DNA of 64,000 nt from Leucobacter salsicius M1-8 (GTDB lineage: Bacteria; Actinomycetota; Actinomycetes; Actinomycetales; Microbacteriaceae), in contig NZ_AOCN01000004.1 of NCBI RefSeq assembly GCF_000350525.1, forward strand, positions 37,021-101,020. Reading direction: 5' to 3'. The stretch's first letter is position 1; each line of letters begins with the position of its first letter. The notes under the pieces were generated by a model. It was given only the letters and a program-made list of their open reading frames with translations, did no database searches and had not been told where the DNA came from. This document shows positions 1 to 64,000 of this stretch, one piece after another. A program made the position numbers and the translations under genes.

Positions 1-766
1 AGACGAGGTCATCTTCGTGTTCGGCCCGGTCGCGGTGGGCCTGCTCGCCACGACCCTCGGCGCGTGGGCTCCCGTCGTGGGCGCCGCCGTCCTCACGCTC
101 GCGTTTGTGACGGCCTTCGCGCTGCATCCCTCGGGTACGAAGCCCCAGGCCGCCACGGGCGAGGTTGTCCCAACCTCGCCCGTAAGCGAGCTCTGGCGCC
201 CGTCGCTGATCGTTACCGTCGTGGGAATCTTCGGGGTGGGCATGTTCTTCGGCTCGATGTTCACCTCGCTGACGGCGTTCATGCAGGATCGTGGCGAGCC
301 CGAACAGGCCGGCCTGATCTACGGCGTGATGGGTGTGGGGTCGGCGCTCTTCGCGATCGGAATCGTGTGGCTGTCACCCAAGTTCACGCTGCGCGCCCGC
401 TGGCTCGTGTTCGCTTCGCTGATCCTCGGCGGTGCCGTGTTTCTGCAGACTGCCCACGATCTGCCGCGCATGATCGCCGCCCTCGCAGTCATGGGCATCG
501 GCATCGGCCCGCTGCTCGTCACGCTCTACAGCTTCGGCGCGCACCGCACACCGGCCGGCCGCGGCGCGACCGTCATGGCAATGCTCGGCACATCGATCAT
601 GGTGGGGCAGTCCTTCACGGCCGCCGCCACGGGCATCGTAGCCGAGCAGATCAACACCCAGGCTGCCCTCACGCTGCCGCTCATTGCAGCGGCCGTGGCG
701 GTCGCGGCGGGCCTCGTCAACTGGTTCCTTACCCCCGCAGGCCCTGAGCCACAGCTCGCGAGCTAG
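1..766 (+). CDS. MFS transporter, C-terminal part (cut by window edge)
   Basis: The reading frame is open from base 2, so the gene starts before the window. About 250 residues are visible with roughly seven hydrophobic segments, forming the second half of a 12-TM major facilitator. The first visible residues (DEVIFVFGP) are typical of the mid-protein part of actinobacterial sugar-efflux or drug-efflux-like MFS proteins. The tail is short and hydrophilic (PEPQLAS). Substrate cannot be told. Confidence 0.85.
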   Translation, partial: DEVIFVFGPVAVGLLATTLGAWAPVVGAAVLTLAFVTAFALHPSGTKPQAATGEVVPTSPVSELWRPSLIVTVVGIFGVGMFFGSMFTSLTAFMQDRGEPEQAGLIYGVMGVGSALFAIGIVWLSPKFTLRARWLVFASLILGGAVFLQTAHDLPRMIAALAVMGIGIGPLLVTLYSFGAHRTPAGRGATVMAMLGTSIMVGQSFTAAATGIVAEQINTQAALTLPLIAAAVAVAAGLVNWFLTPAGPEPQLAS

Positions 767-833
767 GGCAAAGCCCTAGCCCATCTGCAAGCGGGCGAAG
801 CCCGGATCCGGCACTGAGTGCGCGCGCCGGATC
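762..833. terminator. Two hairpins between convergent genes
   Basis: GCTAGGGC (762-769) pairs perfectly with GCCCTAGC (773-780) around an AAA loop and includes the MFS stop codon. A second stem pairs GATCCGGC (805-812) with GCCGGATC (826-833) and touches the stop codon of the opposing gene. The position between converging genes fits a bidirectional terminator, though neither stem has a long T-run. Confidence 0.6.
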
Positions 834-1464
834 AGCCCACCGTGTCCTCGCGCAGCTTGGGGCTAGGCAGGTGCCAGCCGCGCGCGTACGAGATGAGCCT
901 GAGCGCGATGGCACAGCCGCCGCCCGCGATCGTCGCGATGCTCGGGGTCGCTCCCAGCGCGATCGCGCCGGCAGCCGCCGCGGCGCCGAGGATTGCCGAG
1001 ACCGCATAGAGCTCGCGGGTGAGCACGCCGGGCACCGTGTTGACGAGCACGTCGCGCACCACTCCGCCTCCCACCGCCGTGATCGTGCCGATGCTGATCG
1101 CGACGATCGGGTGATAACCGGAAGCGAGGGCGGCCACGGCCCCGCCCGCCGAGAAAAGCCCCAGCCCAAAGGCGTCAAACACGACCTCGAAATGGCGGAT
1201 GCGGGCGAGACCGGGATGGACGAAGAAGACGATGAGCGATGCGCCGATGGCCGCTACGAGGTAGGGCCAGTGGGTGAATGCGACGGGCGGATGCACGCCC
1301 AATAGGAGATCGCGGATGATGCCACCGCCGATTCCGGTCGCCGAGCCGACGACCAGGATGCCGAGCAGGTCGAGCCCGCGGCGCACACCGACGAGTGCCC
1401 CTGAGATCGCGAAGGCGCAAATTCCTGCCAGCTGCAGCGCTTGATAAAGGATTTCACCCCACAC
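832..1464 (-). CDS. TRIC/UPF0126-family membrane protein
   Basis: About 210 residues with seven hydrophobic helices and the duplicated glycine-rich pattern of the trimeric intracellular cation channel family (GGGIIRDLLLG near residue 47 and GGGVVRDVLV in the second half). Bacterial members form cation-permeable trimers in the plasma membrane; the physiological role here is unknown. The GTG at 1464 is chosen because the TRIC domain begins directly after it (WGEILYQ). The frame stays open to 1569, but that extension is hydrophilic and overlaps the divergent sufS start. No Shine-Dalgarno is seen. Confidence 0.75.
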   Translation of the reverse strand: MWGEILYQALQLAGICAFAISGALVGVRRGLDLLGILVVGSATGIGGGIIRDLLLGVHPPVAFTHWPYLVAAIGASLIVFFVHPGLARIRHFEVVFDAFGLGLFSAGGAVAALASGYHPIVAISIGTITAVGGGVVRDVLVNTVPGVLTRELYAVSAILGAAAAAGAIALGATPSIATIAGGGCAIALRLISYARGWHLPSPKLREDTVG

Positions 1465-1471
1465 GGTGTTG

Positions 1472-1477
1472 ATTGTA
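1472..1477 (-). promoter_or_regulatory. Possible -10 box for a leaderless TRIC mRNA
   Basis: On the minus strand TACAAT lies 7 nt before the GTG at 1464. That spacing puts the transcription start on the start codon and explains the missing ribosome site. No clear -35 was found. Confidence 0.35.
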
Positions 1478-1567
1478 CCGACGCAACGCGGGTGGGCCGA
1501 CCTAGGAATAGCCTGAAGTTTCTTCTCGTTACATTCCATGTCAGCCGTCAGTGGGAGAATGGAATAC

Positions 1568-2863
1568 ATGTCAGCCCTTACCGCCGCTGAGGTCGCAGAC
1601 CTTCGCGCCGCATTCCCGTACTTCGCTTCGCAGCCCCAACCCGGAACGCTGGCCCCGGCCTACCTTGATTCGGCCGCGACCTCGCAGCGCCCGACCGCGG
1701 TACTCGACGCCGAACGCCAGTTCCTCGAACACCACAACGCCGCCGTGCACCGCGGCACCAGTGGCGCAGTCGGCGAGGCCACACTTGCGTTCGAGGGCGC
1801 TCGGGCAGCAGTGGCCCGGTTCGTCGGTGCCGCGACCCCCGAGCAGATCGTGTGGGCCGAGAACGCCACCGACGCGATCAACATTGTTGCCCTCGGCATC
1901 GGCGAGGCGAACGCGGGTCTCGGAGTGACCGGTTCTGAGCGATTCACGCTGGGTGCGGGCGACGAGATTCTCGTCACCGAGGCCGAACATCACGCGAACC
2001 TGATTCCTTGGCAGCGGCTCGCCGCGAAGACCGGGGCGACGCTCACCTTCATTCCCGTGAACGAGCACGGCACATGGAGCCTCGACGACGCTCGCGCGGC
2101 CATCAACGATCGCACGCGTATCTTCGCGTTCGGTCACGTCTCCAACGTCACGGGGTTTGTCGCCCCGGTGGCCGAACTCGTGGCACTCGCCCGAGCCGTC
2201 GGCGCAGTGACCGTGCTCGACGCGTGCCAGTCCGTACCGCACATTCCGGTGGACTTCGCGACCCTCGGCGTTGACTTCGCGGCCTTCTCGGGCCACAAGA
2301 TGCTCGGCCCCAACGGTATCGGCGTGCTGTACGGCCGGGCCGATATGCTCGCGGCGCTGCCGCCGTCGCGCACCGGTGGCTCCGCCATCACCCGCGTCAC
2401 GATGCAGAACGCCGAGTTCATGCCGGCCCCGATGCGGTTCGAGCCCGGCACGCAGCCGGTGTCTCAGGTCGTGGGCCTCGGCGCTGCCGTCGAGTTTCTC
2501 GAGACGGTGGGAATGGAGCGCGCCGCCGCACGCGAGCACGAGCTCGTTGAGCGGCTGGTGGCGGGCATCCTCGAAACCCCCGGGCTGCGGCTCCTCGGCC
2601 CCCAGGGCACCACGCAGCGCGTCGCCCTCGCGGCCGTCTCTGTCGAGAACCTGCACGCCCACGACGTGGGCCAGTATCTCGACGAGCAGGGCGTGCTCGT
2701 TCGCGTGGGCCACCACTGCGCACAACCGCTGCACCGCGCGTTTGGCATCGCTTCAAGCACGCGCGCAAGCGTGCACTTGACCACCACAGAAGACGAGGTC
2801 GATCGGTTCCTCGACGCGCTCCGCGGCGCCCAGCGGTACTTCGGAGTGGAGGTGTCGGCGTGA
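1568..2863 (+). CDS. sufS: SufS-type cysteine desulfurase
   Basis: PLP enzyme of about 431 residues that takes sulfur from cysteine for Fe-S cluster assembly. The PLP lysine is in SGHKMLGPNG and the catalytic persulfide cysteine in VGHHCAQPLH, the arrangement of group II (SufS/CsdA) desulfurases. AEHHANLIPW is another family signature. ATG 1568 has GGGAG 10 nt upstream; ATG 1559 is too close to that site. The gene overlaps sufU by GTGA, so sulfur should pass to SufU. The other suf genes are not in the window. Confidence 0.9.
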   Translation: MSALTAAEVADLRAAFPYFASQPQPGTLAPAYLDSAATSQRPTAVLDAERQFLEHHNAAVHRGTSGAVGEATLAFEGARAAVARFVGAATPEQIVWAENATDAINIVALGIGEANAGLGVTGSERFTLGAGDEILVTEAEHHANLIPWQRLAAKTGATLTFIPVNEHGTWSLDDARAAINDRTRIFAFGHVSNVTGFVAPVAELVALARAVGAVTVLDACQSVPHIPVDFATLGVDFAAFSGHKMLGPNGIGVLYGRADMLAALPPSRTGGSAITRVTMQNAEFMPAPMRFEPGTQPVSQVVGLGAAVEFLETVGMERAAAREHELVERLVAGILETPGLRLLGPQGTTQRVALAAVSVENLHAHDVGQYLDEQGVLVRVGHHCAQPLHRAFGIASSTRASVHLTTTEDEVDRFLDALRGAQRYFGVEVSA

Positions 2864-3333
2864 GCGCGCTCGACGGTCTGTACCAAGAACTAATTCTCGA
2901 CCATTCAAAGCGCCCCATCGGCAAGGGTGATCTGAGCGACCATCCCGGCGCACGCACGGCATCGCATCACGAGTTCAACCCGAGCTGCGGTGACGAGATC
3001 GAGCTGTCGATCGCGGTCGACCCCGCCACGGGTCGCATCTCGCAGCTCGCTTGGCAGGGTCAGGGATGTTCGATCTCGATGGCGTCCGCATCGATTCTGT
3101 CGCAGCTGGTTCGCGACGAGGAGATGACGATGGACGAGGCCCGCGTGAAGATCGCGGCCTTCCGCGAGATGATTCAGACGCGCGGCGAGCAGGAGCCCGA
3201 TGAGGACGTTCTCGGCGACGCCGTCGCTCTGCAGGGTGTCGCGAAGTACGTGATGCGCGTCAAGTGCGCAATGCTCGGCTGGGTCGCCCTCGAGGCCGAC
3301 ATCGCTCAGGTGGAGGCTCAGGCCAGCGCCTAG
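2860..3333 (+). CDS. sufU: SufU-type Fe-S assembly / sulfur transfer protein
   Basis: 157 residues matching the NifU-N/SufU fold, with the three family cysteines in PSCGDE, GQGCSIS and RVKCAMLGW and the Zn-ligand aspartate after the first cysteine. In Gram-positive bacteria SufU is a zinc protein that accepts persulfide sulfur from SufS. The GTG start overlaps the sufS stop, so translation is probably coupled. Confidence 0.92.
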   Translation: MSALDGLYQELILDHSKRPIGKGDLSDHPGARTASHHEFNPSCGDEIELSIAVDPATGRISQLAWQGQGCSISMASASILSQLVRDEEMTMDEARVKIAAFREMIQTRGEQEPDEDVLGDAVALQGVAKYVMRVKCAMLGWVALEADIAQVEAQASA

Positions 3334-3350
3334 CTTCTCGCGTGATCAGA

Positions 3351-3396
3351 ACGTCACGGGCCGCACACCATCTCATCGGTGTGCGGCCCGTGACGT
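3351..3396. terminator. Terminator hairpin after sufSU
   Basis: A perfect 19-bp inverted repeat (3351-3369 with 3378-3396) around an 8-nt loop, 18 nt after the sufU stop. There is only a weak T stretch after it, which is common in actinobacterial terminators. Confidence 0.8.
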
Positions 3397-3508
3397 TTGT
3401 GGGGGCACCATCTTCGTCCACAGGCGCACAAAATCCCGGATCTCGGCGGGATTCGAGATTTTCTGTGCATAACCCGCACGGGCCGTTCGTTCGGCGCAAA
3501 ATCGTGGC

Positions 3509-4816
3509 ATGACCGACCACAGTTCAGACGCCAACCCAGATTCAACCCGGGTACTCAAATGCTCGGGAACCGCCGACTTTCTCGCGGCGCTGCCCCAACT
3601 TGCGGGCTTCACCGCCACCCACAGCATCTTCGTGCTGTTCTTCGAAGGATCACGCACCCGAGAGGCGATGCGCGTCGATCTGCCGCCCGATGACGATCCG
3701 CGCGAGGCCGCCGACCTGCTCGAGTTTCTGAGCCACACGATTCGCAGCTTCAGCGTCAACAGCGGGCGCACCGCGGCCCCCGCGATCGCCATCATGTCTG
3801 AGCAGACTTTCGCAGACTGCGATGGGCCACCCTGGCTCAGGCTCGCCCGCCGCATCGAGCGGCGGCTGCGGCGTGACCGCATCTACCCGCGTGAGCTCTG
3901 CGTGCGCGCCCCCGACGGCTGGGTGAGCTACCTCGACCAGGCAGCGCCTCGCAGCGGCCGCAGTCTCGACGAGATCGAGCGGAGCCCGATCGCCGTGGCC
4001 GCCAGAATGGCTCGGCAGCTTGTACCCACGCTCGCGGAGCTCGGTGCGCTGCCGCCTATTGATCCGGATCGTGTGGCCCGCGCGACATCGGAGCTTGCGA
4101 CGCTCGATCGATCGGCACTCGTCGCGTCGCAACGAGCCGGCCAACGTGAGGGGCAGGATGCAGGGCAGGCTCCAGAGCTCGAACCCGTCCTCTCGGCCCG
4201 GAGCCGCGTCGCGCTCGCCCCGGTAGCCGCCCGCGAGCTACAGGACGTCCGGTCCGACCTCTCCCCCGAAGCTGCAGGGCGCATCGCACACGTTGCCTCC
4301 GATGTGCAGGGGTGGTGGCACCTCGCAATGGGAATGATCACCAGGCCCGAATTTCCCGGTGAACTGGAGCGAGATCTGGGTGAGCGGGTACTGAGCGAGT
4401 TGCCGGTCACCAACGCAAACCTGGCTGCGCGGGGTGACCTGTTCGGGGCGGCGCCGGGTGCCGCAGGCGGTCCCTCGATATCTATGGCCGGGATCCTCGC
4501 CGCAATCTGCCCCGAGTTCACCGAGCGTGAGCGGCTCTCCCCGGTGCGGGGCCGCCTCGCGCGCACGCTCGCCGATCTCCCGACCGTGGCCCGCCCTGGG
4601 GTGTTTGCGCTCAGCGCACTCGTGTGGTGGTTGTGCGGCAGCCAGACGACGGCGAACGCTCACGTGGATGCCGCCCTCGAGATCCGCCCCGAGCACGAGG
4701 TATCGCTGATGGTGCGCGGCCTAATTGCTGTGCCCGTCATCGCGCGGCAGCTGCTGGTGCCGACAGCTCCCGGCTCGAGCAGCCCCCTCAGCCCACCTCG
4801 CGCTGCAGCGTCGTGA
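3509..4816 (+). CDS. DUF4192-type actinobacterial protein
   Basis: 435 residues. The N-terminus (LKCSGTADFLAALPQLAGF, then HSIFVLFFEGSRTREAMRVDLPP) has the start pattern of DUF4192, a family of unknown function widespread in Actinobacteria, in which a 'leave it to the next level' segment precedes a domain of mixed strands. The C-terminal part (WWLCGSQTTANAHVDAALEI) also fits. No transmembrane helix is seen. Its last 29 bp overlap the end of the convergent cysteine desulfurase gene. Confidence 0.7.
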   Translation: MTDHSSDANPDSTRVLKCSGTADFLAALPQLAGFTATHSIFVLFFEGSRTREAMRVDLPPDDDPREAADLLEFLSHTIRSFSVNSGRTAAPAIAIMSEQTFADCDGPPWLRLARRIERRLRRDRIYPRELCVRAPDGWVSYLDQAAPRSGRSLDEIERSPIAVAARMARQLVPTLAELGALPPIDPDRVARATSELATLDRSALVASQRAGQREGQDAGQAPELEPVLSARSRVALAPVAARELQDVRSDLSPEAAGRIAHVASDVQGWWHLAMGMITRPEFPGELERDLGERVLSELPVTNANLAARGDLFGAAPGAAGGPSISMAGILAAICPEFTERERLSPVRGRLARTLADLPTVARPGVFALSALVWWLCGSQTTANAHVDAALEIRPEHEVSLMVRGLIAVPVIARQLLVPTAPGSSSPLSPPRAAAS

Positions 4817-5930
4817 CGACCCGGTGCTGTAATTCCTCGGCGATGGGTTCGGCCAGCGTGATCCGCAACGCGGTCTGGGCTGTCTCGGGGTCGAGCCCCA
4901 GCGCCAGCAGGGCGGGCGACGGCTCGCTCTTTCCCGCGGCGCAGGCAGATCCCGCTGACACCGCGATCCCCGAGGCGTCGAGCGCGACCAGCAATGACTC
5001 ACCGCTGACGCCCTCGAACGTAAACGAGGCGTGCCCCGGGAGCCGCTCGGTCGGGTGTCCCGTGACCCGAGCCCCCGAAACCTCGCGGGTCACGCGTTCG
5101 ACGAGTGCGTTGCGGCTGTCTATGAGGGCGAGGGCGCGCCCGCCATAGTCATGTGCCGTTGCAGCCACCGCGGCGGCAAAACCGGCGAGGCCCGCGACGT
5201 TCTCGGTGCCGGCCCTGCGCCCCAGCTCTTGCCCGCCGCCATGCATCAGCGGTTCCAGTCGAAGCCCGTCGCGCACGATCAGGGCCCCCACGCCCTGCGG
5301 CCCGCCAAACTTATGCGAGGCCATCGACAGGGCATCGACATTGTCGCCGGGCCAGCCCTGCGATTGCAGGGTCACGGGTAGTGACGGCGCCGCCTGCACC
5401 GCGTCAGTGTGAACGATCGCGCCAACCTGCTTCGCCGCTGCGGCGAGCGCGGGCATGGGCTGTACGGTGCCGACCTCGGCGTTCGCGAGCCCAATCGAGA
5501 CGAGGGTGGTGTCGGCTCGCACCGCGCGTGTCACGTCGTCGGGGTCGACGCGGCCCAGTTCATCCACCGGCAGCATGGTCAGCTCGTACCCGAACACTCG
5601 CTCCAGGTATCGGCAGCTCTCAAGCACCGACGGGTGTTCGATGGGGGTGGTGACCAGATGTCTTCCCCGTGGGTGCGCGAGGGCAAGCCCGATGATGGCG
5701 AGGTTGTTTGCCTCGGTGCCCCCGGAGGTGAAAATGACGTCTGAGGCACGTACGCCAAAGGTCGTTGCGATGGTTTGTCTGGCGAGCTCGACGGTGCGCG
5801 CGGCGCGGTGCCCGGCCGTGTGGACGCTCGACGGGTTACCGGCGGATTCATCGAAGACGGCGATCATTGCCGCACGGGCTTCGGGGCGCAGCGGTGCGGT
5901 CGCGGCTGCGTCGAGGTAGCGCTCATTCAT
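4788..5930 (-). CDS. NifS/IscS-type cysteine desulfurase of the NAD operon
   Basis: 380-residue group I cysteine desulfurase. The PLP lysine is in MASHKFGGPQG, the distal catalytic cysteine in GSACAAGKSEPS, and SGGTEANNLAI marks the PLP phosphate site. It starts by ATGA overlap with nadC. NifS-like enzymes coupled to nad genes in Gram-positive bacteria supply sulfur for the NadA iron-sulfur cluster; that role here is inferred from context. A separate sufS exists 2 kb away, so the two desulfurases are probably specialised. Confidence 0.9.
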   Translation of the reverse strand: MNERYLDAAATAPLRPEARAAMIAVFDESAGNPSSVHTAGHRAARTVELARQTIATTFGVRASDVIFTSGGTEANNLAIIGLALAHPRGRHLVTTPIEHPSVLESCRYLERVFGYELTMLPVDELGRVDPDDVTRAVRADTTLVSIGLANAEVGTVQPMPALAAAAKQVGAIVHTDAVQAAPSLPVTLQSQGWPGDNVDALSMASHKFGGPQGVGALIVRDGLRLEPLMHGGGQELGRRAGTENVAGLAGFAAAVAATAHDYGGRALALIDSRNALVERVTREVSGARVTGHPTERLPGHASFTFEGVSGESLLVALDASGIAVSAGSACAAGKSEPSPALLALGLDPETAQTALRITLAEPIAEELQHRVVTTLQREVG

Positions 5931-6775
5931 GATGCGTCCAATCCTAGGTCGAGGGCGCGCGCCCCGTGGGTCAACAGCCCCACCGAGATGACGTCCACCC
6001 CGGTCTCGGCGATGCCCCGCACTGTTTCCAGCGAGACGCCGCCGCTCGCTTCAGCGATCGCTCGGTCACCGATCTGGGCGACCGCGCGCACGAGATCGGC
6101 GTTGGCAAAATTATCGAGCAGGATCCCGGTGACTCCCGCCTCAAGCACGGCGGCCACCTGGTCGAGCCGGTCGACCTCAACGATGATCGAGGTCGTGTGG
6201 CCGGCGCGGTCACGCAGTCCCTGCAGCGCACGGGTCGTGCTTGCTTCGTCGACGGCGCCGAGGGCCGCGAGGTGATTGTCCTTCACCATGATCGCGTCGG
6301 ACAGGCCAAAGCGATGGTTTGAGCCGCCGCCCACGTGCACCGCGTACTTCTCGAGCGCGCGCAGCCCCGGCGTCGTCTTGCGGGTGTCGGCAATGCGGGC
6401 CGGGGTGTGCGCGACCTCGGCCACAAACTGCGCGGTCAGTGTTGCGATGCCGCTCATGCGCTGCGCCAGGTTGAGCGCCACCCGCTCGCCGGTGAGAATG
6501 CCGCGGGCCGGCCCTTCGATCACGCCGAGGGTGTCGCCAGCGGCAAACCGGGTGCCGTCGGCCGCCAACTCACGCACCTCGATGCGCGGGTCCGTGTGCC
6601 GAAAGGTCTCGCGCACAAGCGCTCCGCCTGCAAACACCCCGGGCTCCCGGGCCACGAGCTGTGCCGTCATGCCCAGGCCCTCGGGGATCGTGAGTTCAAC
6701 GGTGAGGTCGCCCCAGGGGGCGTCCTCCTCGAGGGCATTGGCGATGACCTGTTCAATCTTGGTTCGAGTTAGCAC
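5927..6775 (-). CDS. nadC: Nicotinate-nucleotide pyrophosphorylase (quinolinate phosphoribosyltransferase)
   Basis: 282 residues. Converts quinolinate and PRPP to nicotinate mononucleotide, CO2 and PPi, the last de novo NAD step in this operon. Visible signatures: EDAPWGDLT near the N-terminus, TRKTTPGLR, HVGGGSNHRFGL, the lysine of IMVKDNH and EASGGVSLE. GTG 6775 is chosen because AAGGAG lies 9 nt upstream and the open frame further upstream (to 7129) is a shadow of nadB. It overlaps nadB by 7 bp and the desulfurase by ATGA. Confidence 0.95.
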   Translation of the reverse strand: MLTRTKIEQVIANALEEDAPWGDLTVELTIPEGLGMTAQLVAREPGVFAGGALVRETFRHTDPRIEVRELAADGTRFAAGDTLGVIEGPARGILTGERVALNLAQRMSGIATLTAQFVAEVAHTPARIADTRKTTPGLRALEKYAVHVGGGSNHRFGLSDAIMVKDNHLAALGAVDEASTTRALQGLRDRAGHTTSIIVEVDRLDQVAAVLEAGVTGILLDNFANADLVRAVAQIGDRAIAEASGGVSLETVRGIAETGVDVISVGLLTHGARALDLGLDAS

Positions 6776-8421
6776 GGTGCAAAGCTCCTTCGAGCGGGAG
6801 TGGTGTGAGAAGAATGGTTTCGTGCAGCTGCGCCTGTGGGTGCAGCGACCCCAGGGGAGACCGTCGCAAGACGCCAGGCTCGCCGGAGCGCCTGCGCGGG
6901 GTCCGTTGCGGGGGTGTCGGCGCGCTGGTGTGCACCGCGGGACTCGGTGCGGGCAAGCGCCGCGTACGCGATGAGCTCGGCGAGCCGGGCATCGCGGCCG
7001 GGCACCGCCCCGAAGGCGTCGAGCGCAGAGGTCATACCGGCCGCCTCGCGCTCGATCCCGAGCTCCTGGCTCAACATTCGACCCACCGACTGCGGCGTCC
7101 CACCCGTCGATCGCACGGATCCGGCACACGCAGAACCGGCCCGTGCGCCTTTCTGCCCCACGATCTCCACCCTCGCCAGCAACCGTGGCAGCGCCGCACC
7201 CGACAGTTCCCAGGACCGATCGGCGACGAATCGCACGGCCGCTTCGGCCGCGCGACGGCCAAAGACGAGCCCCTCAAGCAGCGAGTTTGAGGCCAGCCGG
7301 TTCGCGCCGTGCACCCCGGTGCCCGCGGCCTCGCCCGCGACGAACAGCCCCGGCACGCTGGAACGCCCCTCGAGGTCGGTGGCGACGCCGCCCATTGTGT
7401 AGTGCGCGGCGGGCGCCACCGGCACGGGCTCCGCGGCCCACTCGTAGCCGTGCCTCCGCAGTGCCGCATCAATCCCAGGAAATAGTCGGGCAAGGCTTCC
7501 CTGGCCGTGCTCGGTCTCGATGCTGCGGGCGTCGAGCCAGACGCGATCGGAGCCAGTGTCACGCAGCACGCGATGAATCTCGCGCGACACGATGTCGCGC
7601 GACGCCAGATCCGCTGCGGGGTGACGTCCCTGCATAAACCTCGACCCCGCGCCGTCGAGCAGCACTGCCCCGGCTCCCCGCACCGCCTCGGAAATCAGCG
7701 CTCCCGTGCCCGCGAGCACGGTGGGGTGAAACTGCACGAACTCCAGGTCGGCCACCACGGCGCCGACCTCGGCCGCGGCACCGATGCCGTCGCCGCGGGC
7801 GCCCGCGTGATTCGAGGTGCGGTCGTAGAGCGCCGAGTATCCGCCCGTGGCCAACACGACCGCGTCCGCGTGGATCCGCTCCCCCGGGGCGCCCTCGAGA
7901 CCCTCGCCGTCCTCACGGCGCAGTTCCGCTCCCACCACGACGCCCTGGTCCACGATCAACCGGTCAAGCACCGCGTGCTCGATCACGCGAACCCCGACAG
8001 GGAGGTGCGCCACCAGGTGCGCGTGCATCACGGCCCCCGTGCGGTCGCCGCCCGCGTGCACGATCCGGTGCGCCCCGTGGGCGCCCTCGAGCCCGAGGGC
8101 GACCTCACCCGCGGGGCCGCGATCCGGCGCAAAACCCTCAGCAATCAGGTGCCGCACGTCGGCGGCACCGTCGGTCACGAGCGCCCGGGCGGCCTCGACA
8201 TCGACAAGCCCGGCACCCGCGGCCATCGTGTCGTCCAGGTGGGCGCGCGCAGAGTCACCGGGCGCAAGCGCCGCGGCGATCCCGCCTTGTGCCATCGCGG
8301 TGCTGCACGCGTCACCGAACGCGAGCGTGCCCGCCGTAACGACGGTTACCGCGGCGCCCGCGGCGTGCGCCACGCGTGCCGCGGTCAGCCCCGCGACCCC
8401 GGCACCGATGACGAGAATCAT
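6769..8421 (-). CDS. nadB: L-aspartate oxidase
   Basis: 550-residue flavoprotein that oxidises aspartate to iminoaspartate. The FAD dinucleotide fold is at residues 4-30 (GAGVAGLTAARVAHA). The family motifs ATGGYSALY, HYTMGGVATD and GEAAGTGVHGANRLASNSLLEG follow. The last 90 or so residues are a low-complexity Ala/Arg-rich extension after the helical C-terminal domain. ATG overlaps the nadA stop (ATGA), which suits channeling of unstable iminoaspartate to NadA. Confidence 0.95.
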   Translation of the reverse strand: MILVIGAGVAGLTAARVAHAAGAAVTVVTAGTLAFGDACSTAMAQGGIAAALAPGDSARAHLDDTMAAGAGLVDVEAARALVTDGAADVRHLIAEGFAPDRGPAGEVALGLEGAHGAHRIVHAGGDRTGAVMHAHLVAHLPVGVRVIEHAVLDRLIVDQGVVVGAELRREDGEGLEGAPGERIHADAVVLATGGYSALYDRTSNHAGARGDGIGAAAEVGAVVADLEFVQFHPTVLAGTGALISEAVRGAGAVLLDGAGSRFMQGRHPAADLASRDIVSREIHRVLRDTGSDRVWLDARSIETEHGQGSLARLFPGIDAALRRHGYEWAAEPVPVAPAAHYTMGGVATDLEGRSSVPGLFVAGEAAGTGVHGANRLASNSLLEGLVFGRRAAEAAVRFVADRSWELSGAALPRLLARVEIVGQKGARAGSACAGSVRSTGGTPQSVGRMLSQELGIEREAAGMTSALDAFGAVPGRDARLAELIAYAALARTESRGAHQRADTPATDPAQALRRAWRLATVSPGVAAPTGAAARNHSSHTTPARRSFAPC

Positions 8422-9800
8422 GGCTTTGCCGCGAGCATCCGCTCGAGAGCGACGCTCGCGTCCTGCGACACCTCAGGTGCGACCGTGATGCGGTTGGGGG
8501 TGTTCCCCGCAACGAGCGATTCCAGGGTCCACGCGAGATAGGCCGGGTGGATGCGATACATGGTCGAACAGGGGCAGATTACGGGGTCGAGACAGAAGAT
8601 CGTGAGATCCGGGCGCTGCTGTTGGAGCCGGTTCACGAGGTTGATCTCGGTGCCGATCGCGAGCACATCCCCGGGCTGCGCCGCCTCGACCGCCAGACGA
8701 ATGTACTCGGTTGAGCCCGCACCATCTGCCGCGTCGACGACGGGGGCCGGGCACTCGGGGTGCACGATCACGCGCACGCCGGGGTACTCCTCGCGCGCCT
8801 TCGCGATCTGGTCCACGGTGAAGCGCTTGTGTACCGAGCAGAAGCCGTTCCACAGGATCACTTTGGAGTCACGCAGCTGCTCGACCGTGTTACCGCCCCG
8901 TGCCAGGTGCGGCCGCCACAGGGGCATCTCGGCCTCGGTGACACCCATGGCCCTGGCCGTGTTGCGGCCGAGGTGCTGGTCGGGGAAGAACACGACGCGC
9001 TGACCGCGCGCGAACGCCCACTCGAGCACGGTGTGCGCATTCGAGGAGGTGCACACGATGCCGCCGTTGCGCCCGCAGAACGCCTTGATCGCGGCCGACG
9101 AGTTCATGTAGGTGACGGGAATGACGGGCTGCAGCTCGCCCTCGACTTGCGGCGCATTCGCATCGAAGCCCAGCGCCTCGGCGAGCTCACTCCAGCAGTC
9201 CTCGACCTGATCGATCGTCGCCATGTCGGCCATCGAGCAGCCGGCCGCAAGGTTGGGCAGGATCACCGCCTGATCATCGCGCGAGAGAATATCGGCCGTC
9301 TCGGCCATGAAGTGCACCCCACAGAACACGAACGCCTCAGCCTCCGGGCTACTCTTCGCGGCCTGCGCGAGCATGAACGAGTCGCCCACGAAATCTGCGT
9401 ACTGCACCACTTCGTCACGCTGGTAGAAGTGACCCAAAATGCGCACGCGTTCGCCCAGCGTTGCCCTGGCCGCGACGATCCACTCGTGTAGTTGATCGTC
9501 ACTCGCATCGGTGTAACGCGTCGGCAGCGGACCCTGGCGGGGGGCGTCGCCGGGGATGCCGTCGGCTACCGAGGCGCCCGGGCCGTAGCCCGGCGCGCGG
9601 TCGATACTCCACGGTGCGTCGGCGAGTTCTGTGCCACAGGTCGAGGCGTTGCCAGAGTCGTTCTTCGACGTCAGCTTGATGGGCTTACGCAGCGCAGGCT
9701 GCCGCGGCTTGCCCGCCGGGCGCGAATCAATCTCGCGCTGGCTGTCGCGCTGGCTCTCACGCTGAACCGCGCCAGCAATCAGGTCGTGCACGCTCGTCAT
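8418..9800 (-). CDS. nadA: Quinolinate synthase
   Basis: 460 residues. Condenses iminoaspartate with dihydroxyacetone phosphate to quinolinate using a [4Fe-4S] cluster. The three cluster cysteines of the long NadA type are visible in VFCGVHFMAE, GGIVCTSSNAH and ICPCSTMYRI. ATG 9800 is preceded by GAGGAG at good spacing. The first 90-100 residues are a charged, low-complexity extension before the conserved domain starts at DQLHEWIVAAR; compared with enterobacterial NadA this is extra. Confidence 0.95.
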   Translation of the reverse strand: MTSVHDLIAGAVQRESQRDSQREIDSRPAGKPRQPALRKPIKLTSKNDSGNASTCGTELADAPWSIDRAPGYGPGASVADGIPGDAPRQGPLPTRYTDASDDQLHEWIVAARATLGERVRILGHFYQRDEVVQYADFVGDSFMLAQAAKSSPEAEAFVFCGVHFMAETADILSRDDQAVILPNLAAGCSMADMATIDQVEDCWSELAEALGFDANAPQVEGELQPVIPVTYMNSSAAIKAFCGRNGGIVCTSSNAHTVLEWAFARGQRVVFFPDQHLGRNTARAMGVTEAEMPLWRPHLARGGNTVEQLRDSKVILWNGFCSVHKRFTVDQIAKAREEYPGVRVIVHPECPAPVVDAADGAGSTEYIRLAVEAAQPGDVLAIGTEINLVNRLQQQRPDLTIFCLDPVICPCSTMYRIHPAYLAWTLESLVAGNTPNRITVAPEVSQDASVALERMLAAKP

Positions 9801-9876
9801 TGGGGGTACTCCTCGGTGAAGTTGGTGTGGTGGCTGGGGTGGAAGATTGGTCGGGCCCAGCGCCTGGGCACTTTGA

Positions 9877-10812
9877 TTACGCGGGCGGGGCGACGAAGCG
9901 GTAGAGCTTCGCGGGCCGGTGACGCGTCCCGGATTCGACGCCGCCGGTTTCGACGAGCGAGCCCTGGGCAAGCGCCTGGCGGCGGAAGTTCGCGGGATCA
10001 ACCGTGCGGCCTTGCACGGCCTCGTGCACGCGGCGCAGCTGGGCGAGCGTGAATGATTCGCCCAAGAATCTGTGCGCAACCTGCGCATACTCCGTCTTGC
10101 TGCGCAGCCGATCGAGGGCGTGCGCGACGATCTCGGCGTGGTCGAACGCGAGCTCGGGCAACGCGTCGACCGGGAACCAAGCCACGTTGCGCGCGGCCTC
10201 ATCTGCGCCAGCGCTCAAGCGCAGCGCATCGGCAAAGTCCTCGGGGGCATGCTGCGGTTCATGTTCTTGGGGCGCAGGTTCAATCGGTTCCGGATCGTCC
10301 CACCGCCGCGCACGCGGGGCCTGGGCGGCGGTGCCACTGCCTTCGTCGAGACCTTGCGAACCGATGCCGGTTGCTCCCACTGGTACCTCGATCGATTCGT
10401 TCAAGGCATTGCTGTCGCGCCGCGCCTCGGGAAGCCACTCTCCGCCGTACAGCGCCCAGTAGGCGATTGTGACAAGCCGCTGTGCCTCGGCGGAACGCTC
10501 GACGCCGCCGAAAGAGTAGAGCTGTTCAAGGTACCCGGGCTGGCTGCCCACCGCGTCTGACAGCGTGCGGTTGGCGGTGCCGGAGAGGGGTTCGTCCCAC
10601 CTGGTGGACCCACCGGGCAGCGCCCACAGGCCGCGAAACGGGGCACGCGTGCGGCGCACGAGCGGAATCCACAGTGCGAGGTCATGCTCAGCGTCGCCAC
10701 TATCGGTTGGAGGCGTGAGTGCGAACGCGATTGTCGAAACCGCAACAGCGGGCGGCAGAAACCGGCGCTCGCTTGCGCTCAAAGCTGCGTAGTCCACCAC
10801 GGCTCCACTCAA
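9877..10812 (-). CDS. nrtR: NrtR-like Nudix-related NAD regulator
   Basis: 311 residues. An N-terminal Nudix fold (WALPGGSTRWDEPLSGTANR, about 65-84) is followed by an Ala/Pro/Glu-rich insert of about 65 residues (roughly 150-215) and a C-terminal winged helix ending in RHRPAKLYRFV. The Nudix box lacks its REXXEE acidic residues (NRTLSDAVG instead), so hydrolysis is unlikely. That is the hallmark of NrtR, which senses ADP-ribose and represses NAD synthesis genes. It is the first gene of the nad operon. The start is uncertain: TTG 10812, or GTG 10797 with GGAG 5 nt upstream. Confidence 0.8.
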   Translation of the reverse strand: MSGAVVDYAALSASERRFLPPAVAVSTIAFALTPPTDSGDAEHDLALWIPLVRRTRAPFRGLWALPGGSTRWDEPLSGTANRTLSDAVGSQPGYLEQLYSFGGVERSAEAQRLVTIAYWALYGGEWLPEARRDSNALNESIEVPVGATGIGSQGLDEGSGTAAQAPRARRWDDPEPIEPAPQEHEPQHAPEDFADALRLSAGADEAARNVAWFPVDALPELAFDHAEIVAHALDRLRSKTEYAQVAHRFLGESFTLAQLRRVHEAVQGRTVDPANFRRQALAQGSLVETGGVESGTRHRPAKLYRFVAPPA

Positions 10813-10843
10813 CGTTCAGGAGCTCTCGTTCAGCTCCAACCTT

Positions 10844-10873
10844 ACTTAAAGTCAATGTGACCATAAGTGACTT
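10844..10873. promoter_or_regulatory. Possible NrtR operator upstream of nrtR
   Basis: Two 9-bp palindromes, ACTTAAAGT (10844-10852) and AAGTGACTT (10865-10873), have centres 21 bp apart, two helical turns. Within the same stretch AAGTCA (10849-10854) mirrors TGACTT (10868-10873). The site is 32-61 bp before the nrtR start, where autoregulation of the operon is expected. Assignment to NrtR is inference; no consensus could be checked. Confidence 0.4.
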
Positions 10874-11294
10874 GCGCCCTCAAGACTACGCCCGAACCAC
10901 GAGACGACCAAATTAATCTGGTGCACAACCGCGTGACGGGACCACCCAATTTCAAGCGCGACACGCCAAAAGCGAGCCTCTGCGACGAAACTCGACAGCT
11001 GGCCAGCAGTCGCTCACATACGGCCATGTGCGGCGCAGAGTCTCTTGCACAGCCTCAGCCACACCCATCAAGCACACCCAACCTGAGACGAAAAGACACA
11101 AACAGATCACAATCCTGGTGTCAAACCAGGTACGTAGGCTAAACTCGAGCGCAAGACCAGTAATGCCGAACGTAGGAAACTTCCAGCACGTTTTATGCCG
11201 CGCTCGCGCGGCACTGCTTCACCAGTCTCCACGTCGGCACCGTCGCCGTGGCACCAAGGGCTTAAATGCCCAGCAATAACAAAGGAAATACAGC
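10874..11294. other. Intergenic region between nrtR and the cold-shock gene
   Basis: No convincing gene. It contains CCTGGT/ACCAGG (11114-11130, 5-nt loop) and a possible -10 TAGGCT at 11135-11140. If that promoter is used, the csp mRNA has an untranslated leader of roughly 145 nt, as cold-shock genes often do. A ribosome site (AAGGAAA) lies just before ATG 11295. Confidence 0.4.
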
Positions 11295-11498
11295 ATGGCC
11301 ACCGGCACCGTAAAATGGTTCAACTCCGAAAAGGGCTTCGGCTTCATCACCCCCGACGAGGGCTCGTCTGACGTGTTCGCACACTTCAGCGCCATCGCAG
11401 GCAACGGCCGCCGCGATCTGTTCGAAGAGCAGCGCGTTGAGTTTGACATCGAGCAGGGCCCCAAGGGCCTGCAGGCGAGCAACATCCGCGCGATGTAA
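11295..11498 (+). CDS. cspA: Cold-shock protein (CspA family)
   Basis: 67 residues covering one complete cold-shock domain. Both RNA-binding motifs are present: GFGFITP (RNP1-type) and DVFAHFSAI (RNP2-type), after the canonical [12 protein letters not shown] start. It acts as a single-stranded nucleic acid chaperone in the cytoplasm. The gene stands alone, with a long leader and its own terminator. Confidence 0.95.
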
Positions 11499-11531
11499 GT
11501 TAATTCTTCAACCGCAAGGTTAAAGATTTAC

Positions 11532-11572
11532 ACCCGAGGGGTGGAGCTTCGGCTCCACCCCTCGGGTTTTTT
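11532..11572 (+). terminator. Intrinsic terminator of the cold-shock gene
   Basis: A perfect 16-bp stem (11532-11547 with 11552-11567) closed by a TTCG tetraloop and followed by six T residues. This is the best rho-independent terminator in the window. Confidence 0.95.
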
Positions 11573-11652
11573 GTATCTTCACCACAGGTCACTCGACGCG
11601 TCACCGCGCCAAGCGATACGTTCGAGGAGATTCCCTACGAACGGTGCCATAC

Positions 11653-13728
11653 ATGTCAGCGCAGACGCCCCTCGGTTCCTCAATTCCGCTCCGCCCCACG
11701 GGCTCCTCCACGGCCCAGCATTTCCCTCGACTCTTCGAACCCCTCGAGTTGGGACGCGTCACGCTGCCCAACCGCATCATCATGGGCTCCATGCACCTTG
11801 GGCTCGAAGAATTCGATGACGGCCCCGCCCGGCTCGCCGCTTTCTATCGCGAACGAGCCGCATCCGGACCAGCCCTCATCATCACCGGCGGCGTCTCCCC
11901 CAACGAGGCGGGCCGACTCACCGCCAAGGAGCGGCCACTCACCAGTGAACAGGATCTCGCGCGCCACCGCCCGATTACCGAGGCCGTGCATCAGGCGGGC
12001 GGCCGCATTGCCCTGCAGCTCCTGCACGCCGGGCGGTACGCCGCCCACCCCGGGCTCGTCGCCCCGAGCCCCATTCAGGCTCCAATCTCTCCCCTTACCC
12101 CGAGGGAACTCACCGACGCCGACATCGAACGCACGATCGACGACTACGCGCACGCCGCGCGCCTGGCGCTACAGGCGGGATACGACGGAGTCGAGATCAT
12201 GGGCTCCGAGGGCTACCTCATCAACCAGTTCACGGCCCCCGTCACCAATCGGCGCACGGACCGCTGGGGTGGCAGTCTCGACAACCGACTCCGGTTTCCG
12301 ACCGAAATCGTGCGGCGCGTGCGCGAAGCCTGCGGCGAAGGCTTCATCATTGTCACCCGCGTCTCGATGCTCGACCTCGTGCAGGGCGGCTCCACCGTGG
12401 ACGAGGTGATCGAACTCGCCAGGCGCGTCGAGTCGGCCGGCACCAACCTCATTAACACCGGGATCGGCTGGCACGAGGCCCGGGTGCCGACAATTGCGGC
12501 CACCGTTCCGCGGGCGGCCTTTGCGTGGGTCACGAAGCGCCTCATGGGCGCGATATCTGTTCCCCTCATCGCCGCCAATCGCATCAACATGCCGGCCGAA
12601 GCCGAGCAGGTACTCGAGGAGGGGGCCGCCCACCTCGTCTCACTCGCCCGCCCGTTTCTCGCCGACCCCGAGTTCGTCGCCAAGGCGCGGGCCGGCACAC
12701 CCTGGCGCATCAACACCTGCATCGCGTGCAACCAGGCATGCCTCGACCATGCCTTCGCGGGCAAACCCGCTTCGTGCCTCGTGAATCCGCGGGCTGGTCG
12801 CGAGACAGAGCTCGCCATCGATCCGGCGCTTACACCCCGGCGCATCGCGGTCGTGGGCTCGGGACCCGCGGGGCTCGCGTGCGCCACCACCGCCGCAAGC
12901 CGTGGCCACCGCGTCACACTTTTCGAGGCGGCAGCCGACCTCGGAGGCCAGCTGAACCTGGCACTCAAAGTACCCGGTAAGAGCGAGTTTCGCGAGACGC
13001 TGCGCTACTTCACGAACCGCATTCACGAGACCGAAACTGAGCTGCGCCTCGGTCACCGTGCGACGCCCGAGGATCTCGCGGACTTTGACGAGGTCGTGAT
13101 TGCGACGGGGGTCACGCCCCGCTCCCCCGAGATTCCCGGCCTCGACCATCCAAGCGTCGTCAGCTACGTGGACGTGCTGCGGCACGGTGCCGCCGTCGGC
13201 GAGCGGGTCGCGATCCTGGGCGCGGGGGGCATCGGCTTCGACGTCGCCGACTATCTCACGGACGAGCACCCCGCCGCGCCCTCCGATATCGGGGCGTTCC
13301 TCGCGCACTGGGGCGTTGATCCGGAGCAGCCCGATGGGTTCGCGGCCACGGGCCCGTCTCCTGATGTGCCTCGCCGCTCGGTGATCATGCTGCAGCGCAA
13401 GGACACCAAGCTGGGCGTGGGGCTCGGCAAGACAACCGGGTGGATTCACCGCGCCGAGCTTGCCCGCCGCGACGTGCTCATGATCCCGGGTGCCGAGTAC
13501 CTCAGCATCGACGACGCGGGCCTCACCGTACGCGCGGGCGAACAGGTGCGCACGCTCGAGGTCGACACGATCGTCCTGTGCACGGGACAGGATCCGGATC
13601 GCACGCTGTTTGACGAGCTCGCCGCCGCGGGCCGCGAGGCGCTCCTGATCGGAGGCGCTTTCATTGCGGGCGAGCTGGACGCCAAACGTGCGATTGAACA
13701 GGGGACAAAGTTGGGTGCGAGCCTATAG
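11653..13728 (+). CDS. fadH: 2,4-dienoyl-CoA reductase-type NADH:flavin oxidoreductase
   Basis: 691 residues, close to the 672 of E. coli FadH. An Old-Yellow-Enzyme TIM barrel (1-375) carries FMN. The [4Fe-4S] motif C-X2-C-X3-C-X11-C is in CIACNQACLDHAF and ASCLVNP. FAD and NAD(P) Rossmann folds follow (VGSGPAGLACATTA; ILGAGGIGFDVADYL). It reduces 2,4-dienoyl-CoA esters in beta-oxidation of unsaturated fatty acids; related enzymes act on other enones. GTG 11644 is an alternative start. Its CTA TAG end is the prophage attachment core. Confidence 0.85.
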   Translation: MSAQTPLGSSIPLRPTGSSTAQHFPRLFEPLELGRVTLPNRIIMGSMHLGLEEFDDGPARLAAFYRERAASGPALIITGGVSPNEAGRLTAKERPLTSEQDLARHRPITEAVHQAGGRIALQLLHAGRYAAHPGLVAPSPIQAPISPLTPRELTDADIERTIDDYAHAARLALQAGYDGVEIMGSEGYLINQFTAPVTNRRTDRWGGSLDNRLRFPTEIVRRVREACGEGFIIVTRVSMLDLVQGGSTVDEVIELARRVESAGTNLINTGIGWHEARVPTIAATVPRAAFAWVTKRLMGAISVPLIAANRINMPAEAEQVLEEGAAHLVSLARPFLADPEFVAKARAGTPWRINTCIACNQACLDHAFAGKPASCLVNPRAGRETELAIDPALTPRRIAVVGSGPAGLACATTAASRGHRVTLFEAAADLGGQLNLALKVPGKSEFRETLRYFTNRIHETETELRLGHRATPEDLADFDEVVIATGVTPRSPEIPGLDHPSVVSYVDVLRHGAAVGERVAILGAGGIGFDVADYLTDEHPAAPSDIGAFLAHWGVDPEQPDGFAATGPSPDVPRRSVIMLQRKDTKLGVGLGKTTGWIHRAELARRDVLMIPGAEYLSIDDAGLTVRAGEQVRTLEVDTIVLCTGQDPDRTLFDELAAAGREALLIGGAFIAGELDAKRAIEQGTKLGASL
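13722..13728. repeat. Candidate attL core CCTATAG
   Basis: Identical to 50684-50690. It includes the fadH stop codon, so fadH is restored on integration. An alternative pairing is CCTATGGGCAT (13729-13739) with CCTATAGGCAT (50684-50694), 10 of 11 matching, so the exact crossover is not fixed. Confidence 0.7.
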
Positions 13729-13782
13729 CCTATGGGCATCACATAACGCTAACTTCAGTAACACTCGCGGTACGCTCCGAAG

Positions 13783-13968
13783 ATGGCCACAACAGACCGC
13801 TTCACCCAGACCACACCGGAAGCCAAAGTCGCTGAACTAATCCTCGAGCTACGCGCTGGAGGCATTTCATATTCACAGATCGCTACCGAGGTAGGCCTCT
13901 CCGCATCACGAGTAGGCGAGATCGTGCGCGCCAACGAACGCGATCAGATTCTCGAATCATTGTCGTAG
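13783..13968 (+). CDS. Small helix-turn-helix protein next to attL
   Basis: 61 residues, essentially one HTH: AGGISYSQIATEVGLSASRV at about 26-45, resembling the C-terminal HTH of resolvases and sigma-like proteins. It sits 55 bp inside the prophage left end and reads inward. A role as recombination directionality factor or small regulator is possible by position only. Confidence 0.6.
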   Translation: MATTDRFTQTTPEAKVAELILELRAGGISYSQIATEVGLSASRVGEIVRANERDQILESLS

Positions 13969-13989
13969 GCGCCCCGTACCCTCGCCCGT

Positions 13990-14262
13990 ATGGGAGGAAT
14001 GCCTTGGAACCCGATGATGGCCGTGCAGCGAGTAAGTGATGATGAGGGACACCTCTATGACGGCAACGTCCGTGTAGCTATCTTGCGTCAAGTTCGTATT
14101 GGACGCCCCTCCGCGCTCCTGTGGCGCTCTGTCACGGGCGATCAGGCCCCGGACGACCGCCACCTCGTCGGATACTTTCCGTCGATCCAGATGGCCGCAG
14201 CGGTCACCTGGCGGTCTTGGAACCAACGACACAAGCCCGTCGAACAACATGCACTCGCGTAA
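13990..14262 (+). CDS. Small orphan protein
   Basis: 90 residues, soluble, with a tryptophan- and arginine-rich C-terminal half (LLWRSVTGDQAP, AVTWRSWNQRH). No family recognised. Starts at 13990 or 13999 are both ATG. It follows the HTH gene by 21 bp on the same strand, so they may share a transcript expressed from the left end of the lysogen. Confidence 0.5.
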   Translation: MGGMPWNPMMAVQRVSDDEGHLYDGNVRVAILRQVRIGRPSALLWRSVTGDQAPDDRHLVGYFPSIQMAAAVTWRSWNQRHKPVEQHALA

Positions 14263-14271
14263 CGCAAAAAG

Positions 14272-14303
14272 CCGCCCCTCACTCCCGAAGGAGTGAGGGG
14301 CGG
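14272..14303. terminator. Terminator at the end of the phage late operon
   Basis: A perfect 14-bp stem (14272-14285 with 14290-14303) around CGAA. AAAAA at 14266-14270 gives a T-run on the minus strand, so it mainly stops leftward late transcription. It lies 73 bp beyond the last lysis gene and 10 bp after the rightward orphan gene. Confidence 0.85.
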
Positions 14304-14375
14304 TGTTACATTGCTTGTCATAATCTGACAGATCAAGAAATGTTGTCAAAATATGACATCGTTTGAAACACACTC

Positions 14376-14663
14376 TTAGCGCGGCGCTTTCCCCCGAGCT
14401 GCCTCAGTAAGCCGCTGGATGTACGAACCCAGCGCACCGAGCCCGGCAACGACCGCAGCAGTTCCCACGCTGATCCAGAACGGGCCCGACAGCAACTGTT
14501 CCGGCGTGATGCCAATCAATGCGGCCGCGATCACGCCAAGCACGGCGACCACGATTACTGCAGCTGAGTTCTGCAGGATGGTGCGCGATGCACGACGACG
14601 AGCATCGGCATGCACCTCGGCTCGCGTCAGCTGACCGGCATCTTTAAGCGGTTCCTCTAACAT
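14376..14663 (-). CDS. Putative phage holin
   Basis: 95 residues: a charged N-terminal third (about 30 residues), two hydrophobic helices (about 31-52 and 58-78) and a short charged tail. It is the last late gene, downstream of the endolysin, which fits a class II-like holin. ATG 14663 has AAGGA 4 nt upstream. ATG 14684 overlaps the preceding gene and would add seven charged residues. Confidence 0.65.
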   Translation of the reverse strand: MLEEPLKDAGQLTRAEVHADARRRASRTILQNSAAVIVVAVLGVIAAALIGITPEQLLSGPFWISVGTAAVVAGLGALGSYIQRLTEAARGKAPR

Positions 14664-14676
14664 CTGTTCCTTCTTC

Positions 14677-14961
14677 CTAATCATCACGAAAGTCCAGAGA
14701 TGGCATCTCTGTCTCTGTAACACCAGCCCGAATCGCGGCAACAGCGTTACGGTGCCCCCATTCGGTCGCGATCCGTTCCCGCCGCTCAGCCACACGGACG
14801 CGGGCTTCCGCTTCCGCAAGTAGCCGCGCCATGTGGTCGACCTCTGAACGCCGACGCTGCGTGCGCCCAGTGTGCCCTTCACGGACCATGTCCATCGCTT
14901 TCGTCAGACCGCCTCCGGAGACGAACGCGACCGCGAGCAAAGCCCAGATAGGACCGTCCAT
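14677..14961 (-). CDS. Small membrane protein with coiled coil, lysis region
   Basis: 94 residues: one N-terminal helix (WALLAVAFVSGGGLTKAM, about 6-23) followed by a long charged helix (about 26-75) with coiled-coil character. Placed between the endolysin and the holin; it could be a second holin component or an antiholin/spanin-like factor. No lipobox is visible. Confidence 0.55.
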   Translation of the reverse strand: MDGPIWALLAVAFVSGGGLTKAMDMVREGHTGRTQRRRSEVDHMARLLAEAEARVRVAERRERIATEWGHRNAVAAIRAGVTETEMPSLDFRDD

Positions 14962-14965
14962 GTAT

Positions 14966-15373
14966 TCACCCCCTGGGCCGGTAAGTGAACCTGCGAATCA
15001 TGAGCCAACGGAGGCCGAGCACCACGAGTGCAAACCCGATATACCAGGGCGTCACCGAATCAGAGCCGGGCAAGAGCACCACATAGATCGCTGCCGCGCA
15101 CAACATCAACGCAATCCCAAGACGCTCGCCCCACCAGAAGTCCCGATACCCCGAGATCATCGCAACGACCATGCCCACAACGTTGAGCACTCCCACCGCG
15201 ATGGCTGCGGCGAGTGCGTAGCTCATGCCGGTTGTGTAGCAGGCGGCGGTGGTGAGTACTGAGAAGCCTGACGCGCCGAGCATGAGGTATGCGAGTCCCC
15301 AGCCGATTGAGAATGGTCTTGGTTCTGGGACTGTTAGCCACCAGGTTCGGGCCCAGTGGATTACAGCTCGCAT
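14966..15373 (-). CDS. Four-helix phage membrane protein, lysis region
   Basis: About 135 residues with four strong transmembrane segments and a basic tail. ATG 15373 overlaps the endolysin stop (TAATG), so its translation is coupled to the endolysin. It may be a holin or accessory lysis protein. Family not recognised. Confidence 0.6.
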   Translation of the reverse strand: MRAVIHWARTWWLTVPEPRPFSIGWGLAYLMLGASGFSVLTTAACYTTGMSYALAAAIAVGVLNVVGMVVAMISGYRDFWWGERLGIALMLCAAAIYVVLLPGSDSVTPWYIGFALVVLGLRWLMIRRFTYRPRG

Positions 15374-16065
15374 TACGAGTGCTGCTTTTTGAGTCGTTCC
15401 CACATCGCTTTATTGACGGACATAGCGCTCCCGCGCTGCGTTGCCATTTGGTTCGCGGAGTCCTGCCCAGAGAACTCCATCCATGTCCCCGGCTGCCCAA
15501 GTACATAGACCGCGTAGTTGTGCTTGTACTTGCCGAACACGTTAGCGAGGTAAATGAAAATCATGTCATCTTCCTTACGGTTTCGGGCGATCGCGCCGCC
15601 CTCGTTGCTGGCCTGAATGGCCTTGAACACGACCGGGTTAAGCGATCGCGGATTGATCCAGCGTCCGCCGCTCCATGCACGGTCCCAGCGGGTCTCCCAG
15701 TGGATATGAACCCCGAGGGAGAAGCCGGAGTCGCCAGCGAAGCCGACGACCTGGCCGGCCTTTACTTTGTCGCCGACCTTGACCGCGTACCCCTCGAGGT
15801 GGCCGACGCGGGAGATCAGCCCATCAGGGCGGCGGATCTCGACCGTGCGGCCTTCGCCGTTGGCCTTCACAAATTTGCCGTTTCCGAGTGGGAGTGACCC
15901 CGAAGAGCCATCGCCGCCGACGAAAATAACCTCTCCGTCAAACGCAGCGAGTACCGGGTCGCCGCGTTCAGCCGCAAGATCCATCCCGGAGTGCGTGCCT
16001 CCGCGCGTGCCCGCTTCTTCAGTTATGACCGGGTTAGCTGCCGGATAAACAACCAACGTACTCAT
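15373..16065 (-). CDS. Phage endolysin, M23 zinc metallopeptidase
   Basis: 230 residues. The LytM/M23 domain (about 1-150) has the zinc and catalytic motifs HSGMDLA (HxxxD), a further histidine in RVGHLEGY, and HIHWE (HxH). It should cut peptidoglycan cross-bridges at the end of the lytic cycle. There is no signal peptide, so export depends on a holin. The C-terminal 80 residues (YKHNYAVYVLGQPGTWMEFS) are probably a cell-wall-binding module. Confidence 0.88.
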   Translation of the reverse strand: MSTLVVYPAANPVITEEAGTRGGTHSGMDLAAERGDPVLAAFDGEVIFVGGDGSSGSLPLGNGKFVKANGEGRTVEIRRPDGLISRVGHLEGYAVKVGDKVKAGQVVGFAGDSGFSLGVHIHWETRWDRAWSGGRWINPRSLNPVVFKAIQASNEGGAIARNRKEDDMIFIYLANVFGKYKHNYAVYVLGQPGTWMEFSGQDSANQMATQRGSAMSVNKAMWERLKKQHS

Positions 16066-16082
16066 TAAGCCACCCGCCCTAA

Positions 16083-18509
16083 TCAGTCATTTAGATAAAA
16101 CTCGGAAACATCAAAATCAATCCACCCAGGCACGTTGTCATCAGGGATATACACCTTCATGTCACCCGTAACGCTCACCTCAAGCCGAAGCACGCTAATC
16201 GCGTTAGGGTTTGAAAGCTGAGCAACACAAAGAGCCTGCTGATGCCGGACCGGAGCAAACGTTCCGTTGAGCTTCCCGAACTCCACACTGGGACCAGCGA
16301 ACGGGCCCTCAACGCGTCCACGAAGCCGAACCTTGCGGTTCTCGATCGACACCCGGAACGGCCGCGCCGAAGGCGACGTGAACCCTGCCCCGAGCGATAT
16401 GGAAGTCGTCGTGTAATCGTTCCAGGTGCTCATATCTGGTGCGAGCTGGTTTGAAAGCATGTCAAACGCGGCGCTCTTAGCGCCCATGTCGATTGAATAC
16501 AGCATCGACTTACGGGCGTGCGTCGGACCGGTAGCCACCCCGACAATCAGCGAAGCGTCGCCAGACGGCGAATGATGAACCACGATGCCCTCCGGCTCGT
16601 GCACCGACAGCTCCACGCCCCATGCGTCATATGAGATGGCGTCCCCGAGTTCCTTAACGAAGTCGGTTGATCCGTCAGCGTTGTATGACACAACAGCAGC
16701 CGGCCCAGACGGAGACCCGAACAGGAAAAACCATTTTCCGGTTTCGTGCATATACGCATGGTTCTGCACAGACCCATGAACGGTACTCATTTCAACCACA
16801 GCGGAAGCAATCGGGGCAGGTGCCGTCTGACTGCTTTTCACGTCGCCGATCAGAAAAGCGTTCATCGTTCGAGTAGCGCCGCCACCTTCCCGCGAAACGA
16901 TAACCCCGTTACGTTCGTCATAGTTCAGCCGCCGAGCCACACCGCTAAGGGAGCTGACGCGGTACTGCTCCATCTGCGCGAACGTGTAGACACCAGGGGC
17001 CCACGGCATCCGAACGATATTCCGGTGACGCGCAGTGTCAGAGCTCGGATAACGCCAGTCGCGCCAGTCAGACCACAAGAACATCTGCCCGCTCGAAGTG
17101 CGCTCAATGAACGCGCCGTCGCCGTGCCCAGCGTCAATAAGCACCATCGAGTTAACCGGGATGCCCGTATCATTCAGCAGCGTAGATCCCGAGTGCTCGA
17201 GCATCGAAACCACGGCAGACTCACGCCCAGACTCACTTCCAGGAGTGTTGCGTGAAGTGAACCAACGATTGTTTTCGGCTTCGCACAAGAACGCGCCCTG
17301 CATCACGTATCGGTCATCAGAGCCGAATGCTGCACCGAATGACACCCGGGCCTGGCGTAAATCAAACGCGACGCTATGGCCATTTGCGCCAAGCTTCGGG
17401 CCGCCTTCAGGCTGGCCGGGAGCAACCCACGAAGCGGATCCACCCATCCACTGCGGTAACGAAGTATTGTCATTCCGGTTAGGGAGAACAGTCAGCCCTG
17501 GGCTGGCACCGCCAACGCTCAATGACATAGACGCTATCCGGTTGCCCGTAGCGCGAGCGCCAAACATCACCGTTCGAGCAGGACGCGCCCACGTCGGAAT
17601 GTTTGCCCACGGGACAACGATCGTCTGCCCTGCGGGGATAGTTTCGCCCGCTGGCGCTTGCACGCCGCCCTCGAAGTAGATCACGCCATCGAACCGGCAA
17701 ACCCGAGCCGTTCCGCCAGTCCCCCCGATGTAACCTGGAGCGTAAACAAGCTCAGTCCAGTCAATGTTCGGGAGCAGGTTATTTATCACACGGATCTCGC
17801 CACTCACGGCTTCCAACCCATCGCCTAGCGACACTGGCTGGTACTCACCAAACGCACCCGAGTACATCAACAGTGTTTCATCATTAGGGCTGGGTTCTGG
17901 GGCCTGAATCGCTCCCGCAGCGATCTCTCGTACTTCATCAATGCTGGCATCAATCGCGTCAACATCAATCGACTCCGCAGCCGCTTTCGCACGCTCAGCT
18001 TCAGCAGTAGCAGTTGCCGAGCTGTCAGCTGCGGCCGATGAAGCGGATTCTGCGCGATCAACCGCGGCATTGATCCCAGTGATCCCGCCCAAAGCATCAG
18101 CAGCTTCCAAGCCTGCTTCAATAGCCTGCACCGTCTCATCACGCATCTGGTTGACATCGGCCAGCCACGGAGGCGGCCCAAATACCGACGATGGGACCGA
18201 AGTCGACTCAACCACGGGGAGGGACCTGTACTCGACCTGATCGGTGACAGGGATCGCTGTCCACCACTCAAACGTCCGACCACCCAGGATCTCGCGCACC
18301 CGAACCGCCGTGCCGTCCGGGTTTGATGGGAGTGAAAATGCTGTTCCGTCAAGCTGACGAAGCGCCCCATTAACCACCTGAGCCACAGCAAGCGACTGCG
18401 TGATGAGCATCTCGCCTGTATCGATGCGTTGCGCCTGCGCGAACTCGATACGGCCGCTCTCACGCAGCCCCGCCGAATCAGCGACCACACCTGTGATTTG
18501 TACCTGCAT
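16083..18509 (-). CDS. Large minor tail / receptor-binding protein
   Basis: 808 residues. An N-terminal beta-rich segment (1-125) is followed by an Ala-rich helical stretch with heptad character (about 130-205, SASSAAADSSATATAEAERA) and a long beta-rich C-terminal region with glycine- and asparagine-rich loops. Immediately upstream of the endolysin, it is the expected site for the tail fibre or receptor-binding protein. Host range would be set here. Confidence 0.7.
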   Translation of the reverse strand: MQVQITGVVADSAGLRESGRIEFAQAQRIDTGEMLITQSLAVAQVVNGALRQLDGTAFSLPSNPDGTAVRVREILGGRTFEWWTAIPVTDQVEYRSLPVVESTSVPSSVFGPPPWLADVNQMRDETVQAIEAGLEAADALGGITGINAAVDRAESASSAAADSSATATAEAERAKAAAESIDVDAIDASIDEVREIAAGAIQAPEPSPNDETLLMYSGAFGEYQPVSLGDGLEAVSGEIRVINNLLPNIDWTELVYAPGYIGGTGGTARVCRFDGVIYFEGGVQAPAGETIPAGQTIVVPWANIPTWARPARTVMFGARATGNRIASMSLSVGGASPGLTVLPNRNDNTSLPQWMGGSASWVAPGQPEGGPKLGANGHSVAFDLRQARVSFGAAFGSDDRYVMQGAFLCEAENNRWFTSRNTPGSESGRESAVVSMLEHSGSTLLNDTGIPVNSMVLIDAGHGDGAFIERTSSGQMFLWSDWRDWRYPSSDTARHRNIVRMPWAPGVYTFAQMEQYRVSSLSGVARRLNYDERNGVIVSREGGGATRTMNAFLIGDVKSSQTAPAPIASAVVEMSTVHGSVQNHAYMHETGKWFFLFGSPSGPAAVVSYNADGSTDFVKELGDAISYDAWGVELSVHEPEGIVVHHSPSGDASLIVGVATGPTHARKSMLYSIDMGAKSAAFDMLSNQLAPDMSTWNDYTTTSISLGAGFTSPSARPFRVSIENRKVRLRGRVEGPFAGPSVEFGKLNGTFAPVRHQQALCVAQLSNPNAISVLRLEVSVTGDMKVYIPDDNVPGWIDFDVSEFYLND

Positions 18510-18522
18510 GTGGATCCCCTCG

Positions 18523-19122
18523 TTAGCTAGAAAAAACTACATTTGCGGCGACCTGCGGAGCGCCGCCTGACCATGACGCGGTGCCTTGCGCGCCATCGCC
18601 GATCCATCCCGTGATCGCCACTTGTACCGCTACCACGACTGGTCCGTCCCCAGCCGCGTTTGAGGCCCGCATCGCGGCGCCACTCGCCCGGCCTGAGACC
18701 GTCGTGCTCGCAGCACTCACGCCTTGTCCGAGCGGGACAGCGGGGCCTGCAGTGCCGTTAACTAGCACGCGTGCTGACACGACAGGCCATGCGGCGGCAC
18801 CGGCTACGGACCAGTTCACCACTACGGACGCCAACGCCATCACCGCCGCCGCAGACTTTCCTACAGGACGCGACACGGTTACCGTTGCTACGGTCTCCCA
18901 TTGCGTGGTCGGGGTAAACCCGCCACCAACTGACTCTGCGGCCACCGCTACGGGAATCGCAGCAACCACGTTGGCGAGTTGAGCCAGAGCTTCCTCCAGC
19001 CTCTTCAGTGATTGCTCCTTCTCGGTACCCGTGGGCCGCTGCACATCAGACACCGATGTCGAGATCTTCTTGAGCGTGCTCGCCAACCTACGTTCAGGCG
19101 GCGTATACATCGGCCTTACCAT
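18523..19122 (-). CDS. Minor tail protein
   Basis: 199 residues: a helical N-terminus (LKRLEEALAQLANVV) and a Val/Ala/Ser/Gly-rich beta domain such as seen in small tail-tip or fibre-associated proteins. It overlaps the preceding tail gene by 7 bp. No specific family recognised; function inferred from position. Confidence 0.6.
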   Translation of the reverse strand: MVRPMYTPPERRLASTLKKISTSVSDVQRPTGTEKEQSLKRLEEALAQLANVVAAIPVAVAAESVGGGFTPTTQWETVATVTVSRPVGKSAAAVMALASVVVNWSVAGAAAWPVVSARVLVNGTAGPAVPLGQGVSAASTTVSGRASGAAMRASNAAGDGPVVVAVQVAITGWIGDGAQGTASWSGGAPQVAANVVFSS

Positions 19123-20231
19123 GACGCCTCCCCCGCTACCACAACACCTAGCCAGTCAGAATCGGCGCTGCCAGATACCTCGACGATGCGTCGCTCATAC
19201 GTGCCATCTGGGATGCCCCAGTGGTCGAAGACATCGATCGTGCACCAATCGCCCGACCGCAGCCCGTTCGAGCTCTCAGCGCGCACATCGAAAGTCCAGT
19301 AGTGGATCGGGGCCTGGCCTTCCTCGTAGCGGGCTTGAGCCCACCCGTCGAGTGTCGATTGTCGAGACACCGAAGTATGTGAGGTGTCCCACACCTCGCA
19401 GAGCGGGATCCCGGCTGCAACCAGGGCGGAGCCGGTACGCCGGGAGGCCATCACCCGGTCGTCATCTTTTCCGCCCATGAAGATTGCGGTCTGCGCGAGG
19501 AACTCGGGCGAGATCTTGAAATCCAGTCCGCGAATATCGGGGTCGTCCCCGCCCGACTGCCAGGCCCGCCAAAATGAAGAGGTGATCTCAGGTTCCGCGT
19601 CGGTTCCGGTGATCAGATGGAACGTGAGCCGGTCGCTCTCGTCGATCACCGGCACCCAGTCCCACTCGACCCCGCCCACGACTTCAGCAATTTCCTGTAC
19701 CGCGTCTTGTACTGGTTTCCCGTCGACGGCAAGATATGTGCGCTCACGAGTGCCTATCCGGTCAGGCATGAACACCGCAGGGATATGCCCGCCCTCGTGA
19801 TTCATGGCCTGCATGTACAGCCGTTTCATGATCGTCCCGTAGTCAACACCGGTGATCGTTGTGTTGCGTGCTTTGATCGGGAACCCAGTCGCGTCCACGA
19901 GCGGCCAGTACCCGACCGGGAGCACGTGCCTGCGCTCGTACAACGACTCAACCCCGGTGCCGGGGAAGGAGATCTTGTGTGCCCCGTCGGTATCGCTTTT
20001 CCCCTCGGGTATCCCCAGTACGCCAGCAGCGAGCACCCGTCGCTCTTCGTCGATCACCGACATCACGAACTTACGAGGCACCATGAACTGGTACCAAGAC
20101 CGGCCCGTATAGCCCGGAATCTCTACCGTGACTTCGTCCGCGCGGCACACCCCCACTGACCATGACGCGGCAGAGTACTCGAGCTCTGAGACGGGCTCGC
20201 CCGTCATCGTCTCGTGAAGCAAAACGCGCAC
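19116..20231 (-). CDS. Siphovirus tail-tip protein (Gp37-like)
   Basis: 371 residues. The start (VLLHETMTGEPVSELEYSAA) with later MVPRKFVMSVIDEERRVLAAG and the QDAVQEIAEVVGGVEWDWVP segment resembles the actinophage tail hub/baseplate proteins that follow the distal tail protein. Soluble. It belongs to the adsorption apparatus. Confidence 0.7.
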   Translation of the reverse strand: MRVLLHETMTGEPVSELEYSAASWSVGVCRADEVTVEIPGYTGRSWYQFMVPRKFVMSVIDEERRVLAAGVLGIPEGKSDTDGAHKISFPGTGVESLYERRHVLPVGYWPLVDATGFPIKARNTTITGVDYGTIMKRLYMQAMNHEGGHIPAVFMPDRIGTRERTYLAVDGKPVQDAVQEIAEVVGGVEWDWVPVIDESDRLTFHLITGTDAEPEITSSFWRAWQSGGDDPDIRGLDFKISPEFLAQTAIFMGGKDDDRVMASRRTGSALVAAGIPLCEVWDTSHTSVSRQSTLDGWAQARYEEGQAPIHYWTFDVRAESSNGLRSGDWCTIDVFDHWGIPDGTYERRIVEVSGSADSDWLGVVVAGEASW

Positions 20232-20250
20232 GTTGCTCCCTCCCGATCGG

Positions 20251-21114
20251 CTACGCCAGCACGGCGATCAGCGAAAACGAGGTGAGCTGGTTACTCAACC
20301 GCCCCAGGTATACGGCACATGCAGAAGCGGTGATGCTCGCGGCACCCATCTTCACGTCAGCAGACCCAGGCACCGTCGTCTGTGGCGTCACAGTGACCGC
20401 TGGCGCGCTCGGAAACAGTCCAGCCGGGAACGATACGGTAACCGATCCCTGAGCCTGCGCCGTACCAGGAATCGCCCCAGTGGTCGCCCAGACGATCGGC
20501 ACACGCTCCCACGCGCCACCGCGCCGAAGATACTCGCGCCCAGTCGCCAGCACGAACGCACGCGCGCCATCAACTAGGTCTGCAGAGTTCAAATCAGCAA
20601 CCGCGCGCACGACGAGCACGCCGCCAGCCGCGGCGGTAAACGGGCTCGTGTTCGTCAGCGTCGCCTGCACGATTCCCGTGTTCCCAGAGGCAGACCTAAC
20701 GGTGCCGAGCTCAACCGCCCCACCAGGGATCGCGGGCTTCGCCGGAACAGCGCCAGGAATACCGATAACGACACCTACAGAAACAGCTTCCTCGCCAGCG
20801 CCGACATCAGCCGGCCTTGTGTAAATAACATCTATGCGCGCGTTCGCAGCAGGAGCAGCTCCAACATCAACCGTGACCGGCTCAGTCGCCCCACCGATCA
20901 GCACCAGGCGACCCTTCGCACGTACCGCTACATGCGGTGCCACCTGAACCGTCCAGCCCGCTCCCTTCGTCAGCAGATTCGCCGACGACGGAAGCACCCC
21001 CGAGCGCGGAATACCGGTACGGTCGCGCAACACGAGCCCCGCAAACGCAGCACCCGTCTCCTCAAAATGCCAGTCGAAATCGTTCGACGGAAAACCCGGA
21101 AACTCCATCACCAA
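20251..21114 (-). CDS. Minor tail protein
   Basis: 287 residues; starts with FPGFPSNDFDWHFEETGAAF and continues as a beta-rich, low-cysteine protein containing GRLVLIGGATEPVTVDVG. Similar proteins lie between the distal tail protein and fibre genes in actinophages. Its start overlaps the upstream gene by 7 bp. Confidence 0.6.
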   Translation of the reverse strand: MVMEFPGFPSNDFDWHFEETGAAFAGLVLRDRTGIPRSGVLPSSANLLTKGAGWTVQVAPHVAVRAKGRLVLIGGATEPVTVDVGAAPAANARIDVIYTRPADVGAGEEAVSVGVVIGIPGAVPAKPAIPGGAVELGTVRSASGNTGIVQATLTNTSPFTAAAGGVLVVRAVADLNSADLVDGARAFVLATGREYLRRGGAWERVPIVWATTGAIPGTAQAQGSVTVSFPAGLFPSAPAVTVTPQTTVPGSADVKMGAASITASACAVYLGRLSNQLTSFSLIAVLA

Positions 21115-21956
21115 GCCCCAATCCTAAAAAACGCAGACAGCAGCGGATCACCCACGCGACCCACCACCTCGAACCGAAACTCGCCCACCTGGCCAGCCGG
21201 AATATCGAACCACTCACGAACACGCAACCAACGCGTCATGTCAGCCCCGCCAACCGTTACGCGCCGCGCGCCGCAATCGAACACGACCACATCGCCGTCG
21301 TCGACAGCCCACTCAAACCGAAGCCGCCGCCCAGTCGCGATCTCGTAGATCGTGACCTGAGAGAACCCGCCCACGACCTCGAGCGTTGGAGCCATCGAGA
21401 TCGCGCCAGCGTTCGGCACAATCAACCGACTTGCTTCAGACACCGTGCCGAAGTTCCAGGGCATCCTCTGAGGCAGCCTGACACCTCCAGCAGCAACCGG
21501 CATCCCGACCGGACCTACACGCTGCAACGGTCCATACCTACGCGGATCCGGCGCCACCATGTCAACTACAAACTTCGTCCATCTGCGCCCCCGATCAGGG
21601 TCCACATCGAGCGTGTCAATCTCTACATACCGCTCCCACACGCCACTCTCTCGAGACGACACCCGCATCGTTCCAGCCCCGGCGGCGAGCGCTGTTTCGA
21701 GGTTGTCTCTGATGGTGTGTAGTTCGGTGGTGTTGGTGGCGTAGATGTGGCCTGTGATGGTGATGATGCGTGATTGTCGGAGGATGGTTTTTCGTTTGAA
21801 GCTGCCGTGGGCGCCGGGTATTGGGTCGGTGTCGCCGCGTGCTTCTGGTAGGCCGGTCCATCCTTCGAGGTTGGTCCAGATGAGTCCGGTGTCTGGTGTT
21901 TGTGCGCCGGACAGTGTTGTGCCGAGGAGTTCTATCCAGAGTGGTTGTTCGTTCAC
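21108..21956 (-). CDS. Distal tail protein (siphovirus tail component)
   Basis: 282 residues with the pattern of Dit-type proteins: a short N-terminal arm, SFKRKTILRQSRIITITGHI, helical TELHTIRDNLETALAAG, and later beta-sandwich WEVRF-like segments. It caps the tail tube below the tape measure. The start overlaps the tape-measure stop (ATGA). Codon use changes abruptly inside the gene near 21690: the 5' part is C/A-rich on the coding strand, the 3' part is not. Confidence 0.72.
   Translation of the reverse strand: MNEQPLWIELLGTTLSGAQTPDTGLIWTNLEGWTGLPEARGDTDPIPGAHGSFKRKTILRQSRIITITGHIYATNTTELHTIRDNLETALAAGAGTMRVSSRESGVWERYVEIDTLDVDPDRGRRWTKFVVDMVAPDPRRYGPLQRVGPVGMPVAAGGVRLPQRMPWNFGTVSEASRLIVPNAGAISMAPTLEVVGGFSQVTIYEIATGRRLRFEWAVDDGDVVVFDCGARRVTVGGADMTRWLRVREWFDIPAGQVGEFRFEVVGRVGDPLLSAFFRIGAW
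21677..21692. repeat. Recurrent 16-bp element, copy 1
   Basis: CCCCGGCGGCGAGCGC on the plus strand, identical to the copies at 38009 and 40658. It encodes part of ALAAG in the distal tail gene. To its right the plus strand becomes G/T-rich; to its left it is C/A-rich. Confidence 0.6.
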
Positions 21957-24900
21957 ACCAGGGCCTCCTCGATGCTTCGTCCGATTTGTTTGCCCACGAT
22001 GCGTGGGTCTCGGTCGTACATTTTGATTTCGTTGTTGATGTTGACCTGTTTGGTGGCTGATCCTTGTCCGGTGTTCCGTGCGTCTTGCCCCGGTTCGCCG
22101 TTCATAGTGGCGGACATGGTGGCGGTGACGGATGTCATCGCGTCCTCTGCCCGCTTGGCGGCGTGCTGTGCCATGTCGACGAGTGAGTCGCCGAGGCTGT
22201 CCGCTTGGGCGTCGACGCCGGCCACTGCGCCGCGCACGATGTCGCGGCCGGGTTGGATCATCTTGCGGGCGGGAGATTTGATTCCGAAGAAGTCCTTGAA
22301 GCCGTCGAACGCGCTGGATGCGAGGTCGACGATGGCGTCGAGGACTGCTTGCCCCATGGATGAGAGGCCCTTGATGATTCCCATTACGATGTCGACGCCG
22401 AGGCTCAGCCAGTCCACGCTCGCCAGGCCGTCCCAGATTGCTTTCACGATCTGGGGCAGCATGGCGATGATCTGTGGGATCGCTTTCACGAGACCCACGA
22501 TCAGGGAGAGGACGAGCTGGATGCCGGCCGCGATGAGCTGCGGCAGCATCTGCAGCAGCCCAGCTACGAGCTTGAGCACGAGCGTGATCGCTGCGGTGAT
22601 GAGCTGCGGCAGCATGTTGATGATGCCCGTGATAAGGGACAGCAGCAGCTGGATGCCTGCCTGGATGATCATCGGCAGATTGCTGATGATGGCTTCGAGG
22701 AGACCAGTCACCAGCGTGAGCGCGGCCTCGAGCAGCATCGGCAGGGCGGCAATGAGACCGGTGATGATGGCGGTCAGGAGTTGAACGCCGCCTTCAATGA
22801 TCATCGGGAGCGCGGTCACGATGGCCGTCAGCATGCCCGCGACGAGCGCCACCGCACCCTCTACCAGGAGGGGAAGCGCGGTCACGATGCCACTGACAAG
22901 CGCCGTTACCAGGGCGATTGCGCCCTCGATGATGGCTGGCAGGTTCTCCATGATCGCGGCCATAAGCCCCGACACCAGAGCGACTGCACCGTCTACCAGG
23001 AGTGGCACTGCCTGCACCAGCCCCGACACCAGAGCTTCAACGACACCGGTCGCTGCAGCAAGGAACGCTGGGATCTGCGCGTAAATGCCGGCCACGATCT
23101 TCGGCACGAACTCCGTGACCTTTGCGATCAGTCCCGGGAGTGCGGCGACGACCTGGTCGATGACCCCCGTGAGACCCTCGACGAGTGCTCCCGCGTCACC
23201 GCCCGTAAGAGCGAATGCCGCGAATGCTGCCGTGACGATACCGAGCGGCCCACCCAGCGCCGCAAGCGGGCCGGTCAGCCCACCCAGCATGCCGCCGAGG
23301 ATCGGCACCTTGGCCAGTACCGCGGCAAGACCGCCAGACCCCAACGCCAAGAATGCCGCCCCCAGCGGCGCGATGAGTTCCTTCAAACCCGAGAACGTTC
23401 CCGAGATCTTCCCGACCACATCCTGGAACGGCTGCGGCAGTGTCTGCACGAGCCCCGACACCATCTGCGGGATGGCAGCGACCAGTCCCTTGATGATCTG
23501 CTGGATGCGCGGGAGGAGGTTGCCCATCGCGACCCCGACGCTCGAGGCGAGCTGATCCGTGACTCCCGAAATGTCGGCGTCTTCCTTGCCGAGCTCCGCG
23601 AGCCAGTTCTTCCACGACGACTTCATCGCGGCGGTCGCGCCCTCGATGGTGGTGGCAGCTTCGAGGGCCGTCGTTCCCGTAATCCCAAGCTCAGTCTGAA
23701 CTACGTGGATGGCACTGACGACCTCGGAGAAGTTACCGATCGAGTACTTCTGACCAGACAGCTTTTCAGCGTCTGCGAGCAGACGCTCCATCTCGGTTTT
23801 GGTGCCGCCGTAACCGAGCTTGAGGTTGTCGAGCATGCCGTAGTTACCGCGCGCGATCGACTGGTACGTCTGCTGGATGGACGCGAGATCGGTGCCCATC
23901 TTGTTCGCGTTATCGGACATGTCGATAACGGCACGGTTCGCGAGCTCCGCCGCAGCCTTGGTGTCCCCACCCAGCGACCCGATCAGCGAAGCACTGAAGC
24001 TGGTGACCTGCGACATGTACTCATTCGCAGATACGCCAGCGGTCCGGTACGCCTCCGAAGCGTAATTTTGGACGCTCCCTGCAGCGCTCTTGAACAGGGT
24101 CTCCACGCCGCCAACAGCCTGCTCCCAGGTCGCATACTCGGCGACAGCAGACTTGATCGTGGAGATTGCGTTCGCGCCAATGATCGCGAACGATGCACCC
24201 AGACCTGCAACCGCGACAGTCGCAGCTCCCTGCAGAGCCCCACCCAGGGCCTTGCCCGCGCGTGAGCCCAGATCACGCATGCCTGAGACCAGCGACGACA
24301 GACCACTAGCGGCAGCGCCCGGGAGGGCCTGCAGCCCTGCCTTCATCGAGCTCGCAATACCCGGGCCCAGAGAAGCAAACGTCGCCCCCGCAGCCTTAGC
24401 TACCGCACCGACGCCAGCCCCGGCAGACGCCGCGCTCGATTTGAAGAGCGTCAGCGCTGATGCCGCTGAACCAAACCCAGTGGTCGATGCTCGCGCAAAC
24501 CCCGCCTGCGAGGTCGACAGCTGCTGAAAATTATCGCGAACGTTACCGGTAAACCGAGACCACAAGCTGCCACTGCTGGTCGCGGACGTAGCCGCTGCCG
24601 ACGTAGCGGTGCGCACAGCTTCCTGCGCGCCCTTCAGCCGCGTAGTGGCTGCAGTGACGGTGTCAGTCGCAGCCTTATGCGACCGACGAGCAGAGGCCAG
24701 ACGCTCCTCGGCGGCTACAGCCGCAGAAGACCCCTCGCCGGACTTCGCGATGGCTTCTTGTAGTTTGACCTCGGCAACACGAACCTTGCCGGCCTCGTCC
24801 TGCTGCTTCAAACGGGAACGCGACAACCCGGCCGCTGCGGTCGCAACTTCGCGATTCAGTTTGCGCATCCCGACGGAACCGAGATCGCCAGCCGAGGCAC

Positions 24901-25084
24901 CAAAAGCAGCCTTCACATCGGTGCCAAGGGTGCGGCCAACCTTTCGGCCCGCACCCTTGAAGCCGCCGTCGAACGTCTTCGCGCCAGCCGCCCCGGCCGC
25001 CTGCGTGCCTTTCATCACAGCGCCCTTGAAGCCCGTCATCACGGGAAAGATGCTGATGTGGCCAGAGCCTACCTGTGAAGACAT
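21953..25084 (-). CDS. Tape measure protein
   Basis: 1043 residues, the longest phage gene. A basic helical N-terminus and coiled-coil region (1-170) lead to a core including TASSNEY-like VSANEYMSQVTSFSASLIGSLG, a conserved tape-measure segment. A hydrophobic repeat region and a charged tail follow. It sets tail length and is injected with DNA. At the usual rule of about 1.5 angstrom per residue, the tail would be roughly 150 nm. Confidence 0.92.
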   Translation of the reverse strand: MSSQVGSGHISIFPVMTGFKGAVMKGTQAAGAAGAKTFDGGFKGAGRKVGRTLGTDVKAAFGASAGDLGSVGMRKLNREVATAAAGLSRSRLKQQDEAGKVRVAEVKLQEAIAKSGEGSSAAVAAEERLASARRSHKAATDTVTAATTRLKGAQEAVRTATSAAATSATSSGSLWSRFTGNVRDNFQQLSTSQAGFARASTTGFGSAASALTLFKSSAASAGAGVGAVAKAAGATFASLGPGIASSMKAGLQALPGAAASGLSSLVSGMRDLGSRAGKALGGALQGAATVAVAGLGASFAIIGANAISTIKSAVAEYATWEQAVGGVETLFKSAAGSVQNYASEAYRTAGVSANEYMSQVTSFSASLIGSLGGDTKAAAELANRAVIDMSDNANKMGTDLASIQQTYQSIARGNYGMLDNLKLGYGGTKTEMERLLADAEKLSGQKYSIGNFSEVVSAIHVVQTELGITGTTALEAATTIEGATAAMKSSWKNWLAELGKEDADISGVTDQLASSVGVAMGNLLPRIQQIIKGLVAAIPQMVSGLVQTLPQPFQDVVGKISGTFSGLKELIAPLGAAFLALGSGGLAAVLAKVPILGGMLGGLTGPLAALGGPLGIVTAAFAAFALTGGDAGALVEGLTGVIDQVVAALPGLIAKVTEFVPKIVAGIYAQIPAFLAAATGVVEALVSGLVQAVPLLVDGAVALVSGLMAAIMENLPAIIEGAIALVTALVSGIVTALPLLVEGAVALVAGMLTAIVTALPMIIEGGVQLLTAIITGLIAALPMLLEAALTLVTGLLEAIISNLPMIIQAGIQLLLSLITGIINMLPQLITAAITLVLKLVAGLLQMLPQLIAAGIQLVLSLIVGLVKAIPQIIAMLPQIVKAIWDGLASVDWLSLGVDIVMGIIKGLSSMGQAVLDAIVDLASSAFDGFKDFFGIKSPARKMIQPGRDIVRGAVAGVDAQADSLGDSLVDMAQHAAKRAEDAMTSVTATMSATMNGEPGQDARNTGQGSATKQVNINNEIKMYDRDPRIVGKQIGRSIEEALV
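22440..23160 (-). repeat. Tandem 22-residue (66-bp) repeats in the tape measure gene
   Basis: About ten consecutive units of 22 residues with the pattern LP-x-L-L-x-G-A-x-x-L-V-x-G-L-x-x-A-I-x-x, for example LPLLVEGAVALVAGMLTAIV and LPMIIEGGVQLLTAIITGLI. The nucleotide copies have diverged. Tape-measure helical repeats of this kind change tail length by whole units. Confidence 0.85.
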
Positions 25085-25099
25085 GGCACCTCCTTGGGT

Positions 25100-25441
25100 T
25101 TACGAAGCGAACACGATGCCGTCCTCGAGCGCTGCTGTTGCGACGGCGACCTCTTCAGCGGTGGCATCCGACTTTTTACGACGCGGGTTTTCCAGCGCCC
25201 ACGGCATGACCCGTTGCGACGCAGACTTGTTGGCGATCTGAGCGACGATCCCGATCAGTTCAGGAGTAGTCGCCGGATAGGCCCACCCGGCGAGCTCGGC
25301 GCCCAGCACCGTCGATGGGTCTTGCGCGGCTTCCATGATCAGAAGCCGCGCTTCACCCCAGGTGACTGCGCCGCCCAAGTCCGACAGGCCGACAGAGAAC
25401 GTCTCACGCAGCGTGCGCGCGACCGTCCCGCGGCGCTCTCG
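25100..25441 (-). CDS. Tail assembly chaperone, frameshift (T) part
   Basis: An open -1 frame relative to the upstream chaperone runs across that gene's stop codon (ending LIRERRGTVARTLRETF... GGAVTWGEARLLIMEAAQ) to 25100. No start codon with a ribosome site is present; the only in-frame start candidate, TTG 25378, lacks one and would cut off the conserved segment. This is the classic G/GT tail chaperone layout upstream of a tape measure gene. Confidence 0.75.
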   Translation of the reverse strand, partial: RERRGTVARTLRETFSVGLSDLGGAVTWGEARLLIMEAAQDPSTVLGAELAGWAYPATTPELIGIVAQIANKSASQRVMPWALENPRRKKSDATAEEVAVATAALEDGIVFAS

Positions 25442-25443
25442 GA

Positions 25444-25881
25444 TTAGTTGGACGACGCTTTGGATTCCGGGAACGCGAGCTCCTGCGCGCGCGAGAGCGC
25501 CCGGAAGAACTTTTCCGACATGACCGCGACCGGCACGATGCTGCGATCGCTCAGATCGTCCGCTACCTCTTCGCCAGCAAACGTCCGGAGCAAATGCCGG
25601 AACTGGTCAATAGGAGTGTCGAAATCTGCTTGCAGCTCGTCGATCATGCTGAGCTTGATCGAGAGCGGGATCTTCACGATCGTGCCGTCACCGAAGCGGC
25701 CAATGAAGTTGCCCTCCACGATGATGTACTTGACGTCACTCATCTGGATCAGAGCAGCGTCTTCGGCTTCCTGCGTCCAGCCGTCGAAGTCGTACTCGCT
25801 CACTTCAGTGGTGGCTGCCGTATCTGCCGGCTCCTTCGCTGCAGTCGCCTTCTTGGTCTTGGTGGTGCTGGTTGTGGCCAT
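25444..25881 (-). CDS. Tail assembly chaperone (G protein)
   Basis: 145 residues. A Lys/Ala/Thr-rich N-terminus (MATTSTTKTKKATAAKEP) is followed by a compact domain with FIGRFGDGTIVKIPLSIKLS and an all-helical end. It sits between the tail tube protein and tape measure genes. ATG 25881 is preceded by AAAGGGG. Part of the product should extend into the 25100 frame by -1 shifting. Confidence 0.78.
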   Translation of the reverse strand: MATTSTTKTKKATAAKEPADTAATTEVSEYDFDGWTQEAEDAALIQMSDVKYIIVEGNFIGRFGDGTIVKIPLSIKLSMIDELQADFDTPIDQFRHLLRTFAGEEVADDLSDRSIVPVAVMSEKFFRALSRAQELAFPESKASSN

Positions 25882-25920
25882 GATGGGCCCCTTTCTTGCG
25901 TCTCGGGTTCGGGTGTGAAG

Positions 25921-25953
25921 CTGGCCGGGGTGACCCGATAACACCCCGGCCAG
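25921..25953. terminator. Hairpin after the major tail protein gene
   Basis: Perfect 12-bp stem (25921-25932 with 25942-25953), 9-nt loop, 13 bp beyond the tail tube stop. Without a T-run it may act as an attenuator or mRNA 3' end that keeps the tube transcript abundant. Confidence 0.65.
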
Positions 25954-25965
25954 CAGTCAAGTGAG

Positions 25966-26739
25966 CTACACGGCCTCGCCGGTAGCCCAGTCAGATCCGT
26001 CCCAGTGCGCCTTCATTGAGGTGCCGTAAGCGACGTACTGGCCGGTCGTCCATGCGGCCGTCTGGCCCAGGTTTCCGAGTGCGCGCAGCGCCACGATGGT
26101 GGAAGGCACCGCTGCGCTGGCGGGTACGAACGCCCCCGGTGTGCCCGCGGTCACGCCCGTCGGCTGCACCGCAGCGCCAGGGATGGCCGGCCCCCACTGC
26201 CAGAACGGCGACCCTTCAAAGAGGTCGTGCTCTTGCCAGGTGAACGTCACCGCGGCACCCTTCACCGACCCGCGCTCAGCCTGGTCCGGCTCGACGGCCG
26301 TGATCGATGCCACACCGATCTGCCGCTCCTCGAGCCCACCGCGGTAACGGATCGACGAGAACAGAATGAACCGGTTGTCCGGCAGCGTCGACTTCACCTT
26401 GTAGACGCCGTGCTCATCAGGTTCGACACCCTCAATCAGCGACATCACGGTCTTGTCATTCTGAGCAAGCCCAACCGTCAGGCCACGAGTGCCATCACCA
26501 GCCAGCTTGTAACCGATCTGGAAGAACTCAATCGCCTCGCCGTCCTCACGAGTCGGCGCTGGCCCGCCGTCCTGCTTGTACAGACCCAGCTTCTTGAACG
26601 CGGGCGGCAGCTCAAGCGGTGATGCTCCCAAAGCTGCAGTCGCGATCACATTCTCCGCGGCCAGTGGCGCAAACGCAGCCAATCCGGTGATCGGTACGGC
26701 TACGGCCTCGAGGTTATTGCCATGCTCATCAGCAGACAT
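25966..26739 (-). CDS. Major tail (tube) protein
   Basis: 257 residues. Start MSADEHGNNLEAVAVPITGLAA and the central beta domain (FEFFQIGYKLAGDGTRGLTVGL, VASITAVEPDQAERGSVKGA) match actinophage tube subunits. The last 40 or so residues after a Gly/Pro/Thr linker (WTTGQYVAYGTSMKAHWDG) form a small extra C-terminal domain, likely exposed on the tail. A hairpin lies on each side of the gene. Confidence 0.82.
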   Translation of the reverse strand: MSADEHGNNLEAVAVPITGLAAFAPLAAENVIATAALGASPLELPPAFKKLGLYKQDGGPAPTREDGEAIEFFQIGYKLAGDGTRGLTVGLAQNDKTVMSLIEGVEPDEHGVYKVKSTLPDNRFILFSSIRYRGGLEERQIGVASITAVEPDQAERGSVKGAAVTFTWQEHDLFEGSPFWQWGPAIPGAAVQPTGVTAGTPGAFVPASAAVPSTIVALRALGNLGQTAAWTTGQYVAYGTSMKAHWDGSDWATGEAV

Positions 26740-26762
26740 TTGGATGCTCCTTTGAAAAGACG

Positions 26763-26787
26763 GAAGCCCCGCAACTTGCGGGGCTTC
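26763..26787 (-). terminator. Intrinsic terminator before the major tail protein gene
   Basis: Perfect 11-bp stem GAAGCCCCGCA/TGCGGGGCTTC with a 3-nt loop; on the minus strand it is followed by CCGTCTTTT. It lies between the tail terminator gene and the tube gene. Its GAAGCCCCG arms recur at 35284-35315. Confidence 0.75.
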
Positions 26788-26808
26788 GAATGTTGGTTGT
26801 GTGATGGC

Positions 26809-27228
26809 TCACCAAGAGCCGGTGGCGACGTACTGGGCAGTGATGTATTGCCGAGACACGTCGTGCTCATCGTCGACGGGATACGGCCCGTTGCAGCCGT
26901 CCCAAACAACGCTCGCGATCGGGCTCCCCTCCACTTGCGGGAGCGCATCATCGAACAAGATCCCAGCCAGCCAGGTCGCCAGCTCGATCGCCGGGGTGTC
27001 GAACATGCGAGTACCTGCAAGCACCGACGCCCCGATGGGACACCCGAATGTCGTCCAGTCAGCCCGAGTCGCCCCGTCACCTCTGACGATGATCAGCGGT
27101 CGCGCGAGCGGAGCACGCAGCTTCACCGGCTCCTTGTTACTCACGTCCACATCGACGCCTTCCGCGGCGGCGAGCGCGCGGATGTGGTTGATGAGCCAGA
27201 GGTCGACGGTGGGTGGTGAGACTCTCAT
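26809..27228 (-). CDS. Tail terminator-like protein
   Basis: 139 residues, start VSPPTVDLWLINHIRALAAA then PLIIVRGDGATRADWTTFGCPIG, a pattern of tail-completion proteins that cap the tube. It lies between the gp10-like connector and the tube protein, the standard slot. ATGA overlap with the upstream gene. Confidence 0.65.
   Translation of the reverse strand: MRVSPPTVDLWLINHIRALAAAEGVDVDVSNKEPVKLRAPLARPLIIVRGDGATRADWTTFGCPIGASVLAGTRMFDTPAIELATWLAGILFDDALPQVEGSPIASVVWDGCNGPYPVDDEHDVSRQYITAQYVATGSW
27165..27177. repeat. Recurrent element, copy 2 (13-bp core)
   Basis: CGGCGGCGAGCGC core on the plus strand, inside the tail terminator gene (RALAAAEG). The plus strand is C/A-rich to the left and G/T-rich to the right, as at the other copies. 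Confidence 0.5.
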
Positions 27229-27515
27229 CGTTTCGTGTTCTTCAGGGCTCGTGCGAGGTTGCCCGTTTTGGCTTCGATGAGGAGGGTTTTTGCGTCTACT
27301 CCGATGACGCGGGCGGTGTGGCGGTAGCGTGTGTCCCGCTTCAGGACCATGAGCCCGTCTCGATAGTCGCCCTCATCTACGGGGGCGGTTCTCTTGGCTT
27401 CTTGGAGTGCTTCGTTTGCTTTGCTGTCGGTGAGCTTCGCGATGCCCTCGCTCTTCATGATCTCGTCGAAGTATGAGTTGTCGAAGTCGACAATGGTCTG
27501 TCCTTTGCGTGCCAT
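27225..27515 (-). CDS. HK97 gp10-like neck protein
   Basis: 96 residues. ALQEAKRTAPVDEGDYRDGL is the conserved segment of the HK97 gp10 family, head-tail joining proteins. Soluble, basic C-terminus. Confidence 0.72.
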   Translation of the reverse strand: MARKGQTIVDFDNSYFDEIMKSEGIAKLTDSKANEALQEAKRTAPVDEGDYRDGLMVLKRDTRYRHTARVIGVDAKTLLIEAKTGNLARALKNTKR

Positions 27516-27535
27516 CTGGGATCGCTTCCCTCTCG

Positions 27536-27895
27536 TTATCCGGTGGCGGCGCGGAGTGGGATCTCGCGCGCTGGTTGCCAGCCGGTGAATGGGTTGATGT
27601 CGGCGGCTGGTACGCCGTCCACCATGAACGTTGCTGGGCCGGTTTTGCCCTGGCGGATCCGGTCGCCCACTTGCACGTCTGCGTCCGTGTCGGTGAGGTA
27701 CAGCGACTTCTCTTCGAGCGCTTGTGTCCGCGCCTCGGACGTGACGATCGCGGTCGACGACTGGGCGATGAAAGCGCCGGGGAGTTCGAGCTCGTCCGGG
27801 TCATCCCAGTCGCCGGGGATGAAGCTGTTCGAGTACTTGTCCCATACCGGTTTCGGCCGGAGCCGGTACACGGTCACACCAAATTGAAACTCCAT
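27536..27895 (-). CDS. Head closure / head-tail connector protein
   Basis: 119 residues, beta-rich. The central part (VQVGDRIRQGKTGPATFMVDG) has the 'convert and require' surface pattern of small head-closure proteins. ATG 27895 overlaps the stop of the upstream adaptor gene (TGATG), favouring it over the in-frame start at 27913. Confidence 0.62.
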   Translation of the reverse strand: MEFQFGVTVYRLRPKPVWDKYSNSFIPGDWDDPDELELPGAFIAQSSTAIVTSEARTQALEEKSLYLTDTDADVQVGDRIRQGKTGPATFMVDGVPAADINPFTGWQPAREIPLRAATG

Positions 27896-28257
27896 CAGTG
27901 TCCCTCCGGCCACAGTCTGCTGATCGGTCGATCCGTTGGGAAGCTCCCCAGCGAATGTGTTGGTTTTCTGCGGGCCTGGCAGATCGCCCGCAGCGCGCGG
28001 GTTGGGTTGCCTTCGAATGCTGAGCTCACGGTGGAGTAGTCCACTGATGCTGGCCCAATGCGCTGCGCTTTGATGAGCGTTGACCCGCGGGCCAATGTGT
28101 CTTTGTAGACGCGTCGGAGTACGGCGAGCGCGTTCTTGCCCTCTTCTGATTCAGCGTCGAGTGACGAGATGCAGGGGGCGATGTCCCGAGCAATGATGAG
28201 CACTTCGCGTGCGAGATCCTCATTAGTGCCGACCTGATCATGCGTGATCTGAGTCAT
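27895..28257 (-). CDS. Head-tail adaptor protein
   Basis: 120 residues, largely helical (DLAREVLIIARDIAPCISSL), with a basic C-terminal part. Position after the capsid and an Ala-rich protein matches the gp6-like adaptor that binds the portal. Function assigned mainly by gene order. Confidence 0.55.
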   Translation of the reverse strand: MTQITHDQVGTNEDLAREVLIIARDIAPCISSLDAESEEGKNALAVLRRVYKDTLARGSTLIKAQRIGPASVDYSTVSSAFEGNPTRALRAICQARRKPTHSLGSFPTDRPISRLWPEGH

Positions 28258-28272
28258 CGCCCCCGCCTCTCG

Positions 28273-28659
28273 TTACTTTGCTGAACTGCTGACGAGCCCA
28301 ACCGACTGGGCATGCGCGATCCCTTCGGGGGTGAACTCATCGCCCACCACCGCACCCCGGTACGCGTACCGCTCGCCACCAAATACCAGCGGGAGTACCG
28401 CTACCGGCCCGATCACCGTGAACACTTCTTTGTCCGCTACGGCGGGCGCGGCGTCGAGCGCGGGCTGCGCGGCGGTGGTGTCCGTGTCCGGCGCTGTCGC
28501 GGGCGCCTCAGCAGCCGAAGCCTGGTCTGCTGCCGGTACGGCGCTGGGTGTTTCTGGCGCTGTCGCGGGTGCTGTGTCCGCCACGGCGGGCGCGGTGGAG
28601 TTGTCCTCTACCGTGCCCGCGGCTGCCGCTTTCTTGGCGGCAGGTTTCTTGGCAGCCAT
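28273..28659 (-). CDS. Ala/Pro-rich small head-region protein
   Basis: 128 residues: MAAKKPAAKKAAAAG start resembling histone-like lysine/alanine tails, about 70 residues of Ala/Thr/Pro/Asp low complexity, then a small folded end (VLPLVFGGERYAYRGAVVGD, GIAHAQSVGLV). The capsid stop and this ATG overlap by one base. The C-terminal domain resembles small tail or capsid-associated proteins of actinophages; role unknown. Confidence 0.55.
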   Translation of the reverse strand: MAAKKPAAKKAAAAGTVEDNSTAPAVADTAPATAPETPSAVPAADQASAAEAPATAPDTDTTAAQPALDAAPAVADKEVFTVIGPVAVLPLVFGGERYAYRGAVVGDEFTPEGIAHAQSVGLVSSSAK

Positions 28660-29573
28660 TAGAGGCCAGTCCCGACGAGCTGGACACCAGCGAGTGCCTC
28701 GGTGACGACGGGTACCGTGACGCGGCGACCTCGGAGCTTGTAGCCCTCTGTGTCTTCGTCACGGATTGACTTCACCTCGACGCCGAACGTGCCGGCTGAT
28801 GCGTATCCCGGGCTGTTCAGCTTCTCGTCGGCCATTCCGCCGAGGTTGTTGCGATCGAGCAGCAGCGGGTTTGAGCCCTTGAAGTGCGGCGTGGTCGCCC
28901 ATGTCAGGCCGAGCGCGTTGACGGGAGCGTTGCCCTGGATTGCGGTCTCGCCGGACTCTCGCGGGAGTGCCTTGTCGTCGATGAGCATGCCGATGACCTT
29001 CGCGTACTGCGCGGGGCGCAGCACGACGGTCTCGAGTTCGAAACCGAGGCCGAGCTCCGCACGCTCGTTCTGGATGGTGATGATGCTCTCGACGGCGGCG
29101 CCGGCGCTGTTCCAGGCGTTCGAGTTGAACGTTGACGAGACGCGTGATGCGATCACGGCCATGGAGACGGAGTCCACGTAGCGCACGATCGAGTTGCTGA
29201 TGCGGAGGATGCCGCGGTCGATCGGGGTGCGGCCCTGGCGTGCGATCTTCTCGTCAGAGATGATCGTGTCCAGGCCCCACTTGTCAGTGCGGGCCGAGGT
29301 GATTTCTCCGTCCTCGAGGACCACGAGCGGGAACTCGCCCAGCGGCGAGATCGCTTCCGGGTCACCGTCTGCAAAGACCGGGTCACCGTTCTCGTAGAAG
29401 ATGCCGCCGCCGGTCGCGTCGAAGCGGCCCTGCAGTAGGTAGTCCGAGATGAACCGCATCTGGGTGATGTCGGCCACGCGCTTCGCGATGAGTGGGGCAC
29501 TTGAGATGAACAGGTGGAGCTGCTCCTGGGTGAGCTTTCCTGTGGGATGGCTCACTGGGTAAGTAAGAGACAC
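28659..29573 (-). CDS. Major capsid protein
   Basis: 304 residues of HK97-like character without a long N-terminal scaffold arm. Recognisable are MRFISDYLLQGRFDATGGGI, the loop WGLDTIISDEKIARQGRTPI, and a C-terminal strand region GFELETVVLRPAQYAKVIGM. The scaffold is encoded separately inside the protease gene, which explains the short form. Confidence 0.85.
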   Translation of the reverse strand: MSLTYPVSHPTGKLTQEQLHLFISSAPLIAKRVADITQMRFISDYLLQGRFDATGGGIFYENGDPVFADGDPEAISPLGEFPLVVLEDGEITSARTDKWGLDTIISDEKIARQGRTPIDRGILRISNSIVRYVDSVSMAVIASRVSSTFNSNAWNSAGAAVESIITIQNERAELGLGFELETVVLRPAQYAKVIGMLIDDKALPRESGETAIQGNAPVNALGLTWATTPHFKGSNPLLLDRNNLGGMADEKLNSPGYASAGTFGVEVKSIRDEDTEGYKLRGRRVTVPVVTEALAGVQLVGTGL

Positions 29574-29584
29574 GTCATTTCCTC

Positions 29585-29950
29585 CTAGATGAACAGGACG
29601 TCGATGACGTCGTTGTCGGCGGCCGCAGCTTCGAGAGCGAGACCGATTGGGTTTTCGGTAGCACCGATGGTCTGGGCCTTGCCCGCGGCCGCGGCCGATA
29701 CCTGGGCGCCGGCTGCGATCGCGCCAGCTGCGGTGAGCTGGTGCACGCCACCGGCCCGCGTGAACACGGTCACGCGCTCGCCGGCCTTCGCGTTGAAACC
29801 CGCGACGCCTACGACGGCTGCTGAGTCCGCAGCGGCGGGCCCCACGGTGCGATCACCGGTGACGGCGACGAGTCGACCTCCGGCCACGTCAACCGAAGCG
29901 GTGAACGTCACCGCCTGGCCGGGCTTGAACTTGGGCAGGTAGTCAGCCAT
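29585..29950 (-). CDS. Head decoration-like protein
   Basis: 121 residues, all-beta, Gly/Ala/Val-rich (GGRLVAVTGDRTVGPAAAD, GVAGFNAKAGERVTVFTR), typical of DUF2190-like or decoration proteins that bind the capsid exterior between protease/scaffold and capsid genes. Confidence 0.65.
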   Translation of the reverse strand: MADYLPKFKPGQAVTFTASVDVAGGRLVAVTGDRTVGPAAADSAAVVGVAGFNAKAGERVTVFTRAGGVHQLTAAGAIAAGAQVSAAAAGKAQTIGATENPIGLALEAAAADNDVIDVLFI

Positions 29951-29952
29951 GG

Positions 29953-30423
29953 TTAGGCCTCCTTCGTAGTTGAGCCGTACACTGCGTCATACAGTGCGTC
30001 ATCGGCGCTGGTGAGCGTGTCCGCGTGGCCGACCTCAACCACCGGGACAGCGTTCTTGGGGAACTGATCCAGCAGTGCAGAGGTACCGGCTTCGTCCTTG
30101 TCGAGCATTGCCCGCCAAGCGTCAGCACTCTTCGCTGCGATACGACCGTCCTGCAGCGCGGCGCTGATGATGCCAGCGCGGCGTGTGCTGTCGAGCGAGT
30201 CCAGCGCAGTACGGCCAGCAGCCGCGTTGCTGCGGAGCTCGTCGTATGCGGCCTGGTCCACGAGGACCGTTCCGGCGGGGATGGCCGCGGCGGGCGCCGC
30301 CACTGGTTCGAGCTGTTCCGCGAGTGCCTCATCGAGGGCGGCCAGGACCGTTTCCTCGTTAGCGTCGGCATCGGTCACACCGAGCCGCTCACGGATGCCA
30401 GCCTTGAATTCGTCGAACTTCAC
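29953..30423 (-). CDS. Nested scaffolding protein from an internal start
   Basis: In frame with the protease, GTG 30423 has a perfect AAGGAG 6 nt upstream, exactly where the scaffold domain begins (VKFDEFKAGIRERLG). The predicted 156-residue product is acidic, helical and Ala-rich, as scaffolds are. The same design is known for lambda C/Nu3. Confidence 0.68.
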   Translation of the reverse strand: MKFDEFKAGIRERLGVTDADANEETVLAALDEALAEQLEPVAAPAAAIPAGTVLVDQAAYDELRSNAAAGRTALDSLDSTRRAGIISAALQDGRIAAKSADAWRAMLDKDEAGTSALLDQFPKNAVPVVEVGHADTLTSADDALYDAVYGSTTKEA

Positions 30424-31158
30424 GACGTTCTCCTTTTGGTTGTGTTGGTCCGGCCCGGTTGAGCTCGGGGTCTTACTGATCTCCGCGCGCGCACCGGCAC
30501 GACGGCCAGACGCTCGAGCGAAAACGGAGAGGTCAAACTTGGCCTTCGCGGCCGCAGCATCACCGACGCCCTCGACACGGTCGGCGAGCTTCTCGGCGAC
30601 TGCCTCGTCGGCTGTGAGGAATCGGTCCTTGTCCATCTCGGACAGCCAGTGCTCGACGGAGTCGCCAGATTTCTGGGCGTAGATGGCTGCAATGTTGCGG
30701 TCGTAATGCTGCTCGAGTTCATCGGCTACTGCGCGCATGTCGGCAGCATCACCGACCACGAACGACCACGCGTTGTGAATGTAGAGCTCACTGTTCTGCA
30801 TCATCACCAGCTCGTCAGCTGAGGTCGCGATGAACGATGCCGCCGATGCAGCGACGCCTTCCACGACCGCCACGATCCGTGCTGGATGAGCACGTAGCGC
30901 GTTCATGATCGCGATGCCCTCCCACACTTCGCCGCCAGGCGAGTTGATCAGGAGCCGGATCTCGTTTGTCTCTTCCGGTAGCTCGTCGAGCACGCGGGTG
31001 AACTCCTTCGCGGAGATCCCCCACCACTCGCCGTAGCTATCGATCGGGTCATACAAGCGCAGCGTCGCCGTGGTTCCGTTCGTCTTCACGCTCGGCAGCT
31101 CGGCACGGATGGGGGTGCGCTCGGCGCCTGCGCGCCCAGCTACTCGGAAAGGATTCAT
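29953..31158 (-). CDS. ClpP-like head maturation protease with C-terminal scaffold
   Basis: 401 residues. Residues about 1-205 are a S49/ClpP-type Ser protease: INSPGGEVWEG, the nucleophile serine in VEGVAASAASFIA, and the histidine in YIHNAWSFVVG. After a linker, residues about 245-401 are the acidic helical scaffold. It processes the prohead. ATGA overlap with the portal gene. Confidence 0.88.
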   Translation of the reverse strand: MNPFRVAGRAGAERTPIRAELPSVKTNGTTATLRLYDPIDSYGEWWGISAKEFTRVLDELPEETNEIRLLINSPGGEVWEGIAIMNALRAHPARIVAVVEGVAASAASFIATSADELVMMQNSELYIHNAWSFVVGDAADMRAVADELEQHYDRNIAAIYAQKSGDSVEHWLSEMDKDRFLTADEAVAEKLADRVEGVGDAAAAKAKFDLSVFARASGRRAGARAEISKTPSSTGPDQHNQKENVVKFDEFKAGIRERLGVTDADANEETVLAALDEALAEQLEPVAAPAAAIPAGTVLVDQAAYDELRSNAAAGRTALDSLDSTRRAGIISAALQDGRIAAKSADAWRAMLDKDEAGTSALLDQFPKNAVPVVEVGHADTLTSADDALYDAVYGSTTKEA

Positions 31159-32603
31159 GCGGCCTCCTCAGGCTCTGATATCGATGTGCTGTCCACGTCC
31201 GGCCCGTCACCAGTAAGGTCTGCACCGGACCGGCGAATCAGCTCGCGCGCTTCCTTCTGAGTGAGCGGCTTCTGGTCGGTCGCGAGATATACCTTCTGCT
31301 CGGTTTCAGCGGCGAACCTCGCAGCCGCGGCATCGTCCGATTTGTCGTCGACCGGTGTACCGCCTACCGCTGGTTCTGTCCCGAGTACTGGCAGGCCATA
31401 CTTCGCCCGCAGGAACTCCTCGAGCTGCGGATCCTTTGACAGCGCACCGCAGTCGATGAGCGATCGAATCGCCTCGGCCGTAATCTGCTGCTGCTCGCCT
31501 ATGGCGGCCGGCACGATGCGTGGGGCCGGTTCGTTCTCGCCCCAGTTCAGATCAACGAGATCTTCGATGATGTGCTGGTTGGTGACCTCAGCAATATGCT
31601 GAGCCACCGCATTCAGCGAGTCCGTGAAGAAGTTCGCGAACGTAGAACCGAGCGCCCACGACCCTGTCTCGGTACCTAGGTTGAGGAAGTGAGCGAGCAC
31701 CGCGCGAGCGATCTGCTCGTCGTAATACCGAATCGGCTTGTCCGTATCCGGCAGCTTCCCTGATACGCCCACGAATGCCAGTGTCGAACCGTGCGCGAGC
31801 GAAGCGCCCGCGGCCTCACCCGCACGAGCGGCCTTCGCGATCTTCAAGTTCTCCGCGATCTGAGTTTCTTGCCACTCCACGATCTCCTCGTAGGTTCCCG
31901 TTTCAGGAGGTGGGGCGGCAGTCACAACAGGGATGCCCAGACCGTTTCGCTCAGCGGTAAGCGCCTGAATGCGGAGCACCCGATCTTTCAGGAGCCACAT
32001 CTTGTACGCCGACCGGAGCAGAGATTCACCGACCCAGTTCGCGCCCTCGCGCTCGTTCACAAACGCTACGAGGCGATCCACCGGGATCTTCACCTCTGGT
32101 TTGCCTGACCGGCCATGCTGCTTCAACGCGACCAGGCCACCGTCCGGCGCGACCTCGATGTCCGAGATCGTGCGCGGCGGCCGCCACGACAGCTTGCTCA
32201 GATGCGTGCGCCCCGAGGACTGGTCATAGACCTGCTCGAAGAAGCTGTGACCGTACACGAGCTCGAGCAGCGCAAGCCGCAGAAACTCCTTGAACGAGAA
32301 CCGCCCCTTGCTCCGCAGCGGAGCCGTGAACGGCTCGCCTTTCACCTGCAGCCCGAGATCATCGGCCACGTGCGCAATGACCTCCGGCCTGCATCCGGTC
32401 CCGTCGATCATCCAGTCGGTGCGAATGATCGGCAGTGTCACCGCCCGCAAGACTGACTTCACCTGCGGATCTTCGCGACGCATCCGATCGAACACGTCGA
32501 GCGACATCGGCCACTGCAGGTCAGGGTTCGTTTCGTGTGTTGCCGCGGTGAGCTTCCCCCACCCCAGGAGACCGTTGTCCGCCTGGTAGCCAATCTCAGC
32601 CAA
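31155..32603 (-). CDS. Portal protein (DUF935/SPP1-like)
   Basis: 482 residues. Conserved pieces include MSLDVFDRMRREDPQVKSVL, LELVYGHSFFEQVYD, SKLSWRPPRTISDI and FLNLGTETGSWALG, as in DUF935 portals. It forms the dodecameric DNA gate at one capsid vertex. It is located directly after the terminase large subunit. Confidence 0.88.
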   Translation of the reverse strand: MAEIGYQADNGLLGWGKLTAATHETNPDLQWPMSLDVFDRMRREDPQVKSVLRAVTLPIIRTDWMIDGTGCRPEVIAHVADDLGLQVKGEPFTAPLRSKGRFSFKEFLRLALLELVYGHSFFEQVYDQSSGRTHLSKLSWRPPRTISDIEVAPDGGLVALKQHGRSGKPEVKIPVDRLVAFVNEREGANWVGESLLRSAYKMWLLKDRVLRIQALTAERNGLGIPVVTAAPPPETGTYEEIVEWQETQIAENLKIAKAARAGEAAGASLAHGSTLAFVGVSGKLPDTDKPIRYYDEQIARAVLAHFLNLGTETGSWALGSTFANFFTDSLNAVAQHIAEVTNQHIIEDLVDLNWGENEPAPRIVPAAIGEQQQITAEAIRSLIDCGALSKDPQLEEFLRAKYGLPVLGTEPAVGGTPVDDKSDDAAAARFAAETEQKVYLATDQKPLTQKEARELIRRSGADLTGDGPDVDSTSISEPEEAA

Positions 32604-32617
32604 AGCGAGCCTCCTTC

Positions 32618-34201
32618 TCAGAACCTCGCTGCGTTGAGGTCCAGTTCGTCTCGAGCGACAGCGTCGCGTGTAATGACCGCCGCCTTAGGTGGCGGCGGCT
32701 TGGGCTCCGCGCGGGAAGCTTCGGACTTGATCACGCCCCACACCGCCCACGTCACTGACTGGGCATGCGTGATGGGCTTCGATGGATCTGACGGTTCCCA
32801 GGTGAAACCCGCGCGGCCGATCGCTCTCGTCGTCGCGAACTCAAACGACCTGCTGACCTCCGGCTGGTCGCGGTGCTTCACCAGCCCGTCGTTCGACAGC
32901 TCGATGAAGATCGCGTGCGCCGACGCGATCTCGTCAAGATTCATCGACATGTACTTGACGCCAACACGATCCAGATCGGTGAGGATCGTCGCCGCGTTCT
33001 TCGGGTCAACGACCACGAGCGCGTCACCCAGCTCGGCTTTCAACGCCTTCACATCATCGGCGACCCAACGCACCTTCCGGTCTGTCTTGTGGTGCTCGAC
33101 CGCGATGTGGTCTGAATCGATTCGGATGGCTTTCGAGATCGTGGCGAATCCACCACCACGCCCCAGCGCGATCGCGATCACGCCGCCGTCACCGACCACC
33201 GGGAAGTCACCCTTGTGCCGGTCCCAGATCTCGAGGTCCATCTCGGAGAGCTTCACGGCCTCTTCCTCGCGCCGGTTCGGCCAGATCGAGAACCTGAGCC
33301 GCTTGACCGCCTCGGGGCCCAGCCGCGAGATCTCGTCTTCGATGGTTTCCCGGTTCAGGCCTGGCCGGTACCCGAGCCCCGGGTTTCCTTGACGCCAGAC
33401 CTGCGGATCGTTGACATTTATTTTGTCGGCCACGTCGGGGTCTTGTGAACCGTCAGGGTTGAACTCCGCCCACCCGGTGCGCGGATCCGTTCCCTTACGT
33501 CCGCGATCGCGCAGCCCCTCGAAGTACTCCGAGTTGTTGAGCTCGTCCGGCACTGTCCCGGTGTACAGCGACTGCGTGTTGTCTACCGACGACATGGTCG
33601 GAAGGAGCGCGTCCATCGCTGCCTGAGGCGTCTCCTGAGCCTCATCAACAACGAGCACGTCGACGGTGAACCCGACGCCGGCATTGCGCGAGCGTGCCAT
33701 GAACAGCAGACGGTTTCCGTTCGCGAGCTCGAAGCCGCGCAGCTGGTTATTGTCCTTGATGCCCCGCTCGCCGTCGAGCATCTCCGCCATCAACAACGGC
33801 GATGATGTGATGACCCGCTTGATGCGCCGGAACGCCTCGACTGCGGTCTTCACTTCGTGGGCCGAGTGGAGGATCGTCTTCGGTTCGCCGTCCGCCTTGG
33901 GCCACAAGAACAGGTGCGCGAGCTCGAACGGCAGCAGGATGTTGCCCTTGCCGTTCTGGCGGGACACCAGCACCCCGAACTCCGTGCACACCCAACGGCC
34001 GGCCAGGTCGATCGAGAAGATCGCATCGAGGGTTAGGTCCTGCCACGGGTCACCGTGCAGCCCCGCGATCGTGGCCAGATCGATCGCATCACCGGCTAGC
34101 GAGCCCGTGCGCTCTGGGATGGTGAGGAGACTAGGCTCCTGCCGCCCGAACAGCTTCTCGTTTTTCGCGCTCTGCCCGGGCAGCAGCAAGCTGGTCTGCA
34201 A
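32618..34201 (-). CDS. terL: Terminase large subunit
   Basis: 527 residues. ATPase Walker A-like VSRQNGKGN near residue 62, Walker B VDVLVVDEAQET near 165, and a C-terminal nuclease part with acidic residues (IAIALGRGGG, VVDPKNAATIL). It packages DNA into proheads. TTG 34201 is needed to keep the N-terminal ATPase region and overlaps the small subunit by 71 bp; no ribosome site is obvious, so coupling with the small subunit is likely. Confidence 0.9.
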   Translation of the reverse strand: MQTSLLLPGQSAKNEKLFGRQEPSLLTIPERTGSLAGDAIDLATIAGLHGDPWQDLTLDAIFSIDLAGRWVCTEFGVLVSRQNGKGNILLPFELAHLFLWPKADGEPKTILHSAHEVKTAVEAFRRIKRVITSSPLLMAEMLDGERGIKDNNQLRGFELANGNRLLFMARSRNAGVGFTVDVLVVDEAQETPQAAMDALLPTMSSVDNTQSLYTGTVPDELNNSEYFEGLRDRGRKGTDPRTGWAEFNPDGSQDPDVADKINVNDPQVWRQGNPGLGYRPGLNRETIEDEISRLGPEAVKRLRFSIWPNRREEEAVKLSEMDLEIWDRHKGDFPVVGDGGVIAIALGRGGGFATISKAIRIDSDHIAVEHHKTDRKVRWVADDVKALKAELGDALVVVDPKNAATILTDLDRVGVKYMSMNLDEIASAHAIFIELSNDGLVKHRDQPEVSRSFEFATTRAIGRAGFTWEPSDPSKPITHAQSVTWAVWGVIKSEASRAEPKPPPPKAAVITRDAVARDELDLNAARF

Positions 34202-34586
34202 GCGTGACCCCCTTCGTCGGAGATGAAGCTTCCTTGAGCGCCGCGATCTCGCGGATGATCTCCCGCTGCTCGCGCAGCTGCAGGTACGCCCGCGCTGGAT
34301 CCGATGAGAGCAAGCCCTTCACGAGCGTGCGCGACTGCTGCAGCATCTCCTCGAGCAGCTCGATCTGTGACAGATCTTCACCCGATGGAGGCTCCACAGG
34401 ATCCGCTGAGGCACTCTTCGGGGCCTCGCGCTGGATCTGCTTCTCGCGTCTCACCTCAGCCGAGTTGGAACGCTCTCGCGAGTCCTCCCGCTTAGCGTCA
34501 CGGCATGCATTGCACACCTGCGTTTTCTCCCGAAGGTGCCGTCGATACGCCGCGTATGTCCCACACGGAGACTTCGGACGCGCCAT
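34131..34586 (-). CDS. terS: Terminase small subunit
   Basis: 151 residues. Begins MARPKSPCGTYAAYRRHLRE with a CxxC pair (VCNACRDA), a motif of actinophage terminal proteins, followed by a helical oligomerisation part (LLEEMLQQSRTLVKGLLSSD) and a charged tail. Overlaps terL. The open frame to 34706 is not used because the motif begins at 34586. Confidence 0.7.
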   Translation of the reverse strand: MARPKSPCGTYAAYRRHLREKTQVCNACRDAKREDSRERSNSAEVRREKQIQREAPKSASADPVEPPSGEDLSQIELLEEMLQQSRTLVKGLLSSDPARAYLQLREQREIIREIAALKEASSPTKGVTLADQLAAARAEREKREAVRAAGA

Positions 34587-34718
34587 ATCGCACCCCCAAT
34601 TCCCCCCAATTCGCACCCCCAGCAATTCGCACGGGGGGATCGATGCCAGTTTCGCGCGGGAGGTTGGCATGACCGGGGTGCCTCTGTATTTTATTGAGGC
34701 CCCCATGCGGACGCCGGA

Positions 34719-34952
34719 TCAGGCGATCCGGTCCTCTTCCGGCAGTGTCAGAGCGCAGAGCACGGTGACAGCGGAGAGCTCTTCAAACCGTGCGTGCTTG
34801 CGCATTGAAGGCGTTGCGTACACCGGGCCGATCCAACCGCGTGCCGCGCTGCTCGAGCGCGGCGTCACGATGATCGCTGGCTTCAAGCACGGGTAGGCCA
34901 TGAGGTAGTCGCGGCCGTCAGCTTTGTCGGTGGCCATCAGGATGGTCTTCAT
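34719..34952 (-). CDS. Small orphan protein downstream of HNH gene
   Basis: 77 residues, start ATG 34952 with GGGAGG 4 nt upstream and ATGA overlap with the HNH stop. Contains a hydrophobic strand (PAIIVTPRSS) and YAT-like repeats; no family recognised. Confidence 0.55.
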   Translation of the reverse strand: MKTILMATDKADGRDYLMAYPCLKPAIIVTPRSSSAARGWIGPVYATPSMRKHARFEELSAVTVLCALTLPEEDRIA

Positions 34953-35248
34953 GTTGCCTCCCATATCTCGACAGTGGCAGCATCGCCTTTGTCTCGGTTG
35001 CACTTTCGATGGAACGGATGGAGTTCTTGACGCACGAGATCTCCACCGTTGGTGATCGCCACCGGGTGGTCGGCGGTGAAGCTCATCTTGTCGGTGTACG
35101 GCAGCGTGGTATCGATCGGCTGACCGCACCCGTAGTGACTCCTCCACCCACAGGGAAGGTTCTCGTCCGCGGTGCGACGCTTCAACGCCGCTTGCTTGCG
35201 CCGGTACACCCGATGGCCTTTGCCGTTCCTGATCTGCCTACTCGACAT
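34949..35248 (-). CDS. HNH endonuclease near the terminase
   Basis: 99 residues with the beta-beta-alpha metal motif: ADHPVAITNGGDL ... ELHPFHRKCNRDKGD (H-N-H) and a CxxxxC pair. HNH proteins next to terminase genes assist cos cleavage and packaging in HK97-like phages. Confidence 0.85.
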   Translation of the reverse strand: MSSRQIRNGKGHRVYRRKQAALKRRTADENLPCGWRSHYGCGQPIDTTLPYTDKMSFTADHPVAITNGGDLVRQELHPFHRKCNRDKGDAATVEIWEAT

Positions 35249-35283
35249 CTAGACACCTCCGCACGCGCTCAAGTGAGAACGAC

Positions 35284-35315
35284 GAAGCCCCGCGGCCGAA
35301 AGGCTACGGGGCTTC
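35284..35315. terminator. Hairpin with GAAGCCCCG arms
   Basis: Stem GAAGCCCCG (35284-35292) with CGGGGCTTC (35307-35315), inner GCC-GAAA-GGC stem. The arms repeat those at 26763-26787. It separates the membrane protein gene from the HNH gene. Confidence 0.6.
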
Positions 35316-35328
35316 AGGACTGTTCGAT

Positions 35329-35694
35329 CTAGTTGCGCGCTGCGCGCTGTTTCTTCTTGACCTTGCCGTTGGGCTTGAGCGTGTAGGTGATCACCTGGCC
35401 GCCAGGGGCAAAGGCTCCGAGAATCAATAGGATTAGCGGCACGATGAACGCTGTCAGCAGCCCGATCACGATGAGGAAGATCAACCCGCCGCAGCCCCAC
35501 TGGTTCTTGCGGTAAACGACGACCTGAGTCTCGTCTGCGTACCGGATCTCCATGCCACCCTGCAGTGACTGATCGAAGATCTTCGCGAGGTTCTTATTGC
35601 TCGGGCGCACAGCCCCAGTAGGTACGTTCATGCCAGCCACGCTACCGGAACTTGTCCGCGTAATAAGGTTCCCGCACTCGCACCCAATGACCAT
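35329..35694 (-). CDS. Small phage membrane protein
   Basis: 121 residues (100 if ATG 35631 is used). A cysteine pair (CECGN) at the start, a soluble middle (GGMEIRYADETQVVVYRKNQW) and a long hydrophobic region forming one or two helices (about 65-95), then a lysine-rich tail (KPNGKVKKKQRA). It stands alone upstream of the packaging genes. Could be a moron, but it is on the phage late strand. Confidence 0.55.
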   Translation of the reverse strand: MVIGCECGNLITRTSSGSVAGMNVPTGAVRPSNKNLAKIFDQSLQGGMEIRYADETQVVVYRKNQWGCGGLIFLIVIGLLTAFIVPLILLILGAFAPGGQVITYTLKPNGKVKKKQRAARN

Positions 35695-35878
35695 GTGTGG
35701 CGTAACCGCCTCGTGCCGATGTTGACGATGCGGTGCGGGAAATCTGAGATGGGTGTCCCCCGGCTCGCTCTAGGCGCTGCCGGGGGCTCTCCCCGGAAAG
35801 CAGTAAGGCCAGACTCCCCTGCCGGGTGTCTGGCCTATTCCTGCATTTGAAACATTAGGGGGTGACAACACTCACTGG
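35695..35878. other. Intergenic region with two hairpins
   Basis: CCCCCGGC/GCCGGGGG (35757-35764 with 35779-35786) and GGCCAGAC/GTCTGGCC (35808-35815 with 35828-35835). It marks the border between early and late genes and could hold the late promoter or packaging site; neither is demonstrated. Confidence 0.4.
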
Positions 35879-36130
35879 TCAAGACCAACCCTCAACCGGC
35901 GTGTCGCCCAACTCTCTGCGGATTCGATACTGATGCGCCGGGTTCGCATCAAGACGACGCCGCAGCTCCGCGAGCAGCAAATCCTCCCGGATAATCCGAC
36001 GCCCCTCGTCATCCCACCCGGCAGCCATACCTTCTCGCACCCACCGCTTAATCGACCGCACTGACCTCTCGGCCCGCGCGGCCGCGCCCCGGTAGGTGTA
36101 CCAGGTCGCGGCCGTAGCCATCTCAGCCAT
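35879..36130 (-). CDS. Small winged/HTH DNA-binding protein
   Basis: 83 residues. TYRGAAARAERSVRSIKRWV is a MerR/excisionase-like helix-turn-helix, followed by a charged helix. It ends the early gene run and could be an excisionase or late-gene activator. Start at 36130 (ATG); an upstream in-frame extension is not convincing. Confidence 0.6.
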   Translation of the reverse strand: MAEMATAATWYTYRGAAARAERSVRSIKRWVREGMAAGWDDEGRRIIREDLLLAELRRRLDANPAHQYRIRRELGDTPVEGWS

Positions 36131-36139
36131 CCATCCCCC

Positions 36140-36754
36140 TCAGAACTTCCGCTCGGCGCCGCATCGCTCACACTTCAACGACTGGATCTCGCCCGTCGCG
36201 CTGTACACCGGCACCACCCCATGCTTCAAACACCTTGGACACTTATGCCGGTGCTGACGCTGCGGCACTGCCGCCGGCCCCCGTTCCTGACGCGCACTCG
36301 CCGCAACGATGGCGGCCACGAGCTCGTCGACCGGCACCGAGTACTCCTTGTTGATCGCGAGCGGGAATGCGTGCTCGATCAGGTACCGCGTCACCTCGAC
36401 TACGTCCGAGTAGATCCGGTCCTCGTCGATGCTTTTGAATCCGACTACGGCGAACTCTGCCGAACCTGGAATGAGCCACTGCCGGTCGATCGCATCAGGC
36501 AGCTCCCGCCAGTTCTGAGACCGCTGCGCATAGTCGATCGCGAGCGCGCAGACCATTCCCCAGAGTGCGTCTGCGGCATCGATCGGTTCGACGTTCAGCG
36601 GCGCGATGGTTTTCTCCGTCGAGCCCGATACCCGCGGCTCGCTGCTTGGTTGTAGCGATGGCACGACCTCTTCACGTATCGCCAGGATCAGTGTTGGCAC
36701 ATCACCGAGTGCGCGCTTCAGCCAGTCAATGCGGTCGAAGGTATCGAAGCTCAT
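36140..36754 (-). CDS. Orphan protein with C-terminal zinc ribbon
   Basis: 204 residues, soluble, helical; the last 40 residues hold CPRC...CERC, a zinc ribbon. Starts by ATGA overlap with the next gene upstream. Such ribbons often bind RNA polymerase or nucleic acid; function unknown. Confidence 0.6.
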   Translation of the reverse strand: MSFDTFDRIDWLKRALGDVPTLILAIREEVVPSLQPSSEPRVSGSTEKTIAPLNVEPIDAADALWGMVCALAIDYAQRSQNWRELPDAIDRQWLIPGSAEFAVVGFKSIDEDRIYSDVVEVTRYLIEHAFPLAINKEYSVPVDELVAAIVAASARQERGPAAVPQRQHRHKCPRCLKHGVVPVYSATGEIQSLKCERCGAERKF

Positions 36755-37218
36755 GTGTCCTCCTCGGCGGCGAGCGCTGCTGGGTGTTTGGTGGTGGTTG
36801 GTCGTTGGCTGCCGGTGGTGTTGTAGTCGGTGTCATCGAGGGTCCAGAGTTCTTGGGAGTCGTTGTCGAAGACTTCGGTGTGGCCGCACCATCCGCATCT
36901 GGTGGCGTGGAATTGGATGGTGGCTGTTGCTGGGGTGTATCTGGTGTGTGGTGTTTGGTAGGTGGTGCCCCAGGGTGCTTTGTATGGATGTCGTGTGGTG
37001 GTTTCGATGACTTCACCTTGTGATGGGTGGCGGCTGCCGGTGGCCCAATGTGGGCGTTGGTCGGTGCCGCATCCTTCGCATGTTGGTTGGTCTCCGTGGA
37101 AGTCCGCGCTGGTGCGGATGTGCTCCTGCCAGTTGTCCCAGCTGACGACGTCGCCGTCCCACCGCGTTGGTAGCGGTGGGAACGACGACGGTGAGCCGAG
37201 GAGGTGGAGCTGCGTCAT
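36751..37218 (-). CDS. Orphan zinc-binding protein
   Basis: 155 residues with two CxxC pairs: CEGC near residue 47 and CGWC near 107. Rich in Thr, His and Pro; the coding strand is strongly C/A-rich. ATG 37218 overlaps the upstream stop (ATGA). Function unknown. Confidence 0.55.
   Translation of the reverse strand: MTQLHLLGSPSSFPPLPTRWDGDVVSWDNWQEHIRTSADFHGDQPTCEGCGTDQRPHWATGSRHPSQGEVIETTTRHPYKAPWGTTYQTPHTRYTPATATIQFHATRCGWCGHTEVFDNDSQELWTLDDTDYNTTGSQRPTTTKHPAALAAEEDT
36765..36777. repeat. Recurrent element, copy 3 (13-bp core)
   Basis: CGGCGGCGAGCGC, coding for ALAAE at the C-terminus of the 36751 gene. To its right the plus strand is extremely G/T-rich up to about 37000. Confidence 0.55.
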
Positions 37219-37784
37219 GTTCGCGGCGGTGAGATTCTCGAGAGAACGCGAGCGCGCCGCTGCGACCACGTGAGCTGCCCCAACCCCATCCCTGCGAAGC
37301 GTGACATTAGTTCGCCTGGTTCCTGGTGCGCGAATTCCTTCCTGAATAACTGCTTTAGGAAGTCCCGCTGCCAGGGGTGAATACCCACCCGGTCAAACTG
37401 GATTCGCTCCGCGAGGTCGTCCAGCTCCCGGTGTGCGCGCGCAGTGAAGAACTCTCCCACCGCGGCGCTGTGCCCCATCGGGTCGCCCTTGTACTTAACT
37501 GCGATGAGATCCAGCTGGTACCGCTCGCTACCCAGGTACTCATGCCACTGCGCCACCCATGCTTCACCGACGCGAGCCACACTCTCCGCTGCAGCGGTGA
37601 TCGCGTCCAGTACGGTAGCTGCCATCACGCCGAAATGGTTGATCGCCCTGCCAATGCCTACCTGCACCTCGTCCCAGTTAATCCCCTGCAACGCCTGCAC
37701 CTGCGCACGAGTTCGACGCCGCCTGCCGCGGACCTTCATGCGAGGGAAGTGCTCCCGCGTGCGCGGCCTCTGACCGCTACTCAC
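37215..37784 (-). CDS. Orphan helical phage protein
   Basis: 189 residues, basic start (KVRGRRRRTRAQV), then long helices with tryptophans (GEAWVAQWHEYLGSERYQ, HPWQRDFLKQLF). GTG 37784 overlaps the upstream stop by 8 bp and has GGAGGGGG upstream. Family not recognised. Confidence 0.55.
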   Translation of the reverse strand: MSSGQRPRTREHFPRMKVRGRRRRTRAQVQALQGINWDEVQVGIGRAINHFGVMAATVLDAITAAAESVARVGEAWVAQWHEYLGSERYQLDLIAVKYKGDPMGHSAAVGEFFTARAHRELDDLAERIQFDRVGIHPWQRDFLKQLFRKEFAHQEPGELMSRFAGMGLGQLTWSQRRARVLSRISPPRT

Positions 37785-37995
37785 GAGGAGCCCCCTCCAC
37801 GTCAGGGTGAACCATCTTCGCCAACGCGATCGCGGTCTCATCCGATACGTGAGAGGTCAACCTCGAGCCGTTACGCAACCTGCGCCGCTGCCGCACCGTC
37901 TTCACCCGCGCACGCTCCACCGCACGCTCCTGCTCGTGCTCTGCAGCCGCTTTACGCTGCGCCGCCACCTCACCGGGATTCGGGATCTTGGTCAT
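37777..37995 (-). CDS. Small basic phage protein
   Basis: 72 residues; Arg/Lys/Ala-rich helix (AAEHEQERAVERARVKTVRQ) followed by a short HTH-like end (LTSHVSDETAIALAKMV). ATGA overlap with the oligoribonuclease-like gene. Probably DNA-associated; unknown. Confidence 0.5.
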   Translation of the reverse strand: MTKIPNPGEVAAQRKAAAEHEQERAVERARVKTVRQRRRLRNGSRLTSHVSDETAIALAKMVHPDVEGAPRE

Positions 37996-38600
37996 CGAGT
38001 CATTCCTTCCCCGGCGGCGAGCGCCGCTGTGTCGTTGGTAGTGGGTGTGAGTAGGCCGGCTGCGCGGTAGTGGCGTAGCTCGGCGATCGATTCGCGAATG
38101 TCTGCGAGCGCACGATGCTTCATGTCTTTCGGCGGTGCGGTCTCAAGTACGTGCGGCGCCCAGCGTCGTGCGAGCTCCTTCACCGTGGAGACATCGATCG
38201 ACCGGTAGTGGAGCGCCTGATCGTTGAGCGTCGGCATCCACAGCTCGAGGAAGCCACGATCGAAGCTCACGTTGCTGCCAGCCACCGGTGCGTCCAGTGC
38301 GCGGTGCTCGGCGACGAACTCGAGCAAGCGCTGTTCGATCTCCACGATGCTCGACGCCGACGACGTGACCGCGAGATCCGCGATCAACCCCGACCTGGTG
38401 TGCATCTGGAGCACCGCCTTGTCCATCATCGACACCGCAAGCGCACGATCCTGATGCACCACCTCCGAGAAGTGCGCGACCTCGTTCAGCTCCGCATCAG
38501 TGATGACGGCCGCTACCTCGAGGATCAGATCCTGATCACGATCCAACCCCGTCGTCTCAATATCGATCCAAGCGATCGGTCCAGCATTAAGTTCCTGCAT
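37992..38600 (-). CDS. orn: Phage-encoded oligoribonuclease (DEDDh exonuclease)
   Basis: 202 residues, the size of cellular Orn. Catalytic D13/E15 in WIDIETTGLD, MHTRSGL, the third acid in SNVSFDRGF, then HYRSIDVSTVKELARRW and the H/D of KHRALADIRESI. Orn degrades 2-5 nt RNAs including pGpG. The C-terminal 20 residues (AAGLLTPTTNDTAAL) are non-conserved. Soluble, in the middle of early genes. Confidence 0.85.
   Translation of the reverse strand: MQELNAGPIAWIDIETTGLDRDQDLILEVAAVITDAELNEVAHFSEVVHQDRALAVSMMDKAVLQMHTRSGLIADLAVTSSASSIVEIEQRLLEFVAEHRALDAPVAGSNVSFDRGFLELWMPTLNDQALHYRSIDVSTVKELARRWAPHVLETAPPKDMKHRALADIRESIAELRHYRAAGLLTPTTNDTAALAAGEGMTR
38009..38024. repeat. Recurrent 16-bp element, copy 4
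   Basis: CCCCGGCGGCGAGCGC in the last codons of the orn-like gene (ALAAGEG). Identical to copies at 21677 and 40658. Confidence 0.6.
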
Positions 38601-38635
38601 AGTTAGTTCTGCCTTTCTGCGGCGATCACCGAGGA

Positions 38636-38653
38636 GTTCGAGTGCACCCGAAC
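38636..38653. promoter_or_regulatory. Quasi-palindrome upstream of a plus-strand moron
   Basis: GTTCGAGTGCACCCGAAC, 16 of 18 positions symmetric, lies 24 bp before ATG 38678 and between the divergent orn-like gene and the moron. It may be an operator for either. Confidence 0.4.
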
Positions 38654-38677
38654 TTCGGCATGTGGGATGGTGAGAGC

Positions 38678-38959
38678 ATGAAGATCCTGATTGCCCTCAT
38701 GTACGTCGTGGCCGCCGTGTTTCCCTACCTCGGAGCACGAAGCCTCTGGAAGCAAGCCAGCCGTGACTCCAGAGTTATTCGAGAGGCCAAAGGCACTGCC
38801 AACGGTGAAGGTGTCTCCTACGACGAAGTTCAGGCTGCGATGAGCGTGCTCGTTCCTGGGATTAAAGAAGGTGGAGATTCCTCCGGAAGGGACCTCTGGC
38901 TGATTGGCGGCGGTCTCGCATTTGGCGCGCTCGCAAGCATCTTGTCGCTGTTCATGTAG
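38678..38959 (+). CDS. Plus-strand small membrane protein (moron)
   Basis: 93 residues: helix 1 at the N-terminus (ILIALMYVVAAVFPYLGA), a soluble charged middle, helix 2 at the C-terminus (LWLIGGGLAFGALASILSLF). It is opposite in strand to all neighbours, the hallmark of a lysogenically expressed moron. ATG 38678 is preferred to GTG 38642 because the helix begins there. Confidence 0.65.
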   Translation: MKILIALMYVVAAVFPYLGARSLWKQASRDSRVIREAKGTANGEGVSYDEVQAAMSVLVPGIKEGGDSSGRDLWLIGGGLAFGALASILSLFM

Positions 38960-38970
38960 CGCTTCTCGAA

Positions 38971-39780
38971 TCAAGACGTTTCACCCCGGATTGTGAGCCG
39001 AGCCAAAGCAGCCTGAACACCCGGGAACAACTCCGACACCACACTCGGCTCGAACCGCTCCCAGCCGCCCGCCACTCGCCGACACACGATCTCCTCGTCA
39101 TCACGCGCAGCAAGGGGGCCAAGCCGCACCATGAGCGACTCAGGCGACGGGTAACAACTGGTCCACGGCCCTTCCTCGCCCTCAGTGCGAAGCGCGTACT
39201 CGAGTGCACCGTCATTAAGCCAGGCAGCGCGGTTCTCTACGGCAGCGCGGGCAGTGTCTCGCCCGTACTGCATCGCCTCGGTGTATTGCAGCGGATAGTC
39301 CTCGGGTGAATCCACTGCGGCTTCGTCATACACACGGGCGTTCACCTCTGCGAGCGCCGTTTCGTCAATGACCGCATGGTTTCCTGACGCCGGGGAATCA
39401 TCCCCGCTGTCTCCCTGTACAGCGACAAGGATCTCCTCCACCTGATGCATCGCATGGTCTGTGTCACAATCAAACACTCGACCGCACACGCACTTAGCGC
39501 CGATACCGCGCCACGGATCACGTAGATGCTCCTGCCGCGCAGCGAACGCCGCATACTTTCCAGCCTGATCGTCGCTCTGGGCTCCTGGTGTGCGCAGCTC
39601 CGCCTCAAAGTGCTGTCGCAGCTCCGGAAGTGCCGCGACAATGGTGTCTCGCGCATCCCGGTAGAAGCTCACAGCTTCTCGGTCGTTCGTTGCTCCCTTC
39701 TGAACAGCGGCAAGCACTGCTTCCTTTAGGTGTTGGCTCCCCTGCACGATCTGTTCGGCGGTCTTTGCTGTTTCAGTCAT
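38971..39780 (-). CDS. Orphan phage protein with CxC motif
   Basis: About 269 residues. Helical N-terminal region, then GIGAKCVCGRVFDCDTDHAMHQVEEI, where Cys and His residues could bind zinc, and an acidic remainder. ATG 39780 follows AAGGAG at 7 nt. Function unknown. Confidence 0.5.
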   Translation of the reverse strand: MTETAKTAEQIVQGSQHLKEAVLAAVQKGATNDREAVSFYRDARDTIVAALPELRQHFEAELRTPGAQSDDQAGKYAAFAARQEHLRDPWRGIGAKCVCGRVFDCDTDHAMHQVEEILVAVQGDSGDDSPASGNHAVIDETALAEVNARVYDEAAVDSPEDYPLQYTEAMQYGRDTARAAVENRAAWLNDGALEYALRTEGEEGPWTSCYPSPESLMVRLGPLAARDDEEIVCRRVAGGWERFEPSVVSELFPGVQAALARLTIRGETS

Positions 39781-40114
39781 CGTCATGCTCCTTCGCTTCG
39801 TCATCGCTTATCTCTTCACTCATGTGGTGATGCCCACACAGCGGCCAGATCTGCCCGCACCACGAGCACTGCGGCCCGTTGCCTTCCATGTCGAACATCG
39901 GCTGGGCAGCACTCGCACCGAATCGCTCAGCAAAGTTCACGATCCAATCGGCCATGAACTCGGCACGCTCTCGGTCTGGTACGTCGAGCTCGGCCATCAC
40001 CCGATCTACGAACACACGAGCTGCTTTGAACTCGGGCGGCTTCGACATCAACGGGCGGCTTCCTCCCGTTGCGATCAAGATCCCGTCGAACTCACTCGGC
40101 TTCTTGTCATTCAC
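39773..40114 (-). CDS. Orphan protein with Cys/His cluster
   Basis: 113 residues: helical EFKAARVFVDRVMAELDVPD, then CSWCGQIWPLCGHHHM, a likely zinc site, and an acidic tail. Overlaps the next gene by 8 bp. Unknown. Confidence 0.5.
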   Translation of the reverse strand: MNDKKPSEFDGILIATGGSRPLMSKPPEFKAARVFVDRVMAELDVPDRERAEFMADWIVNFAERFGASAAQPMFDMEGNGPQCSWCGQIWPLCGHHHMSEEISDDEAKEHDDD

Positions 40115-40146
40115 TTCGTCCTCCTTCGTTGATAGACCGGGTAGCC

Positions 40147-40599
40147 CTAGAGCAGCCCGAAATCGAAAGTTCCCTGCACTTCGACGGGTGCACCGTCGCG
40201 CGTTGGATACTCCACCGGGCCCGACGTCACCGGGAAGGTGCGAGCCTCCCTAGAACGCGTCTGCGCGGATGACACTTCACCCAGATAGCGGGTGTGCACG
40301 CTCGCATTCCCATCAGGGACGATCCACACCACCGGAGACCCCCACCACACCTCGATCGACAGCTGAGCTCCCAGCACCGTCATCGCAGACGTGCCCACGA
40401 TCCGCCCGTCCTCGAGCTGCGCCGTCTTCCACGCAGCTTGTTCACACCGTTCACCGATGTACACAGCACCATGCGTTTCCAGGAACTCCTGTTCGCGTCT
40501 GTTGATGCTCGTCACGCTCGCATCAGTAGCCACGAACCCTGACTCCCCTAGTCCGTGCTCGCACCGAATCTCTTGGGCTGTGGCCCATGTCTCACTCAC
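40147..40599 (-). CDS. Orphan phage protein
   Basis: 150 residues, mixed alpha/beta, soluble (LSIEVWWGSPVVWIVPDGNA). Starts by ATGA overlap with the mini-gene upstream. No family recognised. Confidence 0.5.
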   Translation of the reverse strand: MSETWATAQEIRCEHGLGESGFVATDASVTSINRREQEFLETHGAVYIGERCEQAAWKTAQLEDGRIVGTSAMTVLGAQLSIEVWWGSPVVWIVPDGNASVHTRYLGEVSSAQTRSREARTFPVTSGPVEYPTRDGAPVEVQGTFDFGLL

Positions 40600-40721
40600 T
40601 GCGCACGCGCCTTTACAAGACGGCTGCGCACCACATGCTCAAGCCACAGCAACGCAACCCCGGCGGCGAGCGCGGCGGTTGTGAGGGTGGTGATGGTGGT
40701 GAGGTCGATGGTGTTGGTCAT
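40596..40721 (-). CDS. 41-residue membrane mini-protein
   Basis: One transmembrane helix: MTNTIDLTTITTLTTAALAA then GVALLWLEHVV and a basic tail. ATG 40721 has AGGAG 8 nt upstream and the stop overlaps the next start (ATGA), so it is likely real. Confidence 0.6.
   Translation of the reverse strand: MTNTIDLTTITTLTTAALAAGVALLWLEHVVRSRLVKARAQ
40658..40673. repeat. Recurrent 16-bp element, copy 5
   Basis: CCCCGGCGGCGAGCGC inside the mini-gene (AALAAG). The plus strand is C/A-rich just to the left (ACCACATGCTCAAGCCACAG) and G/T-rich for the next 250 bp to the right. Confidence 0.6.
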
Positions 40722-40744
40722 GGTGTCGTCTCCTGGTGGGGCCG

Positions 40745-40924
40745 TTATTCGTCGTCTGGTGGTGTGGTGGGCCAGGCTTTGCCGCAGTTGCAGCGGTGCC
40801 AGTACTTTGTGTGGCCTGGGAAGTCGGTGCAGAGGTGCACCATCGTTCGTTTGCCGTTGTGGGTGCATCTGCCTGGTAGTGCTGCGGTGCATCCGTTGTG
40901 GGGTCGTGGTTTCGGTGTGCTCAT
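40745..40924 (-). CDS. 59-residue Cys/His-rich mini-protein
   Basis: Reads MSTPKPRPHNGCTAALPGRC, then further CxC and His residues, ending KAWPTTPPDDE. The five cysteines and several histidines suggest a zinc fold. ATG overlaps the HNH gene stop (ATGA). It is short and easily missed, but the coupling and the cysteine pattern support it. Confidence 0.6.
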   Translation of the reverse strand: MSTPKPRPHNGCTAALPGRCTHNGKRTMVHLCTDFPGHTKYWHRCNCGKAWPTTPPDDE

Positions 40925-41388
40925 AGCCGGAAGGGGTTCGCGTCGCGGCGGCTGGTGAGGTAGATCTCGTCGAATGCGATCAGGGCGTCCACGATCTCGT
41001 CCGGGGTGTGCCGGTCGGTGGGTGGTGGGCAGGGGGTGAGTTGTGCTTCGTCGTCCTGCAGGTACCAGCCGTAGCCCGGCCCGTACGGTGCGACCCGGAA
41101 GATGGGGATCTCGGCGGGCTCGTCCCAGGAGTTCACCATGTAGCCGAGGACCGTCGCGATCGCTGGGTTAGCATGCACCCAGCCGTGCTCGCCCGTCGTG
41201 CCCGACCCCGTCAACGTGACCAGGTTCGAGGGGGCATGCTTGCCGCCGCGTGAACGCAGCTGCCGGTGATGCGTAGACGACCCCATCGGGCCCGACTGCA
41301 CCGGGACACTCGACCAGGCCGATCGATCCATGTCGCGACCCGCGCACTCCGCGTAGCCGTCCGCCTGAGCCCACATCGTCGCGGTCAC
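40921..41388 (-). CDS. HNH-like nuclease
   Basis: 155 residues; the segment STHHRQLRSRGGKHAPSNLV with later HGWVHANP is the H-N-H fold of small actinophage HNH endonucleases. GTG 41388 overlaps the upstream stop. Its target is unknown; such enzymes range from packaging helpers to homing nucleases. Confidence 0.72.
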   Translation of the reverse strand: MTATMWAQADGYAECAGRDMDRSAWSSVPVQSGPMGSSTHHRQLRSRGGKHAPSNLVTLTGSGTTGEHGWVHANPAIATVLGYMVNSWDEPAEIPIFRVAPYGPGYGWYLQDDEAQLTPCPPPTDRHTPDEIVDALIAFDEIYLTSRRDANPFRL

Positions 41389-41600
41389 AGCAGCTCATCC
41401 TTTGACACCCGCAGCGCTTCGCGCAGATCATGACGGCCGTGCCGCTCCATCACACGCTGCAAGCTCTCAAGCTTCATGCCCAGCTGGACAGCAATCGTGA
41501 GCGGATGAGTGCCAAACGTCAGCAGCCACTCCGTCTCCGAGATGACCGTCTCACCAGGCATGCGAACGTGACCGCCCTTGGTCGCAACCGCGGTACTCAC
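41385..41600 (-). CDS. Small HTH-like protein
   Basis: 71 residues with GTHPLTIAVQLGMKLESLQR, a helix-turn-helix pattern, in the middle. ATGA overlaps on both sides. Possibly a transcriptional regulator of early genes. Confidence 0.55.
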   Translation of the reverse strand: MSTAVATKGGHVRMPGETVISETEWLLTFGTHPLTIAVQLGMKLESLQRVMERHGRHDLREALRVSKDELL

Positions 41601-41968
41601 GATGCCTCGTCCAATGAAGTCACGAGACGACGCACCGCACGAGCCGCGGCATCTGCCGGCAGCCCCGTCACCTGCACCATCACCGTCGCAGTCGTCCCGT
41701 CAAGCAGTTCCTGCAGGTGCTCCGCTTCGCCTTCGTGTCGCACCGCGGTGTCCCGTGCCCGATCTAGCTGGCCCGTCAAGCACTCCACCTGGTCTGCGAG
41801 CGCTGCGGCCTCGGCGCGCTCAGGCCAGCCCGGGCGTTCAACCCGGCGACGCAGTACACCCGCCAGATACACCTCGAGCGTCTGGGCATGCTGTGCCGCC
41901 TCAGCCTCGAGTGCGGTGATATGCTCCGCGCCCATATCGAGCGTCACCGTCATCGTGGTCATCGCCAT
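41597..41968 (-). CDS. Coiled-coil phage protein
   Basis: 123 residues: beta start (TTMTVTLDMGAEH), then long charged helices with heptads (EAAALADQVECLTGQLDRAR) and a final helical domain. Ribosome site AGGGCAGG precedes ATG 41968. Unknown function. Confidence 0.55.
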   Translation of the reverse strand: MAMTTMTVTLDMGAEHITALEAEAAQHAQTLEVYLAGVLRRRVERPGWPERAEAAALADQVECLTGQLDRARDTAVRHEGEAEHLQELLDGTTATVMVQVTGLPADAAARAVRRLVTSLDEAS

Positions 41969-43149
41969 AGTCCTGCCCTTTCAAAAGTTGTGTTCGTCAT
42001 GTGTGATCGACCCGGCCTTCCGCGTCGATGAACTCCACCGGGTCTTCCGCCGGCCCCGCGCCCATCAGCGCTGCCGCGGCCGCCGCCTCGAGCGCGTTCA
42101 TCTCGGTATCGATCGCCTGTACAGCCATCGATCCGAGTACTCCGCCCTGAGCCGCCGCCTGCTGACGTGCCGCCCGCAGCTCCGCATAGCGTTGATGGCG
42201 TAGCCGTGCCGTGCCGCAGTCCCTGCAGTTCAGTTGCTCCGGAGGTCCACCCAGATGCACCGAACAGAACGAAGACGGGGGAAGCCTCACCGGGCCAGGA
42301 GGTATCGAAGCTTGAGATGTAGATGGGTAGGTTCCGGAGAGCCTCGCCCGCTCGCTCTCGCTCACGCCCGCACGCTCGCCCCCGCTCGCCCACTCGCCCG
42401 CTCCCGCTCTCTCCCCACTGCCCGGAAATCTTCCGGAAGGCGATACGGGCGCCGGTTTCGGTGGTGCCGGGAGGCGCGATTCGCCCTCCCGTGAGACGTG
42501 TGGCCAGCGGGCAATCACCTGGAACAGCTCCGGCTCCGGGCCCGACTGGTCCGGGTTCGGGTAGATCGTCAGCCACTTCGCGTCGTCGAGCATCAACATG
42601 TAGTTCTCGATGTCGTCCAGGCTCGGCCACCAGCCCGTCGTGTCCGGGCTCGGGAACGCGTTCGATCGGATCAGATGCAGATTCACTGGCCCGCGCCCCT
42701 CGGGGTCCGCCATCATCCGCAGCGCCGTCGCGAGATGCCGCACCGCCGGAGGCTGCACCACCAGGCGCGGATCCTTCCAGTCCTCGTGCGGCAGCTGCCT
42801 CTGCCGATTGATGTACATACGGGGCAATCCCTTCAATGAAAATGTCGATAGCACGGTTGACGAGATCCGCAGTCGGCGTGCGGAAGGTCTCGGTCCAGCC
42901 GCGGCCGCCCGGTAGCACGTCGCGGGCGTCCTCCCACGACGCGAACGCGGGCGCGAGCTCAGCGCGAGCGATCGCGAGAATCGAGCGTTCCTCGATCGCG
43001 AGCGTGCCGCGGCGCAGCCACACGATGCGCGCGCCCTGCTCCACGAACCGGCGCAGTCGAGACATCTTCCAGGCGCGGCCGTACTTCACGATCCCGTGCT
43101 CAGGCCACCAGACCATGTACGTCATGGCGATCGGGTTGATGGTGCTCAT
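41959..43149 (-). CDS. GIY-YIG/T5orf172-like N-terminus in a frame without a local stop
   Basis: From ATG 43149 the first about 110 residues look like a real small nuclease-type domain (YMVWWPEHGIVKYGRAWKMS, RLRRFVEQGARIVWLRRG). After about 42818 the same frame continues for 860 nt through the next gene as Gly/Arg/Ala-rich shadow sequence. Either the protein has a long overprinted tail, or a +1 shift joins it to the 41997 gene, or its stop has been lost. Confidence 0.5.
   Translation of the reverse strand: MSTINPIAMTYMVWWPEHGIVKYGRAWKMSRLRRFVEQGARIVWLRRGTLAIEERSILAIARAELAPAFASWEDARDVLPGGRGWTETFRTPTADLVNRAIDIFIEGIAPYVHQSAEAAAARGLEGSAPGGAASGGAASRDGAADDGGPRGARASESASDPIERVPEPGHDGLVAEPGRHRELHVDARRREVADDLPEPGPVGPGAGAVPGDCPLATRLTGGRIAPPGTTETGARIAFRKISGQWGESGSGRVGERGRACGRERERAGEALRNLPIYISSFDTSWPGEASPVFVLFGASGWTSGATELQGLRHGTATPSTLCGAAGGTSAGGGSGRSTRIDGCTGDRYRDERARGGGRGSADGRGAGGRPGGVHRRGRPGRSHMTNTTFERAGLWR
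41997..42818 (-). CDS. Putative phage replication initiation protein
   Basis: 273 residues. An N-terminal winged-helix-like half (VRHLATALRMMADPEGRGP, LDDIENYMLMLDDAKWLTIY) as in phage replisome organisers; a Gly/Ser/Glu-rich linker; a C-terminal part with a CxxC pair (NCRDCGTA). ATG 42818 is embedded in the upstream frame (see 41959-43149). Assignment is moderate. Confidence 0.5.
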   Translation of the reverse strand: MYINRQRQLPHEDWKDPRLVVQPPAVRHLATALRMMADPEGRGPVNLHLIRSNAFPSPDTTGWWPSLDDIENYMLMLDDAKWLTIYPNPDQSGPEPELFQVIARWPHVSREGESRLPAPPKPAPVSPSGRFPGSGERAGAGEWASGGERAGVSESERARLSGTYPSTSQASIPPGPVRLPPSSFCSVHLGGPPEQLNCRDCGTARLRHQRYAELRAARQQAAAQGGVLGSMAVQAIDTEMNALEAAAAAALMGAGPAEDPVEFIDAEGRVDHT

Positions 43150-43865
43150 GCGCGGGCCTCCGCACCCAGCTGCAGCTTCCACGCATCACCGAGAGCTGCG
43201 ACCGCGGCCTCCACCTGAGTCGAGGCCGCGACCACCCGCTTGTGCTGGTCGACCACGACGAACATCGTGCGGATCTGCGGGCCCGAAATGTCCTCGATCT
43301 CGCTGGCGACCACCACCACACCATGCGCGCTTGGCGTCGATGCCTGAGCCACCGTGACCGGTGCCGAGCCGTGCTGCAGCGCGGTCTCTGCGGTGGTGCC
43401 CGCGGCGCCGGCCTGTGCGACGGCGGTCGCGCGCTTGCGGGCTGCCGTCACGCGACGGCCCGCGGCCGCGGCGCCGTTGCAGCCGATCCGGTCCGCGAGC
43501 TGCGCGTTCGTCGCGCCAGCGTAAACGCGAGCGAGCAGTTCCGCATCCTGCTCCGCGATGCTCATGTCCTGCCACTCCGTCATGGCCGGAGCATCCTCGA
43601 CTGCAGCAGCCTCGGCCACGGGAGCTACCTCCGCGGCAGGTGCCTGCGCTGCAGGTGCCGCGCTCGTGGAGTCGAGTGCGAGCAGCTCGGCGCCACGAGC
43701 ACCGGCTTTGTACGCGCGCTGGAAACGCATGTCGATGCGGTAGTTCCGCAGCACTTCCCAGCACTGCATGTGCTCTGCGGGGCAGTCCTTCGTGGTGCAC
43801 CCTTCGCGGCCGCCCTCGACGGTGCCGTGGGGGAAGTCATCCCTCAAACGCTCAAGCGGATTCAT
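43146..43865 (-). CDS. Orphan protein with N-terminal Cys cluster
   Basis: 239 residues. GCTTKDCPAEHMQCW near residue 21 could bind zinc; an Ala/Pro/Glu linker; an HTH-like NAQLADRIGCNGAAAAGRRV near 125; and a terminal Val/Ala-rich beta domain. ATGA overlap with the next gene. Probably DNA-binding. Confidence 0.55.
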   Translation of the reverse strand: MNPLERLRDDFPHGTVEGGREGCTTKDCPAEHMQCWEVLRNYRIDMRFQRAYKAGARGAELLALDSTSAAPAAQAPAAEVAPVAEAAAVEDAPAMTEWQDMSIAEQDAELLARVYAGATNAQLADRIGCNGAAAAGRRVTAARKRATAVAQAGAAGTTAETALQHGSAPVTVAQASTPSAHGVVVVASEIEDISGPQIRTMFVVVDQHKRVVAASTQVEAAVAALGDAWKLQLGAEARA

Positions 43866-44121
43866 CGCGCACCTCCACTGAAAGTGACGTAAGCGACGAG
43901 GCCGCGACCGAACGCTGCGAGCGCTCGGCGTATGCCGCCACGGCGGTCAGCAGCATGACGAGCACCCCCGGCAGAAGCGAGACGCCCAGCCACAGCGGCG
44001 GGAGCGCCGCCAGCAGGCCGGTGAACGCCGCTAGTGGCGGCATGGTCGCGAGCATGCACAGGATCCGCCATGCGGCGGTGATCGCCGTGGCTCGCCGCCG
44101 GGTGATCTTGATGTGAGTCAT
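43852..44121 (-). CDS. Two-helix phage membrane protein
   Basis: 89 residues: basic start, helix about 16-40 and helix about 43-65 (WLGVSLLPGVLVMLLTAVAA). It is the last leftward gene before the plus-strand moron and overlaps the next gene by 14 bp. Unknown. Confidence 0.55.
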   Translation of the reverse strand: MTHIKITRRRATAITAAWRILCMLATMPPLAAFTGLLAALPPLWLGVSLLPGVLVMLLTAVAAYAERSQRSVAASSLTSLSVEVRDESA

Positions 44122-44209
44122 ACATTGGGTGTCCGTCCTGAAAGTTGGTGTGCAGTAGCTGAGCCAGGCCGCAGCATGGCGTGAACAGTGGATTGGCTAG
44201 AGTGCTGGC

Positions 44210-44863
44210 ATGACTATTTGGGCCACTGATCCGGACCTCGACCTCACAGCGATCCTGAGCGTGTCCATCGCAGCAGCCACCCTCGTTGTGGTGCTGATCC
44301 AAGAGCGCAGGCATCGCCGCCGCGCGCAACCAGCCGTATGGGAGTCATCGGTCATTGGAACGGTCGGCGAGCCAGATGTTGCCTCGCCAAACCTCTTCGT
44401 GTCTCTGTCCCAACACGGCTCAGAAACCATTCGACTACTCGGCTGCCTGACATATGAGTGCAAACCCTTGCTCAGCAAAGAGCTCCGGATCAAGAGCTTC
44501 GTGTTTCGAACCGGCGACACTGTCAACTTGGAATTCGAATGCGCCGACCCCGAGAAGGCCTGGCTGCGCATCACATGGATTTCGCTTGACGACACCTCAA
44601 AGGTGCTTACCGAGTGGATCCCCCTCATGAACACAGGCCCACTGAGTGACAAACGGTGGAAACAGATTCAAGAAGAACCCAAACAACGCTGGTGGCAGAA
44701 AGTGCGACTGCCAGAGCACGTGCTACTGAGGCGAGTGGGCCCCGATCACCAGCCGTGGCGCAAAGTAGCAGCAACGAAGAAACGGAGAGCACGAATGGAA
44801 ATACTTGGCGCAGAAATTCGGGAAGCAGAAACCAATTCAGCGTCAGGAGCGCTAGGGCACTAA
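44210..44863 (+). CDS. Plus-strand membrane-anchored moron
   Basis: 217 residues: one N-terminal helix (LTAILSVSIAAATLVVVLIQ), a basic RRHRRRAQ stop-transfer and a beta-rich cytoplasmic domain (LFVSLSQHGSETIRLLGCLT). Opposite in strand to its neighbours. TAGAGT lies 6 nt before the ATG, which would give a leaderless transcript. Its last 239 bp overlap an opposing gene. A role in exclusion or lysogen fitness is inference. Confidence 0.65.
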   Translation: MTIWATDPDLDLTAILSVSIAAATLVVVLIQERRHRRRAQPAVWESSVIGTVGEPDVASPNLFVSLSQHGSETIRLLGCLTYECKPLLSKELRIKSFVFRTGDTVNLEFECADPEKAWLRITWISLDDTSKVLTEWIPLMNTGPLSDKRWKQIQEEPKQRWWQKVRLPEHVLLRRVGPDHQPWRKVAATKKRRARMEILGAEIREAETNSASGALGH

Positions 44864-44981
44864 CTATCAGGACCCAACTCGGCCTGATCCTTCTCACTTG
44901 TGCCTCGTCGATCTGCTTGGCGATGCTTCTCGCGACTTCTTCCGGTTCCCGGTCATGGAACTTCACGTCAAGACTCATCAC
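44625..44981 (-). CDS. Two- or three-helix membrane protein overlapping the moron
   Basis: 118 residues: acidic/basic N-terminus (KFHDREPEEVARSIAKQIDE), then hydrophobic helices (WVLIVSALALLTLNWFLL, VFPFVLSVSSLLLLCA). GTG 44981 overlaps the upstream stop (GTGATGA), so coupling supports it. Its end is antisense to the moron gene for 239 bp. Confidence 0.5.
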   Translation of the reverse strand: MMSLDVKFHDREPEEVARSIAKQIDEAQVRRIRPSWVLIVSALALLTLNWFLLPEFLRQVFPFVLSVSSLLLLCATAGDRGPLASVARALAVALSATSVVWVLLESVSTVCHSVGLCS

Positions 44982-45478
44982 GCCACCACCTCTACGAGCT
45001 CCGGAACCGGCAACCCAGACGCGGCGAATGCGGCGCCGATGGTGCCATACATGAAGACCGCTTCACGCAAACGCAGGTAGGCGTCGTTGAACTCGCTGTA
45101 GGCCTGCTCGGCCTGGCGGTAGTTCTTGAACCGGATCTCGTTCATCGACTTGAGATCCTCGTTCGTGACCTCGCCCCACGGCTTCCGGCGGCCCGCCCCG
45201 AGTGTCACGATCACCTTGAGGTCGTCGGCTTCGAGTACAGCGCCATCGGTGCCGGCCGCGCGGCGAATGATCTGGTCAGCGGTGCGGCCCTCGGACTCGT
45301 CGACGCGGACCAGGCTCGCTCGGATCGCAGCCGTCTCGTCAACCTTGTAGCGGCCCGCCCGGATCTCCTCGAGCACCTTCGCGGTGGCGGCGTCGAGCGC
45401 GACCGATCGGTCCACGCCTTCGCGGCCGTACGATGCGACGGTGTCGCGGTAGATCTTTGCTACGAGTTCGTTAGCCAC
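44978..45478 (-). CDS. Orphan phage protein
   Basis: 166 residues, mostly helical (VDRSVALDAATAKVLEEIRA), ending with a hydrophobic helix (MYGTIGAAFAASGL). GTG 45478 has GGAGG upstream and overlaps the ParB-like stop by 8 bp. The frame upstream of it is a shadow. Confidence 0.5.
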   Translation of the reverse strand: MANELVAKIYRDTVASYGREGVDRSVALDAATAKVLEEIRAGRYKVDETAAIRASLVRVDESEGRTADQIIRRAAGTDGAVLEADDLKVIVTLGAGRRKPWGEVTNEDLKSMNEIRFKNYRQAEQAYSEFNDAYLRLREAVFMYGTIGAAFAASGLPVPELVEVVA

Positions 45479-46250
45479 GGTGTGCCTCCAAAGCGGTCGC
45501 GGTGTCGGTGAGGCCCTGCGCGAGCGCGCGGAGTCGGTCAGGGGTGAAGAGGTCAGCCTGTGACGGTGGGACGTCGGCGGATCCGAGATCCCACCATTCG
45601 GTGATGATTCGCGCCCGGTAGGCCTGATAGGTGAAGCCAAGGAGCGTTTCGAGGCTGCGCGCGATCTCGCGCACGGTGTTCCGTGCGTTCTGCTCGGTCG
45701 CGGTCACGCCCTCGGCGACCGGGGCTTGCGTCGGTTCCGGCACCGGTGTCTCGGTGACGTGCTGGATGGTCTGTGTCTCGGTGATGCGCTGCACCGCCGG
45801 CTTCGCCGCGGGCTGCTCGTATCCGCGCGGATCGGTGCGAGTGTCCAACTTGGACACTTCGCCCTCGTCCTCGAGCTTCGCGCGCAACGTGCCGACCGTG
45901 GTCGGGCTCGTGCCGGTGCGGCGCGCATGCTCTCGGTCGGTGAGTTCCGGGTGTGCGGTGATGCTCTGCGCGATGATCTCGCGGCGCTGCTCGCGGGTGA
46001 GCTGGCGGCGGTCGATGTTCAGACTGATCGAGAGCGCGATCTTGTCAGCCTCCGTCAGCCCGCCACGCATTACCGTCGGGCAGTCGAGCCCGTGACGTTC
46101 TGCGATTTCGAGTCGGTTGTGACCGTCGATCGTGGCGCCGTGTTCATCGACGAGCACAGGCACCTGGATGCCGTGCGCGAGGATCGAGTCCTCGAGCTGC
46201 CGGAGCTCGTCTTTCGTGAGCGGCGGCATGGTCTGGTACGGCGCGCTCAC
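45471..46250 (-). CDS. ParB-like nuclease-domain protein
   Basis: 259 residues. The ParB N-terminal motif GIQVPVLVDEHGATIDGHNR with RRQLTREQRREII and a following HTH (SPTTVGTLRAKLEDEG) is clear. The central Thr/Pro/Val-rich linker leads to an unknown C-terminal helical domain. Phage ParB-like proteins act in DNA binding, CTP binding or regulation; no partner ParA is present. Confidence 0.75.
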   Translation of the reverse strand: MSAPYQTMPPLTKDELRQLEDSILAHGIQVPVLVDEHGATIDGHNRLEIAERHGLDCPTVMRGGLTEADKIALSISLNIDRRQLTREQRREIIAQSITAHPELTDREHARRTGTSPTTVGTLRAKLEDEGEVSKLDTRTDPRGYEQPAAKPAVQRITETQTIQHVTETPVPEPTQAPVAEGVTATEQNARNTVREIARSLETLLGFTYQAYRARIITEWWDLGSADVPPSQADLFTPDRLRALAQGLTDTATALEAHRG

Positions 46251-46555
46251 TTCGCAGCCTGCACGTTCAGTTCAGCCATTGCCGCCATCACGACACCGAG
46301 GTTCTCAAGCGGAATGGCAACTGGCCCGTCACCACGGCCACTGATTTCCATGTGACCATCGACAACACTGATCAGGATCGACTCCCACCCAGTCCATCCG
46401 CCAATGGTCACGTCCCACTCGATGGTGGCGCGACCGTCTTCTACCTTGACGACTGGTGTTGTAGTCTTGTGCTCAGACATTGGTTTTCCTAACTCAGTTG
46501 TCTCGCCCGGTGCTCCAACACCGGGCATTTTCTTTTGGACCGGCGTCTCGCTCAT
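46247..46555 (-). CDS. Small phage protein
   Basis: 102 residues (77 if the internal ATG 46480 is used). The second part is beta-rich (RATIEWDVTIGGWTGWESIL). The ATGA overlap with the upstream gene supports 46555. Unknown. Confidence 0.5.
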   Translation of the reverse strand: MSETPVQKKMPGVGAPGETTELGKPMSEHKTTTPVVKVEDGRATIEWDVTIGGWTGWESILISVVDGHMEISGRGDGPVAIPLENLGVVMAAMAELNVQAAK

Positions 46556-46755
46556 GCTGCGGCCTGCTCTCCGAGCGACCTCGCTCGCGCCTGCATCATC
46601 CGGACCTTTTCCTCGAGTTCATCGACCGATGGGCCGCCCGGAGTGAATGCCCTCTCGGCTGCTTCTCGCGGATCTGACACCAGAACCTTCCGAAGCGCAC
46701 GAGAGAGGATCACGCCTGCCGCGGCGAGGCATTCGGCTTGCGTTCTGGTCGCCAT
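46552..46755 (-). CDS. Small helical phage protein
   Basis: 67 residues; amphipathic helices with a coiled-coil end (VDELEEKVRMMQARARSLGE). TAATG overlap with the Cro-like gene, so it is co-translated early. Unknown. Confidence 0.5.
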   Translation of the reverse strand: MATRTQAECLAAAGVILSRALRKVLVSDPREAAERAFTPGGPSVDELEEKVRMMQARARSLGEQAAA

Positions 46756-47045
46756 TACTCGGCCCTCACACCTGACGGCGGGTGCTGCTCGGCGGCGAGC
46801 GCTGCGACCTCTGCCTTTGCGACGATGATTGAGGCTGATGAGCCAATCTCATTGGCCACGGCCGCGAGCATCGAAGTACTGAACGGAACATGTCCATTCA
46901 CACGTGCTGACAGAGTTGCTCGCCTCATCCCAATACGTTCGGAAATTGCTTTCACTGATGCGCCTGGAACGCGAGCAATCTCGGCTCTCACTTCAGCTGC
47001 AACAAGAGCATCAAGCTCACTGAGCCCATTTCGGTTCACGGTCAT
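46755..47045 (-). CDS. Cro-like XRE repressor
   Basis: 96 residues with a typical XRE helix-turn-helix: VKAISERIGMRRATLSARVN then a third helix LAAVANEIG. It is the first gene of the leftward early operon. ATG 47045 is 6 nt after the -10 of a consensus promoter, so the mRNA is probably leaderless. The in-frame extension to 47114 crosses the operators and is not used. Confidence 0.75.
   Translation of the reverse strand: MTVNRNGLSELDALVAAEVRAEIARVPGASVKAISERIGMRRATLSARVNGHVPFSTSMLAAVANEIGSSASIIVAKAEVAALAAEQHPPSGVRAE
46790..46802. repeat. Recurrent element, copy 6 (13-bp core)
   Basis: CGGCGGCGAGCGC near the end of the Cro-like gene (ALAAE). The strand switch is weaker here than at the other copies. 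Confidence 0.45.
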
Positions 47046-47113
47046 GTCAACATGTTGAACCCATTTGGGTTCAATGTCAAACTGCTTGCGCCACGTGAAC
47101 CCAAATGGGTACA
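47021..47113. promoter_or_regulatory. Lysogeny control region with three related operators
   Basis: O1 TTGAACCCATTTGGGTTCAA (47055-47074) is a perfect palindrome. O2 (47096-47113, TGAACCCAAATGGGTACA) matches 7 of 8 in each arm and O3 (47021-47038, TGAGCCCATTTCGGTTCA) 6 of 8. The leftward promoter has TTGACA (47075-47080), a 17-bp spacer that is O1, and CAACAT (47052-47057). The rightward one may use TACACT (47110-47115), 7 nt before the repressor GTG. O3 lies within the first codons of the Cro-like gene. Confidence 0.8.
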
Positions 47114-47122
47114 CTCTTGGGT

Positions 47123-47443
47123 GTGGCTAGAACCAAGAAGGACCTACAACCGATCGACGCGAAGATCGCCGAGATTCTTTCTGAGCTCGTTGTGGAATCT
47201 GGCATGACACGACGCACCCTTGCTGGCGAGACTGGAATGTCCGTCAATCGGCTGGGCATCATCCTGCGCCAGGAGCCACCGCCCGCAACAGTGGGTGAGT
47301 TGGGCTTACTTGCCCAAGCTCTGGGCTTCAGCGCTTCAGACATCGTCGAGCGCGCCGAAGCAGCAGTCCACCCCGCACAGTCGGACTACGACCTCGTTGC
47401 CCACCCCTACACCGACGAGACCGGCGAACTCATGGACGAATAG
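47123..47443 (+). CDS. Prophage repressor (XRE family)
   Basis: 106 residues. HTH GMTRRTLAGETGMSVNRLGI, a linker (RQEPPPATVGE), and a second helical region (LLAQALGFSASDIVERAEAA). It lacks an autocleavage domain, so induction is likely through the neighbouring ImmA-type protease. GTG 47123 is in a leaderless position; ATG 47105 lies within O2 and is less likely. Followed by ImmA gene after 9 bp. Confidence 0.75.
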   Translation: MARTKKDLQPIDAKIAEILSELVVESGMTRRTLAGETGMSVNRLGIILRQEPPPATVGELGLLAQALGFSASDIVERAEAAVHPAQSDYDLVAHPYTDETGELMDE

Positions 47444-47452
47444 GAACCCCCG

Positions 47453-47905
47453 ATGAAACGACTCATCGAGTACGCCGCGACCATCGGCGTAACATACGAG
47501 CTCAGCGATGATCTCAGCCCCCACCACCCCGGCAGCTACAGCGACTCCCGCCGGCACATCAAGATCCTCGATGGCATGACCGATACAAAAACCGTCTGCG
47601 CATTCGCGCACGAACTTGGGCACGCCACCCTCGCCCACCGGAACTCGCTTTTCGACTGGATCAACGACCGCCAAGAACGAGCTGCCGACGAGTGGGCCGC
47701 CGCTTTCCTCATAGACCTCGACGAGTACGGCCTTGCCGAATCCAAGTACGGCCTCCGAACTGACTGGATCGCCCAAGAACTCGGAGTGCTCGAGCGTCTC
47801 GTCACAGCGTTCGAGCGATCCCTCCACCGCTTCGGTGACTGTGTCTACATAAACCCCCGCATGGGCGCCGGTCAATACGCCGCCCGCATTCCCATCGCTG
47901 TATAG
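47453..47905 (+). CDS. ImmA/IrrE-type metallopeptidase
   Basis: 150 residues. Zinc motif HELGH at 53-57 and the third ligand glutamate in RAADEWAAAFL. ImmA proteins cleave prophage repressors in response to DNA damage or signalling (known from ICEBs1 and phi105-type elements). Here it is co-transcribed with the small repressor, so it probably controls induction. Confidence 0.85.
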   Translation: MKRLIEYAATIGVTYELSDDLSPHHPGSYSDSRRHIKILDGMTDTKTVCAFAHELGHATLAHRNSLFDWINDRQERAADEWAAAFLIDLDEYGLAESKYGLRTDWIAQELGVLERLVTAFERSLHRFGDCVYINPRMGAGQYAARIPIAV

Positions 47906-47920
47906 CTCAAAGGATCAACG

Positions 47921-49261
47921 ATGCCCCCTGTTAATCATGTCCCCGTGCCCCGCTCACAAGGCGAGGTCAACGCGATCACCAACGCTCGAACTTTCGTCAT
48001 CCTCGGCGGCATACTTTCCGCGATTGTACTGCTGCCGACGGTGCCGTACGTTTGGCTCGGCATCGGCGCAGTCTTAGTTCCGATGGTGTGGGTCAAGACC
48101 GGGAAACACAAGCGCGCCGTCATGGAAGCCGCCGGTTGTTCCACCAAAGAACAGTGGCGAGCGTTCTACAACACCCTGCCAACCGACAAGGAATTCAAAC
48201 AGCAACAAGCAGAGCAGGCACGCGGCACTGCCGGCACAGCACTGGCCGCAATGGCACACGCAGAATCATCACCACGTACTCGCACAGTTGTAAACACACG
48301 AGCTCCGCGTGCCCAGTCAACCAAGCCCTGGGTTTCCCCGCCCCGACCGGAACTCCACTACCCGAGGTACAACCTCCTCAGCTCCGGTTACGCAAACGTC
48401 GAAGTAGTCGGGGAAGCGTACCGAGAAACTTCCGTAATCGCAGCACTTGGTGGGCTTTCGCCTGACGTCGAAAAGACACTTGACGAAGTATTGGCTTTCC
48501 TTATCCCCGAGCCCGAGAACCCTCACGGACATGGGAACGCCATCATGGTTTGGATGAACGGCCACCACGTTGGCTACCTCGCCAATGAAGACGCAAAACG
48601 TTACCGCCCAGTACTAGCCCAAATCATCGACGCCGGCTACTTACCAATAACCACAGGACGCCTCTGGGGAGTCTCTCGTTATAGCTGGGACAACAAGCTA
48701 AAACACCATCTCTACGCCCGAGTCGCATTGAATGAGCCTGAAAAACTCATCCCTACCAATGACCCACCTCGAAGCAGCTACTCGATGCTCCCATGGGGTA
48801 ATGCCATTCAAGTAACCAAGGAAGCTGACCACCTTCCGGAGCTCACGGAGCACCTGAACGGCCCCGATAGCTACGCGATCGCAACGCTCAGGCCCGCAAC
48901 CAAAACGCTCAAGAATGGAAACATCCGTGAGTACGTAACCGTGCACATTGATGGCGACGAAATCGGCGAGCTCACACCGGTAACTAGCGAAAAGCTACTC
49001 CCCATGATCCGACACCTCAATGATCTGGAACACGAGGCCGCTGCCTGGGCCAGAGTGAAGGGTTCGGCACTCGCTGTCGAAGTCACCATCCAAGCGTCAA
49101 AGGCCCACGAAATCCCAGAATCATGGCTCGCCGAGATTCCAGTCGTGATCCCGTCGCTCCACGCACTACCAGCCGCCGCAGATACCGCCTCGACAGAATC
49201 AGATCGTCCCAGTCCAAGTCAGTTGACAGCGCGCGAGCGCGAAGAAAACTGGGACTTCTAA
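47921..49261 (+). CDS. Membrane-anchored HIRAN-like protein in the lysogenic cassette
   Basis: 446 residues. Two hydrophobic helices at about 23-58, a charged linker, then a HIRAN-like domain at about 158-250: VEVVGEAYRETSVIAALGG, PEPENPHGHGNAIMVWMNG, HHVGYLANEDAKRYRPVLAQ. A second region (VTVHIDGDEIGELTPVTSEK) resembles a repeat of the same core. HIRAN domains bind DNA 3' ends or occur with nucleases and helicases; none is fused here. Function unknown; see findings. Confidence 0.6.
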   Translation: MPPVNHVPVPRSQGEVNAITNARTFVILGGILSAIVLLPTVPYVWLGIGAVLVPMVWVKTGKHKRAVMEAAGCSTKEQWRAFYNTLPTDKEFKQQQAEQARGTAGTALAAMAHAESSPRTRTVVNTRAPRAQSTKPWVSPPRPELHYPRYNLLSSGYANVEVVGEAYRETSVIAALGGLSPDVEKTLDEVLAFLIPEPENPHGHGNAIMVWMNGHHVGYLANEDAKRYRPVLAQIIDAGYLPITTGRLWGVSRYSWDNKLKHHLYARVALNEPEKLIPTNDPPRSSYSMLPWGNAIQVTKEADHLPELTEHLNGPDSYAIATLRPATKTLKNGNIREYVTVHIDGDEIGELTPVTSEKLLPMIRHLNDLEHEAAAWARVKGSALAVEVTIQASKAHEIPESWLAEIPVVIPSLHALPAAADTASTESDRPSPSQLTAREREENWDF

Positions 49262-49265
49262 TCAA

Positions 49266-50690
49266 ATGCGCGCACTCCGTCCCGTCCCTGCCATCGCCCC
49301 GCGCGCGGTGCTCTACCTTCGTCAGTCTGTCGCTCGGGACGATTCCATCAGCCTCGAGCTGCAGGAGATCGCGGGGCGCGACTACTGCGTCACCCAAGGC
49401 TACGAAGTCGTATCCGTCGAGGTAGACGAAGGACTCTCCGGTCGCAACTGGTCCAAGCGCCCCGCAGTGCAGCGCGCCATGGCCTCCATCGAAGCGCGAG
49501 ACGCTGACATCATCGTGCTCTGGAAATGGTCGCGCCTCTCCCGCAACCGCAAAGACTGGGCCCTCGCCGCCGACCGCGTCGACGTCGCAGGCGGCCGCAT
49601 CGAATCAGCCACCGAACCCATCGACACCGCCACCGCTTCAGGTCGTTTTGCTCGCGGCGTCATGACCGAGTACGCAGCCTTCCAATCCGAGCAGATCGGC
49701 GAGCAATGGGCCGAAGTCCGCGCACGCAGATTCAACCTCGGCCTGCCACCCACCGGGTCCGTGCCCTGGGGATGGACCAGCCACAAAACGTACATCACCG
49801 CCGACCCCGACAAGGCCCCCTACCTTCGCGAAATGTACCGCATGTACCTCTCCGGCAGCGGCTACACCGCCATCGCCTCTTGGCTCAACCGAACGCCCGC
49901 TAAGACCACCAATGGCCGCGACTGGCTCCACGCCACCATTCGGAGACTCCTCGACTCCCCCATCCATGCCGGCAAAGTCGAGTACCTCGGCCAGATCCGC
50001 GACGGCGCCCACGATGGAATCATCACCGACACCGAATGGCAGCAGTATCAAGCTCTCAGAAAAGACCGGCACATCGCAGTGAGACCACGCACCTCTCCGT
50101 ACCTACTCGCCTCCATCATCGTGTGCCACTGCGGTCGAAAGCGGCACGGCAAACGGGAAGTCATCAAGACTGCCGCCGGTGACGTTGAAAGGCGCTACTA
50201 CCAATGCCCTTCAACGACCGGCCACCCACGCAAGAGCATTGCCGCACATCACGTAGATCAAGCCATCACCAATTGGGTAAAACAGCTCCCACACATAACG
50301 GTCGACGCCGGTGACACCACAGGCCATTCCATCGACATCGAAGCACTCGCGCGCGAAATCACCGGCATCGAAAAACAGCTCGTCAAACTCACCGAACACC
50401 TCCTCTCCGGACTTGTCCCCGAACCCACATACCGCGACACGAAAGAACTACTCACCGGAAAAGCCACCGGGCTCCGCCTCGAGCTCGAAGCAGCAAAGTC
50501 ACGGCAATCGTTCTCGCCCGCCATGTTTCTATCTGGCAGCGAAGATCTCGTAGAGTCCTGGGACATCCTCGAAACACCAGACAGGCAATCACTCCTGCGA
50601 ACTTTGGTCCGGTCAGTGACCGTACGAGAAGACCGAAAACTCGATGTCATAACAGCCTGGGGAACGACTGAAGTTATCGATACCCTATAG
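49266..50690 (+). CDS. int: Large serine integrase
   Basis: 474 residues. Catalytic serine S21 in AVLYLRQSVARDDSIS, followed by LSGRNWSKRPAV, VLWKWSRLSRN and a recombinase domain (WGWTSHKTYI, WLHATIRRLLDSP). A zinc ribbon with ICHCGRKRHG-type cysteines and a helical coiled-coil domain (IEKQLVKLTEHLLSG) follow. It integrates the phage at the fadH end. Its own CTA TAG end is the attR core, so the reading frame is preserved on integration. No directionality factor is obvious. Confidence 0.92.
   Translation: MRALRPVPAIAPRAVLYLRQSVARDDSISLELQEIAGRDYCVTQGYEVVSVEVDEGLSGRNWSKRPAVQRAMASIEARDADIIVLWKWSRLSRNRKDWALAADRVDVAGGRIESATEPIDTATASGRFARGVMTEYAAFQSEQIGEQWAEVRARRFNLGLPPTGSVPWGWTSHKTYITADPDKAPYLREMYRMYLSGSGYTAIASWLNRTPAKTTNGRDWLHATIRRLLDSPIHAGKVEYLGQIRDGAHDGIITDTEWQQYQALRKDRHIAVRPRTSPYLLASIIVCHCGRKRHGKREVIKTAAGDVERRYYQCPSTTGHPRKSIAAHHVDQAITNWVKQLPHITVDAGDTTGHSIDIEALAREITGIEKQLVKLTEHLLSGLVPEPTYRDTKELLTGKATGLRLELEAAKSRQSFSPAMFLSGSEDLVESWDILETPDRQSLLRTLVRSVTVREDRKLDVITAWGTTEVIDTL
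50684..50690. repeat. Candidate attR core CCTATAG
   Basis: Matches 13722-13728. It overlaps the last codons of the integrase gene and is followed two bases later by the host M20 peptidase ATG. Confidence 0.7.
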
Positions 50691-50692
50691 GC

Positions 50693-52045
50693 ATGGCAGA
50701 CAGTGTTGTCCCGCGCCCAGGCTCCGCCGAGCGACTCTCGCGCATGATTCAGGTGCCGACGGTGTCGGCAGAGCCGCCCACCAGTGGGCTCGCGCCGTTC
50801 GAGCGCTTCGTCACCCTGCTCGGGGAGCTCTATCCGCTCGCGCATGAGCGGCTCTCGCGCGAGCGCATCACCGATCTCGGGCTGCTGTTTCGGTGGCCGG
50901 GCAGGGATGCGACGGCCGACCCGGTCGTGCTGATGGCGCACTTCGACGTGGTACCAGCGGAGGCGAGCGACGGCTGGCGGGAGCCGCCGTTTGGCGGAGT
51001 CGTCAGGGACGGGTTCGTGCACGGGCGTGGGGCGCTCGACGACAAGGGGCCACTGCTCGTGATGTTTGAGGCGGTCGAGAACCTGCTCGCGGCGGGGTTC
51101 GTCCCCGAGCGAGACGTGTACCTATCGCTCGGCGGCAACGAGGAATCGTTTGGCGATGCCGCGCGGGCGATCGCGCAGGCGTTTCAGGATCGCGGCCTCA
51201 CCCCGTGGCTCGTGCTCGACGAGGGCGGGGCCGTGGTCGCGTCACCACTGCCGTTGGTACGGGGCGAGGCCGCCATGATCGGTGTCGGCGAGAAGGGCGC
51301 CACGACCGTGCGACTGTCGGCACAGGGGGCCGGCGGGCACGCGTCGGCACCGCCCGCGCTCACGGCGGTGGGCCGGGTGGCCCGGGCCGTGTCCAAGCTG
51401 ACCCCCGCCACGTTTGCGGCGCGTACCCCCGTGGCGGTGTCGGCGATGCTCTCAAGATTTGCAACGCGCGCCCGAGGGCCAGCACACTACCTCTACCGCG
51501 CCCTCGCCGCCTCACCGTGGCTCACGGCGCGGGTCTTCACACTGCTGGGCGGCGAGCCCGCCGCCCTCGTACGCACCACGGTTGCGCCGACCATGCTCTC
51601 GGGCGGCACCGCACAAAACGTATTGCCATCGCGCGCCGAGGCCACCGTCAACCTGCGCATCGCGCTCGGCGAGACCGTCGCGGGCACGGCCCGTCGCCTG
51701 CGCCGCCGCATCGGCGACCGCCGGGTACAGATCGAGGTGCTCGAGGCCGGTGAGCCCTCCCCCGAGTCCAGCTCCGAGAACGAACAGTTCGCGCTTATCT
51801 CGACCGCAGTGGCGGTGTCCCATCCCACCGCGATGCCTGTGCCCTACGTCATGATGGCGGCAACCGACTCACGCCACTTTCACCGGTTTTCTCCCGCCTG
51901 CTACCGGTTCGCCCCGCTCGCGATGCCGGGCGAACTGCGCGCGACAATTCACGGCGTCGACGAGCGGGTCGAGATCGCGGAGCTCGAGCGCGGCGAGGTC
52001 TTCCACCGCGCCCTCATCCAGTCGATTCCCGGGGGTGCATCGTGA
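50693..52045 (+). CDS. M20-family zinc peptidase
   Basis: 450 residues. Metal ligands in MAHFDVVP, GRGALDDKGP and GGNEESFG; the dimerisation domain insertion starts near GEKGATTVRLSAQGAGGHAS. Related to carboxypeptidase Ss1/PM20D1-like enzymes that hydrolyse small peptides or N-acyl amino acids. Cytoplasmic. It overlaps the MFS gene by GTGA, which suggests import/export of the peptide-derived product. It was probably downstream of fadH before the phage inserted. Confidence 0.85.
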   Translation: MADSVVPRPGSAERLSRMIQVPTVSAEPPTSGLAPFERFVTLLGELYPLAHERLSRERITDLGLLFRWPGRDATADPVVLMAHFDVVPAEASDGWREPPFGGVVRDGFVHGRGALDDKGPLLVMFEAVENLLAAGFVPERDVYLSLGGNEESFGDAARAIAQAFQDRGLTPWLVLDEGGAVVASPLPLVRGEAAMIGVGEKGATTVRLSAQGAGGHASAPPALTAVGRVARAVSKLTPATFAARTPVAVSAMLSRFATRARGPAHYLYRALAASPWLTARVFTLLGGEPAALVRTTVAPTMLSGGTAQNVLPSRAEATVNLRIALGETVAGTARRLRRRIGDRRVQIEVLEAGEPSPESSSENEQFALISTAVAVSHPTAMPVPYVMMAATDSRHFHRFSPACYRFAPLAMPGELRATIHGVDERVEIAELERGEVFHRALIQSIPGGAS

Positions 52046-53529
52046 CCGCAGGATCCGGATCCGGCTCGAAAGCTCGCGGGCCGCGAGCACCCCGGGCCCG
52101 CCTGGGCGCGCTCGCCGGTGTCGTCGGATTTCTCGCGTTCGTGGAATACACGAGCGGGTTCTTGCAGGGGTACTACACGCCCATGCTCACCGATATCGCC
52201 CGGCATCTCGGGGTGCCCGACGCCGATGTGAACTGGCTCGAGGGGTCACAGCTGATGCTGTCGGCGCTCGTGGTGCCCGCGCTCGCAAAGCTCGGCGATA
52301 TGGTGGGGCATCGGCGCATTCTGCTGTGGTCGACCGCGATCACGGGCCTCGCGTCGCTCGCACTGCCGTTTGCCCCGAACTTCGCCGTGTTTCTCGCGTG
52401 CTGGACGGTGCAGGGGTTCTACGTCGTGTGGCTGCCGCTCGAGATCGCGCTGATCTGGTCGCGCAGCCGAGGCCGCGAGGGGCGCAGCGCGCTCACCGCG
52501 AAGGCCGCGGGCATTCTCGTCGCGGCCCTTGAGGCTGGCGCCATCAGCGGCGCGCTCATTGGTGGACAGCTCATTGACACGCTGCCGCTCGTGCCCGTGC
52601 TGCTGATCCCGGGGCTGCTCGTCACGGTGTGCTTCGTGGTGATCATGTTTGGCGTGCAGGAGTCGGAGCACCAGACCGGCGGCAAGCTCGACACGGTCGG
52701 CATCACGCTCGTATCGCTCGCGATCCTCGCGTTCACGGGCGGGCTCAGCCTAATGCGCCTGAACGGCGTTGACAGTCCGCTCGCCTGGGGCGTGACCGTG
52801 CTCGGCCTGATGCTCGTGTGGCCGTTCGCGGTGTGGGAGCTCAGGCACCCCGATCCTGTCATCGACGTGCGTATGTTCCGCTCCCCCGCCCTCGCGCCCG
52901 TGTTTCTCACGGCCGCGCTGTTTGGCATGAGCGTGCTCGGCGCGCAGGCCCCGCTGTCGACGTTCATGCGCACCGACCCCACTGTCTACGGCTACGGCAT
53001 CGGTGCCGGCGGCTTCACGACCTCGCTTGCGATCGGCATTTACCTTATCGGCATGATCGGGGGCGCGCTGCTGTTTCCCCTGGTCGCCCGGGCCATCACC
53101 CCGCGGCTCGCACTCACCTGTGCCGCGCTGCTCGTCGGTGCCGGATATCTCATGTTCTTGCCGTTCCACGGTTCGTTCAGCCAGGTCGTCACGAACATGT
53201 TCATCGCGGGCATCGGGTCGGGCGCGCTCGTGGCGGCGCTGCCGGCCGCGGCCGCAGCTGGCGCCCCCGATTCGCAGACCGCGGTCGCGACGGGACTCAC
53301 TAACTCCACGAAGACCGTGGGCGGGGCCGTCGCCTCGGCGATCTTTGGCATCGCGCTGATGCACGGGGCGACCGGAGCTGCGGCGGGAGCAGAAGCGACC
53401 GCCGGATCATTTGCCGGGTACGTCACCGTGTGGCTCGTGTGCGGGTTGTCGGCGGTGGCCGCCGCCGGGGCGCTGCTGTTCGTCGTACCGAAGGACGCGT
53501 TTCAGGATCGGCGGCCGGTCGAGTCGTAA
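52042..53529 (+). CDS. MFS transporter, DHA2-type
   Basis: 495 residues with about 14 hydrophobic segments. The N-terminal half carries LGDMVGHRRILLWST (loop 2-3 motif) and the C-terminal half PETSQ-like acidic and proline residues are not present. The size and 14-TM layout fit the DHA2 drug/H+ antiporter branch. Substrate unknown. It is the second gene of the M20 operon. Confidence 0.8.
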   Translation: MTAGSGSGSKARGPRAPRARLGALAGVVGFLAFVEYTSGFLQGYYTPMLTDIARHLGVPDADVNWLEGSQLMLSALVVPALAKLGDMVGHRRILLWSTAITGLASLALPFAPNFAVFLACWTVQGFYVVWLPLEIALIWSRSRGREGRSALTAKAAGILVAALEAGAISGALIGGQLIDTLPLVPVLLIPGLLVTVCFVVIMFGVQESEHQTGGKLDTVGITLVSLAILAFTGGLSLMRLNGVDSPLAWGVTVLGLMLVWPFAVWELRHPDPVIDVRMFRSPALAPVFLTAALFGMSVLGAQAPLSTFMRTDPTVYGYGIGAGGFTTSLAIGIYLIGMIGGALLFPLVARAITPRLALTCAALLVGAGYLMFLPFHGSFSQVVTNMFIAGIGSGALVAALPAAAAAGAPDSQTAVATGLTNSTKTVGGAVASAIFGIALMHGATGAAAGAEATAGSFAGYVTVWLVCGLSAVAAAGALLFVVPKDAFQDRRPVES

Positions 53530-53560
53530 CTAGCCGCTGGTGCAGCAGGGCACGTGCCGC

Positions 53561-54130
53561 TTATCGACCGCCGAGCACCGCGCGGGCTGCCGCGAGGGCG
53601 TCTCTGATTTCGTCGTCAAGCGAGTGTCGGCCCGCGCCGCGGGCCGCCCACGACCACACCGCTGCGAAGAGCGCGGCCGCGTAGCCACCGCCCAAGATCT
53701 CGGCGTCGATCAAGGTTTTCCCCTCGCGTCCGAGCCTGGCCGCCACCGCCGAGGCGACCCGCAGCTGCCGGTCGGCCCGCCCCCGGCCAAGCTCCTCTTC
53801 CACCCCCATGGTGCGGGCATCGACGATCGCGAGCGCAAGGGTGTCGGGGCGTGCGCCCGTGGCGACGGCGGCGAGCGCGTCGTCGAAGCGCGCCGTTTGA
53901 TCCGCCAGCGCTGTCTCGAGCTCCGCGATGCGGTGATCAAGCACAAACCACAATGTCTCTGGCTTGCTCGTGAAGTAGTTGAAGAAGCTCGCCCGGCTCA
54001 CGCCGGCGCGCCGCGTGATTTCGGTCACCGAGGTGGCCTCGTAGCCGCGCTCGAGAAACAGTTCGAGGGCGGCGTCGGCAAGGACCTCGCGAGAGGACGC
54101 GGGTGGGCGGCCGCGAGAGGGAGTGCGCAT
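53561..54130 (-). CDS. TetR-family regulator
   Basis: 189 residues. N-terminal HTH EVLADAALELFLERGYEATS, then VTEITRRAGVSRASFFNYFT; the C-terminal helical ligand domain is Ala-rich. It is divergent from the ABC importer operon, which is its likely target along with itself. Confidence 0.9.
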   Translation of the reverse strand: MRTPSRGRPPASSREVLADAALELFLERGYEATSVTEITRRAGVSRASFFNYFTSKPETLWFVLDHRIAELETALADQTARFDDALAAVATGARPDTLALAIVDARTMGVEEELGRGRADRQLRVASAVAARLGREGKTLIDAEILGGGYAAALFAAVWSWAARGAGRHSLDDEIRDALAAARAVLGGR

Positions 54131-54139
54131 GCACCAACT

Positions 54140-54158
54140 GTATCGGCGTATCCGCTAC
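54140..54158. promoter_or_regulatory. TetR operator candidate
   Basis: GTATCGGCGTATCCGCTAC contains mirrored arms GTA-n-CGG and CCG-n-TAC around 5 bp. It lies 10 bp from the TetR start and 64 bp before the lipoprotein ATG. A possible -10 TATACC lies at 54171-54176. Confidence 0.5.
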
Positions 54159-54221
54159 ACTCTGATTTGTTATACCCGAGCTAAGAACTCATTTTCGTTT
54201 CCCAGAGAGGGCCGTTTCCCC

Positions 54222-55865
54222 ATGAAGTCCCGCCCCACCCCGGCACTCGCCGCAACCGTCACCTCGGTGTGCGCGCTCGCCGCGCTCGCGCTCACCTCAT
54301 GCGCGACACCCGCCCCATCCGCAGACACGGCAGCACGCAACGGGGGCACCCTGGTCTACGCCACCGGCGACGCCGAACCAGCTTGCCTCGACCCGCACGT
54401 GGGCGGCAACTATCCGCAGGCCCTCGTCGCGACCCAGTACCTCGAGCCCCTGGTGGGCCGCGACGCGAGCGGTGCGATGCAGCCGTGGCTCGCCGAGGCG
54501 TGGGAGGTCAGCGACGACGGGCTCACTTGGGACTTCACCCTCAAGGGCGACGTCACGTTTACCGACGGCACCCCCTTTGACGCGGCCGCGGTCAAAGCCA
54601 ACATCGAGCACCTGCAGGATCCCGAGACGCAGTCGTCGACCGGATTCATCGCCACCACGAAAGTAGAGCGCGTCGAGGTCGTCGACGCCACCCACGCCCG
54701 CTTCCATCTCTCGGCTCCCGATTCGGCGCTGGTCGAGTCGCTCAGCCAGCCGTGGACGGCGATGCAGTCCCCCGCCGGAATCGCGCGCGGCATGGAGGCT
54801 AACTGCCAGGCCCCCATTGGCACCGGCCCGTTCATTGTCGAGAGCTGGGAGCCGCAGCAGCGCGTCACCCTCGTGCGCAACAACGACTACGCGACCCCCG
54901 GCCCAGAAGCCTCCCACGAAGGTCCGGCCTTCATCGATCGCATCGAGTGGCGTTTCATTCCCGACGCCGCCACCCGCCAGGCCGCTCTGGCCTCCGGTGA
55001 GGTGAACGTCATCGACAACCCGCTGCCGAGCGACATTGCGGCCGCCGAAACGGCAGGCATCGGGCACATCAATGCGCCCCGCCCCGGTTCGGTCAACCGC
55101 ATCGAGCTCAACAGCGGCCAGGCCCCGTTTGACGACCAGCGCGTGCGCGAGGCGTTCGTGAAGTCGGCCGATCCGGGTCCCGGCATTGCGGCCCTGTTCC
55201 AGGGCGCGGCCGAGCAGAGCTTCTCCCCACTCGCGAGCACCGAGCCCACCGCAGTGGGCGACGAATCACTATTCCAGACTGACGCCAAGGCCGCCGCACA
55301 GCTGCTCGACGAAGCGGGATGGAAGCCCGGCTCCGACGGCGTGCGCACGAAGGACGGCAAGCGACTCACCGTGCGATTCCCCGTCAGCACTAACCAGTCG
55401 ACTGCCGCCGAGCAGTCGCTGTTCGAGCAGATCCAGGCCAACACGGCCCAGGTCGGGTTCGACGTGCAGCTTGAGCCCGTCGACCTGCCGACCTGGCACG
55501 AGCGCCTCGGCAGCAAGTCCTACGAGGCGGTCAGCGCTCCCTATTCAAAGGTGGGCCCCGACGTGCTGCGTATCCTTTACCATTCGAGCGGCATCACCCC
55601 GGCGCCGTCGGGATACTTCGCGAACCACGCGATGCTGCAGGACCCCGAGATTGACCGGATCCTTACCGAGGCCTCTTCGACGAACCCGGGTGAGCAGCGC
55701 GACGCACTCTATGCCGACGCGCAACAGCGCATCCTCGCAAGCTACGTACTGTTGCCACTCTACGACCAGCAAAACCACTTCCTCACGAACAACGTCGAGG
55801 GCGTCGTCACGCTCGGCACCGTGGGCACGCCCACGTTCATCAACGCGCAGCTCACGGCGGGTTAG
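54222..55865 (+). CDS. ABC transporter substrate-binding lipoprotein (SBP family 5)
   Basis: 547 residues. Signal peptide with lipobox LTSC (cysteine at about residue 27), then the family 5 fold: GGTLVYATGDAEP, WDFTLKGDVTFTDGTPFDAA, IGTGPFIVESW, DQRVREAF. Members bind peptides, nickel or related ligands outside the membrane. ATG 54222 follows a ribosome site (AGAGAGG). The frame upstream to 54123 is an extension overlapping the TetR start. Confidence 0.9.
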   Translation: MKSRPTPALAATVTSVCALAALALTSCATPAPSADTAARNGGTLVYATGDAEPACLDPHVGGNYPQALVATQYLEPLVGRDASGAMQPWLAEAWEVSDDGLTWDFTLKGDVTFTDGTPFDAAAVKANIEHLQDPETQSSTGFIATTKVERVEVVDATHARFHLSAPDSALVESLSQPWTAMQSPAGIARGMEANCQAPIGTGPFIVESWEPQQRVTLVRNNDYATPGPEASHEGPAFIDRIEWRFIPDAATRQAALASGEVNVIDNPLPSDIAAAETAGIGHINAPRPGSVNRIELNSGQAPFDDQRVREAFVKSADPGPGIAALFQGAAEQSFSPLASTEPTAVGDESLFQTDAKAAAQLLDEAGWKPGSDGVRTKDGKRLTVRFPVSTNQSTAAEQSLFEQIQANTAQVGFDVQLEPVDLPTWHERLGSKSYEAVSAPYSKVGPDVLRILYHSSGITPAPSGYFANHAMLQDPEIDRILTEASSTNPGEQRDALYADAQQRILASYVLLPLYDQQNHFLTNNVEGVVTLGTVGTPTFINAQLTAG

Positions 55866-55868
55866 TAG

Positions 55869-56864
55869 GTGCGCTGCAGGCAGGTGACCCGCGCGGTGCT
55901 GGGCAGAATAGGTTCGGCCGCCCTCGTGGTGTGGGCGACGGCCACGATCGTGTTCGTCGCCCTGCGCGCCACGGGCGACCCCCTCGAGGCGGTCATGGGA
56001 GGACCCGGCTCGCAGGCGGGCCCCGAGGCGCAGGCGGCGGCGCAGGCGGCCTACGGGTTCGATCAGCCCGTGATCGTGCAGTACCTGCGGCAGCTGTGGC
56101 AGGTCGTGACGCTCCAGCTCGGCGACTCTTACTCGCGCAAGCTGCCCGTGGCCGACCTGCTCGCCGCGAATTTTCCCCCCACCGCCCTGCTTGCCACGCT
56201 CGCGCTGCTGCTTGCATGGGTGCTCGCGCTCTGGGGCGTGCTCATCGCGCAAACGTCTCGCGGCCGTGCGGGGCGGCTTGTGCGCGGAGCGTTGCACGGC
56301 CTCGAAACGATCGCCTCGGTCACGCCCCAGTTCTTTCTCGGGGCGATCCTCATTCTCGTGTTCGCGACTGGGCTCGGTCTATTTCCCGTCACCGGCACTG
56401 GCGCCGCAGGCCTTGTGCTGCCGGTGATCACCCTCGCCGTTCCCGTCGCGGGCTATCTCGCCCACGTCATGCACGGTTCGCTGGCTCAGGCCGACGCGGC
56501 CCCCTTCGCGCTCACCGCACGCGCCCGCGGCGCCTCCGAGACGCGGGTTGCACTGCGCCACACCATTCGTCACGCGGCGCTCCCGGCGCTCGCGCTCTCG
56601 GGGTGGGCCTACGGCTCCCTCCTCAGCGGCGCGGTCGTCGTCGAGGCGCTGTTCGCGCGCCCGGGGCTCGGGCGACTGCTGCTCGAGGCATCGATCGGCC
56701 GCGACGTTCCCGTCGTGATCGGAGGGGTCTCGGTCATCGCGCTGTCGTACGTCGTCATCATGCTCGTGTCTGACGCGATCGAAATCGTGGTGGACCCGCG
56801 GCTGCGATCCGGATCCCCCAGCAACGCGCGCACCGCCAGCACTGCCCAGGAGGTCACCCCGTGA
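55869..56864 (+). CDS. ABC permease (DppB-type)
   Basis: 331 residues, six hydrophobic segments, with the EAA-type loop in GASETRVALRHTIRHAALPA. DppB/OppB-type inner membrane subunit. GTG 55869 starts 3 bp after the binding protein stop. GTGA overlap with the next gene. Confidence 0.88.
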   Translation: MRCRQVTRAVLGRIGSAALVVWATATIVFVALRATGDPLEAVMGGPGSQAGPEAQAAAQAAYGFDQPVIVQYLRQLWQVVTLQLGDSYSRKLPVADLLAANFPPTALLATLALLLAWVLALWGVLIAQTSRGRAGRLVRGALHGLETIASVTPQFFLGAILILVFATGLGLFPVTGTGAAGLVLPVITLAVPVAGYLAHVMHGSLAQADAAPFALTARARGASETRVALRHTIRHAALPALALSGWAYGSLLSGAVVVEALFARPGLGRLLLEASIGRDVPVVIGGVSVIALSYVVIMLVSDAIEIVVDPRLRSGSPSNARTASTAQEVTP

Positions 56865-59449
56865 GCACCACTCGTCGCAGGGAGAACACCGTGAGCACCA
56901 CACCGCCGCGGGCGGTGCGGCTGCCGCGGTGGCCAGTGCTCGCGAGCCTCGCGGTCGTGGCGGTGACGCTCGCGGCCGTCGTCGCCCCGGGATTTATCGC
57001 TCCGGGCGACCCACTCGCCATCAGCCCAGCCGACGCTTTTGCACCGCCCTCGCTTGCCCACCCGTTTGGCACCGATGAGTCGGGGCGCGACGTGCTCACC
57101 CGCGTCGTGCATGGCGCACGCGCATCGGTGGGCATCGGGCTCGCCGCAACCCTCATCGGCGCGGGCATCGGCGCGATCGCGGGCTTTGCGGCGGGCCTTG
57201 GCCCCCGCATCGCCGACCGTGCACTCGCGCGACTCTTCGAGGTGCTCTTTGCGCTACCCACCCTCGTGCTCGCGCTGCTGTTCATCTCGGTGCTCGGCGG
57301 CGGCACCGCCTCATCGGTGCTCGCGATCGGCATCGCGACGATCCCGGGGTACGCACGTATGCTGCGCTCGCGGGTGCGCGGCATCGCGGGCAGCGACTAT
57401 GTCGAGTGGGCCCGGCTCGACGGGGTGGGCCGCGCTCGCGTGTTTGCACGGCACATCGCACCGAACTCGCTGTGGCCGCTCGCCGGAGCCGCGACGCTCG
57501 GCATCGGCCAGGCCATCATCTGGGTCTCCTCGCTCGGATTTCTCGGCCTCGGCACCGCCCCGCCCGCTCCCGAGTGGGGCGCGATGCTCAATGCCGGCCG
57601 CGTGTACCTCACCACTGCCTGGTGGATGACCCTGTTTCCCGGTCTCGCGATCGTCGCGATCGCGAGCGCCCTCACCGTGCTGGGGCGCGCGGCCGGGGCC
57701 CCTCGCAGGTCTCGTTCCAGCGCCGGATCGCGGCCCCGCGCGCGACGCCGCCGGGCGGCCCGTCTCGCCGCTGGGCAGGTGCGGCACATGCCGCAGGTGC
57801 AGCAAGCATCGCAGGCAGAGACACAACCCGCCCTTGCGTCGACGACCTCGCTGGCCGTGTCTGCCACGCCCCCGGCACTCGCGATCAACGATCTCTACGT
57901 GGCGTCCGCCGCGGGTACCCCCATACTCGATGGCATCTCGCTGACCGTGGCCCCGGGCGAATGCCTCGCGATTGTCGGCGAATCGGGGGCCGGAAAGTCA
58001 GTGCTCGCGCGCACCCTGTTGGGGCTCACCCAGGAGAGCCCCGAGTGGCGGGTTGCGGCCAGCCGAATCAGTGTCGACGGCGCCGACCTCACCGGTGCCT
58101 CCCCGCGCGCGTGGCGCCGGGCCCGCGGCGCCGGGGTCGCGCTCGTGTTGCAGGATGCGTTGCAGTCCCTCGACCCGCTCCGCACCATCGAGGCCGAGGT
58201 TGGCGAGACGCTCGCGATTCGCGGAGTGCGCGGGGCTGAACTGCGCGGCCGCGTCGTGCGCGCGCTCGAGGCGGCCGGATTGCCCGGCGCAGCAGCTCGC
58301 TTGAAGCAGCGACCGCACCAGCTGTCGGGCGGCATGCGGCAGCGTGCACTCATTGCGTCGGCGCTCATCGGCGACCCGGCGCTGCTCATTGCCGACGAGC
58401 CGACCACGGCCCTCGACCCGGCGACCTCGTTGCGTGTACAGCAGCAGTTTAGAGACCTGGTAACCGGCGGCACCGGGCTCGTGCTCATCAGCCATGACCT
58501 CGCGAGCGTCGCCCGGGTCGCCGACCGCATCGCCGTGCTCGAGCGCGGCCGCATCGTCGAGGTCGGCCCCACCGACCGGGTGCTCGGTGCCCCCGAACAC
58601 TCCGCGACCCAGGCACTCGTCGCGGCAATTCCGGCTGGGCCAAAGCCCGCCCGGGCAGCAGCGCTCGCGGGGGCAGCGGGGGCAACCGAACTCCTGCGGC
58701 TCCACGGTGCGAGCCGTAGGTACGCGGCCCCCAACGGCGGCGAGGCGGGCATGTTTGACATCGACCTCGTGCTCCACCGGGGCGAGACGCTGGGCGTCGT
58801 GGGTGAGTCGGGGGCCGGCAAGACCACGCTCGGCCGCGTCGTTATCGGTGCGGAGCCCCCGCAGCACGGCAGCCGCGAGCTCGTGGCACCGGGATGCCGG
58901 GTGCGGCTCATCCCCCAGGATCCACTCGCGAGCTTCGACCCGCGTTGGCGGGTCGAGCGGATCCTGCGCGCGTCGATCCGGCGCGAACGGCACAGGGCTC
59001 GAGGCGCAGCAACGACAACCGGCACAGCGGCCCTGTCCGGTACCGAAAGCCCCGCCGAGCTGCTGGCGCTCGTGGGGCTCGACGCGGCGGTGCTGGGGCG
59101 CTACCCGGCGCAGCTGTCGGGCGGGCAGCGTCAGCGCGTCGCGATTGCTCGGGCGCTGGCTGCGCAGCCCGATGTGCTCGTGTGCGACGAGGCCGTCTCG
59201 GCGCTTGATGTGACGACGCAGCAGGGCGTGCTCGATCTGCTGCGCGAGCTCCAGGAGCGTCGCGGCGTCGCGATCGTGTTCATCTCACACGATCTCGCCG
59301 TCGTGCGCACGGTGTCAGATCGACTCATCGTCATGCGCGACGGCCGCATCGTCGAGGAGGGCGATACCGAGGCGGTGATCGCGAGCACCACCGAGCCGTT
59401 CACCCGTTCCCTGGTTGCCGCGAGCAGCTACGGCACACTGAGCCTCTAG
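56861..59449 (+). CDS. Triple fusion: DppC-type permease plus two ATPases
   Basis: 862 residues. Residues 1-275 are a five/six-helix DppC permease with an EAA loop (EWARLDGVGRARVFARHIAP). A basic/Gln-rich linker (280-340) leads to ATPase 1 (Walker A GESGAGKS at 373-380, LSGGMRQR, LLIADEPTTA) and ATPase 2 (GESGAGKTT, LSGGQRQR, VLVCDEAVSA, FISHDL). Usually these are three proteins (DppC, DppD, DppF). Both ATPases keep all catalytic motifs. Confidence 0.9.
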   Translation: MSTTRRRENTVSTTPPRAVRLPRWPVLASLAVVAVTLAAVVAPGFIAPGDPLAISPADAFAPPSLAHPFGTDESGRDVLTRVVHGARASVGIGLAATLIGAGIGAIAGFAAGLGPRIADRALARLFEVLFALPTLVLALLFISVLGGGTASSVLAIGIATIPGYARMLRSRVRGIAGSDYVEWARLDGVGRARVFARHIAPNSLWPLAGAATLGIGQAIIWVSSLGFLGLGTAPPAPEWGAMLNAGRVYLTTAWWMTLFPGLAIVAIASALTVLGRAAGAPRRSRSSAGSRPRARRRRAARLAAGQVRHMPQVQQASQAETQPALASTTSLAVSATPPALAINDLYVASAAGTPILDGISLTVAPGECLAIVGESGAGKSVLARTLLGLTQESPEWRVAASRISVDGADLTGASPRAWRRARGAGVALVLQDALQSLDPLRTIEAEVGETLAIRGVRGAELRGRVVRALEAAGLPGAAARLKQRPHQLSGGMRQRALIASALIGDPALLIADEPTTALDPATSLRVQQQFRDLVTGGTGLVLISHDLASVARVADRIAVLERGRIVEVGPTDRVLGAPEHSATQALVAAIPAGPKPARAAALAGAAGATELLRLHGASRRYAAPNGGEAGMFDIDLVLHRGETLGVVGESGAGKTTLGRVVIGAEPPQHGSRELVAPGCRVRLIPQDPLASFDPRWRVERILRASIRRERHRARGAATTTGTAALSGTESPAELLALVGLDAAVLGRYPAQLSGGQRQRVAIARALAAQPDVLVCDEAVSALDVTTQQGVLDLLRELQERRGVAIVFISHDLAVVRTVSDRLIVMRDGRIVEEGDTEAVIASTTEPFTRSLVAASSYGTLSL

Positions 59450-59453
59450 CGGC

Positions 59454-59498
59454 CCGGCCGCGGGCTGATCCGGATCATGCCGGGCAGCCCGCGGCCGG
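59454..59498. terminator. Bidirectional terminator between convergent operons
   Basis: Perfect 13-bp arms (59454-59466 with 59486-59498) around a 19-nt loop, between the ABC fusion gene and otsAB, which run toward each other. Confidence 0.8.
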
Positions 59499-59503
59499 TC
59501 ACG

Positions 59504-61816
59504 CTATGAGCCGATCACCGTGCCGGTGCGCAGCTCGGCCAGCATCGCGAGCACCGCAGCTGCGCTTTCGGGGCCGGGAATGCGTTCGCTCGCCGCTGTC
59601 TCACCCTCGCCCACCTTGATGCCAAGATCGTCGGTGCCGAGCACTGCAAACACGTCCTCGTCGGTGACGTCGTCACCGAGAAACAGCACGGGGGCGGTGG
59701 GCAGGGCCGCGCGAATCCGACCCAGGACGTCGCCCTTGTTGCTCTCGCGCACCGCGATCTCGCGCACACATTTTCCGGCACGGATATGCAGGCCAGCCGC
59801 CCGGCCGATCTCGACCGCCGCGGTGAGCAGTTCGTCGGCTTCCACCGGGTCTGAGACCTCGCGCGTGTGCACCGCAAACCCGAACGGTTTGTCTTCCAAA
59901 CGCACGCCCGGCACCAGGCCGAGCGCACGCTGCACACGACGTTTCGCCCGATGCAGCTGGGTGCGTTCCTCTTCGCTGAGGATCTGTTCGCCTTCCCCTG
60001 TGAGACCGGGGACGCCAACCAGCTCGGCGCCGTGCGAGCCCGAGATGATCCAGCCGTCGCTCGCCACTCGCGTCTCGGCCAGCCCCGCGAGCGACCGCCC
60101 AGTCAGCAGCACGACCTGCACCCCGGGCGCTTCACGCAGCACGTCGAGCGCCTGCTGCGCGCGCGGCAGAATGCGCGCGTCTTGCGGTCGCGAGACGATG
60201 GGGGCCACTGTGCCGTCGAAGTCAATCGCGACGGTGAGCGCCGATGATGCGGCAAGTCTCCGGATCCGGTCATCGACCTTTCTCGGCACGTAGGCTGCCG
60301 AGACCTGAATTGGTTCGGTGCGGCCCCCGCTGCGGGCGGCGTCCCGTGCGTCGGCCGCAGCGGTCACCGCGCCCAAATAGTTTTGCGCCCAGTGGGCCAC
60401 ATCGTTGTCGTTCACCGCGCGGCGCAGGCCCCGCATTCGGCGAGCCTGTTCGCGCTCGGGCATATGAACCGCCCGCAGGATCGCGGCTTTCATGCCCTCC
60501 ACGTCGTGCGGATTCACCAGCAATGCGTCGCGCAGTTCATCGGCTGCGCCCGCGAACTCGCTCAGCACGAGCGCGCCGCGCTCGTTGCTGCGGCACGCTA
60601 CGTACTCCTTCGCAACAAGGTTCATGCCATCGCGCAGAGGGGTCACGAGGAGCACGTCGGCGGCGAGGTACAACGCCACCATTTCGTCTTTCGTGAAGCT
60701 CTGGTGCAAGTAGATCACGGGCGAGCGGCCGATGGTGCCACGCTCCCCGTTGATGCGGCCGACGGTCACCTCGACCTCATCGCGCAGCCGTCGATAGGCG
60801 TCGACCCGCTCTCGACTGGGGCTTGCGACCTGCACCAGCACGGCCTCCGAGGGGTCGAGCTCACCGTCGGCCATCAGCTCGTCGAACGCTTTGAGCCGGT
60901 GCCTGATTCCCTTCGTGTAATCGAGGCGATCGACGCCCAGCATGATCGTCTGGGGGCTGCCCAGGTCGCGCCGGATCTGCGCGGCTCGCTCTTGAATCTC
61001 GGGCCGTGCCGCGATTCGCGCGAATGCCGCTGCGTCGATGGAGATCGGGAACTCTTGGGCGAGGGCTGTGTGACCGGGCTGCTCGCCGCGCGCCGGCGCG
61101 ACGACGGTGTTGCCGATCGCGGGGGCTGTCGCGTAGCGCTCGGCGACCGCTCGAAAGCTGATGGCGTCGGCGACCCGCTGAAACCCGATCACATCTGACC
61201 CGAGCAGGCCCTCGACGATCTGCCGGCGCCAGGGCAGCTGCGCAAAGATGCGGCGGGGCGGGAAGGGGATGTGCAGAAAGAAGGCGATCGTGAGGTCGGG
61301 GCGGGCTTCGCGCAGCATCGCGGGCACGAGTTGCAGCTGGTAGTCGTGCACCCAGACGATGGCCCCTATGCTGGCCTCCTGGGCGACGCGGTCGGCAAAC
61401 TTTCTGTTGACGGTCTGGTATCGATCCCACCATTCGCGGTGGTAAGCGGGCTGCGCGATGACGTCGTGGTACAGCGGCCAGATCGTGCCGTTCGAAAATC
61501 CCTCGTAGTACTCGGCGACTTCCTCTGCGCTGAGCGCCACGGGGGCGAGCCGCATGCGGCCGACATCAAACGGCGCGAGCTCTTCGCCCGCGTCGCCGGC
61601 CCAACCGACCCAGACGCAGCCGAGCTGTTCGACGATGGGCTGCACTGCGGTGACGAGGCCCCCCGGAGAGGCACGCCATTCGGTCGTACCGTCTTCAAGT
61701 GTGACTCGGTCGACGGGGAGTCGGTTGGAGACCATGACGAGCTCGCGCCCGCCGGTCATCTGCGTCATGTCGGTCGCGGTGTCGTTCATTTCGGTTGCTG
61801 CAGTCGTTGCGTTCAT
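59504..61816 (-). CDS. otsAB: Trehalose-6-phosphate synthase/phosphatase fusion
   Basis: 770 residues. OtsA (about 25-490, GT20) shows [39 protein letters not shown] and [12 protein letters not shown]. OtsB (about 525-770, HAD phosphatase) shows [28 protein letters not shown], and [11 protein letters not shown]. One protein makes trehalose from UDP-glucose and glucose-6-phosphate, an osmoprotectant. ATG 61816 has GGAGGTG upstream; further in-frame starts are possible. Confidence 0.93.
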
Positions 61817-62028
61817 TGCAGTAGATGCACCTCCATGTGGCCCTGAGTGCAGTCTAGCGAGGGCCTCAGACATGTGGTGTGGTCTGGCGTGGAACTCTAG
61901 CGCAGTTGGGCTACTCCTGCCGGTTTCGACTACGTTCGTTGCAAAGCTAGGGGCGCTCCCTATGCTGTGGGGAGCGGGGGCGCAGAGGGCTGGCCCTCGC
62001 CGTCACTTGAATGAGGGGGCTTGGTTTC

Positions 62029-62679
62029 ATGGGACAGTGCACGCGGCGCACACTTGCGTCACGCGCATGGTCGGTTATTGCAGCGGCCTTTGGGCTGGCT
62101 TTGGTGTCTGGTGGGCTCGCAGTCCCCAGCTCGGCTCATGCGGCCGAGACCATTGTTGTTGATGACAATTTTGAGTATTCGGGCAATGGATTTGTCTTTC
62201 TCAACTCGCAAGGCCAACGCTGGGCACAGCCGTTCACCCCCAAACAAGATGGGGCGCTGGCGAGTATCACGATCGTGACCAACAGCACCAGTCCCCATGA
62301 ATTCGTGAGCGCCCAAGTCCATGAGATGTCAAGCGCCGGTGTCATCGATCCGGCCCCAGTCGTTGGTGGGGTCGGCGAGCTGACATTTGCGCCGCACGGC
62401 ACCGTCCCAGCGGCGGTCAACGCGACGGCGTCGTTTCCGCAGCGACCGGAACTCAGAGTTGGCACGTACTACGCGGTGGTCATTGACCCTCGCGTCGAAA
62501 GCGCCACCCCCAGCACTTGGACCTCGGCGTCGTTTCCCATCATGTTCACCGGACAAGATCAGAGTTCGTACTTTGTGATGCAGGAGTCTGCTGCGGGATG
62601 GGGATCGGCCAACTACACCGGTCAGGTCTATTTCTCGGTGCGCCTCGCGCTTCCCGAGCCCGATGTCAGGGTCTGCTGA
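62029..62679 (+). CDS. Secreted protein of unknown function
   Basis: 216 residues. Signal peptide (RRTLASRAWSVIAAAFGLAL, AHAA cut near residue 38). The mature part is beta-rich with conserved-looking DDNFEYSGNGFVFLNSQ and WAQPFTPKQDGALASI, like carbohydrate-binding or choice-of-anchor-type extracellular domains. It ends (PEPDVRVC) only 6 bp before the IS110 end, so its true C-terminus may have been cut off. Confidence 0.6.
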   Translation: MGQCTRRTLASRAWSVIAAAFGLALVSGGLAVPSSAHAAETIVVDDNFEYSGNGFVFLNSQGQRWAQPFTPKQDGALASITIVTNSTSPHEFVSAQVHEMSSAGVIDPAPVVGGVGELTFAPHGTVPAAVNATASFPQRPELRVGTYYAVVIDPRVESATPSTWTSASFPIMFTGQDQSSYFVMQESAAGWGSANYTGQVYFSVRLALPEPDVRVC

Positions 62680-62684
62680 AGGAC

Positions 62685-63849
62685 GGTCCTATAGATGTCA
62701 AGCCGCGATTAGGTCGTTCCTGAGATCGTTGAACACCTCACGTGCGATGAACCGCTTCAAACACCTCAGTACGTCTTTCTTGGAGAGTCCCTCAGCGAGC
62801 CTGCGCTGCATATAGTCGACCGTTCGGGCGTCATATCGGAGCCTTACCACTGCGATCATATGCAGCGCACGGTTTGCTTTCCGGTCCCCGCCTCGGTGGA
62901 GCCGCATCCGATGGCTCTTGCCAGAAGACACTGGCACTGGGGCGGTCCCGCACAGCCTCGCAAATGCTGCTTCGCTGCGGAACCGTTCAACGTTCTCGCC
63001 CACGGTGATAAGCAGCTGGGCCGCATGAATGGCCCCAATCCCGACTCGGGATACGAGCGTTGGTGCAGTAGCGTGCACCAGTGTGGTGAGTGAGCGTTCG
63101 AGTTCGGTGATCTCTGCGTCAAGATCAGCGATACGCGCCGCGAGGGTGCGCAACGCGAGCTTCACAGCTTGAACGGGATCGTTGAGGCGTGCGCGGTCGA
63201 TACGGAACTTTCGGCAGTGACGTGCTGCAGCCAGGCCGCCAGAGGGCACGTTTTCTCGAAGGTTCGCTGGCGCGGTAACGAGGATGTCCTGTAGTTGCAC
63301 GATCGCTGCGGTACGAGCTTTCACCGCGGAATCACGCGTGAGCGTGAGGAACCGAATCGACTCGATGACGCTATCGGTTCGTTTCGGTATAGCGCTCGCG
63401 ACACCAGCAAGCACTTTTCGAGCGGCAGCCTCAGCGTCGATAGCGTCGTCCTTTCCCACTCTGGCTTTTGTGTGTGCGTGCGGGGTGTTCACTTCTCGCA
63501 CCTCGACCTGGTGATCGATGAGGAATCTTGCGAGGCCAGCAGCGTAGGAGCCGGTGGATTCCACCCCAAACGCCTGAATAGTGCCGTGGTCGTGAGCCCA
63601 GGAGAGCATGTCGGCATAGCCGTGAGTATTTGCAGGGAATTCTTGGTCTGCAATTCGGTTTCCAGTGTCGGTGATGATCACCGCGTGGTGGGTGTTCTTG
63701 TGCGCATCAACCCCGATGATGACTTCTGGTTGACGCGCGAGGGAGCTGGTGGTCATGATGGTGGTGTCTCCATTCACTTCGTTGTGTTGGATGACCAAAC
63801 CGGGCCGGGCGGACACAACAGTGACGGGGCACTCTGAGCAGGGTCCTAT
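62685..63849 (-). mobile_element. IS110-family insertion sequence
   Basis: Transposase flanked by the direct repeat GGTCCTAT (62685-62692 and 63842-63849), followed on both sides by similar bases (ATAGATGTCA and GAAGTCACA). IS110 elements carry no inverted repeats and short core repeats, as here. If the repeat marks the ends, the upstream non-coding part is only 86 nt, short for this group, so the left end may lie further right. Confidence 0.6.
62698..63756 (-). CDS. IS110-family recombinase/transposase
   Basis: 352 residues. N-terminal RuvC-like DEDD domain (EVIIGVDAHKNTHHAVIITD, FGVESTGSYA, DAIDAEAAA) and C-terminal transposase_20 domain with the nucleophilic serine (VSSGKSHRMRLHRGGDRKAN, RALHMIAVVRLRYD). 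Residues 1-59 of the open frame are leader; ATG 63756 is the usual start (MTTSSLARQ). Intact. Confidence 0.93.
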   Translation of the reverse strand: MTTSSLARQPEVIIGVDAHKNTHHAVIITDTGNRIADQEFPANTHGYADMLSWAHDHGTIQAFGVESTGSYAAGLARFLIDHQVEVREVNTPHAHTKARVGKDDAIDAEAAARKVLAGVASAIPKRTDSVIESIRFLTLTRDSAVKARTAAIVQLQDILVTAPANLRENVPSGGLAAARHCRKFRIDRARLNDPVQAVKLALRTLAARIADLDAEITELERSLTTLVHATAPTLVSRVGIGAIHAAQLLITVGENVERFRSEAAFARLCGTAPVPVSSGKSHRMRLHRGGDRKANRALHMIAVVRLRYDARTVDYMQRRLAEGLSKKDVLRCLKRFIAREVFNDLRNDLIAA

Positions 63850-64000
63850 GAAGTCACATCCCCGCCTGGTCTGGCCTCTCCCTTGCGGGAGTAGTGGCGT
63901 TGGGGCGGCGACGCGTCCTTCACGGGACACCATCGAAGATGAGTCAGTTTGATTGCCGGTCAGCCGTTCCCAGCGCCACTACCTCTATCTTCACTGTTTG
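63757..64000 (-). ncRNA. Upstream IS110 region, bridge-RNA candidate
   Basis: IS110-group elements encode a bridge RNA in the non-coding stretch before the recombinase. This stretch has no ORF, several small inverted repeats (for example CTCCC near 63876 with GGGAG near 63889) and runs to the window edge. Strand as the transposase. Structure not folded; assignment is by position. Confidence 0.4.

Follow-up and report, generated by a model that had tools for sequence, protein, structure and literature searches.

We propose that the 446-aa protein encoded at 47921–49261 (plus strand), within the lysogeny cassette of a prophage, is a superinfection-exclusion factor that is made by the lysogen and acts at the inner membrane against incoming DNA, a reading to which we assign a probability of about 0.4. 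The protein would be produced from the repressor operon of the lysogen, and a predicted hairpin would hold its two HIRAN-like domains at the inner membrane face. There the domains would grip an incoming phage genome at its end or at a single-stranded stretch and stop its entry or circularization, possibly in joint action with the ImmA-type protease, by analogy with the Orf2/Orf3 pair of phage TP901-1. Slot precedent, variability of the slot, recurrence, optionality, higher conservation, DNA-end binding by HIRAN domains and the 3' overhangs of some actinophages count for exclusion. Loss of an Asp and the lack of an NPY motif in domain 2, the results from phage Dub35A, slot genes that are not transmembrane (TM)-like, rarity in phages, relatives without an integrase and a predicted site of action inside the cell, where the proven Ltp works outside, count against it.

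The prophage spans 36,969 bp (13722–50690 of the window, the whole 64-kb stretch of DNA analyzed), and its right end is the lysogeny cassette. The longest exact match between the two searched prophage ends is the core CCTATAG, present as attL (13722–13728) and attR (50684–50690; no strand assigned to either). The stop codon of a host ORF (11644–13728) lies inside the attL core and that of the integrase inside the attR core. A relative (G005) has a single CCTATAG at the empty site, and homology to host DNA ends at 13706 and restarts at 50693.

As the original prediction described, four genes are contiguous on the plus strand, separated by gaps of 9, 15, and 4 bp: a repressor with a helix-turn-helix (HTH; 47123–47443; HTH_26, E = 5.5e-5; phrog_4583, E = 2.3e-6), an ImmA-type metalloprotease (47453–47905), the 446-aa protein, and a large serine integrase (49266–50690; Resolvase, E = 1.1e-25; Recombinase, E = 7.7e-17; phrog_95, E = 1.9e-97). 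The protease is assigned to ImmA/Peptidase_M78 by a profile score over the cut-off (32.3 bits, cut-off 22; phrog_87, E = 1.4e-15) and a HEXXH motif in the form HELGH. A Cro-like HTH gene (46755–47045, minus strand; phrog_4583 transcriptional repressor, E = 4.7e-8) diverges from the repressor, and three operator-like palindromes all fall in this divergent region: GAGCCCATTTCGGTTC (47022–47037), whose right portion overlaps the Cro-like gene at its start, the perfect palindrome GAACCCATTTGGGTTC (47057–47072), and a third (47097–47112) that immediately precedes the repressor's GTG start codon. They are the only matches in the 64 kb, where 0.35 would be expected, and three matches were reached in 1 of 100 shuffles. 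The cassette is probably a single transcript expressed in the lysogen, with the gene for the 446-aa protein between repressor and integrase. Its GC content (56.9%, prophage body 62.5%) is no argument either way, because that of the Cro-like gene is also low (56.7%). The possibility of a virion gene was rejected on the basis of the lysogeny-cassette location in both close relatives of known context, the window and the Leucobacter-type prophage CSA1.

The two N-terminal helices and membrane anchor suggested originally correspond to a predicted transmembrane hairpin at residues 25–62 (47993–48106, plus strand), based on hydropathy (peak 2.13 at residues 26–44) and predicted helices (13–37 and 42–70). 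The hairpin leads into KTGKHKR, predicted to be cytoplasmic, and the positive charge after the hairpin together with its uncharged turn would place the following domains on the inner membrane face. The earlier guess of a HIRAN-like domain in possibly two copies also proved right, since structure prediction gives two such domains, at residues 150–282 (48368–48766) and 284–406 (48770–49138, both plus strand), each with a modeled HIRAN-like barrel fold. We term them HIRAN-like because the protein scores 21.6 bits against HIRAN (PF08797), under the Pfam gathering cut-off of 24.7. HIRAN alone was matched in a profile search with E up to 1, and PADLOC 2.0.0 matched none of its defence families at E up to 10. 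The chain ends in a conserved NWDF tail (49247–49258, plus strand): W444 is found in 17/17 rows of alignment A2, followed at position 445 by D in 14, E in 2, and a gap in 1. Three alignments were made: A1 omits P0010 and P0011 from 24 hits (P0001 being the query), A2 additionally omits P0004, P0006, P0021, P0023, and P0024, and A3 omits P0037 and P0038 from 22.

HIRAN domains are described as binding DNA ends (PMC8262856, PMC4666394), and some actinophage genomes have 3' overhangs (16 bases in CL31; two of three mycobacteriophages in one announcement). Both predicted domains share their modeled fold with the HIRAN domain of HLTF, and domain 1 has an NPY-type loop. The residue aligned with the HLTF NPY tyrosine (which we take to be Y93) is Y or H in 17/17 rows of A2, and the aromatic/His pocket positions are kept in all 17; Y167 was aligned by eye with HLTF Y72. 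However, at the position of the Asp that follows the NPY tyrosine in HLTF, 12 of the 17 rows carry Gly, and an NPY motif is missing from domain 2; DNA-end binding may therefore be changed or lost. We infer that the HIRAN-like domains could bind DNA; their pocket residues are only partly kept. HLTF also differs in being a fork-remodeling protein with a single HIRAN domain and, to our knowledge, no membrane anchor.

The position of the gene has direct precedents. In TP-J34 the order is repressor, metallo-proteinase, ltp, int, and ltp is described as a proven exclusion gene (PMC3952083). TP901-1 has the same four-gene order as the window, cI, M78 protease, Orf2, and serine integrase. Its Orf2/Orf3 pair (SieF7/2AB, a two-component superinfection-exclusion system of Lactococcus) differs in that Orf2 has bacterial PH and SHOCT domains and no HIRAN, and in that exclusion is reported as proven: orf2 and the protease gene orf3, cloned and tested as a pair, reduced the plaquing of two skunaviruses and made cells fully resistant to P087 and WRP3 (PMC7693887). 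By analogy with these two phages, the HIRAN-like gene likely blocks incoming phages as well. Not every gene in the slot serves exclusion, however: the three genes cloned from the repressor-integrase interval of Dub35A, none of them a predicted membrane protein gene, left phage sensitivity unchanged (PMC7693887). Among 29 actinophage records with ImmA we opened 12 (the other 17 comprise nine twins of opened phages and eight others), and a gene follows ImmA in 10 and none in 2. These slot genes are TM- or lipoprotein-like in 8 of 10 cases vs. 12 of 61 neighboring genes (Fisher p = 3.7e-4, several of the phages being related), the two others being gp33 of Poushou and gp33 of Footloose. In Corynebacterium phage phi16 the slot is occupied by an Ltp protein (gp034; PF07553, E = 1.6e-44; superinfection-exclusion phrog, E = 2e-60).

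The same precedents would fit exclusion or abortive infection acting through proteins, in which the HIRAN-like scaffold jams the tape-measure/injection machinery as Ltp does or triggers a host response. The evidence from the slot (TP-J34 ltp, TP901-1 orf2/3, phi16 gp034) is identical for this reading, Ltp is reported to act via the tape measure protein (PMC3952083), most rows have lost the HLTF Asp, and the conserved W-D tail could be a docking peptide. Yet the invariably retained aromatic/His pocket and the predicted cytoplasmic orientation of the domains argue against it, and we consider it rather unlikely. Ltp and its relatives (PF07553) share with the 446-aa protein the metallo-proteinase-integrase slot and a membrane tether (predicted for the latter), but Ltp is a lipoprotein outside the membrane without HIRAN, and the 446-aa protein is predicted to act inside; no Ltp repeats were matched in it at E up to 1.

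A membrane HIRAN protein was not recognized as a known arrangement in the original prediction, but such proteins recur. The search for homologs beside immA found the order repressor, ImmA, HIRAN-derived TM protein at six Corynebacterium-type loci (phage Bran, L153; L159, L160, L161, L162, and L164), with a C-terminal anchor, vs. the predicted N-terminal anchor of the 446-aa protein. In CSA1 the order is swapped and the HIRAN-like gene precedes ImmA. Another Leucobacter-type prophage (G029/L113), whose integrase is 54% identical to that of the window, and phage Sleepyhead have repressor-ImmA-integrase runs without the gene, and elsewhere unrelated proteins, some lipoprotein-like, fill the slot. 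The HIRAN-like gene is thus an optional and movable part of the cassette. Between the window and CSA1, its product is 61% identical, compared with 46% for ImmA and 51% for the integrase, and the repressors gave no match.

These comparisons bear on the two halves of the original interpretation: the exclusion guess gains from the positional precedents, and the alternative of induction sensing is disfavored. A sensor would respond to the DNA ends that damage leaves by activating ImmA for repressor cleavage, in line with the proximity to ImmA in the window, CSA1, and the six Corynebacterium-type loci and with the ties of HIRAN to damaged DNA in other proteins. We regard it as improbable given the cassettes without the gene, the swap in CSA1, the unrelated occupants of the slot, and relatives in E6, G282, and G104 stretches where an ImmA model found no ImmA; a membrane tether would also be odd for a damage sensor. 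On the same grounds (cassettes without the gene, swapped order, and relatives without a detected ImmA) we rejected an obligate ImmA partner. An accessory for integration or prophage upkeep, as integrase partner or membrane anchor of the prophage, would suit the integrase 4 bp away and that close to the gene in G104. It is very improbable, as the related G029/L113 integrase does without the gene and the family accompanies both serine and tyrosine integrases.

The 446-aa protein is not unique but belongs to an actinobacterial family of tandem HIRAN-like proteins, some of which are chromosomal. Of seven relatives scanned with PF08797, L162 (27.2 bits) and E6 gp33 (40.8 bits) pass, and L161, L164, CSA1, P0043, and P0046 fall below. 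Among isolated phages only E6 matches the 446-aa protein at E 1e-5 (2 of 50,697 records), Bran is the sole HIRAN-like holder among the 12 opened cassettes, and Maja, whose integrase is the closest among named phages (38%), has no annotated ImmA or HIRAN gene at that place. Like the 446-aa protein, gp33 of Propionibacterium phage E6 has an N-terminal hydrophobic segment, HIRAN, and a W-D motif near its end; its gene comes after that of gp34, annotated as a repressor, in the same orientation, and it matches the model of the 446-aa protein (Foldseek E = 2.7e-21). It differs in length (532 aa), in having no ImmA found beside it, and in its tyrosine integrase, and is annotated only as a "DNA binding domain protein."

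A family match was present in 18 genomes, of which three have a tyrosine integrase within 5 kb, two an adjacent serine integrase, and 13 none found nearby, serine integrases not having been sought as a set. With these 13 genomes, in some of which the gene adjoins an aminopeptidase-like gene, the family has another role too. The gene could therefore be a moron that benefits the host independently of phage attack (DNA uptake, repair, or stalled-fork care), and some chromosomal relatives have a DUF2510-like start (read by eye). We think this unlikely, since HIRAN-like genes recur between ImmA and integrase in two lineages that are separated on the tree, and each lineage has chromosomal relatives next to it there. 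In that tree "chromosomal" (16 rows) denotes that no integrase was seen nearby, seven rows (G530, G703, G800, G778, G556, G606, and G727) having been checked by probes only, and G137, although labeled lysogeny, is just an island with an integrase at a distance of 3.8 kb.

HIRAN also occurs in bacterial conflict-type genes, HipN/HipL and diDNase-HipA-HIRAN clusters, for which recognition of phage DNA ends is suggested by the authors; actinobacterial HipN is described as also lacking most DNA-contact motifs (PMC8262856, PMC11706625). HipN differs in its HipS-like domain and neighboring HipA-type kinase gene. A HipN-type toxin-antitoxin was rejected, as the locus has no kinase and searches at E up to 1 matched neither HipA nor HipS, its neighbors being the M78 protease and the integrase.

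We found no paper in the open-licence PMC literature linking HIRAN to superinfection exclusion or an ImmA cassette. It is possible, though doubtful, that the family represents a new exclusion class, in which HIRAN-like proteins, suspended from the inner membrane by a hairpin at either chain end, would work as two-component systems with an ImmA-type protease and capture the genome of an entering phage by its free end at the entry site. Actinophage lysogeny modules would then have acquired such genes repeatedly from a chromosomal family whose own task may be to protect the membrane from foreign DNA. The slot between ImmA-type protease and integrase holds proven exclusion genes in Streptococcus thermophilus and Lactococcus phages. 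An anchored fold of the DNA-end-binding type in this slot, shared by Leucobacter-type and Corynebacterium-type prophages and anchored at opposite termini, would argue for exclusion that targets incoming DNA and not the injection apparatus. A rule is also suggested by which unknown anti-phage genes of actinobacterial prophages could be located: look after ImmA and before int.

The lysogeny cassette comprises four plus-strand genes: a repressor (47123-47443; Pfam match), an ImmA-type protease (47453-47905; Pfam M78, 32.3 bits against a cut-off of 22), the HIRAN-like protein of 446 aa (47921-49261) and a serine integrase (49266-50690; Pfam match). The gaps of 9, 15 and 4 bp, in order, confirm the original observation of a contiguous cassette with the 446-aa protein between ImmA and integrase. 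Since consensus scans, although weak for such sites, found no plus-strand terminator-like or promoter-like site inside the four genes, we infer that they probably form one transcript. An operator-like palindrome, GAACCCAWWTGGGTTC, is present in three copies, all in the region where the repressor and a Cro-like gene diverge; with up to three mismatches allowed, the 64 kb contain 3 matches versus 0.35 expected, and 1 of 100 shuffles reached 3.

The prophage spans 13722-50690 and is also present in IMG/VR as a 36,962-bp contig. The longest exact match between its two ends is the core CCTATAG (13722-13728 and 50684-50690), of which the empty site of a relative (G005) has a single copy; host homology stops at 13706 and restarts at 50693. 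The left copy of the core holds the stop codon of a host ORF (11644-13728) and the right copy that of the integrase, so integration leaves the end of the host gene intact. A second rightward prophage ORF (44210-44863, +; 217 aa, GC 56.6%) overlaps leftward ORFs and has a hydrophobic start by eye; it has no Pfam match over the cut-off, a homologue search returned only itself, and it could be either an orphan moron or not a gene at all.

A protein search with the HIRAN-like protein gave 24 proteins, including the query. Counting its own genome, matches were found in 4 of 100 relatives, 26 of 396 genomes at order level and 45 of 398 at family level, many of the weaker ones spanning a single HIRAN-like part. 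Among 50,697 phage records, only Propionibacterium phage E6 matches (2 records); its gp33 (L002:6966-8564, 532 aa) comes after the annotated repressor gp34, and by eye a third HIRAN-like repeat is possible between the first and last. A tyrosine integrase lies within 5 kb in 3 of 18 family-match genomes (G104, G282 and G137), at 0.6 kb in G104 and 2.4 kb further on in G282, where a gene that looks by eye like an HTH repressor, without a match to our repressor model, shares 4 bp with the HIRAN-like gene. Two more of the 18, the window and Leucobacter chromiisoli CSA1, have an adjacent serine integrase, serine integrases having been sought in only part of this set. With gene names assigned by eye, the HIRAN-like gene adjoins an aminopeptidase-like gene in one genus and is chromosomal in others, with no integrase noticed around it. 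At two loci (L056:9325-10862 and L013:8259-9667), a gene pair that by eye resembles that of the other locus, its first member nucleotidyltransferase-like, lies between the HIRAN-like gene and the integrase and is possibly a toxin-antitoxin or abortive-infection pair. At another (L010, G083:C7:1-9000), the tandem HIRAN-like gene is split across two overlapping frames near the contig start.

The CSA1 homologue lies in a lysogeny cassette, there ahead of ImmA rather than after it (repressor, HIRAN-like gene, ImmA, serine integrase). In a further relative (G029), whose integrase is 54% identical to that of the window, repressor, ImmA and integrase follow one another with nothing intervening, and the genome has no match to the HIRAN-like protein. 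Given this absence and the CSA1 order, the gene is dispensable for the repressor-ImmA-integrase core and can sit on either side of ImmA. Compared with their CSA1 counterparts, the window's HIRAN-like protein shows 61% identity, its integrase 51% and its ImmA 46%, and the repressors give no match. Judged from its sequence divergence (dN 0.29, dS 2.19, the latter saturated), the HIRAN-like gene is kept by purifying selection.

An ImmA search gave 29 phage records, 12 of which were examined. A gene directly follows ImmA in 10 of these (absent in MoxS-R1 and Sleepyhead); in Juicebox, no integrase was seen within the stretch examined. By our threshold, 8 of the 10 slot genes are TM- or lipoprotein-like versus 12 of 61 other genes in the same ten stretches (p 3.7e-4, a generous value because several of the phages are related). 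One slot gene, phi16 gp034, encodes a protein of the TP-J34 exclusion lipoprotein family, Ltp (PF07553, E 1.6e-44). The slot gene of Poushou, gp33 (L154:2958-4250), encodes a DUF4041 and T5orf172/MUG113 protein, possibly nuclease-type cargo.

The TP-J34 slot is occupied by ltp, whose reported effect is to block DNA injection (PMC3952083). TP901-1 has the order of the window cassette (cI, M78 protease, orf2, serine integrase), and its cloned orf2/3 are reported to reduce two skunaviruses and to give complete resistance to P087 and WRP3 (PMC7693887). Against an exclusion role, the three genes between integrase and repressor of Dub35A, none a predicted membrane protein, had no effect when cloned, according to the same source (PMC7693887). 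Also counting against it, Maja, whose integrase is the closest among the phages (38%), has HTH genes and no annotated ImmA or HIRAN ahead of that integrase.

Slot position, optional carriage, predicted anchor and predicted fold suggest that the HIRAN-like protein (47921-49261) would be an exclusion factor of the lysogen. A putative step is capture of the DNA end of an incoming phage genome: HIRAN domains are reported to bind DNA ends (PMC8262856, PMC4666394), the authors describing HipN suggested phage DNA end recognition for other bacterial HIRANs (PMC8262856), and 3' overhangs occur in some actinophage genomes, among them CL31 and two of three mycobacteriophages (the third is circularly permuted). 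The changed pocket of the HIRAN-like domains weakens the case for this step. By analogy to TP901-1, the protein may act jointly with the ImmA-type protease. Among the open-licence articles searched, none turned up that links HIRAN to lysogeny-module exclusion genes. Of the two roles first proposed, exclusion and induction sensing, the latter is disfavoured; we favour the reading that the HIRAN-like gene is a lysogeny-module exclusion gene with a new domain type.
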